Positions 1-41,336 of a stretch of 41,336 nucleotides of DNA are shown here, one piece after another. The position numbers and the translations under genes are program-made. Source of the DNA: a virus; IMG/VR virus record IMGVR_UViG_3300030102_002950, positions 1 to 41,336 of that record; one strand, given 5' to 3'. The stretch's first letter is position 1. Each line of letters starts with the position of its first letter. The notes beneath the pieces are model-generated. The model was not told the origin of the DNA, did not search any database, and worked only from the letters and a program-made list of their open reading frames with translations.

Positions 1-616
1 TAAAACAAAAAATTGTTAACACATTACCTAATAAAAAAGTATCTTTAAACCAATTTAACAATCTAAGTATTGGTGGACAGATAGTATCAGCAGGTAGTTA
101 CTCAGAATTAAAATCAGATTTAGTAGATATAAGTCCTGTGCAATCGTTTATAGAAGATATGGACATTATTGCAGATGAGTTATATTGGTGGAAAGATGGT
201 GAATATCTTAACATAGTACAAGAAAATTTTGCAGAAACAGGTAGCTATGAACTTAACCCTGCACAAATGGCAGAGTTTCTTACTAAATATAATTTAAGTA
301 AAGAAGCATATAATGGTGCTATAGAAAGAGCTACTAATCCTATTGGTTATAAAAATAAGAAAGCTGAATATTTTAACGCTGTAAAAACTCAAGCTACAAC
401 GTTAGGTGGAGAAATATCTGATAAAGCTGCAGAGTACATTGCAAAAAATTGGGCTAGTGGAACTTGGTCTGCAACTAAATCATCTAATCAAGTTGTTGCA
501 TTGTTAGACCCATTTTTTAAAATAGATAAAGACCCAAAGCTAGTTGAACTTGCAGGAGATGTTACTCCTATAAGCACTGGTGAAACTAAAGTACAATCTT
601 TATTAAATACATATAT
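1..616. repeat. Left copy of the window-terminal repeat
   Basis: Bases 1-616 align without gaps to 40721-41336, with 24 mismatches counted by eye (about 96% identity). Both copies sit in the same reading frame of the same gene. Mismatches cluster in the first 360 bases and the final 77 bases are identical. A circular or concatemeric phage genome of period 40,720 sampled from two close strains explains this best. A true tandem gene duplication cannot be excluded from one window. Confidence 0.9.
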
Positions 617-1001
617 ACCAAAACATATGCATAATCAAATTGATATTGCAGAAATAGCAGGCAATATACGTAACATAGGTGGTTATGAAGATACGTTTAT
701 TGAAGAATTAAAAGATATGAGAATGGTGCAATATGGCATGTATGATAGAGATGTTAAATGGCAAAACATTCTTAACACTTACAAATCACAAGCAGCAGAT
801 TTATGGGGTATAACACCTGCAGATGATGATGTTGCAATACTTGATGCAATAAAATTAAATAATCAAACACAATCAAGAAGTGATTTAAAACGTATAGGTT
901 TAGAACGTGGTTATCAAAAAACAGTCAATGACTTTGCTACTGGATTATCAGATGCATTTGGTACTGGTATAGCTAGGTCAGCAGGGTATTTGGAGGGTTA
1001 A
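1..1001 (+). CDS. Virion-associated protein, 3' part (5' end lies outside the window start)
   Basis: The reading frame is open from base 3 to the TAA at 999-1001 and has no credible internal start. The ATG at 138 has no ribosome site and lies inside a conserved stretch. The same protein begins at 40504, so joining the two ends gives about 405 aa. The product is acidic to neutral, mostly helical and soluble, without a signal peptide or membrane segment. I recognise no enzyme motif. It lies in the rightward virion block between the giant virion protein and the scaffold/capsid genes, which suggests an internal or minor head protein. Its stop overlaps the next start by one base (TAATG). Confidence 0.8.
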   Translation, partial: KQKIVNTLPNKKVSLNQFNNLSIGGQIVSAGSYSELKSDLVDISPVQSFIEDMDIIADELYWWKDGEYLNIVQENFAETGSYELNPAQMAEFLTKYNLSKEAYNGAIERATNPIGYKNKKAEYFNAVKTQATTLGGEISDKAAEYIAKNWASGTWSATKSSNQVVALLDPFFKIDKDPKLVELAGDVTPISTGETKVQSLLNTYIPKHMHNQIDIAEIAGNIRNIGGYEDTFIEELKDMRMVQYGMYDRDVKWQNILNTYKSQAADLWGITPADDDVAILDAIKLNNQTQSRSDLKRIGLERGYQKTVNDFATGLSDAFGTGIARSAGYLEG

Positions 1002-1987
1002 TGGCTACTAAACCAATAGTAGAAGGTGTAAACAATCAAGTAACTATTTATAAAGATGGTCAAGTTCAAACTGCACAAGAAGGTAGACGTGAAGGTGAAA
1101 CGCAATCTGAATTAGATAGAAAACTATCACTAGGTTGGAGTAGGTCTCCAGGTGGTGCAACTACTACAAGTACACGTACTGGTGTTAATTTTGAAACTGC
1201 ATTAGCTACAGCTAGAAGTTTATATGCATTTTTTCCTGAAAGTGTATTACGTAAATATGCAGATGCTTGGATTAAATATGATGATAGTGCTATGGCTATT
1301 GCTGAAACACGTAACTCTACTGAATGGAAATCAGAGTTTGGTTTTTTACGTAGAGCTGATGGTTCATTAATTATGTCAGAAGCAGAAGCTATGTCTGCTA
1401 AAGCTAGTTATGCAGAAACATTATCTGAAGTAGGTATTACAGATACAGAACAATTTAAAACAAAATTTGAAGATTTAATTGCAGGAGAAGTATCTGCAGC
1501 AGAGTTTCAACAAAGAGTAGATTTAGTTTATAACCAAGTAGTAGACCAAATACCTGAAGTAGAGAGATTATATAGAGAACGATATGGTGTAACTATTGAC
1601 CAACCTACTATATTTGGTGCATTAGTAGATAAAGATATATCAGATAAAGTATTACGTGGAGATATACAAACACTTCAATTACAAGCACAAGGAAGTATTA
1701 GAGGATTTACACAATCATTTAGTAGATTTGAAGAATTAAGAAAAGCAGGATTAACAGTAGATGCTGCTAAACAATTATATGAAACAGCACAACCTACTAT
1801 TGAATTAGCTGAAACTATAGGCAGAGAATTAGATGTATCTACATTAGAAGAAGCAGCTTTAGGTGATGTTACTTCACAAAGAAGGTTAACAAGAATACAA
1901 GCAGAAATACAATCTGAAATTGGTGGTGCTGATTTAGGTGCTGCTAGAGCAAGAACTGGCGAAATAGTTGGACTTGTAGAAGAATAG
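1001..1987 (+). CDS. Hypothetical helix-rich virion protein
   Basis: This 328-aa protein starts at an ATG that shares its A with the preceding stop, with GGAGG upstream (about 994), so translation is probably coupled. The sequence is largely predicted helix, rich in Ala, Glu and Arg, and lacks membrane segments. Residues 60-130 contain an aromatic stretch (LYAFFPE, WIKYDD, GFLRRADGS). The C-terminal half (180-328) looks like a long coiled or bundled region. I do not recognise a family. Its place just before the scaffold and capsid genes suggests a structural or ejected internal protein. The gene ends directly before the structured region at 1988. Confidence 0.8.
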   Translation: MATKPIVEGVNNQVTIYKDGQVQTAQEGRREGETQSELDRKLSLGWSRSPGGATTTSTRTGVNFETALATARSLYAFFPESVLRKYADAWIKYDDSAMAIAETRNSTEWKSEFGFLRRADGSLIMSEAEAMSAKASYAETLSEVGITDTEQFKTKFEDLIAGEVSAAEFQQRVDLVYNQVVDQIPEVERLYRERYGVTIDQPTIFGALVDKDISDKVLRGDIQTLQLQAQGSIRGFTQSFSRFEELRKAGLTVDAAKQLYETAQPTIELAETIGRELDVSTLEEAALGDVTSQRRLTRIQAEIQSEIGGADLGAARARTGEIVGLVEE

Positions 1988-2191
1988 TGTATACTATGTG
2001 TATAGTGTTGCGTGGTCCACTTAATGACCTGCAAATCGGATTTCAGTCCTACGTTGAAATCTTGTACTTAAAATCGTAGAGTAAAGGACTTTAGTTAGAG
2101 CTACAGTATCTAAAGTCAAGTGTGGTCTGTAGCCCCACGATAAGTGTCCACAGGGCTTATCTGCAAGGGTAATACTGTGAGGAGGTACGAA
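1988..2191 (+). ncRNA. Candidate structured leader RNA upstream of scaffold/capsid genes
   Basis: There is no credible gene on either strand and the stretch is less AT-rich than its neighbours. Successive self-complementary pairs can be read: ACTAT/ATAGT (1993-2006), GGTC/GACC (2014-2029), GATTTCA/TGAAATC (2039-2061), GACTTTAG/CTAAAGTC (2087-2117), GTGG/CCAC (2122-2138) and GATAAG/CTTATC (2139-2161). A strong GAGGAGG site follows at about 2179-2185, then the scaffold ATG at 2192. The pairing is seen directly. A regulatory, processing or promoter role is inference. It does not fold as a tRNA and matches no riboswitch I know. Confidence 0.45.
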
Positions 2192-2668
2192 ATGACAGAC
2201 GAACAATATGATGCTACTGAAGAAGGTTCAGGAGCTAAGCAGATGCGTGAAACCATCAAAAGAAAAGACGATACTATTGCTGACTTAGAAGCTAAGTTGG
2301 CTTCGTTTCAAGATAAAGAAATGGATAGTACAGTCAAGAATATTGGCTTAGACCCAAGCACTGGATTTGGAAAAGCATTAAAGCAAGTGTATAAAGGTGA
2401 CATTAATAATGAAGCACTTTTAGAGTTTGCAAAGCAAGAGTATGGCTATGAAGCTGAGGGTGTTACTGCACAGGATACACCACAACCTGCACAGGAGACT
2501 GCAGTTCAGAGTGATGCTAGAGCTAGAGTAGAAGCACTTGAACAAAGTTCACAATCAGTTGTACCACAAGATGCATCTGAGTTACTACAAAAAGTAACTG
2601 AAACTGGTAACGCAAAAGACAGTATCAGAACTAAATTAAATTTGATGGAAGCTCAGAAGCAAAAATAA
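2192..2668 (+). CDS. Probable capsid scaffolding protein
   Basis: This 158-aa acidic, Gln/Glu-rich protein begins at the ATG after GAGGAGGTACGAA. The upstream ATG at 2144 is in frame but lies inside the structured leader and has no ribosome site. Residues 15-50 form a charged coiled coil (KRKDDTIADLEAKLASFQDK). The middle is flexible and Pro/Gln-rich, and the C-terminus (about 135-158) is a short basic helix (SIRTKLNLMEAQKQK), the usual capsid-binding end of scaffolds. Its position immediately before the major capsid gene is the strongest argument. A fused protease is not visible. Confidence 0.75.
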   Translation: MTDEQYDATEEGSGAKQMRETIKRKDDTIADLEAKLASFQDKEMDSTVKNIGLDPSTGFGKALKQVYKGDINNEALLEFAKQEYGYEAEGVTAQDTPQPAQETAVQSDARARVEALEQSSQSVVPQDASELLQKVTETGNAKDSIRTKLNLMEAQKQK

Positions 2669-2708
2669 TTTAAGTATAAGACAACATAATAAAATGTAGG
2701 AGGTTGTT

Positions 2709-3740
2709 ATGGCAGCTATCGGCTCCCCTAACCCAATCTCAGCTAATGAGATTAATAACTTTACAGGTGAATTGTTTAAAATTACACCTCATAGAACTCC
2801 TCTATTATCAGCAACTGGTGGATTAACTGGCGGAAAAGCTGTACAAAGTACATTCTTTCAGTTTCAAACTGTTGATAATGCTGTTGTATCTTCAGTAACA
2901 CCAGGCACAGAAGGTGGAGCACCAAACTTTAATGGTCGCTCACGTGCTGCAGTACAAGGTGTGCTTGAGATATTTCATGAAGCAGTACAAGTAACATTTA
3001 CTGCTCAAGCAGCTTATGGGGAAATTGTGCCATTTGACTTGGCAGCAAACTATAAAAACAGTATTGACAAATTATCATTAGAGGGTACTAACCCTATTAA
3101 TGATGAGATGGCAGCTCAACTTGAGTTGGTATTAGAACTTGTCGCAAAGAAAGCAGAGTTCCAAGCATTTAATGGTGCTTTTTCTGACGGAACATCATCT
3201 GATAGACAAATGCGTGGTATTAACCAACATATGGACCTATCAGGCGGAAACATTTATTTTAATGACACCGCAGGTAACGGCTCAGGAACAGACCAAAAAA
3301 TACATTGGGATACAATAGCAGGTGCTATGAAGAAATTATATGATGCAGGAGCTCCATTAAGAGAACCAGTATTATTTATTTCTCCACAAATGTTGTTGGA
3401 CCTTAACAAAGAACTTGTTAACCCAACAGTATCAGGTGCTTTAACTGGCGGTATTCTACCTAGAGACAGAAATGTCGGAGGTGTTGACATTGACACTATC
3501 GTAACTCCATTCGGAGCTATGGGATTAGCATTGTCTGATTACCTACCAAGTGGTAAAGCATTCATTATAGACTTGGCATTTGTTACACCAGTCTTTCTTA
3601 ACGTTCCTGGAAAAGGCACAGTATTTATTCGTGACCTTGACCAAGGCGATAATGCAAGAATGGGTAAAGCAGTATACATGGAAATGGGATACGACTTCGG
3701 TCCACCTCAGTACCATTGTAATATTTCTAACATTGCCTAA
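2709..3740 (+). CDS. Major capsid protein, SU10-like (DUF5309-type) HK97 fold
   Basis: This 343-aa protein forms the head shell. The N-terminus (about 17-45) has the pattern FTGELFKITPHRTPLLSATGG, typical of the SU10-like capsid family, followed by a beta-rich FQFQTVDN segment. EIFHEAVQVTFTAQAAYGE and KKAEFQAFNG fit the spine-helix and loop regions. The C-terminal part contains ILPRDRNVGGVDIDTIVTPFG and ends in a beta-rich segment. A TAGGAGG site lies 5 bases before the ATG. Codons here (GGC, CTC, AAC, GAC, TTC) are noticeably less AT-biased than in neighbouring genes, as expected for the most abundant protein. A terminator follows. Confidence 0.85.
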   Translation: MAAIGSPNPISANEINNFTGELFKITPHRTPLLSATGGLTGGKAVQSTFFQFQTVDNAVVSSVTPGTEGGAPNFNGRSRAAVQGVLEIFHEAVQVTFTAQAAYGEIVPFDLAANYKNSIDKLSLEGTNPINDEMAAQLELVLELVAKKAEFQAFNGAFSDGTSSDRQMRGINQHMDLSGGNIYFNDTAGNGSGTDQKIHWDTIAGAMKKLYDAGAPLREPVLFISPQMLLDLNKELVNPTVSGALTGGILPRDRNVGGVDIDTIVTPFGAMGLALSDYLPSGKAFIIDLAFVTPVFLNVPGKGTVFIRDLDQGDNARMGKAVYMEMGYDFGPPQYHCNISNIA

Positions 3741-3757
3741 ATAAAATATTGAAGATT

Positions 3758-3788
3758 AGGGGGGAACTCCACCTTCCTCCCTTTTCTT
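3758..3788 (+). terminator. Rho-independent terminator after the major capsid gene
   Basis: The arms AGGGGGGAA (3758-3766) and TTCCTCCCT (3774-3782) pair over 9 positions with one G-U wobble around a 7-base loop, then run into TTTCTT. It lies 18 bases after the capsid stop and before the next ribosome site. It probably gives partial termination, setting high capsid expression relative to the downstream tail genes. Confidence 0.75.
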
Positions 3789-3806
3789 CTGCTAAAGTAG
3801 GAGATT

Positions 3807-4151
3807 ATGAGTTTTAGTAAATCAATAGCAAAAGAAGCACTTATAGATATATCAGCAGATGCTAGTAATTCTAAAGTAGTAAATACTGATGGAATGTTAT
3901 TAACAGGAATTATATTTCCTGCTGCAATGACAGGTTCAAATGTTACTTTTGATTATTCTTTAGATGAAACAGCATTTTATGACGTAGTAGAAACTGATGG
4001 TACAGAAGTAACATACTCAGTATCAGCAGGTAACGTTGTAAGAGTAGACCCTAGTGGTTGGGCTTTTGCTTCTTCAGGATATTTAAGAATAACATCTGAT
4101 GGTTCAGAAGCTGCAGATAGAAAAATAACTTTAATATTTAGAGCTTCCTAA
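3807..4151 (+). CDS. Small beta-rich virion protein (possible head decoration)
   Basis: This 114-aa protein starts at an ATG preceded by GTAGGAGATT. It is predicted to be almost all beta strands, with short hydrophobic strands (GMLLTGIIFPAAM, VTFDYSLD, YLRITSDG, ITLIFRAS), and has no enzyme motif or membrane segment. It follows the capsid gene and its terminator, and precedes the connector candidate. That is where decoration or head-completion proteins usually lie. The assignment rests on position and size. Confidence 0.6.
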   Translation: MSFSKSIAKEALIDISADASNSKVVNTDGMLLTGIIFPAAMTGSNVTFDYSLDETAFYDVVETDGTEVTYSVSAGNVVRVDPSGWAFASSGYLRITSDGSEAADRKITLIFRAS

Positions 4152-4158
4152 GGTATAA

Positions 4159-5154
4159 ATGAGTACCACAGTAGGAAACCTAGTAGATAGGGTTTATAGA
4201 GAATATTTAGAAGCACCTGATAAAGTAGAAAGTTATTCTTATATTACTGGTGCTATATCAGATACAGATACAACTATTGCATATGATGGCAATTTATTTT
4301 CTGTTGAAGAAGAAGATGCATTAGATGCAGGTGCAATAATAGAAATTGGTCAAGAGTTAATGTATTCAACTGCATTAAATCAAGTATCTAATGAAATTAC
4401 TGTTAAAAGAGGACAAAGAGGAACTACTAAAACTGCACATTCAGCAGGAGATTTAATAAAAATAGCTCCAACATTTCCTAGAAAAGCTGTATATGATGCA
4501 ATATCTGACCAAATAGAAAATTTATATCCAACATTATTTGCAGTAGAAACTAAGTCAATTACCGCAACAACTGGTATTAATGTACTAGATGGTGCTAATG
4601 ATAATTATTTAGTTGCTCCTGTAAAAGCAATATCACAATATACAGATTTTGATAGTGGACAAGACAGTACAATATCTCAGTTTAGAGGTGTATCAGTAGA
4701 ACTTGTAAACTTACCTAATCCATTTACATACACTGATAGTAATGGTGCTAGTCAAACAGTAACGTATACATCAGGACCTTCAGTAGTACATGCTATGCAA
4801 ACATTTGGTATTACATCAGGTAAAACTATTTTTGTTACTTTTAAAAAGAAATTTGTAGCTATTACCAATGAAGACACTACTTTAGCTTCTATAGGATTAG
4901 AAAATGAATATGAACCTATTGTTATGGCAGGAGTTGCTGCACAATTAGTTGCAGGTAAAGATATAGCAAATATAGATGCATCATATATAAGTGAACAATT
5001 AAATGTATCTAATGTACCTATTGGAAGTAGTAATACAATACGAAATGCTTTATTACAATATCAACAATTATTAATACAACAAGCTAGAAAAGATTTAAGA
5101 GCTAGATTTCCTGAACCAGTATCATTTAATAGTATTACTTATCCGAGTACGTAA
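4159..5154 (+). CDS. Probable head-tail connector/adaptor protein
   Basis: This 331-aa protein opens with STTVGNLVDRVYREYLEAPD, then a beta domain (about 25-105) with the EEEDALDAGAIIEIGQELM and VKRGQRGTTKTAHSAGD patterns often seen in connector-region proteins of phages with large genomic modules. A second mixed domain follows, with a helical C-terminus (LLQYQQLLIQQARKDLRARF). It begins 7 bases after the previous stop and overlaps the next gene by one base (TAATG). The position between capsid and tail proteins supports a connector. I cannot assign an exact family. Confidence 0.6.
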   Translation: MSTTVGNLVDRVYREYLEAPDKVESYSYITGAISDTDTTIAYDGNLFSVEEEDALDAGAIIEIGQELMYSTALNQVSNEITVKRGQRGTTKTAHSAGDLIKIAPTFPRKAVYDAISDQIENLYPTLFAVETKSITATTGINVLDGANDNYLVAPVKAISQYTDFDSGQDSTISQFRGVSVELVNLPNPFTYTDSNGASQTVTYTSGPSVVHAMQTFGITSGKTIFVTFKKKFVAITNEDTTLASIGLENEYEPIVMAGVAAQLVAGKDIANIDASYISEQLNVSNVPIGSSNTIRNALLQYQQLLIQQARKDLRARFPEPVSFNSITYPST

Positions 5155-7127
5155 TGCCTAGAATTGCAAATACTTCTAACATATCAAACCCTAAAAGATA
5201 TGGTTACGATATAAAACTTGATGACATATTTTTAAGAAGTGCTATTGGTCCTGAAAGACAAATGGTTATACAATCATCTGATGTTAGAGCAGGACAACAA
5301 GTAAATGTTAAACAAAATCCTGAAGACTTTACATCTAATTTAGGACGTATATATTCAAGAAACAATTTTTCTGCAGGTCAAGGATTAGACACTGCACATA
5401 GAGTAAATGGTAAACCTGATGATGTTAATAGATTTTGGGATAGTAAAGGTGTAGATGTATTTCATGGTGATGATGAAACTTCATATCATATACATTTATT
5501 ATTTCAAACAACTGGTCAAAGTTTATCTTTTAGTGCTACAAATAATTATTTAGCACAAACTACAAATGGTGATATATATGTTACTGATGGTACAACTATA
5601 CATAAATATAATGGTACAAGTTGGTCAACAATAGCAGCAGGTACATCAGGAGCTACACATAACTTTACTGGTATAGTAGCTTTTGGTAATGGTTTATATG
5701 CAACTACTGCAAATGGTACAAGTGGTTCACAGTTAATAAAATTTGATGGCAGTTCTTGGTCTGTTCAAACTACTGCACAAACAAGTGCAGGTGGATTAAC
5801 TGGTATATGGTTTGTAAAAAATAGATTATGGATAAGTGGTAATGATGGTACTGCAGAGTATATTTGGGAAGTAAGCCCATTTAATAAAACTTGGAGTGGT
5901 TCTGATTTACAAGATGCAGATAGCATAATAGAAGTAGAACCTACACATGAAATATCAGGAGTTATAGATGGTGGTGCTGCAGTTTTAGCATCAAGTACTG
6001 ATGGAAATATATATGCTTTTAAACTTACAAGCGGTGCATTTGTTAATCAAGGGCAAACAAAAATACCTTTTGAAGAAGTACATTCTATTGCAGCATCTGA
6101 AGGAATTATATTTTTTGGTACAAAAGAATTTGCAAGAGATGTAGGACGTTTATATAAAGCAGAGTTAGTAGCTTTAGATAATTTATACGTACTTGCTAAT
6201 AGACAACTTATAAAAGAATGGGTTGTAGATAGTGTAGACACTACACCACATGCAATGTTTGTATCAAGAGATAGTGTATATATGGGTGTTAAAGAAGCAA
6301 CTAATGAAGTAAATTTGTGGCGATATTACTTACCAACAGGTGGTTTGGCTAGAGATTTACAGACAAGTGGCAATAGTTATGTACAAGGAATAACGCAAAG
6401 TAATGGCAAGTTTATGATAGTTGTATCAGGTTCTGATGTATATAAAGAAACATCTACATATGAAACTACAGGTTATCTTATATTATCTGCAGCAGATTTC
6501 TTTACAGCAGAAAGTAAACAGTTTGTAGGTGCTGAAATATCTACATTTACTATGCCTACAGATACTTCTGTAGAATTAGAGTTTAGTACAAAGTTTGAGG
6601 CATTAGATAATCCTAGTGATAGTAGTTTTGTTAATGCATTAACACAAACTGGTGGTACTGGTGATGTAGAAAAACAAATATCTGAAGTATCAAGATATAT
6701 TATTGGTAAAGTAATCTTAAATAGAACAGGTGCAAACAATGCAACACCTCAAGTAAAGTCTGTACAGTTTCGTGCATTAGCTAGACCTGAATTAGTAGTT
6801 GTACAAGTACCTATAAATATTAGTGATAGAGTAGAAAGACCATTTAGAAAACCTGTAACTGTAAAAGGTTTAGGTGAAGAATTGTATTCTGAATTACGTA
6901 ATAAAGAAGGTAACTCTGTTACACTAGAAATATTTGACCCATCAGAAATTATACGTGGTGTAGTAGAAAGTATTAGTTATCCAGTAATACAAGATGTTGA
7001 TAAAGGTTCAGATACACAGTATGCTGTACTTACAGTACGTGGTACTAGACAAACTATACTTGATGATGTAACTTCTATACATGTAACAGGTATATCAGCT
7101 TATGGTATAATGAGATACGGAGCATAA
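5154..7127 (+). CDS. Large tail protein with probable beta-propeller
   Basis: This 657-aa protein has a short N-terminal module (1-105) followed by repeated blades (about 115-430), with motifs such as NGDIYVTDGTTIHKYNGTSW, GNGLYATTANG, KNRLWISGNDG and DGNIYAFKL. These resemble propeller or Kelch-like repeats. The C-terminal 200 residues (about 455-657) are beta-rich and include VKGLGEELYSELRNKEG. No catalytic motif stands out. One-base overlaps on both sides put it in the tail operon. A tail tube/nozzle or distal tail protein is likely, and surface binding by the propeller is an inference. Confidence 0.6.
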   Translation: MPRIANTSNISNPKRYGYDIKLDDIFLRSAIGPERQMVIQSSDVRAGQQVNVKQNPEDFTSNLGRIYSRNNFSAGQGLDTAHRVNGKPDDVNRFWDSKGVDVFHGDDETSYHIHLLFQTTGQSLSFSATNNYLAQTTNGDIYVTDGTTIHKYNGTSWSTIAAGTSGATHNFTGIVAFGNGLYATTANGTSGSQLIKFDGSSWSVQTTAQTSAGGLTGIWFVKNRLWISGNDGTAEYIWEVSPFNKTWSGSDLQDADSIIEVEPTHEISGVIDGGAAVLASSTDGNIYAFKLTSGAFVNQGQTKIPFEEVHSIAASEGIIFFGTKEFARDVGRLYKAELVALDNLYVLANRQLIKEWVVDSVDTTPHAMFVSRDSVYMGVKEATNEVNLWRYYLPTGGLARDLQTSGNSYVQGITQSNGKFMIVVSGSDVYKETSTYETTGYLILSAADFFTAESKQFVGAEISTFTMPTDTSVELEFSTKFEALDNPSDSSFVNALTQTGGTGDVEKQISEVSRYIIGKVILNRTGANNATPQVKSVQFRALARPELVVVQVPINISDRVERPFRKPVTVKGLGEELYSELRNKEGNSVTLEIFDPSEIIRGVVESISYPVIQDVDKGSDTQYAVLTVRGTRQTILDDVTSIHVTGISAYGIMRYGA

Positions 7128-7645
7128 TGGCAGACAGAAAAACTAAAATAGTAAATTTTTACGAAAGTACATTAGCTGCATTGTTAGCTAGTGGTTCTAC
7201 AACTGTTACTTTAACTAATGCTCCAACAACAAATGGAACTACAAAAATTAGTGCATCTTCAGGTGATAGTTCTACACATTATTTTTTAGTAATAGACCCT
7301 GATAACTCTGCAAATAGAGAAGTTATATTAGTTACACAATCTACTGATGAAACACTTACAACTATTACAAGAGATGTAGAGGGTAGACATGCTACAGACC
7401 CTAACCATCAAGGAGGAACTACTGTACGTATGGCAGTACTTGCTGAAGTGTTTGTAGATGTAAATGATAGAATAGATACACATGCTGCTTTAGCAACACA
7501 CTTAACATTAATAGATGAAGATAATATGTCTACAAATAGTGCTACAAGACCTCCATCACAACAATCAGTTAAAGCTTATGTTGATGCACAGAATGCAGCA
7601 CAAGCTACAGGTGCAAGTCTTGGACTTGTAATAGCGTTGTCATAA
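7127..7645 (+). CDS. Tail-fibre-like protein
   Basis: This 172-aa protein has an N-terminal beta domain (about 1-110) with the YFLVIDPDNSANREVILVTQ and TITRDVEGRHA patterns. The segment DEDNMSTNSATRPPSQQSVK, followed by AYVDAQ (about 131-156), resembles the short repeat common in phage tail fibres. It ends in a small hydrophobic tail (ASLGLVIALS). It overlaps its neighbours by one base on each side. The protein may be an adaptor joining the tail to the fibre-like proteins encoded downstream. Confidence 0.6.
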   Translation: MADRKTKIVNFYESTLAALLASGSTTVTLTNAPTTNGTTKISASSGDSSTHYFLVIDPDNSANREVILVTQSTDETLTTITRDVEGRHATDPNHQGGTTVRMAVLAEVFVDVNDRIDTHAALATHLTLIDEDNMSTNSATRPPSQQSVKAYVDAQNAAQATGASLGLVIALS

Positions 7646-7842
7646 TGGGTATCTTAATGATACTTAAAGAAGGTGGAAGTCTAGGTATAGACACGATTGG
7701 TAATTTACCAATAGATGAAGATATAGATTTACTACCTGATGCAGGTGGCTCATTGTCACTACCATTTAGGTTAATAATGGAAGCAATTTCTGTTACGAAT
7801 AGTACAAGTAGTCAAGCTCGTGCTATAGTAATGGGAGTATAG
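7645..7842 (+). CDS. Small hypothetical protein in the tail operon
   Basis: This 65-aa acidic protein overlaps the previous stop by one base (TAATG), so translation is likely coupled. It contains a Gly/Asp-rich middle (NLPIDEDIDLLPDAGGSLSL) and a short hydrophobic C-terminus. I recognise no family. It is kept as real because the frame fills the space exactly between two structural genes. Confidence 0.55.
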   Translation: MGILMILKEGGSLGIDTIGNLPIDEDIDLLPDAGGSLSLPFRLIMEAISVTNSTSSQARAIVMGV

Positions 7843-7858
7843 AAATACGGAGATATAA

Positions 7859-8191
7859 ATGGCAGAAACATTTAAAGCAAATCATGTAGCATTAACAACA
7901 TCTAATCAAGATATTGTTCCTGCAGTAGCTGCATCTACACAAACTATTGCTCTTTCTATTAGAGCAACTAATGTAGACGGAGTTAATGATGCAACAGTTG
8001 ATGTACAAGTAGTTGATACAGGTGGTTCACCTACAGCATACATAGCTAAAACAATGTCAGTTCCTGCAGACACTTCTTTAGAGTTAGCAGGTTCTTCTAA
8101 AATAGTTTTAGAAACTGGAGATAAAATTCAGGCATTAGCATCAGCAGCAAGTGATGTAGAAATATTTGTAAGTTATTTAGAGATAACATAA
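7859..8191 (+). CDS. Small beta-rich structural protein
   Basis: This 110-aa protein is preceded by ACGGAGATATAA. It is predicted as an all-beta sandwich: repeated strands such as DIVPAVAASTQTIALSIRAT, DVQVVDTGG, SLELAGSSKIVLETGDKIQA and VEIFVSYLEIT. It lies directly before the duplicated fibre-like cassettes and may be an attachment or decoration protein. No family is assigned. Confidence 0.55.
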   Translation: MAETFKANHVALTTSNQDIVPAVAASTQTIALSIRATNVDGVNDATVDVQVVDTGGSPTAYIAKTMSVPADTSLELAGSSKIVLETGDKIQALASAASDVEIFVSYLEIT

Positions 8192-8202
8192 AGGAGTAAG
8201 CC

Positions 8203-8805
8203 ATGTCGTATGGATATATAGGCGATACTTCTTCAAGTATTAAACAACAAGTTAAGAACGCAGGTGTTCTATCAATGTCTGATGTCTTAGACCTAGAAAG
8301 TAAAGGACATCTTGGTGGTAGCTTAGAGCTTATTGAAACTCAAACTTTTAGTGGAGTATCACAAGTAGATTTTACTTCAATAAAACAAAATAAATATGAT
8401 GTACATTTTATAAGTTGTACTACAACAGATGTAGATAATGCTTTAAAAGTAAGATTAGGTAATAGTGGTGGGATTATTTCAAGTGGTTATCAACTTGCTA
8501 ATCAGTTTATGATAACAGATGGAACTTTTGGGGAACAAAAAAGCACAAGTTCAATTAATTTTATTGATAGTGGAAATTCAAATAGTGATAGCAAAAACCT
8601 TTATATGTATTTATATAATGCAGGTAATTCAAGTAAATATACATTTGCAACAAGTCAAGTTTTTGGAAGTCATACAAGTACTGCATTTATTGGTTATTTT
8701 GGTGGGGCAGTAAGACCAACTGCTGATGAAATAACACAAATAAGATTTTATGCAGATACAGATTTGACAGGCACTATAAAACTTTTTGGAGTAAAACAGA
8801 TATGA
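8203..8805 (+). CDS. Fibre/decoration-like protein A1
   Basis: This 200-aa protein begins after AAGGAGTAAGCC. Residues 1-40 carry an anchor-like segment (YGYIGDT, QQVKNAGVLSMSD) that recurs only in A2, suggesting attachment to the virion. Residues 40-200 form a beta sandwich with LELIETQ, KYDVHFI, YLYNAGNSSKYTF and a final IKLFGVKQI strand. Proteins with this core are common near tail genes of marine phages, so I infer receptor binding or surface display. The end overlaps B1 by ATGA. No catalytic residues are seen. Confidence 0.6.
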   Translation: MSYGYIGDTSSSIKQQVKNAGVLSMSDVLDLESKGHLGGSLELIETQTFSGVSQVDFTSIKQNKYDVHFISCTTTDVDNALKVRLGNSGGIISSGYQLANQFMITDGTFGEQKSTSSINFIDSGNSNSDSKNLYMYLYNAGNSSKYTFATSQVFGSHTSTAFIGYFGGAVRPTADEITQIRFYADTDLTGTIKLFGVKQI

Positions 8806-9308
8806 GTAACTTAAGATTAATAAATGAAACTACTGCTAGTTCTGTATCATCACTAACAGTAGATAATATATTTTCAGCTGATTTTGATATTTATAAAATG
8901 ATTATTGATAATGACAATGCAGGAAATAATGCTATGAAAATGAGATTAGTAAATTCAAGTGGAAGTGTTATAAACACAAATAAATATGATTATGCAAATT
9001 TAGAATTAAATGCAAGTGCTAGTTTTGGGGAAGATAAAAATACAAACTTTAATGAGTTTAGAGGATTATATGAAGCATTAGAGGGCAATAGTGCAGTTGT
9101 ATATTTCTTTAATCCTTTTTCTAGTTCAAGTCATACTTTTAGACTACATCAAGCACAATCTTTTTATACAACTAATTATCCTAGAGGTGGCAAAGGAATT
9201 GGAGTTTTAAAACAAACTTCAAGTATTACAGGTATAAATATATTTCAAACAGGAAGTGCATTTAGTTATCTTAATATTAAAACTTATGGATTGAGAGTTG
9301 ATAGCTAA
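8802..9308 (+). CDS. Fibre/decoration-like protein B1
   Basis: This 168-aa beta-rich protein lacks the A-type N-terminal anchor and consists only of the core domain: LRLINETTASSVSSLTV, FSADFDIYKMI, a middle with NPFSSSSHTF, and the late ITGINIFQTGS strand. It starts in an ATGA overlap with A1 and ends in a TAATG overlap with C1. This coupled arrangement suggests the three proteins are made in fixed ratio, perhaps as a hetero-oligomer. Function is inferred from location. Confidence 0.6.
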   Translation: MSNLRLINETTASSVSSLTVDNIFSADFDIYKMIIDNDNAGNNAMKMRLVNSSGSVINTNKYDYANLELNASASFGEDKNTNFNEFRGLYEALEGNSAVVYFFNPFSSSSHTFRLHQAQSFYTTNYPRGGKGIGVLKQTSSITGINIFQTGSAFSYLNIKTYGLRVDS

Positions 9309-9811
9309 TGGGATTAGTACAAGTAGCAACAAATACAGTAACAAGTGCAGTAGCTAGTATTACCTTAACAGGTATAAATAGTGATGATGTTTATTTGGTT
9401 GCAATGAACAATATTTTACCAGATACTGATAATGGACAAATAAGATTAAGAGTAACAACAAGTGGTACTGCTGATAGTGATAGTGAATATGATAGAGCTT
9501 ATTTAGTTCCTAGAACAGCTGCAAGTTTTGCAGAAGTAAGTTCTACTAATCAAACATATTGGAATTACAATCAATTGGGAACTGCAGGCAATGAGCAAGG
9601 AAATGTAATTATGTATTTATATAACTTTAATAATTCAAGTGAATTTAGTTTTATGAGTATAGAAAGTGCAGAAAGAACAAGTGCAGGAGAGTTACAATCA
9701 GTAATGGGTGGCGGTGTGCATACAGTAAATGAAACTAATAATGGTATAAATATATTTGTTGATAGTGGCAACATAGCTAGTGGCACTTTTACATTGTATA
9801 AGGTGGTGTAA
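9308..9811 (+). CDS. Fibre/decoration-like protein C1
   Basis: This 167-aa beta-rich protein is the third member of the first cassette. It shows VTSAVASITLTG, DDVYLVAMNN, MYLYNFNNSSEFSF, NNGINIF and a closing SGTFTLYKVV strand. Its best internal relative is C2 at 10976. It starts in a TAATG overlap with B1 and ends three bases before A2. It probably acts with A1 and B1 on the virion surface. Confidence 0.6.
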   Translation: MGLVQVATNTVTSAVASITLTGINSDDVYLVAMNNILPDTDNGQIRLRVTTSGTADSDSEYDRAYLVPRTAASFAEVSSTNQTYWNYNQLGTAGNEQGNVIMYLYNFNNSSEFSFMSIESAERTSAGELQSVMGGGVHTVNETNNGINIFVDSGNIASGTFTLYKVV

Positions 9812-9813
9812 TT

Positions 9814-10464
9814 ATGAGTAAATATGGATATGTAGGAAAAGAAAGCGATATACCTCAACAGGCATTTAAATCTAATGCAGGTGTATTGAGTGTTAACGAC
9901 CACCTTGCATTAAGACAAGAAGATAAATTAACACAGTTTGGACAATTAGAATTAATTGAAACTCAATCTGTTACTACAAATGTTGCACAAGTAGATTTTG
10001 ACACTTTAAATACAGATAAATATAATGTACATTTTTTAACTGCTAACAATATGAAAAATGCTTCAGATGACCAACAATTTTCTTTTAGATTTAAAGTTAA
10101 CGGCTCAGTTGTTACTGCTAATGATTATCAAAGGTCAATATCTTTTGGAAACACAGCACCAACAAACGGGGAAAGCAGAGATACAGCAACAAGTGCAAAC
10201 TTTTTTACTTTAAATCAAGGTAATGCAACTAATGAAAAAGGAAATGGTTATGCTTACTTTTATAATTTAGGGGATAGTACTAAATACAGTTTTTCTACAT
10301 ATCAATCTACATACATTGATAGTGGTGGTAATTACAAATATAGTTTTGGTAGTTTTGTTTATGATGTAGCAACAACAGTAGATGGTATAAGTATCATAAT
10401 GTCTAATGGTAGCAACATAGCAGACGGGGAATATTCTTTATATGGCATGAAGGAATACTCATAA
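9814..10464 (+). CDS. Fibre/decoration-like protein A2
   Basis: This 216-aa protein is the paralogue of A1. The N-terminal segment (YGYVGKESDIPQQAFKSNAG, then VLSVNDHLALRQEDKL) matches the A1 anchor in pattern and is slightly longer. The core repeats LELIETQ, KYNVHFL, YFYNLGDSTKYSF and ends in EYSLYGMKEYS. A GTGGTG sequence precedes the ATG, a weak ribosome site, so coupling to C1 is likely. It overlaps B2 by one base. Confidence 0.6.
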   Translation: MSKYGYVGKESDIPQQAFKSNAGVLSVNDHLALRQEDKLTQFGQLELIETQSVTTNVAQVDFDTLNTDKYNVHFLTANNMKNASDDQQFSFRFKVNGSVVTANDYQRSISFGNTAPTNGESRDTATSANFFTLNQGNATNEKGNGYAYFYNLGDSTKYSFSTYQSTYIDSGGNYKYSFGSFVYDVATTVDGISIIMSNGSNIADGEYSLYGMKEYS

Positions 10465-10976
10465 TGGCTACTAATTTAGAATTTATAAAACAAGTAGTAG
10501 GAACTGATGTTGCAAGTTTAGAACTAACAGATATCTTTAGTGCAAATTATGATGTTTATAAAATACAACTTGTTGGAGCAGAAATTTCAAATGATGATTA
10601 CGTCTATTTTAGAGTTATTAATGCAAGTGGAACTGATACAGGTAGTAATTATTGTTATGCAACTTTGCTGCAATATGCCCATACAGCTCATGGAGAAATA
10701 AAATCTGCAGGCACAACAACTGCTAATTATCTTGGCTATTTATTTCCAGCAAATTATGATGATGGAATTGGTGTAACTTTAGATGTATATAATCCTTTTT
10801 CAAGTTCATGTTATACATTGTTTAAGGCACAGTTTTCAAGTTTCGCAAATGGTGTAGGGCTTTATGGTGGTAAAACAGTTATGGCTCATAAAGTTGCTGA
10901 ACAAATTACAGGAATAAGTGTGCAAAGAGTAGGTACTTATAAAAAAATTATAGCAAATATATATGGAGTTAAATAA
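10464..10976 (+). CDS. Fibre/decoration-like protein B2
   Basis: This 170-aa paralogue of B1 carries LEFIKQVVGTDVASLEL, FSANYDVYKIQL, YNPFSSSCYTLFKAQF and ITGISVQRVG. Like B1 it consists of the core domain only. TAATG overlaps link it to A2 and C2. Its sequence has moved furthest from B1 in the central loops, where receptor-facing variation would be expected. Confidence 0.6.
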   Translation: MATNLEFIKQVVGTDVASLELTDIFSANYDVYKIQLVGAEISNDDYVYFRVINASGTDTGSNYCYATLLQYAHTAHGEIKSAGTTTANYLGYLFPANYDDGIGVTLDVYNPFSSSCYTLFKAQFSSFANGVGLYGGKTVMAHKVAEQITGISVQRVGTYKKIIANIYGVK

Positions 10977-11500
10977 TGGCAGGTAGTTTAATTTTAATTG
11001 ATAGTGAAACAGTTAGCTCAGCAGTAGCAAGTGTAACTCTTGGTGGCTCTGATTGGGATAGTTCTTATGATGTATATTTAATTAAGTTTAATAATGTTTC
11101 ACCTTCAACTGCTGAACAAATGAAAGCTAGATTTTTAGAAAGTGGTACAGAAAATAGTACCGCAAATTATGATTATGCAGCAAAACATTTTAGAACAAGT
11201 GGTGCTTATGAGAATTTATCTGCAACAAACGCAACATCAATGACAGTTGCCTCTGCACAAATACATGCAACAGATGGTAATGCAAATGGTTGTTTGTACA
11301 TTTTTAATGCTAATAATTCTAGTGAATATACTTTTATCACTACTGATACCACAATATGGGCAGGGTCTGGACAAGTAGCAGGGGACGCAGGTGGAAATGT
11401 TTTTACTGTTACAAGTGCAGTTAATGGCATAAAGTTTTTTATAAATAGTTCTCATAACATTGATAGTGGAACATTTTCTTTATATGGTTTAAAGAAGTAA
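10976..11500 (+). CDS. Fibre/decoration-like protein C2
   Basis: This 174-aa paralogue of C1 carries LILIDSETVSSAVASVTLG, SYDVYLIKFNNV, LYIFNANNSSEYTFI, VNGIKFFI and SGTFSLYGLKK. It closes the second cassette and is followed by a short gap with a new ribosome site for the gene at 11534. Six related proteins in a row could build a mixed fibre or provide alternative receptor-binding tips. Confidence 0.6.
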   Translation: MAGSLILIDSETVSSAVASVTLGGSDWDSSYDVYLIKFNNVSPSTAEQMKARFLESGTENSTANYDYAAKHFRTSGAYENLSATNATSMTVASAQIHATDGNANGCLYIFNANNSSEYTFITTDTTIWAGSGQVAGDAGGNVFTVTSAVNGIKFFINSSHNIDSGTFSLYGLKK

Positions 11501-11533
11501 TAGTATAATAAGTATGTTAATATAGGAGATATT

Positions 11534-11836
11534 ATGGCAACAAAAGAAGAACTACAAACGCAAGCTGATGCAGAAATAGAGGCAGCAAAACCTTTATATG
11601 CACAGGTCAACAATGAGCGTAGAGAGTTTACTGATGCTGAGTATGCACAAGCTAAAACTGATTTAGGTAATAGCAAGTGGGACGCACAACAGTTTGGTTA
11701 TATACAAGCTAGGCAAGAAGCTTATGGTTCTGTATCTGACCAACTTGATATGCAGTACTGGGATAATGTAAACAGCACTACAACTTGGAAAGACCACATA
11801 GCTAAAGTTAAATCAGACAATCCAAAACCTGAATAA
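11534..11836 (+). CDS. Conserved small phage protein, possible tail-fibre assembly factor
   Basis: This 100-aa soluble helical protein starts after ATAGGAGATATT. The C-terminal half reads RQEAYGSVSDQLDMQYWDNV, then TTTWKDHIAKVKSDNPKP. This matches a pattern I recognise from small conserved proteins next to tail-fibre genes in marine phages (AY-S-DQLDM...W...I..VK...PKP). Function is not established. Position after the fibre-like cassettes suits an assembly chaperone. Confidence 0.65.
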   Translation: MATKEELQTQADAEIEAAKPLYAQVNNERREFTDAEYAQAKTDLGNSKWDAQQFGYIQARQEAYGSVSDQLDMQYWDNVNSTTTWKDHIAKVKSDNPKPE

Positions 11837-11859
11837 AATTTTGTGATATAATCCAATTT

Positions 11860-12012
11860 ATGGATTTTATATTAGGATTTATTCTCGGTTATTTTTTAAA
11901 AGAAGCTCTTAGATATCTTAAAAAGCTAAGTGATTATGACTTTAATAATCGTTCAATATATAAAGAAGATTGGGATTGGTTATCACCTATCCAGGAAGAT
12001 GACTTACCATAA
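11860..12012 (+). CDS. Small membrane-associated hypothetical protein (50 aa)
   Basis: The protein begins MDFILGFILGYFLKEALRYL: a short hydrophobic N-terminal helix with glycines followed by a basic patch, then an acidic, Trp-rich tail (EDWDWLSPIQEDDLP). It would sit in the inner membrane with the tail in the cytoplasm. No clear ribosome site precedes it (TCCAATTT). The following gene starts directly after the stop. It lies at the head of a run of small membrane proteins and could be a lysis accessory protein. Confidence 0.5.
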   Translation: MDFILGFILGYFLKEALRYLKKLSDYDFNNRSIYKEDWDWLSPIQEDDLP

Positions 12013-12180
12013 ATGACACACAACAATGGCTACACACAGAAGGAATTACTTAATATGGTCATTGAAAGACTTGACAGATTAGAAGAAAAACTAGATGCAA
12101 AGCTAGATAAGGCAGAGTTTTATAAGGTACTAACGCTACTTGTAGCACTAGGTGGAGTTGTTGCAGCGATTGTAATGTAA
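12013..12180 (+). CDS. XhlA/holin-like small membrane protein (55 aa)
   Basis: Residues 12-36 form an amphipathic coiled coil (LLNMVIERLDRLEEKLDAKL) and residues 38-55 a single membrane helix (YKVLTLLVALGGVVAAIVM). This is the layout of XhlA-like lysis proteins, where a cytoplasmic coil precedes a C-terminal membrane segment. The ATG directly follows the previous TAA, and the stop shares a base with the next ATG. A holin or holin partner is likely but not proven. Confidence 0.55.
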   Translation: MTHNNGYTQKELLNMVIERLDRLEEKLDAKLDKAEFYKVLTLLVALGGVVAAIVM

Positions 12181-13910
12181 TGCTAAGAATACTCTTAGCT
12201 ATTTTTTTATTAATACCTATGCCTGTATGGGCAGACCACGTACCAACACAAGCACCTTATAATCAATCAGTAACAATTGAACCATCTACTGGTGATTTAA
12301 CTATTGGTATATATACTTCTGATGGTTTCGAAGATAGTCCTGCAGAAAAGTATACAATATTTTTTGACATAGATAATGACGTAACTACTAATAGCTATTG
12401 TGTATCTACATCATTTGGTCATACAGATAATCTTGTATGGAACTATTATGTATTTTCTTTAGAAGATTTACAAACATATTTTGAAAATCCCTATGGAAAC
12501 TTTAGAGTAAAAATTAGGTCAGATAACGATACTGATAATAGTTATTCTGATTTAACAGTACAAGCAAATGTAAATATACCTAATCAAGAACCTTTTGTTG
12601 GTGTAGAAAATTGGTCTGCACCTACTACAACTTGTAATGATACATCAACTACTACAACTACTACTACATCTAGTACAACAACTGTACCTGATACAACTAC
12701 TACTTCTAGTACTACCACAACTACCACAACTACAACAACAACTACTGTTCCACCTCCTCCTCCCCCACCACCTACAACCACTACTACGCTATATGTAGTA
12801 GTAAATGATGATGGTAGCACATTAGAATACACCGAAACTGAAGTAGAAGATGGTACTGTAGAGAGAGATAATCAAAGGAAAAAGAATGAAGAGCTTTATG
12901 GTTGTTATATTACTGACGTTGCTTTGGAACGTGGTGATTGCGACATACCTGAAGAAGTTATAGAAGAAGATATAATTGAAGAAGATGAAGAACAATACGA
13001 TACCGAAGAAGAGTTTTTTAATGATGATGATATGGTACTTGAACTGGAGCTTGAAGATGAAGTGGAAGAACTTGAACCTATTAAGGAAGAAGATATTGTT
13101 GAAGAGGAAATTGAAGTTGATGTTAAAGACTTTGAAGAAGAATTTGACTTTGAAGAAATTATTATTGAAATACCAGACGAAGTAATAATTGTTATAGAAG
13201 AAGAAGTTATAGAAGAAGATGTTGTCGTAATTATAGTTGAGGAGGAACTAGATGAAGAAATTCAAGAAATTACAGAGGAAGTTTTGGTTGAGCCAATACA
13301 GGAAGATGTTAAAGAAAAAATTGTAGAACTTACTGAAGAAGAAGTAGCTGTTAAAGTTGCTGAAGTTGAAGAAGTTATTGAAGACATTGTTATAGAAGAA
13401 GTTACTACTGAAGAAGTTATAGAAGTTATAGAACAAGTTAACGATATTGGCGTACAAAATTTAGACCAAGCTACTGAAGAAGTACAAGAAGTTGTACAAG
13501 CTGTTGTTGAAGAAGCAATAGAAAATGTACAAGATTTATCTGAAGAACAAGTTGCAGTTGTTGCAGAAGTATTACAAGTAGAAGAAGATGATGTTGAGAT
13601 TATTGCTGAAGCAGTTAAAGAAGATGAAGTTGTAGCTGAAGCTGTAGAAGAATATGTAGAACGTGCTGTAGAAAATGCAGATGTAGAAAACTACACACTT
13701 GCTGATGTTGTAACAGAAGTACAATACGAAGCATTCTTAGAAAATCCAATAGAAACATTTGTAGATTTAGATTTTGAAGGTATAACACTAAGTAACATAG
13801 GAGATGACATGACTAATGACCAAAGAGAAAAAGCACAAGAAGTTGTAGTGCCAGTTATTCTGACTAGAATAGCTAGTATGGCGGCTTTTGTATTTAGGAG
13901 AAGTCTATGA
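12180..13910 (+). CDS. Secreted Thr/Pro-rich and Glu/Val-rich surface protein
   Basis: This 576-aa protein has a clear signal peptide (MLRILLAIFLLIPMPVWA, cleavage after A18). A beta domain with Cys residues follows (about 19-145), then a linker of Thr/Ser runs ending in VPPPPPPPP (about 147-204). A second Cys pair comes at about 245-255. Residues about 257-507 are extremely acidic, rich in EEV/EEI/VEE repeats. The C-terminus (about 552-576) is a hydrophobic segment ending FRRSL. It looks like an anchored extracellular protein. The Thr/Pro linker style is frequent in actinobacterial surface proteins, which suggests host origin. Its role (lysis, exclusion or metal binding) is unknown. It sits among holin-like genes. 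Confidence 0.7.
   Translation: MLRILLAIFLLIPMPVWADHVPTQAPYNQSVTIEPSTGDLTIGIYTSDGFEDSPAEKYTIFFDIDNDVTTNSYCVSTSFGHTDNLVWNYYVFSLEDLQTYFENPYGNFRVKIRSDNDTDNSYSDLTVQANVNIPNQEPFVGVENWSAPTTTCNDTSTTTTTTTSSTTTVPDTTTTSSTTTTTTTTTTTTVPPPPPPPPTTTTTLYVVVNDDGSTLEYTETEVEDGTVERDNQRKKNEELYGCYITDVALERGDCDIPEEVIEEDIIEEDEEQYDTEEEFFNDDDMVLELELEDEVEELEPIKEEDIVEEEIEVDVKDFEEEFDFEEIIIEIPDEVIIVIEEEVIEEDVVVIIVEEELDEEIQEITEEVLVEPIQEDVKEKIVELTEEEVAVKVAEVEEVIEDIVIEEVTTEEVIEVIEQVNDIGVQNLDQATEEVQEVVQAVVEEAIENVQDLSEEQVAVVAEVLQVEEDDVEIIAEAVKEDEVVAEAVEEYVERAVENADVENYTLADVVTEVQYEAFLENPIETFVDLDFEGITLSNIGDDMTNDQREKAQEVVVPVILTRIASMAAFVFRRSL
12642..12790 (+). repeat. Low-complexity ACN-repeat tract coding for the Thr-rich linker
   Basis: About 150 bases consist mostly of ACT/ACA/ACC codons with a run of eight proline codons near 12752-12775. 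Such a simple repeat is prone to slippage, so linker length may vary between strains and assemblies. Confidence 0.75.
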
Positions 13911-14089
13911 TTAACAAGCTATGGAACTGGTTTGTCAAAGCAATAAAAGAAACACTTAACCTTAGTTGGACTTTGGTTGGTTTAGTTATTGCTACGCTTA
14001 CACTTACTGGTTCTGCACAACAAATTACAGGACTTGCTACTATAATTACATTAGCTGTTTGGTTATTAACAATCAGTTTTAGAGACTAG
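13907..14089 (+). CDS. Small protein with two membrane segments, holin-like
   Basis: This 60-aa protein has a basic/aromatic amphipathic start (MINKLWNWFVKAIKETLNL) and two hydrophobic segments (WTLVGLVIATLTLTG at about 21-35 and ITGLATIITLAVWLL at about 40-55). The short charged tail SFRD ends it. It starts in an ATGA overlap with the surface-protein gene. Size and topology fit a small holin or antiholin, but no family is recognised. Confidence 0.55.
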   Translation: MINKLWNWFVKAIKETLNLSWTLVGLVIATLTLTGSAQQITGLATIITLAVWLLTISFRD

Positions 14090-14097
14090 GAGATAAT

Positions 14098-14136
14098 ATG
14101 GATTGCTGCGGAAGCGGTTGTTGCGGAGATAAGTAG
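14098..14136 (+). CDS. Twelve-residue cysteine peptide MDCCGSGCCGDK
   Basis: A strong ribosome site (AGGAGATAAT) precedes this ATG. The stop overlaps the next start as TAGTG, so ribosomes finishing the peptide would pass to the DUF5675 gene, which has no good site of its own. The peptide has two Cys pairs in CCGSGCC spacing, suited to binding a metal ion or cluster. It may be a real product or a leader peptide whose translation controls the next gene. Too short for a homology argument. Confidence 0.5.
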   Translation: MDCCGSGCCGDK

Positions 14137-14717
14137 TGAAACTACAGGTGGTACGAACACAGTTCGGTAGAGACGCAACAAATGGTTTACTATTTATTGA
14201 TGGTTTATTTGAGTGTTATACGCTTGAAGACCAATATCAAGAAGTTAAGGTTATGCATGAAACTTGTATACCTGAGGGTACGTATGACGTTAAGTTTAGA
14301 ACAGTTGGTGGATTTCATGAAAAATATAAGAAGCGTTATGGCAATAGTCACTATGGTATGCTTCATTTACAAGATGTACCTGGATTTACTTATATCCTTA
14401 TACATGCAGGTAACACAGACGAACATACATCAGGTTGTCTTATAGTTGGTGAAACACAACAAGACCTTGATGTAAGCGAAGATGGTTTTATAGGCAGCAG
14501 TGGTAAAGCATATGTCAAGCTATATAACAAGATTGCAAAACAATTACTTATAGGAAACCCTGTAACTATTGAGTATTCTAAAATTAACTTGACAGATAGT
14601 GTACAGCAATCTGACAATACACCTGTACAGTTAGATGACGTACAAGAGAAATTACAAGAGATTAATGGAAATGTTTTAAAGTTAGGTGCTAAAATAGATG
14701 GCAGAAATATTATATAA
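14136..14717 (+). CDS. DUF5675-family protein, likely cell-wall related
   Basis: This 193-aa protein starts at GTG in a TAGTG overlap. Residues 1-145 show the DUF5675 layout: FECYTLEDQ, CIPEGTYDVKFR, DVPGFTYILIHAGNTDEHTSG and CLIVGE. The conserved IHAGN...SGCLIVG block resembles the His/Cys active site of L,D-transpeptidase-like folds, suggesting a peptidoglycan-acting enzyme, though this family's activity is not established. Residues 150-193 form an extra tail with a short coiled coil (QEKLQEINGNVLKLGAKI). The neighbouring holin-like genes support a lysis role. Confidence 0.7.
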   Translation: MKLQVVRTQFGRDATNGLLFIDGLFECYTLEDQYQEVKVMHETCIPEGTYDVKFRTVGGFHEKYKKRYGNSHYGMLHLQDVPGFTYILIHAGNTDEHTSGCLIVGETQQDLDVSEDGFIGSSGKAYVKLYNKIAKQLLIGNPVTIEYSKINLTDSVQQSDNTPVQLDDVQEKLQEINGNVLKLGAKIDGRNII

Positions 14718-15460
14718 TGGCTAAGAAAAAGAAAACATACAAGGTATCTAGCAAACCTAAAGTTGCGGCTATGAATGAATACATTTATAAAAACATTCGT
14801 GAAAGTGATTTTAAAGTTAATAGACCTGGTAAGCCAAAGAAAATATATAAACAGCAATTAGCTAAACGTACAAATTTAAAAGTATATAAAGCGTCACCTG
14901 CAGAGTTAGCAAGGTCTAAATATAAAGGACCTAAATTTAGTAAACTTCCAGGTGCAAGTAAACCAATGCCTACTACAGTTGCAAAAGGTTTTAAAGTTGG
15001 AGACCCAAATTATACAGTAAGAAAACCATATGCTCCACCAAAAGGTTATGTAGCTCCAAGTCAAATGCCTGTAAAAGAACAAAAAATATTAAAAAATTTT
15101 AAACCAACAGGTGCTTTTTACAGAGAAACATATAAAGGTAAAAAATATATTAAAGAATATTATGAATACACAGGTAAACCTAAACCTAAATATAAAAGAG
15201 GAACTTCATCACCTTTAAATCAGAAGTTTATTAAACAAGCAAGCAAACCTATGTCAGCAACTGCAAAGAAAGCATTAATTACTAGAGGTGCAAAGGTTGC
15301 AGTTAAAGGTGCATCACGTTTAATACCTGGAGTTGGTACAGCAATGCTCGTCAAAGATGTTGTAGATATAACTAAATGGGCAAGCAAGCAACCTAAAGTT
15401 AAAAAAGCAAGTAAAATTTACGGAACTCAAGCAAACAAAATTTATAAATATAATAGATAA
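14717..15460 (+). CDS. Large Lys-rich basic protein
   Basis: This 247-aa protein is very rich in Lys and Tyr (starting MAKKKKTYKVSSKPKV). Residues 1-185 look mostly disordered with KPK/YK motifs. Residues about 190-225 contain a Gly/Ala/Val helix (ALITRGAKVAVKGASRL, then IPGVGTAMLVKDVVDITKWA) that could insert in or lie on a membrane. No family is recognised. It heads the run of small basic proteins and may bind nucleic acid or the acidic surface protein. Confidence 0.6.
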   Translation: MAKKKKTYKVSSKPKVAAMNEYIYKNIRESDFKVNRPGKPKKIYKQQLAKRTNLKVYKASPAELARSKYKGPKFSKLPGASKPMPTTVAKGFKVGDPNYTVRKPYAPPKGYVAPSQMPVKEQKILKNFKPTGAFYRETYKGKKYIKEYYEYTGKPKPKYKRGTSSPLNQKFIKQASKPMSATAKKALITRGAKVAVKGASRLIPGVGTAMLVKDVVDITKWASKQPKVKKASKIYGTQANKIYKYNR

Positions 15461-15765
15461 TGTTTGTTAGATTTAAAAGAAAAAGAAACCAAGATGGCAC
15501 GTTCAAGAAGGACGTTGGGTGGACACCTTGGAATGAAGCATGGGAGTATAAGATGAGTGCAGACCTTAAAGATATGTTAGAGAGAACCGCATGGACCTTC
15601 GTAGAAGCGTTTATTGGTGCTTTAACAGTAGCCCCTCTTGTTGGTGTAGAAGCTGAAACACTTCAGTTAGCTGCGTTAGCAGGTGGTGGAGCCGCATTAG
15701 CTGTTGTAAAAACATATGCTAAGAAGCAAATTACTAAAGGTAGCGTCAACCAAGTTAGTAAATAA
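15460..15765 (+). CDS. Putative holin, r1t-like
   Basis: This 101-aa protein has a basic start, then residues about 35-95 resemble the r1t holin pattern: LKDMLERTAWTFVEAFIGAL, a short link with VGVEAETLQLAALAGGG, then AALAVVKTYAKKQITK. Two membrane helices are expected, with a charged C-terminus. r1t-type holins are common in phages of actinobacteria and Gram-positives. The TAATG overlaps and the nearby DUF5675 gene fit a lysis module. Confidence 0.6.
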   Translation: MFVRFKRKRNQDGTFKKDVGWTPWNEAWEYKMSADLKDMLERTAWTFVEAFIGALTVAPLVGVEAETLQLAALAGGGAALAVVKTYAKKQITKGSVNQVSK

Positions 15766-16025
15766 TGGCTCAAAAAAAACCTAAAATGCAAAACGAGGAT
15801 AAAGCTAAAAAAAAGATTATCCAAGAATTACGTGTTGCTGACGAAATGCGTAAAGCTAGTAAACAATTATTAGCTTCAGGTACAGCACGTGAAAGTTCTT
15901 TAAGACAAGCTAAAAGATACGCACGTTTAAGTAATGAGTTAAGCATGAGAGCTGACGCTTACTTATCAGCGTTGAGACCTTTAAAGAAAAAGTATAGTTC
16001 TATAAGTAAAAGATACGGAGATTAA
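15765..16025 (+). CDS. Small basic helical protein
   Basis: This 86-aa protein (MAQKKPKMQNEDKAKKKIIQ...) is basic and strongly helical, with RQAKRYARLSNELSMRADAY in the middle. It overlaps the holin candidate by one base. No family is recognised. Confidence 0.55.
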   Translation: MAQKKPKMQNEDKAKKKIIQELRVADEMRKASKQLLASGTARESSLRQAKRYARLSNELSMRADAYLSALRPLKKKYSSISKRYGD

Positions 16026-16026
16026 T

Positions 16027-16092
16027 ATGCCAATGTATAAAACTGGTAAGAAAAAACGCTATTCTTCAAAGCGTAAAAAAGTAAAGAAGTAA
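16027..16092 (+). CDS. Twenty-one-residue basic peptide
   Basis: The peptide MPMYKTGKKKRYSSKRKKVKK is more than half Lys/Arg. ACGGAGATTAAT precedes the ATG at a good distance, and the gene fills the gap between two other basic genes. A nucleic-acid or capsid interior role is a guess. Confidence 0.5.
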   Translation: MPMYKTGKKKRYSSKRKKVKK

Positions 16093-16095
16093 CTT

Positions 16096-16371
16096 ATGGC
16101 AATCGTTTATCGTGGAGAACGTTTTGCAGGTTACAACAAACCAAAGAGAACACCTAAACATAAGACTAAATCACACGCAGTACTTGCGAAAAAAGGTGAT
16201 ACTGTAAAGTTAATTAGATTTGGTCAACAAGGGGTTCGTGGTGCAGGTAAAAATCCTAAAAGTAAAAAGGATAAAGCACGTAAGAAGTCTTATTACGCAC
16301 GTCATAATGCACAAGATAGAAGCCCCGATAAGTTATCAGCACGTTATTGGTCACATAAAGTAAAGTGGTAA
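16096..16371 (+). CDS. Conserved basic phage protein (RFGQQGVRGAGKNPKS type)
   Basis: This 91-aa protein contains KLIRFGQQGVRGAGKNPKSK, then KKSYYARHNAQDRSPDKLSA and a YWSHKVKW end. I recognise this pattern from small conserved proteins in many marine phages, where it is uncharacterised. The high Lys/Arg/His content and conserved GQQG and W-K-W end suggest nucleic-acid binding or an internal virion role. It begins three bases after the previous stop. Confidence 0.7.
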   Translation: MAIVYRGERFAGYNKPKRTPKHKTKSHAVLAKKGDTVKLIRFGQQGVRGAGKNPKSKKDKARKKSYYARHNAQDRSPDKLSARYWSHKVKW

Positions 16372-16393
16372 TATACTATAGAAAGAGGTATAA

Positions 16394-16567
16394 ATGAAAG
16401 TTAAAGGTGTTGATGTATCTAAGTTAAATAAAAGACAACAAGGTGCATTAAAAAAACATGCTAAACATCATACAAAAAAACACATGCAATTTATGGTTAA
16501 TAGTATGCAACGTGGTTCTACTTTTACAAAAGCACACAAAGCTGCACAAAAAAAAGTAGGAACTTAA
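16394..16567 (+). CDS. Small His/Lys-rich conserved protein (57 aa)
   Basis: Starts after AAAGAGGTATAA. The sequence (MKVKGVDVSKLNKRQQGALK, then KHAKHHTKKHMQFMVNSM) ends in FTKAHKAAQKKVGT. The type is familiar from marine phage genomes as a conserved unknown. It is strongly basic, with a His cluster at about 22-30, and overlaps the next gene by one base. Confidence 0.6.
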   Translation: MKVKGVDVSKLNKRQQGALKKHAKHHTKKHMQFMVNSMQRGSTFTKAHKAAQKKVGT

Positions 16568-16686
16568 TGGCTAAAGTATCATGGGTTTGGGGTGGTAAAA
16601 GACATACAGGAACTCTTATTAGAGAAACTAAAACTCATAAGTTTGCAAGAACTAAAAATGGTAAGATTAAGAAGATTAAAAAATGA
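16567..16686 (+). CDS. Small basic protein (39 aa)
   Basis: MAKVSWVWGGKRHTGTLIRE opens a short, possibly SH3-like beta protein that ends in a Lys-rich tail (NGKIKKIKK). It is linked by TAATG to the gene before and by ATGA to the gene after, which supports expression. Confidence 0.55.
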   Translation: MAKVSWVWGGKRHTGTLIRETKTHKFARTKNGKIKKIKK

Positions 16687-16943
16687 GTAAGAAAAAACCT
16701 GCACGTAAACCTATCAATGCTAGTACCAAAAAAACTTTACAAAATAAAGCAAAAAACTCCAAGTACACATACGGACAGCTTGCTCAAGTTTACAGGAGAG
16801 GGCAAGGAGCATACTTATCATCAGGTAGTAAGTCAGCTTCCATGGCTGCTTGGGCTATGGGGAGAGTTAATAGTTTTATTAGGGGTGGTCACCCTCAAGA
16901 TAATGACATAAAAAAAGGTTCACGTGCCAAAAAGAAAAGTTAA
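16683..16943 (+). CDS. DUF5824-like conserved protein
   Basis: This 86-aa protein carries YTYGQLAQVYRRGQGAYLSS, then SMAAWAMGRVNSFIRGG, the core pattern of DUF5824, a family found in large and marine phages and of unknown role. Both ends are Lys-rich (MSKKKPARKP, KKGSRAKKKS). It overlaps the previous gene by ATGA and the next by 20 bases. Confidence 0.7.
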   Translation: MSKKKPARKPINASTKKTLQNKAKNSKYTYGQLAQVYRRGQGAYLSSGSKSASMAAWAMGRVNSFIRGGHPQDNDIKKGSRAKKKS

Positions 16944-17100
16944 ATATGAGAAAGGCGTACCTGCCAAGTATCTTAAAAATAAAAAGAATAGCAAATCATC
17001 TGTTGCTAAAGAGATTAAAGACACTGCTAAAGCGTATAAGCAGGGTCGTTATATAGATTTAAAAAAGGTTCAAAAGAGTAGAGCTACAAAGAAGAAGTAG
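16924..17100 (+). CDS. Small basic conserved protein, GTG start (58 aa)
   Basis: GTG at 16924 follows AAAAAGG at 5 bases and gives MPKRKVKYEKGVPAKYLKNK, then a helical IKDTAKAYKQGRYIDL segment and a KKK end. The N-terminal YEKG-P-KY pattern recurs in phage proteins of unknown function. It is the last rightward gene, and its end overlaps the converging HNH gene by 17 bases. No terminator hairpin is visible at the junction. Confidence 0.6.
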   Translation: MPKRKVKYEKGVPAKYLKNKKNSKSSVAKEIKDTAKAYKQGRYIDLKKVQKSRATKKK

Positions 17101-17365
17101 GTTCTCGTTGCAAATATCCCATTAGTAGTTCTCTATACGCTACGCTAGTACCAACTCTTTGTCTGCCGTCATAGATATCGTGATGATGTTTACAAAGAAT
17201 AGCTACATTATCTAGGTCAAACTTACGTTTCTTACTACCACCCATACCAATTCCTTTTATGTGTGCTAGCTCTAACCATTTATTATCCGTGCAGTATGCC
17301 CACTCACAGGCGTAATTAGCCCTTTTAAGAGCTACTTCTCGCATTTCTGATAGATTGTCCGTCAT
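17084..17365 (-). CDS. HNH endonuclease-family protein
   Basis: This 93-aa protein shows the HNH core: C20/C25, LAHIKGIGMGG (His35), DLDNVAILCKHHHDIYDG (Asn53, Cys58, His61/62). The Cys pair and Cys58-x2-His would hold the structural zinc, and the His residues act on DNA with a metal. It could nick DNA during packaging or be a free-standing homing-type nuclease. It starts in an ATGA overlap with the SET gene, at the downstream end of the leftward operon. Confidence 0.8.
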   Translation of the reverse strand: MTDNLSEMREVALKRANYACEWAYCTDNKWLELAHIKGIGMGGSKKRKFDLDNVAILCKHHHDIYDGRQRVGTSVAYRELLMGYLQREPTSSL

Positions 17366-17682
17366 CTTGTAAGAACTTCGTACAGAGTGTATTTAACAGT
17401 TAGTTCTTCTTCGGGCATAATATCTTTATCAGTTACAAGAGCTTTGATTTCTCTATCTACGTATTTGTATTTACAGTTAGGAAACTCGCTATGGTTTAAA
17501 AAACCACCTAATGGTGTGCGTACCCACCCATGTTTGAACTTGTCATGAGCTACGTGCGTTACACCTATGACTGTATCGTAAGGTATTATGTCTTGTGCGA
17601 ATATACCAAAACCCTCTATTGTACTTTCTGCTAAGTAAACAATAGAGGGTAGGGGTTTATATTCTTCTTTCATAAATGTCAT
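17362..17682 (-). CDS. SET-domain protein (putative protein lysine methyltransferase)
   Basis: This 106-aa protein has the minimal SET motifs: STIEGFGIFAQDIIPYDTVI (20-39), the GGFLNHSEFPNC block (59-70) that binds AdoMet in SET enzymes, and EEELTVKYTLYE (91-102) with the catalytic-type Tyr. There are no pre- or post-SET cysteines. It would transfer a methyl group to a protein lysine, perhaps on a host chromatin or ribosomal protein, or a phage protein. ATGA overlaps link it to both neighbours. Confidence 0.75.
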   Translation of the reverse strand: MTFMKEEYKPLPSIVYLAESTIEGFGIFAQDIIPYDTVIGVTHVAHDKFKHGWVRTPLGGFLNHSEFPNCKYKYVDREIKALVTDKDIMPEEELTVKYTLYEVLTR

Positions 17683-17927
17683 ATTAGTTTATTAGCTTTA
17701 AACCAAGAATTTGTTTGAGTGCCACTATCATACTTAGCCATGTGTTCATTCATGTATTTAAGTATGTCTTCAAGACTATCAAACGTAACTTCTCGTATAC
17801 TATCGTATTTAGTTTCCATGTCATTGTCTGTCCACATCTTTGACATTTCTTCTAACTTAGCTAAATCAGTAGTAAAGCAACTGTATTTTTGTCCGTCCTC
17901 AAAATAAACTAATTCGTATATTTTCAT
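17679..17927 (-). CDS. Hypothetical acidic protein (82 aa)
   Basis: Starts after AAGGAAGCGTC. A beta strand opening (MKIYELVYFEDGQKYSCFTT) is followed by acidic helices (LEEMSKMWTDND, LEDILKYMNEHM). No family is recognised. ATGA overlaps on both sides place it in the same translational chain as the SET and HNH genes. Confidence 0.6.
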   Translation of the reverse strand: MKIYELVYFEDGQKYSCFTTDLAKLEEMSKMWTDNDMETKYDSIREVTFDSLEDILKYMNEHMAKYDSGTQTNSWFKANKLI

Positions 17928-18076
17928 GACGCTTCCTTATTTACTAGCTCTACTTTGTGTAGAGTAGATGTATTTACATTACGCATGTATTTCTCCTGCA
18001 GTATGTCAAGTGCTTTTGTCATGTCATCTGCTTTGATTGTTTTACGAAATACAATTTCAAATGTGTAATCGTTCAT
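17924..18076 (-). CDS. Hypothetical small protein (50 aa)
   Basis: ATG at 18076 follows AGGAGAATACTA. The product (MNDYTFEIVFRKTIKADDMT, KALDILQEKYM...) looks like a beta-alpha unit. The stop overlaps the next start by ATGA. It has the size and spacing of a real early-phage gene; no family known. Confidence 0.6.
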   Translation of the reverse strand: MNDYTFEIVFRKTIKADDMTKALDILQEKYMRNVNTSTLHKVELVNKEAS

Positions 18077-18222
18077 TAGTATTCTCCTATATTGTGTGGG
18101 TCTATCTCGTCATACCATATTGTTTTACAACAAGTTTCACACCACAGTTTTTCGTCACTTGCACCATTATGGTCGTAAAATGTAACTAACGTTTTAAGAT
18201 TGTGACTATGAGTTTTTGGCAT
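18076..18222 (-). CDS. Small Cys-containing protein (48 aa)
   Basis: TTTTAGGAGTGACTT precedes the ATG. The C-terminal half contains LWCETCCKTIWYDE, a C-x2-C-C group that could bind zinc. The stop shares a base with the following ATG (TAATG). Function unknown. Confidence 0.6.
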   Translation of the reverse strand: MPKTHSHNLKTLVTFYDHNGASDEKLWCETCCKTIWYDEIDPHNIGEY

Positions 18223-18283
18223 AAGTCACTCCTAAAATAAACGCAGTTAACGTAAGTATTACTATCTGTAATATTTCATTCAT
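18206..18283 (-). CDS. Tiny membrane protein (25 aa)
   Basis: ATAGGAGAATGCAT sits before the ATG. The product is one hydrophobic helix (NEILQIVILTLTAFILGVTY) with an AKNS tail. It overlaps the nuclease gene by ATGA and the next gene by 17 bases. Such single-helix peptides may regulate lysis or membrane proteins; no evidence here decides. Confidence 0.5.
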   Translation of the reverse strand: MNEILQIVILTLTAFILGVTYAKNS

Positions 18284-18660
18284 ATGCATTCTCCTATTTC
18301 TTCTATTGGTACTAAGACACCTTTACTTGCGTTGTCATCACCACCAATAGTTTTGTTATTCCAATGTTTTCGGGCTAATGCTTTCATACGTTCAATAGGT
18401 ACAATGTAAACCATTACTATTGTTTCATCTTCACGTATCAACATCAATGCCCAAAACTCTGCTTCTGTTACAGCTATGCCACTAGGTTTACCACGACACT
18501 CATATTCTACAAAATGATTGCCTGTAGTTTCCCATATGTGACGTTCTGATTTTACTTCTATACGTTTACCTTCAAAGAATTCTTTGAGAGTTTCTTCCAT
18601 TTGCATACCTTTGGCAAGGTCAATGTCAAACTTATTTGTATAGTTATTCTTCTTCTGCAT
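18280..18660 (-). CDS. PD-(D/E)XK-type nuclease-like protein
   Basis: From the ATG at 18660 this is 126 aa. An upstream in-frame start at 18708 would run deep into the preceding gene. FDIDLAKGMQMEETLKEFF (11-29) supplies acidic residues, and KRIEVKSER (32-40) gives the E-x-K strand of the restriction-enzyme fold. TGNHFVEYECRGKPSGIAVT (46-65) matches a pattern found in small phage nuclease-like proteins. It probably cuts or resolves DNA in recombination or host DNA breakdown. The start lacks a strong ribosome site and is likely coupled to the gene upstream. Confidence 0.6.
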   Translation of the reverse strand: MQKKNNYTNKFDIDLAKGMQMEETLKEFFEGKRIEVKSERHIWETTGNHFVEYECRGKPSGIAVTEAEFWALMLIREDETIVMVYIVPIERMKALARKHWNNKTIGGDDNASKGVLVPIEEIGECI

Positions 18661-18838
18661 TGTCACGTGCTTCAATGGTTGCGTCAAAGGATAATACAAA
18701 CTCATCAAGAAGTTTATTTACTTTGTTAACATTAGGTGGTTGTACTTCTAAAGTTTTAGTGTACTTAAAACCACCACACGCATTAGCTAAACTAATAGCC
18801 CAATCTTGCAGTTTTTTTGGGTCTGAGAAAATACTCAT
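18644..18838 (-). CDS. Hypothetical acidic protein (64 aa)
   Basis: ATG at 18838 is chosen because AAAGGTGTTGGA precedes it. The longer reading from 18880 has no such site. The product (MSIFSDPKKLQDWAISLANA...) is helical with an acidic end (IEARDNAEEE). It overlaps the end of the lysozyme-like gene by 47 bases and the nuclease start by 17. Role unknown. Confidence 0.55.
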   Translation of the reverse strand: MSIFSDPKKLQDWAISLANACGGFKYTKTLEVQPPNVNKVNKLLDEFVLSFDATIEARDNAEEE

Positions 18839-19232
18839 TCCAACACCTTTCACTTGATGACCAATGGTGCCACCCGTCATTGTAAACTAACCAACTAGCT
18901 ACTTTGGTTGACACGTATGGGTCATATCTATTACTTGTTATCTTGAGCTTAGGTGTAAGCCAAGCCCAAGTATTGTCATTGAATTGCCACAAACCTACAT
19001 CTTTTGTACCATTTGTGTTTACACCTACTGCAGTTTCTCTACCTGAACTTTCGCAATATATTATCAACATAGCTTTCAATATATCTTCTACTTCAAAGTG
19101 TTCTTCTACAGTGGGATACCACTCAATAACGTGTTCTACTTTTTCTTGCGTATCAGAACATAAAACATAATTATCCAAATTTACAGGTGTAAGTGGAGTA
19201 GTTACTGCACATGCAATAATTAGTTCTATCAT
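18792..19232 (-). CDS. Lysozyme/transglycosylase-like protein
   Basis: This 146-aa protein has the lysozyme-superfamily core: IIYCESSGRETAVGVNTNGT (catalytic-type Glu61), KDVGLWQFND (80-85) and a C-terminal YDPYVSTKVASWLVYNDGWH. This arrangement fits Slt/Rpf-like peptidoglycan cleavage. The first residues (MIELIIACAV) are hydrophobic with a lipobox-like IIAC but no basic residue, so export is uncertain. It lies in the leftward block, far from the holin candidates. That is unusual and could mean entry or release. ATGA overlap with the gene upstream. Confidence 0.65.
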   Translation of the reverse strand: MIELIIACAVTTPLTPVNLDNYVLCSDTQEKVEHVIEWYPTVEEHFEVEDILKAMLIIYCESSGRETAVGVNTNGTKDVGLWQFNDNTWAWLTPKLKITSNRYDPYVSTKVASWLVYNDGWHHWSSSERCWNEYFLRPKKTARLGY

Positions 19233-19630
19233 TCTTCTTCTTGGTATTTGGGTTTTTTGTATTTAATACCTTTAACATGTAATGAGTATGCAACACAGAA
19301 CTCATCTAAGTCTTTAATATTAAAACACACAAGCCCCTCGCTTGTTCCGTCAGGTTTTGCAACAAATACAAATGGTCTATCATCATTGGGTAAGTTAGTA
19401 TCATTTTGCTCTTTAGCTTTTATGTACCTATTCCACAATGTTTGTACTTGTTTACCTGCCTTGACTTCAACACGAATGAACGCTTCATTCCAACCTTCTT
19501 CGTGTACACGCAGGTGATGTAACTTTGGCTCTGGCATTTGTAACTGTCTTAATGCTTCTAGTTGCTTACGTCTGCCTTTGCGTTTGTTACGTGACCCCTG
19601 CTTTTTGTAGTCAATCTTTTTAGCTACCAA
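19229..19630 (-). CDS. Holliday-junction-resolvase-like or VRR-type nuclease candidate
   Basis: TTG at 19630 (after AAAGGAATGGGGAT) gives 133 aa. An ATG at 19654 would add 8 residues and overlap the Rad52-like gene by 35 bases. A basic N-terminus (RNKRKGRRKQLEALRQL) is followed by AFIRVEVKAGKQV, the E-x-K signature of restriction-fold nucleases, and PFVFVAKPDG, like the strands of Hjc-type resolvases. The position immediately after the annealing protein supports a recombination role. Exact family uncertain. Confidence 0.55.
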   Translation of the reverse strand: MVAKKIDYKKQGSRNKRKGRRKQLEALRQLQMPEPKLHHLRVHEEGWNEAFIRVEVKAGKQVQTLWNRYIKAKEQNDTNLPNDDRPFVFVAKPDGTSEGLVCFNIKDLDEFCVAYSLHVKGIKYKKPKYQEEE

Positions 19631-20651
19631 ATCCCCATTCCTTTGGTAAGTCATTGGAGTTTAGCCACCAAGATTTACGCCATTTACCTGTATGTGCTGA
19701 ACATTCATCAGGTGAACGCCCTGAACATACAAAGTCAGGACTTTTATCGGACTTCTTATCGTGTCTGTTGTCATAAACCAAATTGTTACAGAACGGACAT
19801 GTTAAATCTGTTCTAGGTTTTTGGTTATTCTCTACTACTTCCACGACACCTCCTAATAATTTGTCTGCTCTATCAATAACGTCATCATCATCACTCACAG
19901 AAGCTACTGTGCTTGATAACCCTAATTCTATTTTAGATAGGTATTGGTCAATATTGTTGTTTGTCCACATAGATTTGTTACCGAATTTCTTTACCTTTGC
20001 ATAGTTTTCTGCTAGGTCAAGAGCAAAACTTGCAACCTTTTCATCAACCCCCTCAAACATCTTATCAACAGTTTGATTAATAAATTTTACTTTATCATCA
20101 GCAGGTTGAGAGGTATCACTAAAAGGTGCTTCGTCCTCGCCTATATCTTCAATAGGTCTTGGTTCTACAGGAGCAGTCTTGTTTTCTTTTCTACGCATAT
20201 CTACTTTAGTAACCATTACATTGTCTGTATCGGGGTCACTTGTAGTTGCTAGTGCAGTATGTTCTTCTTCTGATACATCAGAACCCGACCATAGTTCTAC
20301 ACCTAAACCGAAACGCATACATGCTCTTTTGAATGCGTCACTCTCTGCGTCTTTGAGATTGGTGCCGTCATTGTGCTTTGGGCTATCTAACTTGAACGTA
20401 TCAATATCTCCAAAGCCGTCATAACTGCCCATGTCTTCAATAGTTATTGTGCCTTTAGCACCAACTATTCTGTTCTCACCTTTGTGTAAACCATATACAG
20501 GTTCACATGCCCATGAGTATTTCACACCACTATCACGTAGTCTTTCTACATAATTAGCGTGTGGTACATAATCCCCGAACTTTCCTGCAGGAGCTTTTTT
20601 AACTAGCTTCTTGGGAAAAGGGGATAGCAATTTAATTGGCTTGTCTGCCAT
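19620..20651 (-). CDS. Rad52-type single-strand annealing protein
   Basis: This 343-aa protein anneals single-stranded DNA in phage recombination. Residues 10-125 match the Rad52/Rad22 family: VKYSWACEPVYG, IVGAKGTITIED and the signature NLKDAESDAFKRACMRFGLG (98-117) followed by VELW. A flexible middle leads to a zinc-finger-like C-terminus: CPFC (285-288), Cys309, Cys317, and Trp-rich KWRKSWW. The start is preceded by AAAGGAAGGAAAAATT. A strong inverted repeat (20684-20706) lies just upstream. With the two nuclease candidates downstream it forms a recombination set. This phage has no visible polymerase or helicase. Confidence 0.85.
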   Translation of the reverse strand: MADKPIKLLSPFPKKLVKKAPAGKFGDYVPHANYVERLRDSGVKYSWACEPVYGLHKGENRIVGAKGTITIEDMGSYDGFGDIDTFKLDSPKHNDGTNLKDAESDAFKRACMRFGLGVELWSGSDVSEEEHTALATTSDPDTDNVMVTKVDMRRKENKTAPVEPRPIEDIGEDEAPFSDTSQPADDKVKFINQTVDKMFEGVDEKVASFALDLAENYAKVKKFGNKSMWTNNNIDQYLSKIELGLSSTVASVSDDDDVIDRADKLLGGVVEVVENNQKPRTDLTCPFCNNLVYDNRHDKKSDKSPDFVCSGRSPDECSAHTGKWRKSWWLNSNDLPKEWGFGS

Positions 20652-20683
20652 AATTTTTCCTTCCTTTATTCAATTACTTTTAT

Positions 20684-20706
20684 CTGTTCTCTCTATTAGA
20701 GAACAG
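20684..20706 (-). promoter_or_regulatory. Perfect inverted repeat upstream of the Rad52-like gene
   Basis: CTGTTCTCT (20684-20692) and AGAGAACAG (20698-20706) pair perfectly around a 5-base loop. The stem extends to 20677-20112 in pattern terms as CTTTTA/TAAAAG (20677-20682 with 20707-20712) across one bulged T. No U-run follows on the leftward transcript, so an operator or RNA-processing hairpin is as likely as a terminator. Confidence 0.6.
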
Positions 20707-20720
20707 TAAAAGAAATTGCT

Positions 20721-20867
20721 CTACTCTTTGTCTAAGCGTAAAACACCACGTTGTAGTTTCTCAAAATGGATTTCTCCACTTTTAGATTTGAATATCAACA
20801 TTGGCTTGTCGCCTGAGTATTCAATACCAACTAATTGGTGTTCGTTCTTGACATTTATGTTTGCCAT
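20721..20867 (-). CDS. Hypothetical small protein (48 aa)
   Basis: ATG at 20867 opens MANINVKNEHQLVGIEYSGD, followed by KPMLIFKSKSGEIHFEKLQR and a LDKE end. A beta-rich, charged protein with no recognised family. A weak GGAT lies upstream. It fits neatly between the phosphoesterase and the annealing gene and just precedes the inverted repeat. Confidence 0.55.
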   Translation of the reverse strand: MANINVKNEHQLVGIEYSGDKPMLIFKSKSGEIHFEKLQRGVLRLDKE

Positions 20868-20883
20868 ATACTATCCATTATAG

Positions 20884-21945
20884 TTATACATCACCTAGTT
20901 TTACAAGGTATTCGGCAGTTACTCCATGCTTTGGCTTACAAAATAGTAAGTATTGACATGGAACTCCCATACTTGCTAACTGTTCTAGTGCGTATGTGTT
21001 ATAACTTTCTGTACTTCCATTTATCCATAGTCGTACGTCATTAATGTATTGAGTGTTTGGTGTATGAAAATGACCTGCAATAGCGTAGTTAAAGTCGGGC
21101 ATAAGCCCTTGACTAGCTAATGTTTTCCAACCCATTATCTTTTTACCAAAGCCATACCATGGAAAACCACCAAATCCACGTACATTATCACCATGCCATA
21201 AGAAAAACCTGCACTTTTCACCTAAGTCTGCAATATCAAACCAATGATTATCGCCTGTACTGTCGGGAATTGTCCACTTAATACGTTTTTCTTTTGCATA
21301 TATCATCTCCATAATCTTGCCTAACATTCTGTCAGCATTACTATCGGGGTGATAGTTTTTACGTGAACGTCCACCTAAGTGTCCGTGATTACCAATAACC
21401 CAATGAACATCTACTTCTTCAAAGTTCGCTAACAATATGTCAAAGAACTGTGTCAATATTCTTGGTGCGTCAACTGTTACTTGGTTGTACAATGAAGCGT
21501 CAATTAGATGTTCTTGTCCAGGAAATATAAGTTCTCCCTCAACAATGTCACCTACGGCAAACACTGCACACTTCGTAACATTGGTTGCTTGTCTTTGTAT
21601 GTTGGTTAGTTCAACTATTTTATGTGCATATTGCACAACACGTTCTTCAGCTACTGCCGTATTGTATGTTGGTGTAACTTTAGCAAGTTGAATGTCACTC
21701 AATACTGCACAGGCAATTTCTTCACCCTTACTTTTCTTCGTAGTAAGTGTAGGTTTAGGAATTTTACCTGCACGATATGTCGTAATGCTTGTTTTAACTG
21801 CGTCATACACAGCGTCAACAAGTGCTTGTGTTTTATTTTTAGATTTCTCTAGTTGTTTTAATAGCTTTATGTTAGCTTGCTCAAGCTCAAGTATTTTCTC
21901 GCTCTCTGCTTCTGCAAGTAATTTAGCTAAGTTTTTATTTACCAT
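20884..21945 (-). CDS. Calcineurin-like metallophosphoesterase with N-terminal coiled coil
   Basis: ATG at 21945 (after ACGAGGTCTTGCGA) gives 353 aa; 21978 is an in-frame alternative without a better site. Residues 3-45 form a coiled coil. The metal-binding motifs follow in order: LSDIQ (82-86, Gln where DxH is usual), GDIVEGE (132-138), GNHGH (185-189), HGDN (251-254) and GHFHT (291-295). These bind two metals for phosphoester cleavage. The substrate may be DNA ends or nucleotides. It overlaps the small HTH protein gene by 11 bases, so the two are probably co-expressed. Confidence 0.8.
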   Translation of the reverse strand: MVNKNLAKLLAEAESEKILELEQANIKLLKQLEKSKNKTQALVDAVYDAVKTSITTYRAGKIPKPTLTTKKSKGEEIACAVLSDIQLAKVTPTYNTAVAEERVVQYAHKIVELTNIQRQATNVTKCAVFAVGDIVEGELIFPGQEHLIDASLYNQVTVDAPRILTQFFDILLANFEEVDVHWVIGNHGHLGGRSRKNYHPDSNADRMLGKIMEMIYAKEKRIKWTIPDSTGDNHWFDIADLGEKCRFFLWHGDNVRGFGGFPWYGFGKKIMGWKTLASQGLMPDFNYAIAGHFHTPNTQYINDVRLWINGSTESYNTYALEQLASMGVPCQYLLFCKPKHGVTAEYLVKLGDV

Positions 21946-22171
21946 TCGCAAGACCTCGTAAATATCTTCGTAATGCACTATCGCTTATCTTGATACCATA
22001 CTCACGTTCAAGTATCTTAACTATACGATATGGCTTTACGTCATTACCATTTTGTACTCGCTCAACTATAGCTTTCCAAAACGGCATAGCTTCATCAGTA
22101 ATTTTACGTTCTACAAAGTTACCAACTTCACCATGCTCGGCTTCTTCTAGTAATTTATCTATATCTACCAT
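21935..22171 (-). CDS. Small HTH-type DNA-binding protein (78 aa)
   Basis: The C-terminal half (VKPYRIVKILEREYGIKISD, then SALRRYLRGLANGK) has the pattern of a helix-turn-helix, preceded by an acidic helical region. No ribosome site is visible before the ATG. A promoter-like TTTACG-16-TATATT (22200-22227) and a small dyad (22179-22198) lie just upstream, so self-regulation is possible. A repressor or replication accessory role are both open. Confidence 0.55.
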   Translation of the reverse strand: MVDIDKLLEEAEHGEVGNFVERKITDEAMPFWKAIVERVQNGNDVKPYRIVKILEREYGIKISDSALRRYLRGLANGK

Positions 22172-22393
22172 GAGATAAGTCTAGCATAAAGCTAAGACGA
22201 ATATAGGTAAATATAGATAAACGTAAATAAGGTGTTCATGAAGGGAACAAATCTTGCAAGTTTGTATTTCTTGAAGTACTTACAAAGAAAAACAACCCGT
22301 ACGTAGCTCTCCTACGTCTCTATTCCTTACTTACTTGTTATGTACTACATGCGAAAGGAAACATGTATCGGTTGCCCGATAACATAACCATTC
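22172..22393 (-). promoter_or_regulatory. Intergenic region with promoter-like elements and several dyads
   Basis: This 222-base gap between two leftward genes holds no credible gene. Seen on the leftward strand: TATCGG-GCAA-CCGATA, a 6-bp stem with a GNRA-type loop (22366-22381), just after the VWA gene; ACGTAG/CTACGT (22301-22317); TTTGTA/TACAAA (22261-22286); TGTTC/GAACA (22233-22249). A possible promoter TTTACG-16-TATATT lies at 22200-22227, with a GTCTTAGC/GCTAGAC dyad across the expected start of transcription (22179-22198). Termination of the VWA operon and a new start for the HTH operon would explain it. Confidence 0.4.
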
Positions 22394-23902
22394 TCATTTT
22401 AGTACATTTAATTGTTTAGCGAATAGCTTTACCTCATCAATGTTTGCAAGTCTTGTAATGTTATACTTTCTTACAATATCAAGGCATTCATCTAATGCTT
22501 GACGAGATGTTTCATTTGTAGGTACAACGTACATATCTGAAACCCATAGTCGTTTAGGTTCTTGTCTACCTAGCCACTCAAGTGCAGGTCTGTCAATGAC
22601 ATTACCTCTACCTGAATGATAATTAATGTATGCATCATCTACCCTACGACCATTTCTTGCAATAATACGTAAGTTACCAAAGCGACCCATACCATTGTAC
22701 ATAGCAATAGTCACTGCAGGAACTTCATTCATTATCTCAAGTATGTCATCACCATCAAAGTTCATTGACCCCGAAGCGTCTATGAGAACAGTACCACCAT
22801 AAACTTTAGTCTTTTTGGAAAAGACTTTTTTGTCTACACAATAACGTTGTAAGTTATTAGGTGTTTGTCCGTATTCCTTTGGTGTTTTTACATACCCTTG
22901 ACGTAGCTTGTTAGATAGATTTATTGTACATGGTGGTGTATGTATTTCCATTTCACCCCATACAGGTTTGTGTTTGGAATTGTTCCACTTAACACGTACT
23001 TCTAACTCATCTTTCTTGTTACGTCTTGCTAACTCTTTTATATCTGTAGGTTCAATAAGACCTGCTTCACTGTATGCTTGCTCTTGAGATAATTCAAGCT
23101 CTTCATCTTCAAGCAATTCCTCAAGTTCTTTTTGTGCTTCTGCTTCAAGCATGACCTCATCTTCTTCGGGTCTTTGATTGAACATATTGAGTATGTCAGA
23201 TAGTTCTTCTGCATATTTCTTTACACGTTGGAATGATATCTTACTAGCAAGTTTTCTTGAGTTAGTACTAATAGTTACCATACGTTCATGAAAGTATTTA
23301 GTAGTTTCAATCACATACTCAAGGTCTTTTATCCTACCCATTGTAAGAGTGTTGCTATCTATGTAATCATACATAGCTTCAAGAGTTGCTTCTAACTCAT
23401 GACTAACACTATTAGAACTTTGCCTATTCATTTTTGCACTATTTGAGTTAGGGTGGTAATACGCATTTGCATGAAACCAACTTCTTACATGGTCACGATA
23501 GAATGTACCTGCAAGACACCACTTGAGTATCTCTGCAATACTACCTTTCTCAACAAGTTGTCTTGTAAACATCTTCACATCTTCAAGACATCTGTGTGGC
23601 TCGTCCATTGGTATAAAATTTCTTGTGAGTAAAGTGTTGATACGTATTTCTTCAAGCAGGTGTACTGCTTCTTCCACAACGTTTTTCTTCAATTTACCCA
23701 TAGACTTTGGTGACCATTTAACATGACCAAGCTCGTGTCTACGAACCATACGACCATGTTGTAACCCACAACGTGGGCAATCATCATCTAAGGGAACATA
23801 CATCTTACGATTAGTCATGTCTGTACGAGGGCGTTCAGTGTCCTCAAAGACTTCCCAATCGTGTTCACCCGTTACAATTTCGGGAAAAGGTCTATGTTTC
23901 AT
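22394..23902 (-). CDS. VWA-domain protein with HExxH motif (CobT/DUF2201-like)
   Basis: This 502-aa protein is the partner of the AAA ATPase at 24290. The N-terminus holds CPRCGLQHG (42-50) and HELGH (56-60), followed by EEAVHLLEEIRINTLL, the helix that supplies the third ligand in related metallopeptidase-like domains. The middle (about 190-300) is helical and acidic. A C-terminal VWA domain begins with VLIDASGSM (DASGS at 375-379), the metal-binding MIDAS motif. CobT, ViaA and DUF2201 proteins pair with MoxR-type ATPases to remodel protein complexes or insert metals. The target here is unknown. A TAATG overlap links it to the gene upstream. Confidence 0.8.
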   Translation of the reverse strand: MKHRPFPEIVTGEHDWEVFEDTERPRTDMTNRKMYVPLDDDCPRCGLQHGRMVRRHELGHVKWSPKSMGKLKKNVVEEAVHLLEEIRINTLLTRNFIPMDEPHRCLEDVKMFTRQLVEKGSIAEILKWCLAGTFYRDHVRSWFHANAYYHPNSNSAKMNRQSSNSVSHELEATLEAMYDYIDSNTLTMGRIKDLEYVIETTKYFHERMVTISTNSRKLASKISFQRVKKYAEELSDILNMFNQRPEEDEVMLEAEAQKELEELLEDEELELSQEQAYSEAGLIEPTDIKELARRNKKDELEVRVKWNNSKHKPVWGEMEIHTPPCTINLSNKLRQGYVKTPKEYGQTPNNLQRYCVDKKVFSKKTKVYGGTVLIDASGSMNFDGDDILEIMNEVPAVTIAMYNGMGRFGNLRIIARNGRRVDDAYINYHSGRGNVIDRPALEWLGRQEPKRLWVSDMYVVPTNETSRQALDECLDIVRKYNITRLANIDEVKLFAKQLNVLK

Positions 23903-24042
23903 TATTTTTCCTTCCTGTTAAGCAATTTTTTCATTTCACGTTTCATATCGTAAAAATTAATCATAGCTCTATCATATCTCCACAGAGTGTGTCTTATTTG
24001 TTCATCTGTAGACATGTCTTTATAGCCATTGCTCATAGACAT
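23902..24042 (-). CDS. Hypothetical small protein (46 aa)
   Basis: MSMSNGYKDMSTDEQIRHTL opens a helical, basic protein ending MKKLLNRKEK. It is joined by TAATG overlaps to the gene before and to the VWA gene after, so it belongs to the ATPase-VWA operon and may be a small adaptor. No family is recognised. Confidence 0.6.
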   Translation of the reverse strand: MSMSNGYKDMSTDEQIRHTLWRYDRAMINFYDMKREMKKLLNRKEK

Positions 24043-24290
24043 TATTCTTCCTCTGCAATTTCGCCATGATATAAGCTAACATGTCCGTCATCACCGAACT
24101 CAATACCCTCAAATACAACTGTGACTTCAACACCTGTGTCAAGTCCAATCGTTTGTGGCTTTTGTCCAATTTCAAAGTCAGCGTTACAAAATGCCTCTGT
24201 TACTTCTGCTTTTGTAAGTATGCGTGGAGACGATATAGACCAATGTCTTTCGTCCATTGACGCTTCACCTACATGATATAGGTATGACAT
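24042..24290 (-). CDS. Hypothetical protein between the AAA ATPase and VWA genes (82 aa)
   Basis: A beta-rich acidic protein (SYLYHVGEASMDERHWSISS; GVEVTVVFEGIEFGDDGHVS; ending EIAEEE). TAATG overlaps bind it to the ATPase gene and to the 46-aa gene. Its placement suggests a component or substrate adaptor of the ATPase-VWA system; no family recognised. Confidence 0.6.
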   Translation of the reverse strand: MSYLYHVGEASMDERHWSISSPRILTKAEVTEAFCNADFEIGQKPQTIGLDTGVEVTVVFEGIEFGDDGHVSLYHGEIAEEE

Positions 24291-25015
24291 TATCCCTCTA
24301 CTTTCGCAAGTTTGATAGCGTCAAGTAACTCCTCACTTCTATCACCGAATACGAGTTGCCCTGCAACGTCCATATCCACACCTTGCTCATCTGTAAGTCT
24401 GAAAAATTCTTCCCATTTACGAACAGAGATACGTTCATACTCCTCATTATTTGTAGCAGTATCGTTTATGACTTCACGCCATTCCTCAGGAAACTTCTCA
24501 AGTGCTTTTGGATTGATACTATCCATGTATATAGATACAGGAAATCTATCCTTGACTGCTTGAGGTAAGCTTTCGGGGTCAGCATTACTTGTTGCAACTA
24601 CTTGAAATCCTTCTGCAGGGTGTACAGTTTCTTTCTCTCGGTTGTTGAGAGTGATACCTGCAATGGATTTGTCATCAAGTATTGCATGCAAGAATGTCAT
24701 AGCGTCAGGTGAAGCGTGGTCAATCTCATTGATGATTAACCTACCACCATTACGCCATGCTTGAATTGCTATGCCGTCATGCCATTCAAACTGCTGATTA
24801 TCACCTATTTGATAAAAGCCCATTAAGTCTGCACTTGAACTTTCTTCAGTCATGGTGATTTGGAATACGTTTGGTTCTCCATTGATGTTCAATGGTGTAT
24901 TCTCTTTCACAGCAGTGTGTGTCTTACCCGTACCTGGAGGTCCGTATAAGAGTACTCTGTTTGAATTACCGATTACGAGTTGGGCTAAATCCCAACATGT
25001 TTGTTTTTTACTCAT
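24290..25015 (-). CDS. MoxR/CobS-type AAA+ ATPase
   Basis: This 241-aa protein has Walker A GPPGTGKT (25-32), a Walker B-like RLIINEID (92-99), sensor ATSNADP (141-147) and an arginine-finger-like KDRF (155-158). The Walker B Asp is replaced by Asn (NEID), so catalytic details may differ, though Glu97 is kept. MoxR-type ATPases form rings that act with a VWA protein on a target complex. The VWA gene lies two genes downstream in the same operon. The start follows GGATAAATACAT. Confidence 0.85.
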   Translation of the reverse strand: MSKKQTCWDLAQLVIGNSNRVLLYGPPGTGKTHTAVKENTPLNINGEPNVFQITMTEESSSADLMGFYQIGDNQQFEWHDGIAIQAWRNGGRLIINEIDHASPDAMTFLHAILDDKSIAGITLNNREKETVHPAEGFQVVATSNADPESLPQAVKDRFPVSIYMDSINPKALEKFPEEWREVINDTATNNEEYERISVRKWEEFFRLTDEQGVDMDVAGQLVFGDRSEELLDAIKLAKVEG

Positions 25016-25021
25016 ATGTAT

Positions 25022-25312
25022 TTATCCTTTCGGTACGAACCTGCAAAACAAGTCCACACCCGTATTTTCATTTCTTCTTTGTTTACACTCAAAAGACCCT
25101 TTATCTTTCAAGTGAGATATGTTCCGTTGTGTCATGCTTTGTATATTCTGCACAACACCACTAGACCATGTATCTTGTGTAGCAATTACGTACCACGTGT
25201 TTGGGTTGTTTAACAACACTTTAACCTTGTCTTGTGACAAAATCTTAGGTTGTCGCCCACCACGTTGCGTAGTGCTTGGTGGTTCTTTACGAACCATGCC
25301 GTCAGGTAACAT
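25022..25312 (-). CDS. Hypothetical small protein upstream of the AAA ATPase (96 aa)
   Basis: ATG at 25312 follows AAAGGATAGGTGATAT; an in-frame GTG at 25321 would sit too close to that site. The protein is basic. It has WYVIATQDTWSSGVVQNIQS followed by MTQRNISHLKDKGSFECKQR and a final LFCRFVPKG strand, a layout suggesting a small winged or HTH-like DNA-binding fold. It ends 6 bases before the ATPase gene. Role unknown. Confidence 0.55.
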   Translation of the reverse strand: MLPDGMVRKEPPSTTQRGGRQPKILSQDKVKVLLNNPNTWYVIATQDTWSSGVVQNIQSMTQRNISHLKDKGSFECKQRRNENTGVDLFCRFVPKG

Positions 25313-25321
25313 ATATATCAC

Positions 25322-25597
25322 CTATCCTTTCTTATAGACAGCTTGTAACACACAAAGAAGTCTGCTTGTTTATGGTATACCTAGACTATTATGTGCTACA
25401 AGCTACCTACAGACTTTGCTTTTCATCAACACTCTCATAAAATGTATCTTCTCGTCCTACATAGATAGCTTAGTGCCTACCATGTGTGGTATATATACGT
25501 ACTAACAGGGAAATTAGATACACACAATAGACACTAAGCTATGCACACACCCCCTTGTATCACAGTACAAGGTTATGGAGAGTGTATGCAATAGCTT
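25322..25597 (-). other. Intergenic region dense in inverted repeats, candidate structured RNA or control site
   Basis: No credible gene fills these 276 bases. Three paired systems are visible: AAGTCTG/CAGACTT (25358-25364, 25410-25416) enclosing GCTTGT/ACAAGC (25364-25369, 25398-25403); an 11-bp perfect pair ATAGCTTAGTG/CACTAAGCTAT (25465-25475, 25532-25542) enclosing TGTGTG/CACACA (25483-25488, 25521-25526); and the hairpin CCTTGTA/TACAAGG (25553-25572). It precedes the gene at 25312 and the ATPase operon. Leader RNA, operator cluster or replication site are all possible. Confidence 0.45.
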
Positions 25598-25828
25598 TTA
25601 CCTGTTGGGTTTCATGCGTTGCCGATAAATCTTTTCATTGATAACAACGTTGTCGTTATCAGCGAACACTTGTTGCGTTGGTTTATTCGTATCCCCATAC
25701 GTAATTGTTGTTTTACCAAACGCACGGCTAACAGCTATCACGGGAACGCTTTTATGCCCAATGGTAATAAGCTCATCATTTTTATCAACGTCTTTCGCAT
25801 ATCGTGAAACGCCTTGTTTGCAACTCAC
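25598..25828 (-). CDS. Hypothetical small beta-rich protein, GTG start (76 aa)
   Basis: GTG at 25828 follows AAAGGAGCTGTT. The product has Cys3, then VPVIAVSRAFGKTTITYGDT and QQVFADNDNVVINEKIYRQR, a possible small beta barrel. Hairpin copy 1 lies directly upstream of its ribosome site. No family recognised. Confidence 0.55.
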   Translation of the reverse strand: MSCKQGVSRYAKDVDKNDELITIGHKSVPVIAVSRAFGKTTITYGDTNKPTQQVFADNDNVVINEKIYRQRMKPNR

Positions 25829-25842
25829 AACAGCTCCTTTCT

Positions 25843-25885
25843 ATATAATTTAATCCCCTTAATAAATTAAGGGGTTAAATTATAT
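25843..25885 (-). repeat. Intercistronic hairpin family, copy 1
   Basis: Forward arms ATATAATTTAA (25843-25853) with TTAAATTATAT (25875-25885), and CCCCTTAAT (25855-25863) with ATTAAGGGG (25866-25874); T54 is bulged between the two helices. On the leftward transcript the 5' base touches the stop codon of the gene at 25885-26058 and the 3' base precedes the ribosome site of the 76-aa gene. Confidence 0.8.
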
Positions 25886-26058
25886 TATTCTTTATCCCTG
25901 AAGAAGTCACGCATGAAATCTTCGCTTAGTCTTGCACGTTTATCTTCTTCTGCACGATTGTTCTTTATCTCGTTGAACATGTACATAATGGTGAATACAG
26001 TCATACCCACCAATACACCGAACATAAAGGTTATAAATAATCCTTGCACACTAAACAT
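25885..26058 (-). CDS. Small membrane protein (57 aa)
   Basis: MFSVQGLFITFMFGVLVGMT and VFTIMYMF form one long membrane helix (about 5-28), followed by a charged helical tail (EIKNNRAEEDKRARLSEDF). The topology is typical of small phage inner-membrane proteins. It overlaps the upstream gene by 8 bases. Its stop lies at the foot of hairpin copy 1. No family recognised. Confidence 0.55.
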   Translation of the reverse strand: MFSVQGLFITFMFGVLVGMTVFTIMYMFNEIKNNRAEEDKRARLSEDFMRDFFRDKE

Positions 26059-26239
26059 TGGTATTTATTTCTTTCATAGTATCTATTGCAAACTGCAAAC
26101 CTGCATAAAAACCTATTTCCCAACTTTCATTATCAGTTTCCTGTGCATTGGATATAGATTTCTGTTCAGGATATTGCTCTTTCCAATATTTTTCACTATC
26201 GTTTTGTCTATCTTCAAGTAGCTTTATAAGTTCTTCCAT
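26051..26239 (-). CDS. Hypothetical acidic protein (62 aa)
   Basis: ATG at 26239 follows AAAAGGAGCTTACATA and shares a base with the upstream stop. The product starts MEELIKLLEDRQNDSEKYWK and ends with a helix, EIGFYAGLQFAIDTMKEINT. Soluble and acidic; no family recognised. Confidence 0.6.
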   Translation of the reverse strand: MEELIKLLEDRQNDSEKYWKEQYPEQKSISNAQETDNESWEIGFYAGLQFAIDTMKEINTNV

Positions 26240-26658
26240 TATGTAAGCTCCTTTTGCCAATCGTATTCTAATGTTTCATAAGACCACGAATTAATATCTA
26301 CAAGTAATGTACCCCAATCATCTGCGACAATCGGCATGTCATTACCCTTCGGCAACTCGTATTTAAACTTAAGCATGTCAAAGTTGAATACGCTTGGTTC
26401 TAATCCGTTTTTAATACAAGCAACAAGTAATTTAGGAAACACACGTTCAACTTCTGTACGCATATCTACTTCCCAATTAGCGTCACCTGTATATTCTTTG
26501 TAATGTTGTGCTACTTCTTGCACAACGTTTTTGATTTCATACCCACCCCAGTGTGTATAGATGACAGGACTGTAGTTATACAAATCCTCACCACTATGGT
26601 TCACTACGTGTGTAAGGTCACGTTTCTGATATAACAGAATATTGGCTCTTTCGCCCAT
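26239..26658 (-). CDS. Hypothetical protein (139 aa)
   Basis: A mixed alpha/beta acidic protein: ILLYQKRDLTHVVNHSGEDL, EIKNVVQEVAQHYKEYTGD, VERVFPKLLVACIKNGLEPS, then an aromatic C-terminus (DINSWSYETLEYDWQKELT). No catalytic motif stands out. The ribosome site (GTGAG) is weak. An inverted repeat (26683-26706) lies just upstream. Confidence 0.55.
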   Translation of the reverse strand: MGERANILLYQKRDLTHVVNHSGEDLYNYSPVIYTHWGGYEIKNVVQEVAQHYKEYTGDANWEVDMRTEVERVFPKLLVACIKNGLEPSVFNFDMLKFKYELPKGNDMPIVADDWGTLLVDINSWSYETLEYDWQKELT

Positions 26659-26682
26659 TTTGTTTTCTCACTTTCCGTGTAT

Positions 26683-26706
26683 GTGGTGCATCAGGTGACA
26701 CACCAC
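26683..26706 (-). repeat. Intercistronic hairpin GTGGTG/CACCAC
   Basis: A 6-bp GC-rich perfect pair with a 12-base loop sits between the stop at 26713 and the start at 26658. It is unrelated in sequence to the CCCC/GGGG family but occupies the same kind of position. Confidence 0.5.
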
Positions 26707-26712
26707 TGTACA

Positions 26713-26886
26713 CTAATCTATATACAAACGTTTCTTGAACTCGTCAAGGTCGTATGTACGTTTCTTTTGTTTATGTATTCGTTTTACTTCCTCATACAAA
26801 TCACTGCGATAATTAAATATCTCTTTAGGAAACGTAAAGTCGTATCCTGCGTGATAGCGTGGGGAAGTTTTGTCGTGTAATGTCAT
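26713..26886 (-). CDS. Hypothetical basic protein (57 aa)
   Basis: ATG at 26886 follows AAAAGGAACTT and overlaps the upstream stop by ATGA. The product (MTLHDKTSPRYHAGYDFTFP, then KEIFNYRSDLYEEVKRIHKQ) is helical and basic toward the end. No family recognised. Confidence 0.6.
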   Translation of the reverse strand: MTLHDKTSPRYHAGYDFTFPKEIFNYRSDLYEEVKRIHKQKKRTYDLDEFKKRLYID

Positions 26887-27059
26887 AAGTTCCTTTTCGT
26901 ACTTAACTTTTTTACTGTTTGATAATTACATGAAAAGCACATCACCATTACGTGTACAGTACTTTTAACATTGCTATGTATGCCTACACGTGCATAATTG
27001 TTTTGTCTACAATTATCGCATAACATGTCATTATCATTTCCACTTACACGGACACTCAT
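26883..27059 (-). CDS. Small zinc-ribbon-like protein (58 aa)
   Basis: ATG at 27059 follows TTGGAGATTTT. Two Cys pairs, CDNC (14-17) and CFSC (41-44), 23 residues apart, make a zinc ribbon likely; the C-terminus is basic (VKKLSTKRNL). Such proteins bind nucleic acids or RNA polymerase. Hairpin copy 2 lies just upstream. Confidence 0.65.
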   Translation of the reverse strand: MSVRVSGNDNDMLCDNCRQNNYARVGIHSNVKSTVHVMVMCFSCNYQTVKKLSTKRNL

Positions 27060-27072
27060 AAAATCTCCAATC

Positions 27073-27115
27073 TAATTAATTAAGCCCCTTAATAAATTAA
27101 GGGGTTAATTAATTA
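27073..27115 (-). repeat. Intercistronic hairpin family, copy 2
   Basis: Forward arms TAATTAATTAA (27073-27083) with TTAATTAATTA (27105-27115) and CCCCTTAAT (27085-27093) with ATTAAGGGG (27096-27104); G84 is bulged. On the leftward transcript the stop codon of the gene at 27105-27293 lies inside the 5' arm, and AGATTGGAG follows the 3' arm as the next ribosome site. Confidence 0.8.
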
Positions 27116-27293
27116 ATGTTCCTGCTCCTAACAAATCCTCGCCATTGTAAATGTCGGTAGCATTTTTGAATACAAGCCACGCACCAAACAACTCGTCTTT
27201 TACGCCCTCGTTAAAGCATTCATAGTCGCAATACCAAAAGCCATTATGCTTTATGTAAGGTATTTCTAAATTAATTAAACACATACAACACAT
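27105..27293 (-). CDS. Small Cys-rich protein, possible zinc binder (62 aa)
   Basis: ATG at 27293 follows AAAGGAAAACAT. The N-terminus MCCMCLINLE and YCDYECFNEG (about 21-30) supply five Cys in a zinc-finger-like spacing. The remainder is acidic (ELFGAWLVFKNATDIYNGED). Its stop lies within hairpin copy 2. Confidence 0.6.
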   Translation of the reverse strand: MCCMCLINLEIPYIKHNGFWYCDYECFNEGVKDELFGAWLVFKNATDIYNGEDLLGAGTLIN

Positions 27294-27443
27294 ATGTTTT
27301 CCTTTCTATATATACTTCTTGGGCAAGTTCTTTTATGCCCAAAGTAAGAATAACATTTATTACATACTCTCATATTTTTACCTTTTTTTCCTTTTCTTTA
27401 GAACGGATATTTACAGTATAATATACAGTTAATGTATATCCTA

Positions 27444-27465
27444 CACCCACCATCTCAGGTGGGTG
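27444..27465 (-). terminator. GC-rich hairpin after the 27477-27809 gene
   Basis: CACCCACC (27444-27451) and GGTGGGTG (27458-27465) pair perfectly over 8 bp around a 6-base loop, 11 bases after the stop of the leftward gene. No U-run follows, so termination is plausible but processing is possible. A second pair, TTGGGCA/TGCCCAA, lies further downstream at about 27325-27347. Confidence 0.5.
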
Positions 27466-27476
27466 CGAGATAAACA

Positions 27477-27809
27477 CTAGCTTGTAGCTTTAGCTAACTC
27501 TTTTTTCTTTGCCCATGCTCTTTTGCCACGTTCTGAACGGATTTTGGTTAATCCCTCAGGTGTGATGTGCTTGAGTGTCACATCTGCACCCAAGACTTTG
27601 ACCATGTCCTGTGCGTCTGCGTAGTTTTTAGTCATTGGGCTAACAGTGTTCTCACTTGTAAGCTCGCTTGCATTATTCACTTGCTCGCTTGAAACAAAGT
27701 ATTCTCTAGTCTCGTTAACCTTAACTATGAAATAGTTAGGGATTGGTGCATTCTTCTCATCACGCACGTTATACACTGTCACATTGGCGTTAGCCACTAA
27801 TTTACTCAT
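27477..27809 (-). CDS. Hypothetical protein (110 aa)
   Basis: ATG at 27809 opens MSKLVANANVTVYNVRDEKN. Longer in-frame readings (to 27893) run into a GC-richer, hairpin-containing stretch with an odd His/Cys composition, so they are unlikely. The middle is beta-rich (YFIVKVNETREYFVSSEQV). The end is basic (IRSERGKRAWAKKKELAKA), which could bind nucleic acid. No family recognised; the ribosome site is weak. Confidence 0.55.
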   Translation of the reverse strand: MSKLVANANVTVYNVRDEKNAPIPNYFIVKVNETREYFVSSEQVNNASELTSENTVSPMTKNYADAQDMVKVLGADVTLKHITPEGLTKIRSERGKRAWAKKKELAKATS

Positions 27810-27953
27810 ATTTTTTCTCATTTCTCGTATGTGTGTACACTTGGACACACCCCACATACATATAGGCATGTCCACCTGCACACGCAGGTACACGTAGCTG
27901 ACACGTGTTTAAGCTCCACCTTTACGGCTCATGCTTTGTTTTTTCATCAGCAA
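27810..27953 (-). other. Leader of the 27477-27809 gene with a small hairpin and a doubtful 12-aa frame
   Basis: ACCTGC/GCAGGT (27874-27889) forms a perfect 6-bp stem with an ACAC loop. A tiny frame at 27909-27947 (MKKQSMSRKGGA) lies between hairpin copy 3 and this leader but lacks a clear ribosome site, so I do not call it a gene. Confidence 0.35.
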
Positions 27954-27997
27954 TAGGGATTTAATCCCCTTAACAAGTTAAGGGGTTAAATACCCTA
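27954..27997 (-). repeat. Intercistronic hairpin family, copy 3
   Basis: Outer helix TAGGG/CCCTA, then ATTTAA/TTAAAT, then CCCCTTAAC/GTTAAGGGG. A one-base bulge (A92) lies between the first two and another (T65) between the second and third: about 20 pairs. The TAG stop of the 51-aa gene (27995-27997) forms the foot of the outer helix. Confidence 0.85.
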
Positions 27998-28150
27998 AAT
28001 ATCGTTCAAGCCAACTCCAAGCCCCTCAATCTCATCAAGCAACTGCTTATCAATTAAGTATCTATAAAGTTGTTCTTGGCTATCTTTTCTGCTCGTAGCA
28101 CAACTAAGGTTATTCAATATATTAATTACTTCTATTAACAATTCTTGCAT
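27995..28150 (-). CDS. Hypothetical small protein (51 aa)
   Basis: ATG at 28150 follows AGATTGGAGTGAAA. The product (MQELLIEVINILNNLSCATS, RKDSQEQLYRYLIDKQLLDE, ending LNDI) is an amphipathic helical protein. It lies between hairpin copies 4 (upstream) and 3 (downstream). No family recognised. Confidence 0.6.
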   Translation of the reverse strand: MQELLIEVINILNNLSCATSRKDSQEQLYRYLIDKQLLDEIEGLGVGLNDI

Positions 28151-28165
28151 TTTCACTCCAATCTA

Positions 28166-28208
28166 TAGGTATTTAATCCCCATACTCTGTATGGGGTTAA
28201 ATATCCTA
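28166..28208 (-). repeat. Intercistronic hairpin family, copy 4
   Basis: Outer helix TAGG/CCTA, middle TATTTAA/TTAAATA, inner CCCCATAC/GTATGGGG with loop TCT. T204 and T77 are the two bulges. The inner helix differs from copies 1-3 and 5 at both sides of the same pairs, so pairing is kept. The TAG stop of the 43-aa gene is the foot of the outer helix. Confidence 0.85.
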
Positions 28209-28337
28209 AATATTTCGTTGAGCGAACAAAAACTCATCATTCGCCAAATCAATGTCCACCTCGCAGTGTATGCACGCAAAACTTTGATAGCTTGCACATA
28301 TGCATGAGTTCATTGGGTCTTTGTAACCGAAAGTCAT
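28206..28337 (-). CDS. Small Cys-containing protein (43 aa)
   Basis: ATG at 28337 follows AAAAGGAGCAAAA. MTFGYKDPMNSCICASYQSF and ACIHCEVDIDLANDEF give Cys12, 14, 22 and 25, a probable zinc site. The end (FAQRNI) runs into hairpin copy 4. It is the first gene of the leftward block that I can support. Confidence 0.6.
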   Translation of the reverse strand: MTFGYKDPMNSCICASYQSFACIHCEVDIDLANDEFLFAQRNI

Positions 28338-28359
28338 TTTTGCTCCTTTTCACACGGAT

Positions 28360-28405
28360 TAATGTATTTAATCCCCTTACTAAAGTAAGGGGTTAAATAC
28401 TATTA
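28360..28405 (-). repeat. Intercistronic hairpin family, copy 5
   Basis: Outer helix TAAT/ATTA, middle GTATTTAA/TTAAATAC, inner CCCCTTAC/GTAAGGGG with loop TAAA; bulges T401 and T72. It lies upstream of the 43-aa gene. No confident gene ends at its foot, unlike copies 1-4. Confidence 0.85.
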
Positions 28406-28998
28406 CCTCTCGGCAATACCCACTACATCTAGTGGTCTCATTGGGAAACACAATATGTTGTGTACTCTATTGTACTCTATTCTTATAGAATAGTCTAAGA
28501 GTTCCTTGCAGTATCAAAGAACTTAAACCTACTACATATGGGGGTGTTTAACTTGCATACCCCTTCATATAGGTGCATACATCTGTGTACACAAGCACAT
28601 GACATATGTGCCTATGCATTATGTGTACGGGCTACCTGCATATGTACGTGTGCATAATGCGTATGACCCACACATGCTAATATGCGTACCCCCACCTGTA
28701 TATATGTAAGTAGAAAGAAATATTCTAGTAAAACATTGTAAAGGTAAGTCAGATAAGGGTTTTTGTACTCCTTTTGAGCGTAGCGGGCTATAGGGGGAGT
28801 GAGGTTTGATTGGAAATTTTGGTTAGTCCTTGAGTACTCAGTTTGTGTTACTGCTGTATAGTTTGACCTATCCTGAGCTTTCTGCACCCCGATTGCAACT
28901 TTACTTGTAACTAATTACTTATTCCCAATGTTTGTAATTTAAAGTATGTTACCATATAATTATCATTACACAAATCTTTACAAAAAAGATAGGAATAT
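28406..28998. promoter_or_regulatory. Divergent intergenic region, about 590 bases, with repeats and dyads
   Basis: It separates the leftward small genes from the rightward terminase and contains no gene I can support. Seen: ACACAA/TTGTGT (28448-28463); the tandem 10-mer TGTACTCTAT (28461-28480); CTATTCT/AGAATAG (28477-28493); GGGGT/ACCCC (28541-28563); GCACAT/ATGTGC (28595-28611); an 11-pair dyad TATGCATTATG with CATAATGCGTA (28613-28663, one G-T); and four TGCATA copies between 28554 and 28657. A promoter for the terminase lies at 28932. A leftward promoter is expected but I could not fix it. Origin, packaging and control roles are all open. Confidence 0.5.
28932..28960 (+). promoter_or_regulatory. 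Sigma-70-type promoter for the terminase/late operon
   Basis: TTGTAA (28932-28937), a 17-base spacer and TATAAT (28955-28960) match the consensus well. Transcription would begin near 28967 and give a leader of about 32 bases with GATAGGAATAT before the terminase ATG. Confidence 0.65.
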
Positions 28999-30891
28999 AT
29001 GTCTAAGAAAGTATGTCACGCTACTAACTGTAGAAAAAGGTTAACAGCAAACAAATCCAAGTATTGTTCTACACAATGTCAACGTAGGCAGTATATGAAA
29101 GAGTACAGGCATAACAAGAAACAAGACAAACCTATAAATAGTAAATATTCTGCATTGACCCCAATGAAGGGCAAGTATTATCAAGAGTATGTAGATAGTG
29201 GTTTAGCTGACAAAGTTATGAATAGTGAGCTAACTGCTACTAAGGCAGCAGAAGTTATTGGTTGTCCAATAGCAACTATCTCTAAGATGAACGCTGCTTA
29301 TCAGATAGACCTACAAAATAAACTAGATGCTGAAGATTGGGAAGTGTCTAAGGAAGCAGAGAAATCATTAAAAAATTTTTCCGCCTTTCGGCACAATTAC
29401 TTTGCTACTGAGACTGGTGAAAAATATGAGACAGCAAACTTTCATGAAAACTGGATAAATAACATAATCAGTTCTATAGATAACGGAGAAGAATTACTGA
29501 TACTGTCGCCCCCTAGACACGGAAAGACAGAACTGTTAATACATTTTGCAGTATATCAAATATGTAAAAACCCTAACGTAAGAATTATGTGGGTAGGTGG
29601 TAACGAAGATATTGCAAAGAATGCTGTATCTGCAGTATTAGACCAACTTGAAAGCAATGAAAGATTACAAGAAGATTTCTGTGAACCTGGTAAAAACTTT
29701 AAACCTGATAATAGGTCAGGAAAAATGTGGGCATCTAACCAGTTTACTGTAGGTACTAGAACAGTACCAGGTATTAAATCACCAACTATGGTAGCTGTAG
29801 GTAAAGGTGGAAAGATATTATCTCGTGACTGTGACATAATAATTGCAGACGACATTGAAGACCACCAAACTACTATGCAACCTGGTGCTAGAGAAAACAC
29901 TAGACAATGGTGGACTACAACATTATCAAGTCGTAAAGAGGAACATACTGCTGTAGTAGTAATTGGTTCAAGACAGCACCCTGACGACTTATATCATCAT
30001 TTACTTAACAACGACAACTACACATCTATTGTAGAAACTGCACATGATTTAGAATGTGACCTACCTGAAGTATCACACGAAGAACATACTGACTGCATGT
30101 TGTGGGATAGTAAACGTTCACACAAATGGTTAATGTCAAGAATGAAAGCTGCAGAAACAACAGGTGGTAGACAAATATTTGAAATGGTTTATTTTAATCA
30201 AGCGTATGTACAAGGCACACAGATATTTAGTCCTGATGCTGTAGATAGTTGTAAACGTACAGATTTAGTTGTAGGAACAATACCAAAACAATTACAACTT
30301 GTTGCAGGACTTGACCCTTCAGCTAGTGGTTATCAAGCTGCAGTATTGTGGGGTATAGATACCTGGAACTCAGAACTTTATTGTATAGATATAGATAATC
30401 AACAAGGTGGTGGTGTTAGAGCTGCTGCACAAATAATTAGTGATTGGTGGCATAAATATGATTTGTCACATTGGATAATAGAAGAAAACGGATTTCAAAC
30501 AGCTATCAGACAAGATGGCAATATAAAAGAGTTAACACTACGTACAGGTATTTTGTTACAAGGACATCTTACAGGCAAAAATAAACACGACCCACTATAT
30601 GGTGTAGGTGCAATGGCAGAATTATTTGAGGCAAATAAAATTCATTTACCTTATGGCAATTCGGAAAGTCAAGCTAAAATAGATAGTTATAAAAGACAAT
30701 TAGTGTACTTTGATGGTAAACCAGTTTCAAGCAGAAACAAGCATAAAACTGATATTGTAATGGCAAGTTGGTTTCCTATGAAAGTATTTAGACGTGTACA
30801 GAAAGAACATTTAGCAGAGGTAGGAATGGAATACAATCCAAGTTTTAGTGGTTATAATATAACAGAGATGAATGACGCACCATGGCAATAG
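28999..30891 (+). CDS. terL: Terminase large subunit with N-terminal zinc and HTH regions
   Basis: This 630-aa protein packages DNA into the head. Residues 6-27 (C6, C11, C23, C27) form a zinc-finger-like unit, followed by a basic linker and an HTH-like segment, ELTATKAAEVIGCPIATISK (77-96). The ATPase has Walker A SPPRHGKTE (170-178) and Walker B DIIIADDIED (279-288). The nuclease domain starts at AGLDPSASG (436-444) with acidic IIEENGF (493-499) and a late KHKTDIVMASW. Large subunits usually lack the N-terminal 110 residues. Here they look like a small-subunit function fused in cis, and no separate small subunit is visible. It overlaps the portal gene by 10 bases. Confidence 0.85.
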   Translation: MSKKVCHATNCRKRLTANKSKYCSTQCQRRQYMKEYRHNKKQDKPINSKYSALTPMKGKYYQEYVDSGLADKVMNSELTATKAAEVIGCPIATISKMNAAYQIDLQNKLDAEDWEVSKEAEKSLKNFSAFRHNYFATETGEKYETANFHENWINNIISSIDNGEELLILSPPRHGKTELLIHFAVYQICKNPNVRIMWVGGNEDIAKNAVSAVLDQLESNERLQEDFCEPGKNFKPDNRSGKMWASNQFTVGTRTVPGIKSPTMVAVGKGGKILSRDCDIIIADDIEDHQTTMQPGARENTRQWWTTTLSSRKEEHTAVVVIGSRQHPDDLYHHLLNNDNYTSIVETAHDLECDLPEVSHEEHTDCMLWDSKRSHKWLMSRMKAAETTGGRQIFEMVYFNQAYVQGTQIFSPDAVDSCKRTDLVVGTIPKQLQLVAGLDPSASGYQAAVLWGIDTWNSELYCIDIDNQQGGGVRAAAQIISDWWHKYDLSHWIIEENGFQTAIRQDGNIKELTLRTGILLQGHLTGKNKHDPLYGVGAMAELFEANKIHLPYGNSESQAKIDSYKRQLVYFDGKPVSSRNKHKTDIVMASWFPMKVFRRVQKEHLAEVGMEYNPSFSGYNITEMNDAPWQ

Positions 30892-32669
30892 ATTTAAATA
30901 GGAAGTCAGCACAGGAAGTAATAGACGCAGCACAAGAATTAGTTGCAGGAACTCCTAGTGATAGTAGACAATTAAACAAATACAGAATTAAAGCAATATT
31001 AAATGGTGGTGCAGATGGTATACGTGCGTTACTAGGTAATCAAATGGATACTGCAGATGCAGACTTATTGCCTGCTCCAAACCTTTTACAATCAGGTATT
31101 GATAGACTTGCACAAAAAATATCAGGTGTACCACAAGTACGTGTTGATGTTTTAAATAATAACGAAAGTGATAGAGCAAGACTTAGAGCAGAAAAACTAG
31201 AACGTATTGTTTCATCATATGACGAAAAACAAAGATTAAATTTACAATTAGCACAAGCTGCTAGATGGCTACCAGGTTATGGTTATTGTGCATGGGTTAT
31301 TAATAGCAAGATGGATAAAAATGGTTTTGTATATCCACAAGCAGAACTTAGAGACCCCTACGATACATTCCCAGGTAACTTTGGTCCTGACCAAAAACCA
31401 CAAGAGTTAGCAATACTTAGAAGTGTACCTAGATGGAAACTTGCACAAATATATCCTGAGTATAAAAATGTAATTCTTAAACCAAACGAAAAGAAAAAAA
31501 CAGGTGCTACACCTAATTCAAGTACATCACTTATTGGTTATGACAGAGGTAATGTACAACAAGCAGACTGGGAAGATAACACTGGTCAAGGCGTAGACAT
31601 TATTGAATACTACGACATTACAGGAACATATATTGTATATCCTGAAACTAGACAACTGTTTGACTATATACCTAACCCACTAAGTACAGTTCCTTTTGTA
31701 TTTATGAAACGATTTAGTTTTGACGAATTAAAAGGTCAATACGACCACACAATAGGTCTTATGGCAATGATGGCAAAAATAAATATTATGTCAGCTATTG
31801 CTATGGAAGATGCTGTATTTACAGAAACAAATATTTCAGGTGAGCTAGAAAGCGGACAATATCGTAAAGGTAGATTTGCTGTAAACTATTTAGCTCCAGG
31901 TACACAAGTTTCTAAACCTGCGAATAACATACCATATCAGCTATTCCAACAAGTGGACAGGTTAGAAAGACAGTTACGGCTTGTAGGCGGTTACCCAGTA
32001 ACTGATGATGCCCAATCACCTGCAAGCGTAGCTACTGGTGCAGGACTAGCAGAATTAAATAGTTCTATGTCACTTATGATTAATGAGTACAGAGAAATAA
32101 TTAAAGTCGGTGTATCTGAAATGGATAACAAACGACTTGAGCTAGATGAAATTATTACATTAGAAACTGGTGCAGAAAGTAAACCTATGGCAGGTTACTT
32201 TAATGGAACATCTTTTTCTGAAAACTATAAACCACTTAGTGATATTGGTGGTGACCATAAGACAAGACGTATATATGGCGTTATGGCAGGATTTGATGAG
32301 CCACAAAAAATTGTTACAGGTTTACAGTTATTACAAGCAGGCGTTATAGATGTAGAAACTTTGCAAGATAATATTGATGGATTAGAAAATATTGCAAAAG
32401 TACAAGAACGTATACGTAAAAACAAAGCAGAAACTGTATTGTTTGATAGTGTACTATCTAGGTCAGCACAAGGTGATGCTGCTGCAACTATGGCAGTTAT
32501 AGCTGTATATGAAAATCCAAATGCTATGACAGAAATACTTAAACAGTTTTATACACCTGAAGAACCTCAGCTATCCCCTGAGCAAATGGCAATGATTGAA
32601 CAACAACAAATAGCTCAAGCTATGCCACAACAGACACCTAGTATTCAAGAAGCATTTGGTCTTGTATAA
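30882..32669 (+). CDS. Portal protein
   Basis: This 595-aa protein follows terminase and has the usual portal length and layout: a helical N-terminus, LPAPNLLQSGIDRLAQKISG (about 63-82), a mixed core with PGYGYCAWVIN and TVPFVFMKRFSFDELKGQYD, a long helical clip/stem region, and a Gln-rich C-terminal tail (EQMAMIEQQQIAQAMPQQTP). Twelve copies would form the ring for DNA entry. The C-terminal tail past about 560 is low in complexity. The stop overlaps the next start by one base. Confidence 0.8.
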   Translation: MAIDLNRKSAQEVIDAAQELVAGTPSDSRQLNKYRIKAILNGGADGIRALLGNQMDTADADLLPAPNLLQSGIDRLAQKISGVPQVRVDVLNNNESDRARLRAEKLERIVSSYDEKQRLNLQLAQAARWLPGYGYCAWVINSKMDKNGFVYPQAELRDPYDTFPGNFGPDQKPQELAILRSVPRWKLAQIYPEYKNVILKPNEKKKTGATPNSSTSLIGYDRGNVQQADWEDNTGQGVDIIEYYDITGTYIVYPETRQLFDYIPNPLSTVPFVFMKRFSFDELKGQYDHTIGLMAMMAKINIMSAIAMEDAVFTETNISGELESGQYRKGRFAVNYLAPGTQVSKPANNIPYQLFQQVDRLERQLRLVGGYPVTDDAQSPASVATGAGLAELNSSMSLMINEYREIIKVGVSEMDNKRLELDEIITLETGAESKPMAGYFNGTSFSENYKPLSDIGGDHKTRRIYGVMAGFDEPQKIVTGLQLLQAGVIDVETLQDNIDGLENIAKVQERIRKNKAETVLFDSVLSRSAQGDAAATMAVIAVYENPNAMTEILKQFYTPEEPQLSPEQMAMIEQQQIAQAMPQQTPSIQEAFGLV

Positions 32670-32824
32670 TGACAGACGATTTTATAGAAAACGAGTTTTG
32701 GAGTTTAATTAACGAAGAATATGGTGATACACAAATAATAAATATGGAACAAGCATATGAAGTTATTAGTCCGTATCCAGGTATTTTTATAGTTGTAATG
32801 GAGGATTATGGCAAAGAAGCGTAG
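32669..32824 (+). CDS. Small acidic protein (51 aa)
   Basis: MTDDFIENEFWSLINEEYGD opens an acidic protein with a hydrophobic AYEVISPYPGIFIVVMEDYG end. TAATG links it to the portal gene and it overlaps the next gene by 17 bases. No family recognised. Confidence 0.55.
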   Translation: MTDDFIENEFWSLINEEYGDTQIINMEQAYEVISPYPGIFIVVMEDYGKEA

Positions 32825-33200
32825 TAGAGGTGGATATAGGCAACCAAGTAATCCTGCTCCTGTAAGTGGACCAGGTGCTTTATCTGCAAGAACAGATGGT
32901 GGTGCAGGTAATAGTAAACAACCTATAAGAAGAATACCTGGTCAAGCATATGGTGAAGGCAAAGCATTAGTAGAACAACAACAAGCTGCACCTTTACCTG
33001 CACAACAACAGGTATCTATACCAAATGTATTTGCACCAACAGAACGACCTGCAGAACCTATAACAGAAGGAGCTATGTTAGGTGCAGGAAGTCCACCTAT
33101 GCAAGCTATTGATGAAGATGAGAACATGTTATTAGCTGCAATGTATCAAATAATGCCAAGTTCAATAATATCGGAGTTGATTAATCAAGGGAGTAACTAA
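32808..33200 (+). CDS. Conserved small virion-region protein (MAKKRSRGGYRQPSNP type)
   Basis: ATG at 32808 follows ATGGAGGATT. The protein (130 aa) starts MAKKRSRGGYRQPSNPAPVS and continues GPGALSARTDGG, a pattern I know from phage genes next to the portal. It is disordered, Pro/Gln-rich in the middle (EQQQAAPLPAQQQVSIP), with a helical acidic end (DENMLLAAMYQIMPSS). Function not established; a head-assembly factor is likely from position. Confidence 0.65.
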   Translation: MAKKRSRGGYRQPSNPAPVSGPGALSARTDGGAGNSKQPIRRIPGQAYGEGKALVEQQQAAPLPAQQQVSIPNVFAPTERPAEPITEGAMLGAGSPPMQAIDEDENMLLAAMYQIMPSSIISELINQGSN

Positions 33201-36200
33201 TGTATTTTCCTGACCCAGTCTACGAAGAAGATTTATTAAAACAAAACGAAGCTAGAAATACTAAATGGCAAAATCTTAAAAAAAATGTAACTGTAGATGT
33301 AGCTAAAAATTTAATTGCAATAAGTAAAAAATATCCAAATTTACCTAAAGGTTTACTTACTCCTATGGCAATGTTAGGTGTAAATCCTGAAAGCCCTGCA
33401 ATAGAAAATATTGCAGATAAGTATGCAGTTAAACAAGCAGAAGCAGGTAAGACTGCATGGGAGCTTGCATCTACAGATGCTAATGGAGAATATTTATATC
33501 CTGAACATCAAGACATGACTTTAAATTTTAAAAAAGCATTATCAGGAGATGCAGAGATAGGTATATGGGCTTTACTTGCAATAGAAAGTGCAGGAGAAAA
33601 AATACGTAAAATAAACAGACAACAAAAATATGTTGCTGATTTAATGTTTTATGATAAATGGTTACAAGAAGGTTATACACCTGAAGAAGCACAATCTAAT
33701 TTACAAATGTTTGTATCTAACACAACAGTTCCTGATATTGGAAAAGATAAAAACATGTGGGGTGAATTACGTTCTTATGTAAATATGTGGAAAGAAGCAG
33801 GAGATATGGCAGGAGAAACTGCGTTTTGGGCAGCTTACAAAGAAGCTCTACAAGGTAATCCTGTTAATTATCAAAAAGAAGGTAGAAAGTTTTTATTTGA
33901 AAGCATATTAGCAGAAGATGATGCACGTTATCACAGACTTGTTGATATGGGATATTCTGAAAAAGAAGCAAGAAAAATATTTTATGACAATATAGGTACA
34001 CCTATAAAAGCAAATGAAGCATTAGGAATACAAGAATACACATCTTTAAATGACCCAAATAAAATAATGTTTTATGAAGGTCGTACTACTGATTATCAAC
34101 CTAACAATATTAACGATTGGTTTAGTGTATCTAATTGGTGGAGAAACAAAAGAGGTTTAGATACTGGAGTATTACAACCATACAGTCCAGGTAGAGCAAT
34201 TACTTACAATGTAATACCTTCAGGTACAACTGCTGCAAATGTTATGTCAGGAATTATTGATGCAGGTGCAATGTTAGGTGCAGATTTACCATTAGCTAAA
34301 GGTATTGGTGCATTAGGTAAATTAGGTAGAGCTGCAACTACTGTAGACAAATTACTTGATACAAGAAATGCAACAAAAGTAGATAACTATTTAAATACAT
34401 TCAATAGAAACATAGATGCATTAGGAGATAGTGTTGACCCATTTGTAGATAAACCTGTAAAAATATCAGGACGTAATGGTCAGTTAATTAGAACATTATC
34501 ACCTGAAGATAAAGCAGATTTTAGAGCAGGACGTAAACTTTACAAACAAGCAGGTGTAATTAGTGGTACACGTAATTCTTTATTTAAAAATACCTCAAGA
34601 GACTTAATGAATGGTCCTTTTGGTAGAAATGTAACACGTGCATTAACAGAAGAAGATAACGTAGCAAAAATAATGAGTACACCAGGATTAGACCAACTTG
34701 ACCATACAGTAGCAAAACAAATTGCAGATAGTAAAAGTTATTTAGAAGTTAGAGATATATTAGATAATTTATTTGATACAGGTGTAATTACACAAATGCC
34801 TGGTAAACAATCAGGACTTACCAATGCTGTATTAAGACAATCTGCACTTACAGGTCAAGAATTATTACAAAGTCAAAACATTGTAAAAAGAACTGCAGGT
34901 AGAGCATTATCTGCTATAGGTAAAGAAGATGCTGCATTTAGAAGTATTGGTGGTTATTTAGGTAGTGGTGTTAAAGGTGCAATAAACGTACTTAGAAAAG
35001 AACCTGTAGCAACAGACAGTTTTGCAGAACTTATGGGCTTTAGTGCTACATTACGTTCAGGATTAAAACCATATTGGAATAAAACATTAAGTGTTACACC
35101 CGAAGTAGGTTTATCTTTTACAAACAGACACAATGCAGTTAAAAATTTAATATCACATATGCAAGCTACTGGTTATAAATTTGATGAAATGAAACCTATA
35201 GTAGATGAACTTATAGATATTGAAGATGGTAATTTTGAAGAAATACAAAGATTTGCATATCAACAAATAGTAAGAGACGAAGCAAGAGCTAAAGCTAGTG
35301 GTAAAAGATTACCTGCAACTATGATTGCTAAAAAAATATTTGAAACAAATGCAGATATTAGAAAATATTTTGTAGATAGCTTAACTGGTGACAACATGCC
35401 ATTTGTTGGTGATGTTGTAGAAACAATAATTGAACGTGGACCTAATGGAGAAAAAGTAGAAATGCTTGTACCTTCACTGCATTTATTAGCAGAAGGGTCT
35501 GAATTATATGCACCACTTATGGATTACAGATTAATTAACAGAGCTATGGGCAAAGTATTTACTACATATGGTGATGAATTTGAAACTGGACTTAGAGCAA
35601 ACCTTAGACATACAAAACAAAATGCTGTTCAGTTGTTAAAAGGCGATACAAACTTTAAAGGTTTAATTCCTAGCAAAGGACTTACAGATGATGCATATAC
35701 ATTAACACTTGATTATATGACACGTAATTTATTTAAACCATTAGTACTTTTACGAGGTGCTTGGTTTGTTAGAGTTTTCTTAGAAGAAAGTTTAAGAATG
35801 GCAGCAGCAGGTGTAGACAGTATGTTTACTCACCCTGCAGATTACATGATATGGGCTAGGTCACATGGTCATAATGTAAATATAAAAGGTAAAGATATTA
35901 TTTCTGCAGGTGGTGTAGATAGTGGAAAACTTAGAGAAAGTCTTGAATTTGCAGAAGTTACTAACAGTAACTGGACTGCAGGAGCATTAAGAGGTAGACC
36001 TACTAAAGCAGGTAAGATGGGTAGAGATTATGTTGCCCTTAGAAAAGGTGAAGAAAACTATATACAAGGTGTTGCATTTGAGCTTATGCAATTACGTAAT
36101 GACCCTATAGCTAGATACTTAGCTGAAAATGGTTTTAATGACGCATCAAAAGCATGGTTTAGAAGTAAAGCTGCATTACCACTAAGACAAGATTTAGCAC

Positions 36201-38494
36201 GCTTAGGTGGTAAAAAAATGCAAGGATTACTTACTAACACTAATGATATGGACGCATACTTAGCATCTGTAGAAGCAAGAATAAGAATGAAGACAGGTGA
36301 ATTGTTAAAAGAAGGTGTTAATTATGTTTCAGGAGATAAATATAGTTATAAGTTTGGTGCATATGGTGGTGACGCTAGATTACGTGAAGCTATATGGACA
36401 GGTAAGTTAGAAACACCTAGTGGTACAAAAATAGGTTTTATTAATGATGTAACTAAAGAATATGGTAAAGACCATTTAGCAAAAATATATAAAGGATTGT
36501 CTAGTTTTGTAGATGAAGGTGTAGAGTTTGGTTTAGTTAAATATCATAAACCACAACCACCAATTACAGGATTTTTAGGCAAAATAGAAAATAGATTAGA
36601 CATAATGGTTGATACTGCATTTAAACATTTAATGACAAAACCTAATGCATATTTATCTAGGTCTGTTGTATTCAAACAATATAGATGGCAATGGATAAGT
36701 GATAACTTTGGGAGTATGTCAGATGATTTACAAGTTAGATTTATTGGTGAAGCTAAAGAAGCAAAGATACCTAAAAAACTTATAGAAGAATTAGAAGGTC
36801 AAAAAGGTATAACTGCAGTACGTAAGATAGATGATTATGATTTAGCAAATGTACAGAGTAAAGCATATGGTTTATCTGCAACTAAACAATTATTATATGA
36901 CGCATCTAAAAAACATTTAATATCTGATATAACTAGAAACATATTCCCATTCCCTGAAGTATGGTTTGAACTTGCACAAACATGGAGTAAGTTACTTATA
37001 AATAATCCATATAGAGCAAGACAAGCACAACTTGCAGTTACTGGTGCTAGAGGTTCTGATGCTGTTGGTTATTCAGGTGAAGGTTTCTTTGCACCTGACC
37101 CTAGTGGTAGTGGTAGTGAAATGTTTGTATACCCTGGTTCTGACTTTCTCACTAACTCTATATTTGGAGAACAATCAGATGTAAGAGTTGCACCTAAAGG
37201 ATTTGTGCAAGGAATAAACTTATTAGGACAAGGATTTATACCTGCACCATTACCTTATGTAGGTGTACTTGCTGACAAAGTATTACCAAGACACGGATTA
37301 GGAAATGAAGTACGTGGATTATTATATGGTGAGTTTGGACCACCAAGTGCAAAAGATATTATACCTTTGCCTGCATGGTTACAAAAAATTACAGCAGCAG
37401 TTGGTGTTGGAGATGAAGCATCACAATTACGTGCATCTACAACTATTGATGTATATAAGTATGGTAAAGCTGTTGGTAGAGATAAAGCACTTGCAGAACA
37501 AGGTAAATTAGATAGATATTTAGAAAGAGGACTTACAGTTGATGAGGCATACCTTGAGTATTCTAAGTTACAAGCATCTAAGTTATATTTATTTAGAGGT
37601 ATATCACAGTTCTTTTTACCTACAGGTTGGACACCAAGATACTATATAGAAGACAAGAATGGTAAATATTGGGGTACACAACAACTAGCAAAAGAATATA
37701 CAAAACTAATTGACGCAAATGATAATGATAATATTGCAGCATTTAACGAGTTTGTATCTATATATGGTATAGAACATGGTTGGTTAACAGCACCTAAGAC
37801 ACAATCTAAAGTTGGTAGACAATCATTTACAGATAGAGTTATGGAGTTTCAATCAGAAAACAAAGAAGTATTAGACGCAGTACCATTGTCTAAATACTAT
37901 GTATTACCTGATAGTCCTTATGATGAAAGAAACTATGCACAAATGTATGACGCATTTAACAAAGGTGATATAGAAACATTAGACCCTGAACAGTATCAAA
38001 GGCAAGTAAATGATACATTAGGATACTTTAGATATACAGCATTTAAAGAACAAGTAGAAGCTATGGGTCTTACAAGTAAAGAAGAAACAGTATTATTACG
38101 TGTTTATAGAAACTATTTAATTAACGAACTACCAGGATTTCAAAGAGATTATGGATTAATTAACCCAGTAAAAGCAAAAGTAGTATTAGAAGAAATGCAG
38201 AATAAATGGTTAAATAATGATACTATAATGACTACAGAAAGTGGTAAGGCATTTGCTGAGTTTAACCCTGTATGGGAACAAGCAGCAGAAATATCTGCTG
38301 AACTGTCACCTACTGACAATCCTGAATGGTGGTTAACAAGTGGAGATACACAAGCAAAAGCATTACGATTAGGTGTTGCACAAATTGCTAAGTCAATTAT
38401 TGAGCAGTATCCTGATTTTAAATACGTTTGGATAGGTGTTTACAGTAGATTATTTAGAGACGATACAGAGGTAATGGGTATATTTAATGACTGA
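33200..38494 (+). CDS. Giant virion protein (1764 aa)
   Basis: By far the longest gene. It starts in a TAATG overlap and opens MYFPDPVYEEDLLKQNEARN. Mostly helical, with aromatic/basic blocks. Regions that look conserved in large phage proteins include LMTKPNAYLSRSVVFKQYRW (about 1149-1168), NIFPFPEVWFELAQTWSKLL (about 1248-1267) and GEGFFAPDPSGSGSEMFVYP (about 1293-1312). Amphipathic Gly/Ala segments occur near 345-375. No nuclease, lysozyme or protease motif is obvious. In place of a tape measure, such a protein may be an internal core/ejection protein in a short-tailed phage. It sits between portal-side genes and the scaffold. Confidence 0.65.
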   Translation: MYFPDPVYEEDLLKQNEARNTKWQNLKKNVTVDVAKNLIAISKKYPNLPKGLLTPMAMLGVNPESPAIENIADKYAVKQAEAGKTAWELASTDANGEYLYPEHQDMTLNFKKALSGDAEIGIWALLAIESAGEKIRKINRQQKYVADLMFYDKWLQEGYTPEEAQSNLQMFVSNTTVPDIGKDKNMWGELRSYVNMWKEAGDMAGETAFWAAYKEALQGNPVNYQKEGRKFLFESILAEDDARYHRLVDMGYSEKEARKIFYDNIGTPIKANEALGIQEYTSLNDPNKIMFYEGRTTDYQPNNINDWFSVSNWWRNKRGLDTGVLQPYSPGRAITYNVIPSGTTAANVMSGIIDAGAMLGADLPLAKGIGALGKLGRAATTVDKLLDTRNATKVDNYLNTFNRNIDALGDSVDPFVDKPVKISGRNGQLIRTLSPEDKADFRAGRKLYKQAGVISGTRNSLFKNTSRDLMNGPFGRNVTRALTEEDNVAKIMSTPGLDQLDHTVAKQIADSKSYLEVRDILDNLFDTGVITQMPGKQSGLTNAVLRQSALTGQELLQSQNIVKRTAGRALSAIGKEDAAFRSIGGYLGSGVKGAINVLRKEPVATDSFAELMGFSATLRSGLKPYWNKTLSVTPEVGLSFTNRHNAVKNLISHMQATGYKFDEMKPIVDELIDIEDGNFEEIQRFAYQQIVRDEARAKASGKRLPATMIAKKIFETNADIRKYFVDSLTGDNMPFVGDVVETIIERGPNGEKVEMLVPSLHLLAEGSELYAPLMDYRLINRAMGKVFTTYGDEFETGLRANLRHTKQNAVQLLKGDTNFKGLIPSKGLTDDAYTLTLDYMTRNLFKPLVLLRGAWFVRVFLEESLRMAAAGVDSMFTHPADYMIWARSHGHNVNIKGKDIISAGGVDSGKLRESLEFAEVTNSNWTAGALRGRPTKAGKMGRDYVALRKGEENYIQGVAFELMQLRNDPIARYLAENGFNDASKAWFRSKAALPLRQDLARLGGKKMQGLLTNTNDMDAYLASVEARIRMKTGELLKEGVNYVSGDKYSYKFGAYGGDARLREAIWTGKLETPSGTKIGFINDVTKEYGKDHLAKIYKGLSSFVDEGVEFGLVKYHKPQPPITGFLGKIENRLDIMVDTAFKHLMTKPNAYLSRSVVFKQYRWQWISDNFGSMSDDLQVRFIGEAKEAKIPKKLIEELEGQKGITAVRKIDDYDLANVQSKAYGLSATKQLLYDASKKHLISDITRNIFPFPEVWFELAQTWSKLLINNPYRARQAQLAVTGARGSDAVGYSGEGFFAPDPSGSGSEMFVYPGSDFLTNSIFGEQSDVRVAPKGFVQGINLLGQGFIPAPLPYVGVLADKVLPRHGLGNEVRGLLYGEFGPPSAKDIIPLPAWLQKITAAVGVGDEASQLRASTTIDVYKYGKAVGRDKALAEQGKLDRYLERGLTVDEAYLEYSKLQASKLYLFRGISQFFLPTGWTPRYYIEDKNGKYWGTQQLAKEYTKLIDANDNDNIAAFNEFVSIYGIEHGWLTAPKTQSKVGRQSFTDRVMEFQSENKEVLDAVPLSKYYVLPDSPYDERNYAQMYDAFNKGDIETLDPEQYQRQVNDTLGYFRYTAFKEQVEAMGLTSKEETVLLRVYRNYLINELPGFQRDYGLINPVKAKVVLEEMQNKWLNNDTIMTTESGKAFAEFNPVWEQAAEISAELSPTDNPEWWLTSGDTQAKALRLGVAQIAKSIIEQYPDFKYVWIGVYSRLFRDDTEVMGIFND

Positions 38495-39638
38495 GTTAGA
38501 GAAAAAAATATTTGATACATTCGGAATAACTGTTGACGAAATAGACAGTGCTGAAGGTAGAAAAGCATTAGGTGGTTTTTATGATAGAGTAGTTGCTGCT
38601 TTACAAACACAAGATGAAGAAGCTATTAATTTTATTATAGATGAAATAGCAGTATTGAGACAAGACACAGGAGCTGAAGGTCTTGTTGAAGAAGGTCAAG
38701 TTCAAAATATTGTTGATGAAAGTGTACAAGCAGCATTTGAACAAGCAGGATTTGATTTAGGTGCATTAACAGGAGAAAGAGTATTTTATTCTTATAACAC
38801 TGAAACAGGCAGTTTAGACCAAATAAAATTACCTTCTATATTTCCTAAAGGTTTTACAGCACTATATAACGAAACAATATCACCTGAAATAATTGGTGGA
38901 TTACAAAATGATTTAATTAGAAATGGTGTTGTACCTACAGATTATTTTGATGATGAAGACCAGTTTGGACAAAAAACAGAACAAGTCTTGTCTATATTAA
39001 TGGACTATGCAGACAAAAATTTTAAAATAAATATAGATAGTGAAGAAGGTATAGCACTTATACAACAGTATAAAGATGGACAATATGGCTTTTTAGAAAA
39101 CGAAAGTGATGAAATAATATTTGCTAGAGCTATGTTAGACCAAGCTGTACAAGGTGTAGGTAGAGATGTACGTAAACAAGAAGAATTACAAAAGAAACTT
39201 GAAGATGAACAAGCACTACAAACATTAGCTGCAAGATATTCAGTACCTACATTTGATGAAATGGAAGATACATTAAATGAAGTAGTTAATCAAATAGTAC
39301 CTAGAGATGCAACACAAAAAGAATTAAATAGATATTCAACATCATTAGCAGAAAAATATTCTGATAGATTTAAACAATTAGTTGCTTTAGAAAAAGCAGT
39401 TAGAGCTAATAATATATTTGAACAAGTACCTGCTATAAAAGGATTGCCTGATGATATGTTAGTTACTCCTACAAAACAAGCACTACGTACAGATATATTT
39501 CAAATAACTGACCCTGAAGCTGCAGTAACTAGCGAAATAAAAGAAGATTTAGAAAAAGAAGTATCTGTTATAGAACAAGGTAATGCAGCTAGAAGACAAC
39601 AGGCATCATTAATTGAAGCTATGTTAGGACAAATATAA
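38487..39638 (+). CDS. Hypothetical acidic helical virion protein (383 aa)
   Basis: Overlaps the giant gene by 8 bases. The start MTELEKKIFDTFGITVDEID and segments such as EDEQALQTLAARYSVPTFDE and NEVVNQIVPRDATQKELNRY give a long acidic, mostly helical protein. It resembles its downstream neighbours in composition. A role as internal head protein with the giant protein is inferred from position only. Confidence 0.6.
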   Translation: MTELEKKIFDTFGITVDEIDSAEGRKALGGFYDRVVAALQTQDEEAINFIIDEIAVLRQDTGAEGLVEEGQVQNIVDESVQAAFEQAGFDLGALTGERVFYSYNTETGSLDQIKLPSIFPKGFTALYNETISPEIIGGLQNDLIRNGVVPTDYFDDEDQFGQKTEQVLSILMDYADKNFKINIDSEEGIALIQQYKDGQYGFLENESDEIIFARAMLDQAVQGVGRDVRKQEELQKKLEDEQALQTLAARYSVPTFDEMEDTLNEVVNQIVPRDATQKELNRYSTSLAEKYSDRFKQLVALEKAVRANNIFEQVPAIKGLPDDMLVTPTKQALRTDIFQITDPEAAVTSEIKEDLEKEVSVIEQGNAARRQQASLIEAMLGQI

Positions 39639-40507
39639 TGGAAGAATTTGAAAACCATATGTCAGGTTTAACTGAAGAAGAACTAGCAGAATGGTATGGA
39701 GAAAAATATGGTAAAGATTATATTACTGATACTAAAACTATGACATCTGCACAAATAGATGAAATAAAAAAATTATATACAGTAGATGTAGCACAATCAT
39801 TTGTAGATGTAGGAGATAATGATACAATATCTCAATCTGCTAGAGAATGGTTAAATAATAATACATCAAGAGGCGTAGACCCTTCTGCACAAACTGATGA
39901 CACATTGTTATCTTTAAGTGAACAAGACGAAGTTATACAAAGAAATAAAGATTTTGATTTAGAAAAAGCTTTAACTGATGATGAAATATTTATGAGAGAT
40001 GTACAACCTGATATTGACGATTATTATGCAGATTTAGCAGCAAGAGAACCTACTGATGAAATGATAAATTCTTATTATGAAGCACAATCTTCAGCAGACC
40101 AAGCAATGATTGATGATTATTATGACAATTTAATTGATGATACACAAAACATTAAAGTAGCAGACACTCCAGTTACAGGTAAAGTAATTAAACAAACTAT
40201 AAAAAATAGATTAAAAAGAGTTTTAATTGGTGGTATAGATGCTTTAGATTTTTATGAGTTAGGTTTAATTGGTATGGCATTAATAGAACCAGGTGTACAA
40301 AAAGCATTACAACCTATTATGCCAATGATTATTCCAGGATTTAAAGGTAAAGTAGATAGTAAAACATATGGAAAACAAGTTATAGAAAATTTACAGATGA
40401 CAGCTAAAATATCACCGACTGCAAAAGTAGCAGAAAAAATTGCTTCAATGCCTAAACAAAAAGAATATAACTCTTATAGTTGGGTAGGAAAGATGTTAGA
40501 TAGATGA
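39638..40507 (+). CDS. Hypothetical acidic virion protein with basic C-terminus (289 aa)
   Basis: TAATG joins it to the previous gene. Residues 1-180 are acidic and helical, with two related motifs, DDYYADLAAREPTDEMINSY and DDYYDNLIDD, suggesting a short internal repeat. Residues 190-245 contain a basic and then hydrophobic segment (IKNRLKRVLIGGIDALDFYE, LGLIGMALIEPGVQKALQPI) that may interact with membrane. The C-terminus is basic. No family recognised. Confidence 0.6.
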   Translation: MEEFENHMSGLTEEELAEWYGEKYGKDYITDTKTMTSAQIDEIKKLYTVDVAQSFVDVGDNDTISQSAREWLNNNTSRGVDPSAQTDDTLLSLSEQDEVIQRNKDFDLEKALTDDEIFMRDVQPDIDDYYADLAAREPTDEMINSYYEAQSSADQAMIDDYYDNLIDDTQNIKVADTPVTGKVIKQTIKNRLKRVLIGGIDALDFYELGLIGMALIEPGVQKALQPIMPMIIPGFKGKVDSKTYGKQVIENLQMTAKISPTAKVAEKIASMPKQKEYNSYSWVGKMLDR

Positions 40508-41336
40508 GTGAAATAACTTACGGACCTAAAGGTACACAGATAATAGTAGTTGAAGGTGCTAAAGCAGATGAAGAAGGTAATTTAACAGAAGGTGGTAGAA
40601 CTGATACTGCATACTTTATGGGGTATGAAGATGCTACTGGTACTTTCTTTTTATGGCATGTACCTGCAAATGAAGTATCTGTTGTTACTGATATAGATGA
40701 AGAACTACAACGTGGTGCTTTAAAACAAGAAATTGTTAACACATTACCTAATACTAAAGTATCTTTAAACCAATTTAATAATTTAAGTATTGGTGGACAG
40801 ATAGTATCAGCAGGTAGTTACTCAGAATTAAAATCAGATTTAGTAGATATAAGTCCTGTGCAATCGTTTATAGAAGATATGAGCATTATTGCAGACGAGT
40901 TATATTGGTGGAAAGATAGTGATTATCTAAATATAGTGCAAGAAAATTTTGCAGAAACAGGTAGCTATGAACTTAATCAAGCACAAATGGCAGAGTTTCT
41001 TACAAAATATAATTTAAGTAAAGCAGCATATAATGGTGCTATAGAAAGAGCTACTAATCCTATTGGTTATAAAGATAAAAAAGCTGAATATTTTAACGCT
41101 GTAAAAACTCAAGCTACAACATTAGGTGGAGAAATATCTGATAAAGCTGCAGAGTATATTGCAAAAAATTGGGCTAGTGGAACTTGGTCTGCAACTAAAT
41201 CATCTAATCAAGTTGTTGCTTTGTTAGACCCATTTTTTAAAATAGATAAAGACCCAAAGTTAGTTGAACTTGCAGGAGATGTTACTCCTATAAGCACTGG
41301 TGAAACTAAAGTACAATCTTTATTAAATACATATAT
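40504..41336 (+). CDS. Virion-associated protein, 5' part (runs off the window end)
   Basis: Starts in an ATGA overlap with the previous gene: MSEITYGPKGTQIIVVEGAK. Residues 1-70 form a beta-rich domain that is absent from the partial copy at the window start. From about residue 74 the protein matches that copy in frame. About eight amino-acid changes are seen between the two copies in roughly 205 residues (for example NPAQ/NQAQ, KEAY/KAAY, KNKK/KDKK). On the circular reading this and the gene at 1-1001 are one 405-aa gene. Confidence 0.8.
   Translation, partial: MSEITYGPKGTQIIVVEGAKADEEGNLTEGGRTDTAYFMGYEDATGTFFLWHVPANEVSVVTDIDEELQRGALKQEIVNTLPNTKVSLNQFNNLSIGGQIVSAGSYSELKSDLVDISPVQSFIEDMSIIADELYWWKDSDYLNIVQENFAETGSYELNQAQMAEFLTKYNLSKAAYNGAIERATNPIGYKDKKAEYFNAVKTQATTLGGEISDKAAEYIAKNWASGTWSATKSSNQVVALLDPFFKIDKDPKLVELAGDVTPISTGETKVQSLLNTY
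40721..41336. repeat. Right copy of the window-terminal repeat
   Basis: Matches bases 1-616 at a constant offset of 40,720. The first base of the match coincides with the first base of the window, so the repeat is limited by the window and its true extent is unknown. Confidence 0.9.

Follow-up and report, generated by a model that had tools for sequence, protein, structure and literature searches.

Introduction

In the early region of bacteriophage T7, R0.3, R0.5, R1 and R1.3 serve as RNase III signals besides R1.1. When the early gaps of T7 were folded here as a control, a related set of hairpins was obtained, in which an apical stem of some 9 bp is set off from a lower stem by additional unpaired bases on the 3' side; in the 0.4-0.5 gap, the UGA stop codon was paired at the foot, the apical stem measured 9 bp, the 3'-side bulge measured 3 nt and the ribosome site followed. 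The R1.1 signal is 60 nt long, has an asymmetric 4/5 internal loop and is cut into pieces of 47 and 13 nt (PMC6121014), sizes which place the cut on the 3' arm. The PeSLs (promoter-early stem-loops) of T4-type phages, in the account cited within PMC4503421, are intergenic stem-loops tied to the shuffling of small genes.

The hairpins described here, from an operon of small genes in an uncultured phage, constitute a structurally constrained RNA family that is real, belongs to a new lineage and has an unusually regular tie to the stop codon. An Rfam search of the DNA gave 0 matches, none above the gathering threshold, and no published description of the family was found in the literature searched, which took in few subscription papers.

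Five bulged hairpins in the leftward operon

The window, by which the whole stretch of DNA analysed is meant, is IMG/VR virus record IMGVR_UViG_3300030102_002950 (41,336 bases). Small genes form a leftward operon that begins near 28.4 kb, and the terminase operon runs rightward from 28,999. An initial annotation, made from the sequence alone, had listed five hairpins between the leftward genes; all five were found at the coordinates it gave, within the first 3 kb of this operon and in the orientation of its genes. They are far above chance, as the core pattern gave five exact matches and 15 at three or fewer mismatches on both strands of the window, where shuffles expect 0.20. The features are listed in the order of transcription, with the copy numbers of the initial annotation.

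28360..28405, minus strand: hairpin H1 (copy 5), in the 5' leader of the leftward operon; outer helix UAAU/AUUA, 5' bulge A, 3' bulge A, 8-bp apical stem
28356-28409: covariance-model match to H1
28206..28337, minus strand: cassette gene g16, 43 aa; its TAG stop supplies the foot of the hairpin that follows
28166..28208, minus strand: hairpin (copy 4); UAGG/CCUA foot, opening at the UAG stop; GGAG after it
27995..28150, minus strand: cassette gene g60, 51 aa; among the contigs compared, present in the window only
27954..27997, minus strand: hairpin H3 (copy 3); UAGGG/CCCUA foot from the UAG stop; ahead of the leader of conserved gene g1
27430..27479, minus strand: hairpin of other sequence in equal placement; opens at the g1 UAG stop; 6+5+9 bp with two 1x1 mismatches
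27073..27115, minus strand: hairpin H2 (copy 2); UAA stop within the 5' arm; 3' bulge C
26677..26713, minus strand: hairpin of other sequence, between g7 (stop at 26713) and g6
25843..25885, minus strand: hairpin H5 (copy 1), between g4 and conserved gene g2; AAAGGAG after it

Read in mRNA order, the window hairpins consist of an outer helix, a 5'-side bulge (in three of the five), UUUAA-type pairs, a 3'-side bulge and an 8-bp apical stem, which is made up of CCCC and four further pairs and folds with a loop of 3-4 nt. The CCCC...GGGG inner helix with a one-base bulge on one side, as initially described, was thus recovered on folding as the apical stem and the 3'-side bulge, the bulged base being A in the mRNA, or C in copy 2 (T or G on the plus strand). 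The opposite one-base bulge and the outer helices ascribed to copies 3-5 also appeared in the folds (UAGGG/CCCUA, UAGG/CCUA and UAAU/AUUA). In four copies the stop codon of the preceding gene lies in or at the foot of the 5' arm, as had been stated, and copy 5 has a UAAUAG foot without a conserved upstream ORF. A ribosome site had been claimed to follow the 3' arm; this holds closely for copies 1, 2, 4 and 5 but not for copy 3, where the next conserved gene lies about 140 nt on. The reported lack of a U-run was borne out, with no U-tract directly past the stem of the kind that marks an intrinsic terminator.

Two extra hairpins of other sequence (27430-27479 and 26677-26713) occupy the same stop-to-ribosome-site position in the same operon, and the paired arms of the latter change among relatives (GGTG/CACC, GGAG/CTCC). 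Over the first 3.4 kb of the leftward operon, from its start to g5, every gap of more than 20 nt holds a hairpin, and genes within one module of the window overlap or abut. Genes of the rightward operon mostly abut; its few gaps fold weakly or near shuffled values, and folding of these gaps in the window revealed no hairpins comparable to the leftward ones.

The hairpin family in related phages

A first scan of IMG/VR, in which an exact TTTAATCCCC...GGGGTTAAA core was demanded, returned 36 stretches. Two viral matches (L007 and L026) are single copies that look like chance and were rejected, leaving 34 family stretches with 1-6 copies each, on somewhat fewer contigs, since some contigs contributed two stretches. 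Together with the window these yielded 106 copies with flanks, 69 of them distinct. All 106 lie in the sense orientation of the operon, and no strict-form copy among them is reversed. Folding of the 69 distinct copies gave 18-22 bp each (mean 20); in 58 of them both arms are exactly 25 nt and the loop is 3 or 4 nt, the remainder being off by one base in an arm. Nearly all copies have the 8-bp apical stem, one bulged base on the 3' side in the mRNA, about 11-12 nt from the 3' foot, and a lower stem of 11-13 bp. A pattern scan of 84,980 bacterial and archaeal genomes produced 39 stretches with one match each, which were judged to be chance because the full stem was not continued on inspection; about two thirds of them represent a single Lactobacillaceae sequence, apparently coding and, by eye, relaxase-like. 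A nucleotide search of 12 kb of the window against phage records gave no match.

A covariance model, construction of which had been suggested with the initial annotation, was built and searched in related phages, where many extra copies with strong covariation were found. It recovered copies that the pattern had missed, in L102/L103 (terminases 85% identical), in L057 (ATPase 69% identical) and, in one subgroup, ahead of a homologue of the annealing-protein gene. The divergent cores read UUCC/GGAA, CCCU/AGGG and UCUC/GAGA, with one weak copy of UUUU/AAAA, and the divergent copies retain a 7-9 bp apical stem, the 3'-side bulge and the lower stem. Sequence around the bulge is conserved in close relatives, whereas in more distant phages it drifts and the loops vary freely. 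As shape is kept while sequence changes, a factor that reads shape is likelier than one that reads letters. Still more distant relatives (such as L059, L060, L065 and L070) carry hairpins of 17-24 bp, of unrelated sequence, in their stop-to-ribosome-site gaps. Unrelated sequences at equal positions indicate that the underlying trait is a long hairpin at module boundaries, of which the CCCC/GGGG family is the repeated version in these phages.

Covariation of the stems and the stop codon

Pairing was assessed in an alignment of 30 representative sequences (A1), in which the invariance of the core positions is partly built in, as the scan had demanded the exact core. Standard pairs were formed by 91.4% of cells (80.0% in shuffled alignments), and 63 cells were changed on both sides, against 23.5 shuffled. 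The covariation score was 0.255 compared with 0.075 after shuffling, with 0/500 shuffles as high, and it fell to 0.159 or less when the partner was slid by 1-3 columns. For the outer arms, 50 distinct flank pairs summed to -987 kcal/mol with their own partner and -793 (sd 18) kcal/mol with permuted partners; permutation reached the former value in 0/20,000 trials, or in 22/20,000 when confined to the TAGG class, counts that are not strict probabilities as the sequences are related. The stop codon itself joins in the covariation (UAGGG/CCCUA, UAAGG/CCUUA, UAAAG/CUUUA).

Sequence changes between copies had been said to preserve pairing, and compensatory changes across relatives support this strongly. 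With extra copies and covariation present in relatives, neither of the outcomes named beforehand as counting against the element, a lack of copies or drift without pairing, was observed. The broader proposal, a repeated RNA element serving processing, stability, reinitiation or cassette recombination, is likewise supported by the copies, the covariation and a visible exchange of cassettes; the functions it lists can be ranked by the evidence, which proves none of them.

Placement at stop codons and cassette exchange

As a rule, the 5' foot of the hairpin is formed by the stop codon of the upstream gene: by a script-made count, this codon lies in the foot or within a few bases of it in 49 of the 60 contexts for which an upstream gene was identified. 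The next start codon mostly comes 8-25 nt past the 3' foot, although a simple script called the genes of the relatives and will have misplaced some starts. H1 is the most uniform copy, yet no conserved ORF lies upstream of it, and about 140 nt separate the hairpin before g1 from the g1 start.

Most contigs have 1-3 small genes, usually one per hairpin, in the interval from H1 to the hairpin before g1. These are drawn from about 16 small gene families that occur in many orders across contigs (g8, g10, g14, g15, g16, g19, g22, g23, g30 and several singletons among those in differing orders). Comparison of the window with L014 shows near-identity through H1 to the first start codon and then divergence; the match returns at the stop codon with which the next hairpin common to both begins. 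In L028 and L036 the hairpin core and almost all of the downstream sequence are shared; their preceding genes differ, and both outer arms differ with them and are still paired (UAGG.../CCUA versus UAAAG/CUUUA). Selection to keep the arms paired once a gene has been swapped may be expected to leave such a change, and a double exchange may also have produced it. Because the same signal stands at each module boundary, small genes could be swapped between hairpins with their neighbours undisturbed.

Proposed function and alternatives

By analogy with T7, the reading that we tentatively favour, at a little short of even confidence, is that the hairpins are intercistronic RNA-processing signals, probably cut by a host enzyme of the RNase III type. 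They would act in the RNA of the polycistronic leftward operon, presumably early and co-transcribed, each opening at the stop codon of one module and closing just ahead of the next Shine-Dalgarno sequence. The stem of about 20 bp with its 3'-side bulge would be cut on the 3' arm, near the bulge, by the host's double-strand-specific RNase. Such a cut would leave the upstream message with a hairpin end, and would give the downstream message a short open leader containing its ribosome site. Cleavage, the enzyme and the benefit of cutting are what we infer; what was observed comprises the structure and geometry, the covariation, the sense orientation and placement of the hairpins, and the exchange of genes between them. 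The stem length of 18-22 bp and the sense orientation of all 106 copies argue for processing, as do the covariation, the shape retained in divergent phages, the long hairpins in gaps of still more distant ones, the contrast between leftward and rightward gaps in the window, and the T7 folds. Several observations argue against it: a copy in L102 whose stem contains neither G nor C folds weakly (-5.8 kcal/mol) and may have decayed, hairpins of at least 17 bp in more distant relatives have no bulge, and the core letters are more conserved in close relatives than a purely shape-reading enzyme needs, in copies for which the scan itself had demanded the core. No phage-encoded RNase III was found in the record.

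It is possible, though unlikely, that the main selected role is instead that of recombination punctuation, the hairpins being repeated boundaries for the exchange of small modules as has been proposed for the PeSLs of T4-type phages. The assortment of gene families between H1 and g1 and the limits of window/L014 identity are consistent with this, as is the presence of genes for a candidate single-strand annealing protein and an exonuclease-like protein in the phage. Homology alone, however, leaves unexplained both the compensatory changes from arm to arm and the joint change of the outer arms with the preceding gene in L028 and L036, and no coding-strand sigma-70-like promoter match was seen at any hairpin, unlike in PeSLs.

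Translational coupling, in which the stop codon is folded beside the next ribosome site so that terminating ribosomes restart there or are blocked from it, is decidedly doubtful. The stop codon at the foot, the short distance to the next start and the joint change of stop codon and partner (UAG/CUA to UAA/UUA) all suggest it. Against this, ribosomes terminating there would occupy and unwind much of the lower stem, the lack of a conserved ORF ahead of H1, the most uniform copy, speaks against reinitiation as the sole role, and the interval between the hairpin before g1 and the g1 start is long. We regard with similar doubt the proposal that punctuation of the RNA is gated by translation, whereby ribosomes ending the upstream gene would decide between cutting the transcript and passing it on, and hairpin plus gene would form an exchangeable cassette. 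On this proposal, ribosomes finishing the gene would open the hairpin, since its lower stem incorporates the stop codon. Were it true, any small gene placed between two hairpins would at once be expressed as its own message, in an RNA-level counterpart of integron arrays.

A site for a phage or host protein that binds the bulged stem and coordinates the early genes, or a stability element whose stem shields message ends from exonucleases, would accord with the strict geometry, the single bulge at a fixed place and the conservation of its flanks in close relatives. The drift of those flanks in distant phages, the free variation of the loops and the lack of a candidate binding protein make this improbable. 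That the hairpins are terminators or attenuators grading expression along the operon is very improbable: they do open at stop codons, the usual terminator position, but no U-tract follows any of 60 distinct copies, none is in the list from the terminator scan, one copy precedes the first gene, and the relative L076 has an ordinary U-tract hairpin elsewhere. Sites like attC, folded as single-stranded DNA and read by the tyrosine recombinase of an integron-type cassette system, are scarcely credible and largely refuted for this record, since despite about one gene per hairpin, a stop codon at the edge, an extrahelical base and the resemblance of GTTAAAT to the GTTRRRY core, the record, which may be a fragment, has no integrase domain (no PF00589 match), the left arm ATTTAAT does not match the RYYYAAC core, and the core changes freely in relatives.

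Lineage, host and significance

The structural proteins are distantly akin to those of actinobacterial phages (about 25% identity to Streptomyces phages for the terminase and 33% to Mycobacterium phages for the capsid protein), and on these similarities an actinobacterial host is plausible; a genome search with the CobS-like AAA ATPase, one of the leftward genes together with the candidate annealing protein and the exonuclease-like protein, gave no match that would point to a host. An uncultured phage lineage gains a well-defined covarying RNA family that has no Rfam counterpart, and T7-style splitting of an operon transcript is suggested outside the T7 group. A concrete rule is offered for how phages may add or swap tiny genes of uncharacterised kind with the operon intact. 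The edges of the hairpins bound small, presumably early genes, possibly directed against the host, and could be used to find such genes in metagenomes.

Comparison with known systems

TIGR arrays, as outlined in the literature, are tandem guide arrays and not hairpins between genes, and were rejected. Like REP/BIME elements, the present hairpins are repeated and intergenic, but they have one fixed orientation and are so far confined to one operon of one phage lineage; REP elements were rejected on this single orientation and on the record, in which no Y1 (RAYT, REP-associated) transposase was found. As in integron attC cassettes, small genes stand in an array and an imperfect hairpin, containing an extrahelical base, comes after each of them; the locus differs in having no integrase, unconserved cores, and pairing beside stop codons in the transcribed orientation. 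The combination of repeated intergenic stem-loops with exchange of gene modules is found here as in PeSLs, which, in the account cited above, pair an early promoter with a terminator stem-loop, whereas the present hairpins bear neither mark, a consensus scan for sigma-70 promoters alone giving no minus-strand match at any of them.

The T7 signals differ from these hairpins in sequence and come from an unrelated phage lineage; they have a larger asymmetric loop of several unpaired bases where a one-base bulge is found here, which counts against processing, and the lower stem is longer here (11-13 bp), with cleavage a prediction. In both cases, sequence-related hairpins lie in the gaps of a polycistronic (early) transcript. 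Features of T7-type signals that are found here are a stem of 18-22 bp, or about two helical turns, lying between codirectional genes and unpaired 3'-side sequence below an apical stem of 8-10 bp, and the distance from cut to end in R1.1 is close to that from bulge to foot in the present hairpins. The family belongs to a known general kind, that of intercistronic processing or cassette-boundary hairpins.

Inverted repeats and a minimal hairpin in the leftward operon

The gap between the g2 and g5 gene families of the leftward operon carries two long inverted repeats, located as follows:

25334-25542: g2-g5 gap with both repeats
25465-25487 / 25520-25542: arms of inverted repeat 1
about 25336-25409: inverted repeat 2, TAGGTAGCTTGTAGCACA paired with TGTGTTACAAGCT

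The motif TAGGTAGCTYGTAS was found in 121 copies across 62 fetched loci, which overlap; relatives with 46% identity in the CobS-like AAA ATPase are among them. In several relatives, the loop contained the recurring sequence CTCTCGCTYAGA...AAAGTATGATAACGA...GGCATACACGAAG. It is possible that these repeats form a structured RNA.

A minimal hairpin, UAACCC-UUUA-GGGUUA, was observed between the cassette genes g14 and g22 in two related contig stretches (L024 and L039), where it occupies the site expected for the full hairpin, opening at the stop codon and being followed by AAAGGAG. We read it as a shrunken or starting form of the full hairpin.

Leader sequences

Palindromes of the CCACTANATGTAGTGG type were seen in the leader (window 28417-28560) ahead of H1, the hairpin at 28360-28405, and at the equivalent place in relatives. 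Their spacing from H1 was fixed, at about -31 and -140 in one subgroup and about -70 and -163 in the other, and they are candidate operators or leader hairpins. Between H3, the hairpin at 27954-27997, and g1 (window 27815-27953) come the conserved stretch TGAAAAAACAAAGCATGA(A/G)CC and a leader that is structured and about 140 nt long; a very short peptide could be encoded here.

The ATPase and its downstream neighbour

The ATPase is followed by a second protein:

22394-25015, minus strand: CobS-like AAA ATPase (P0003), then, downstream, a 502-aa protein (P0002)

By eye, the C-terminal part of P0002 was read as possibly VWA-like, and P0003 and P0002 perhaps constitute a MoxR/CobS-CobT-like pair.
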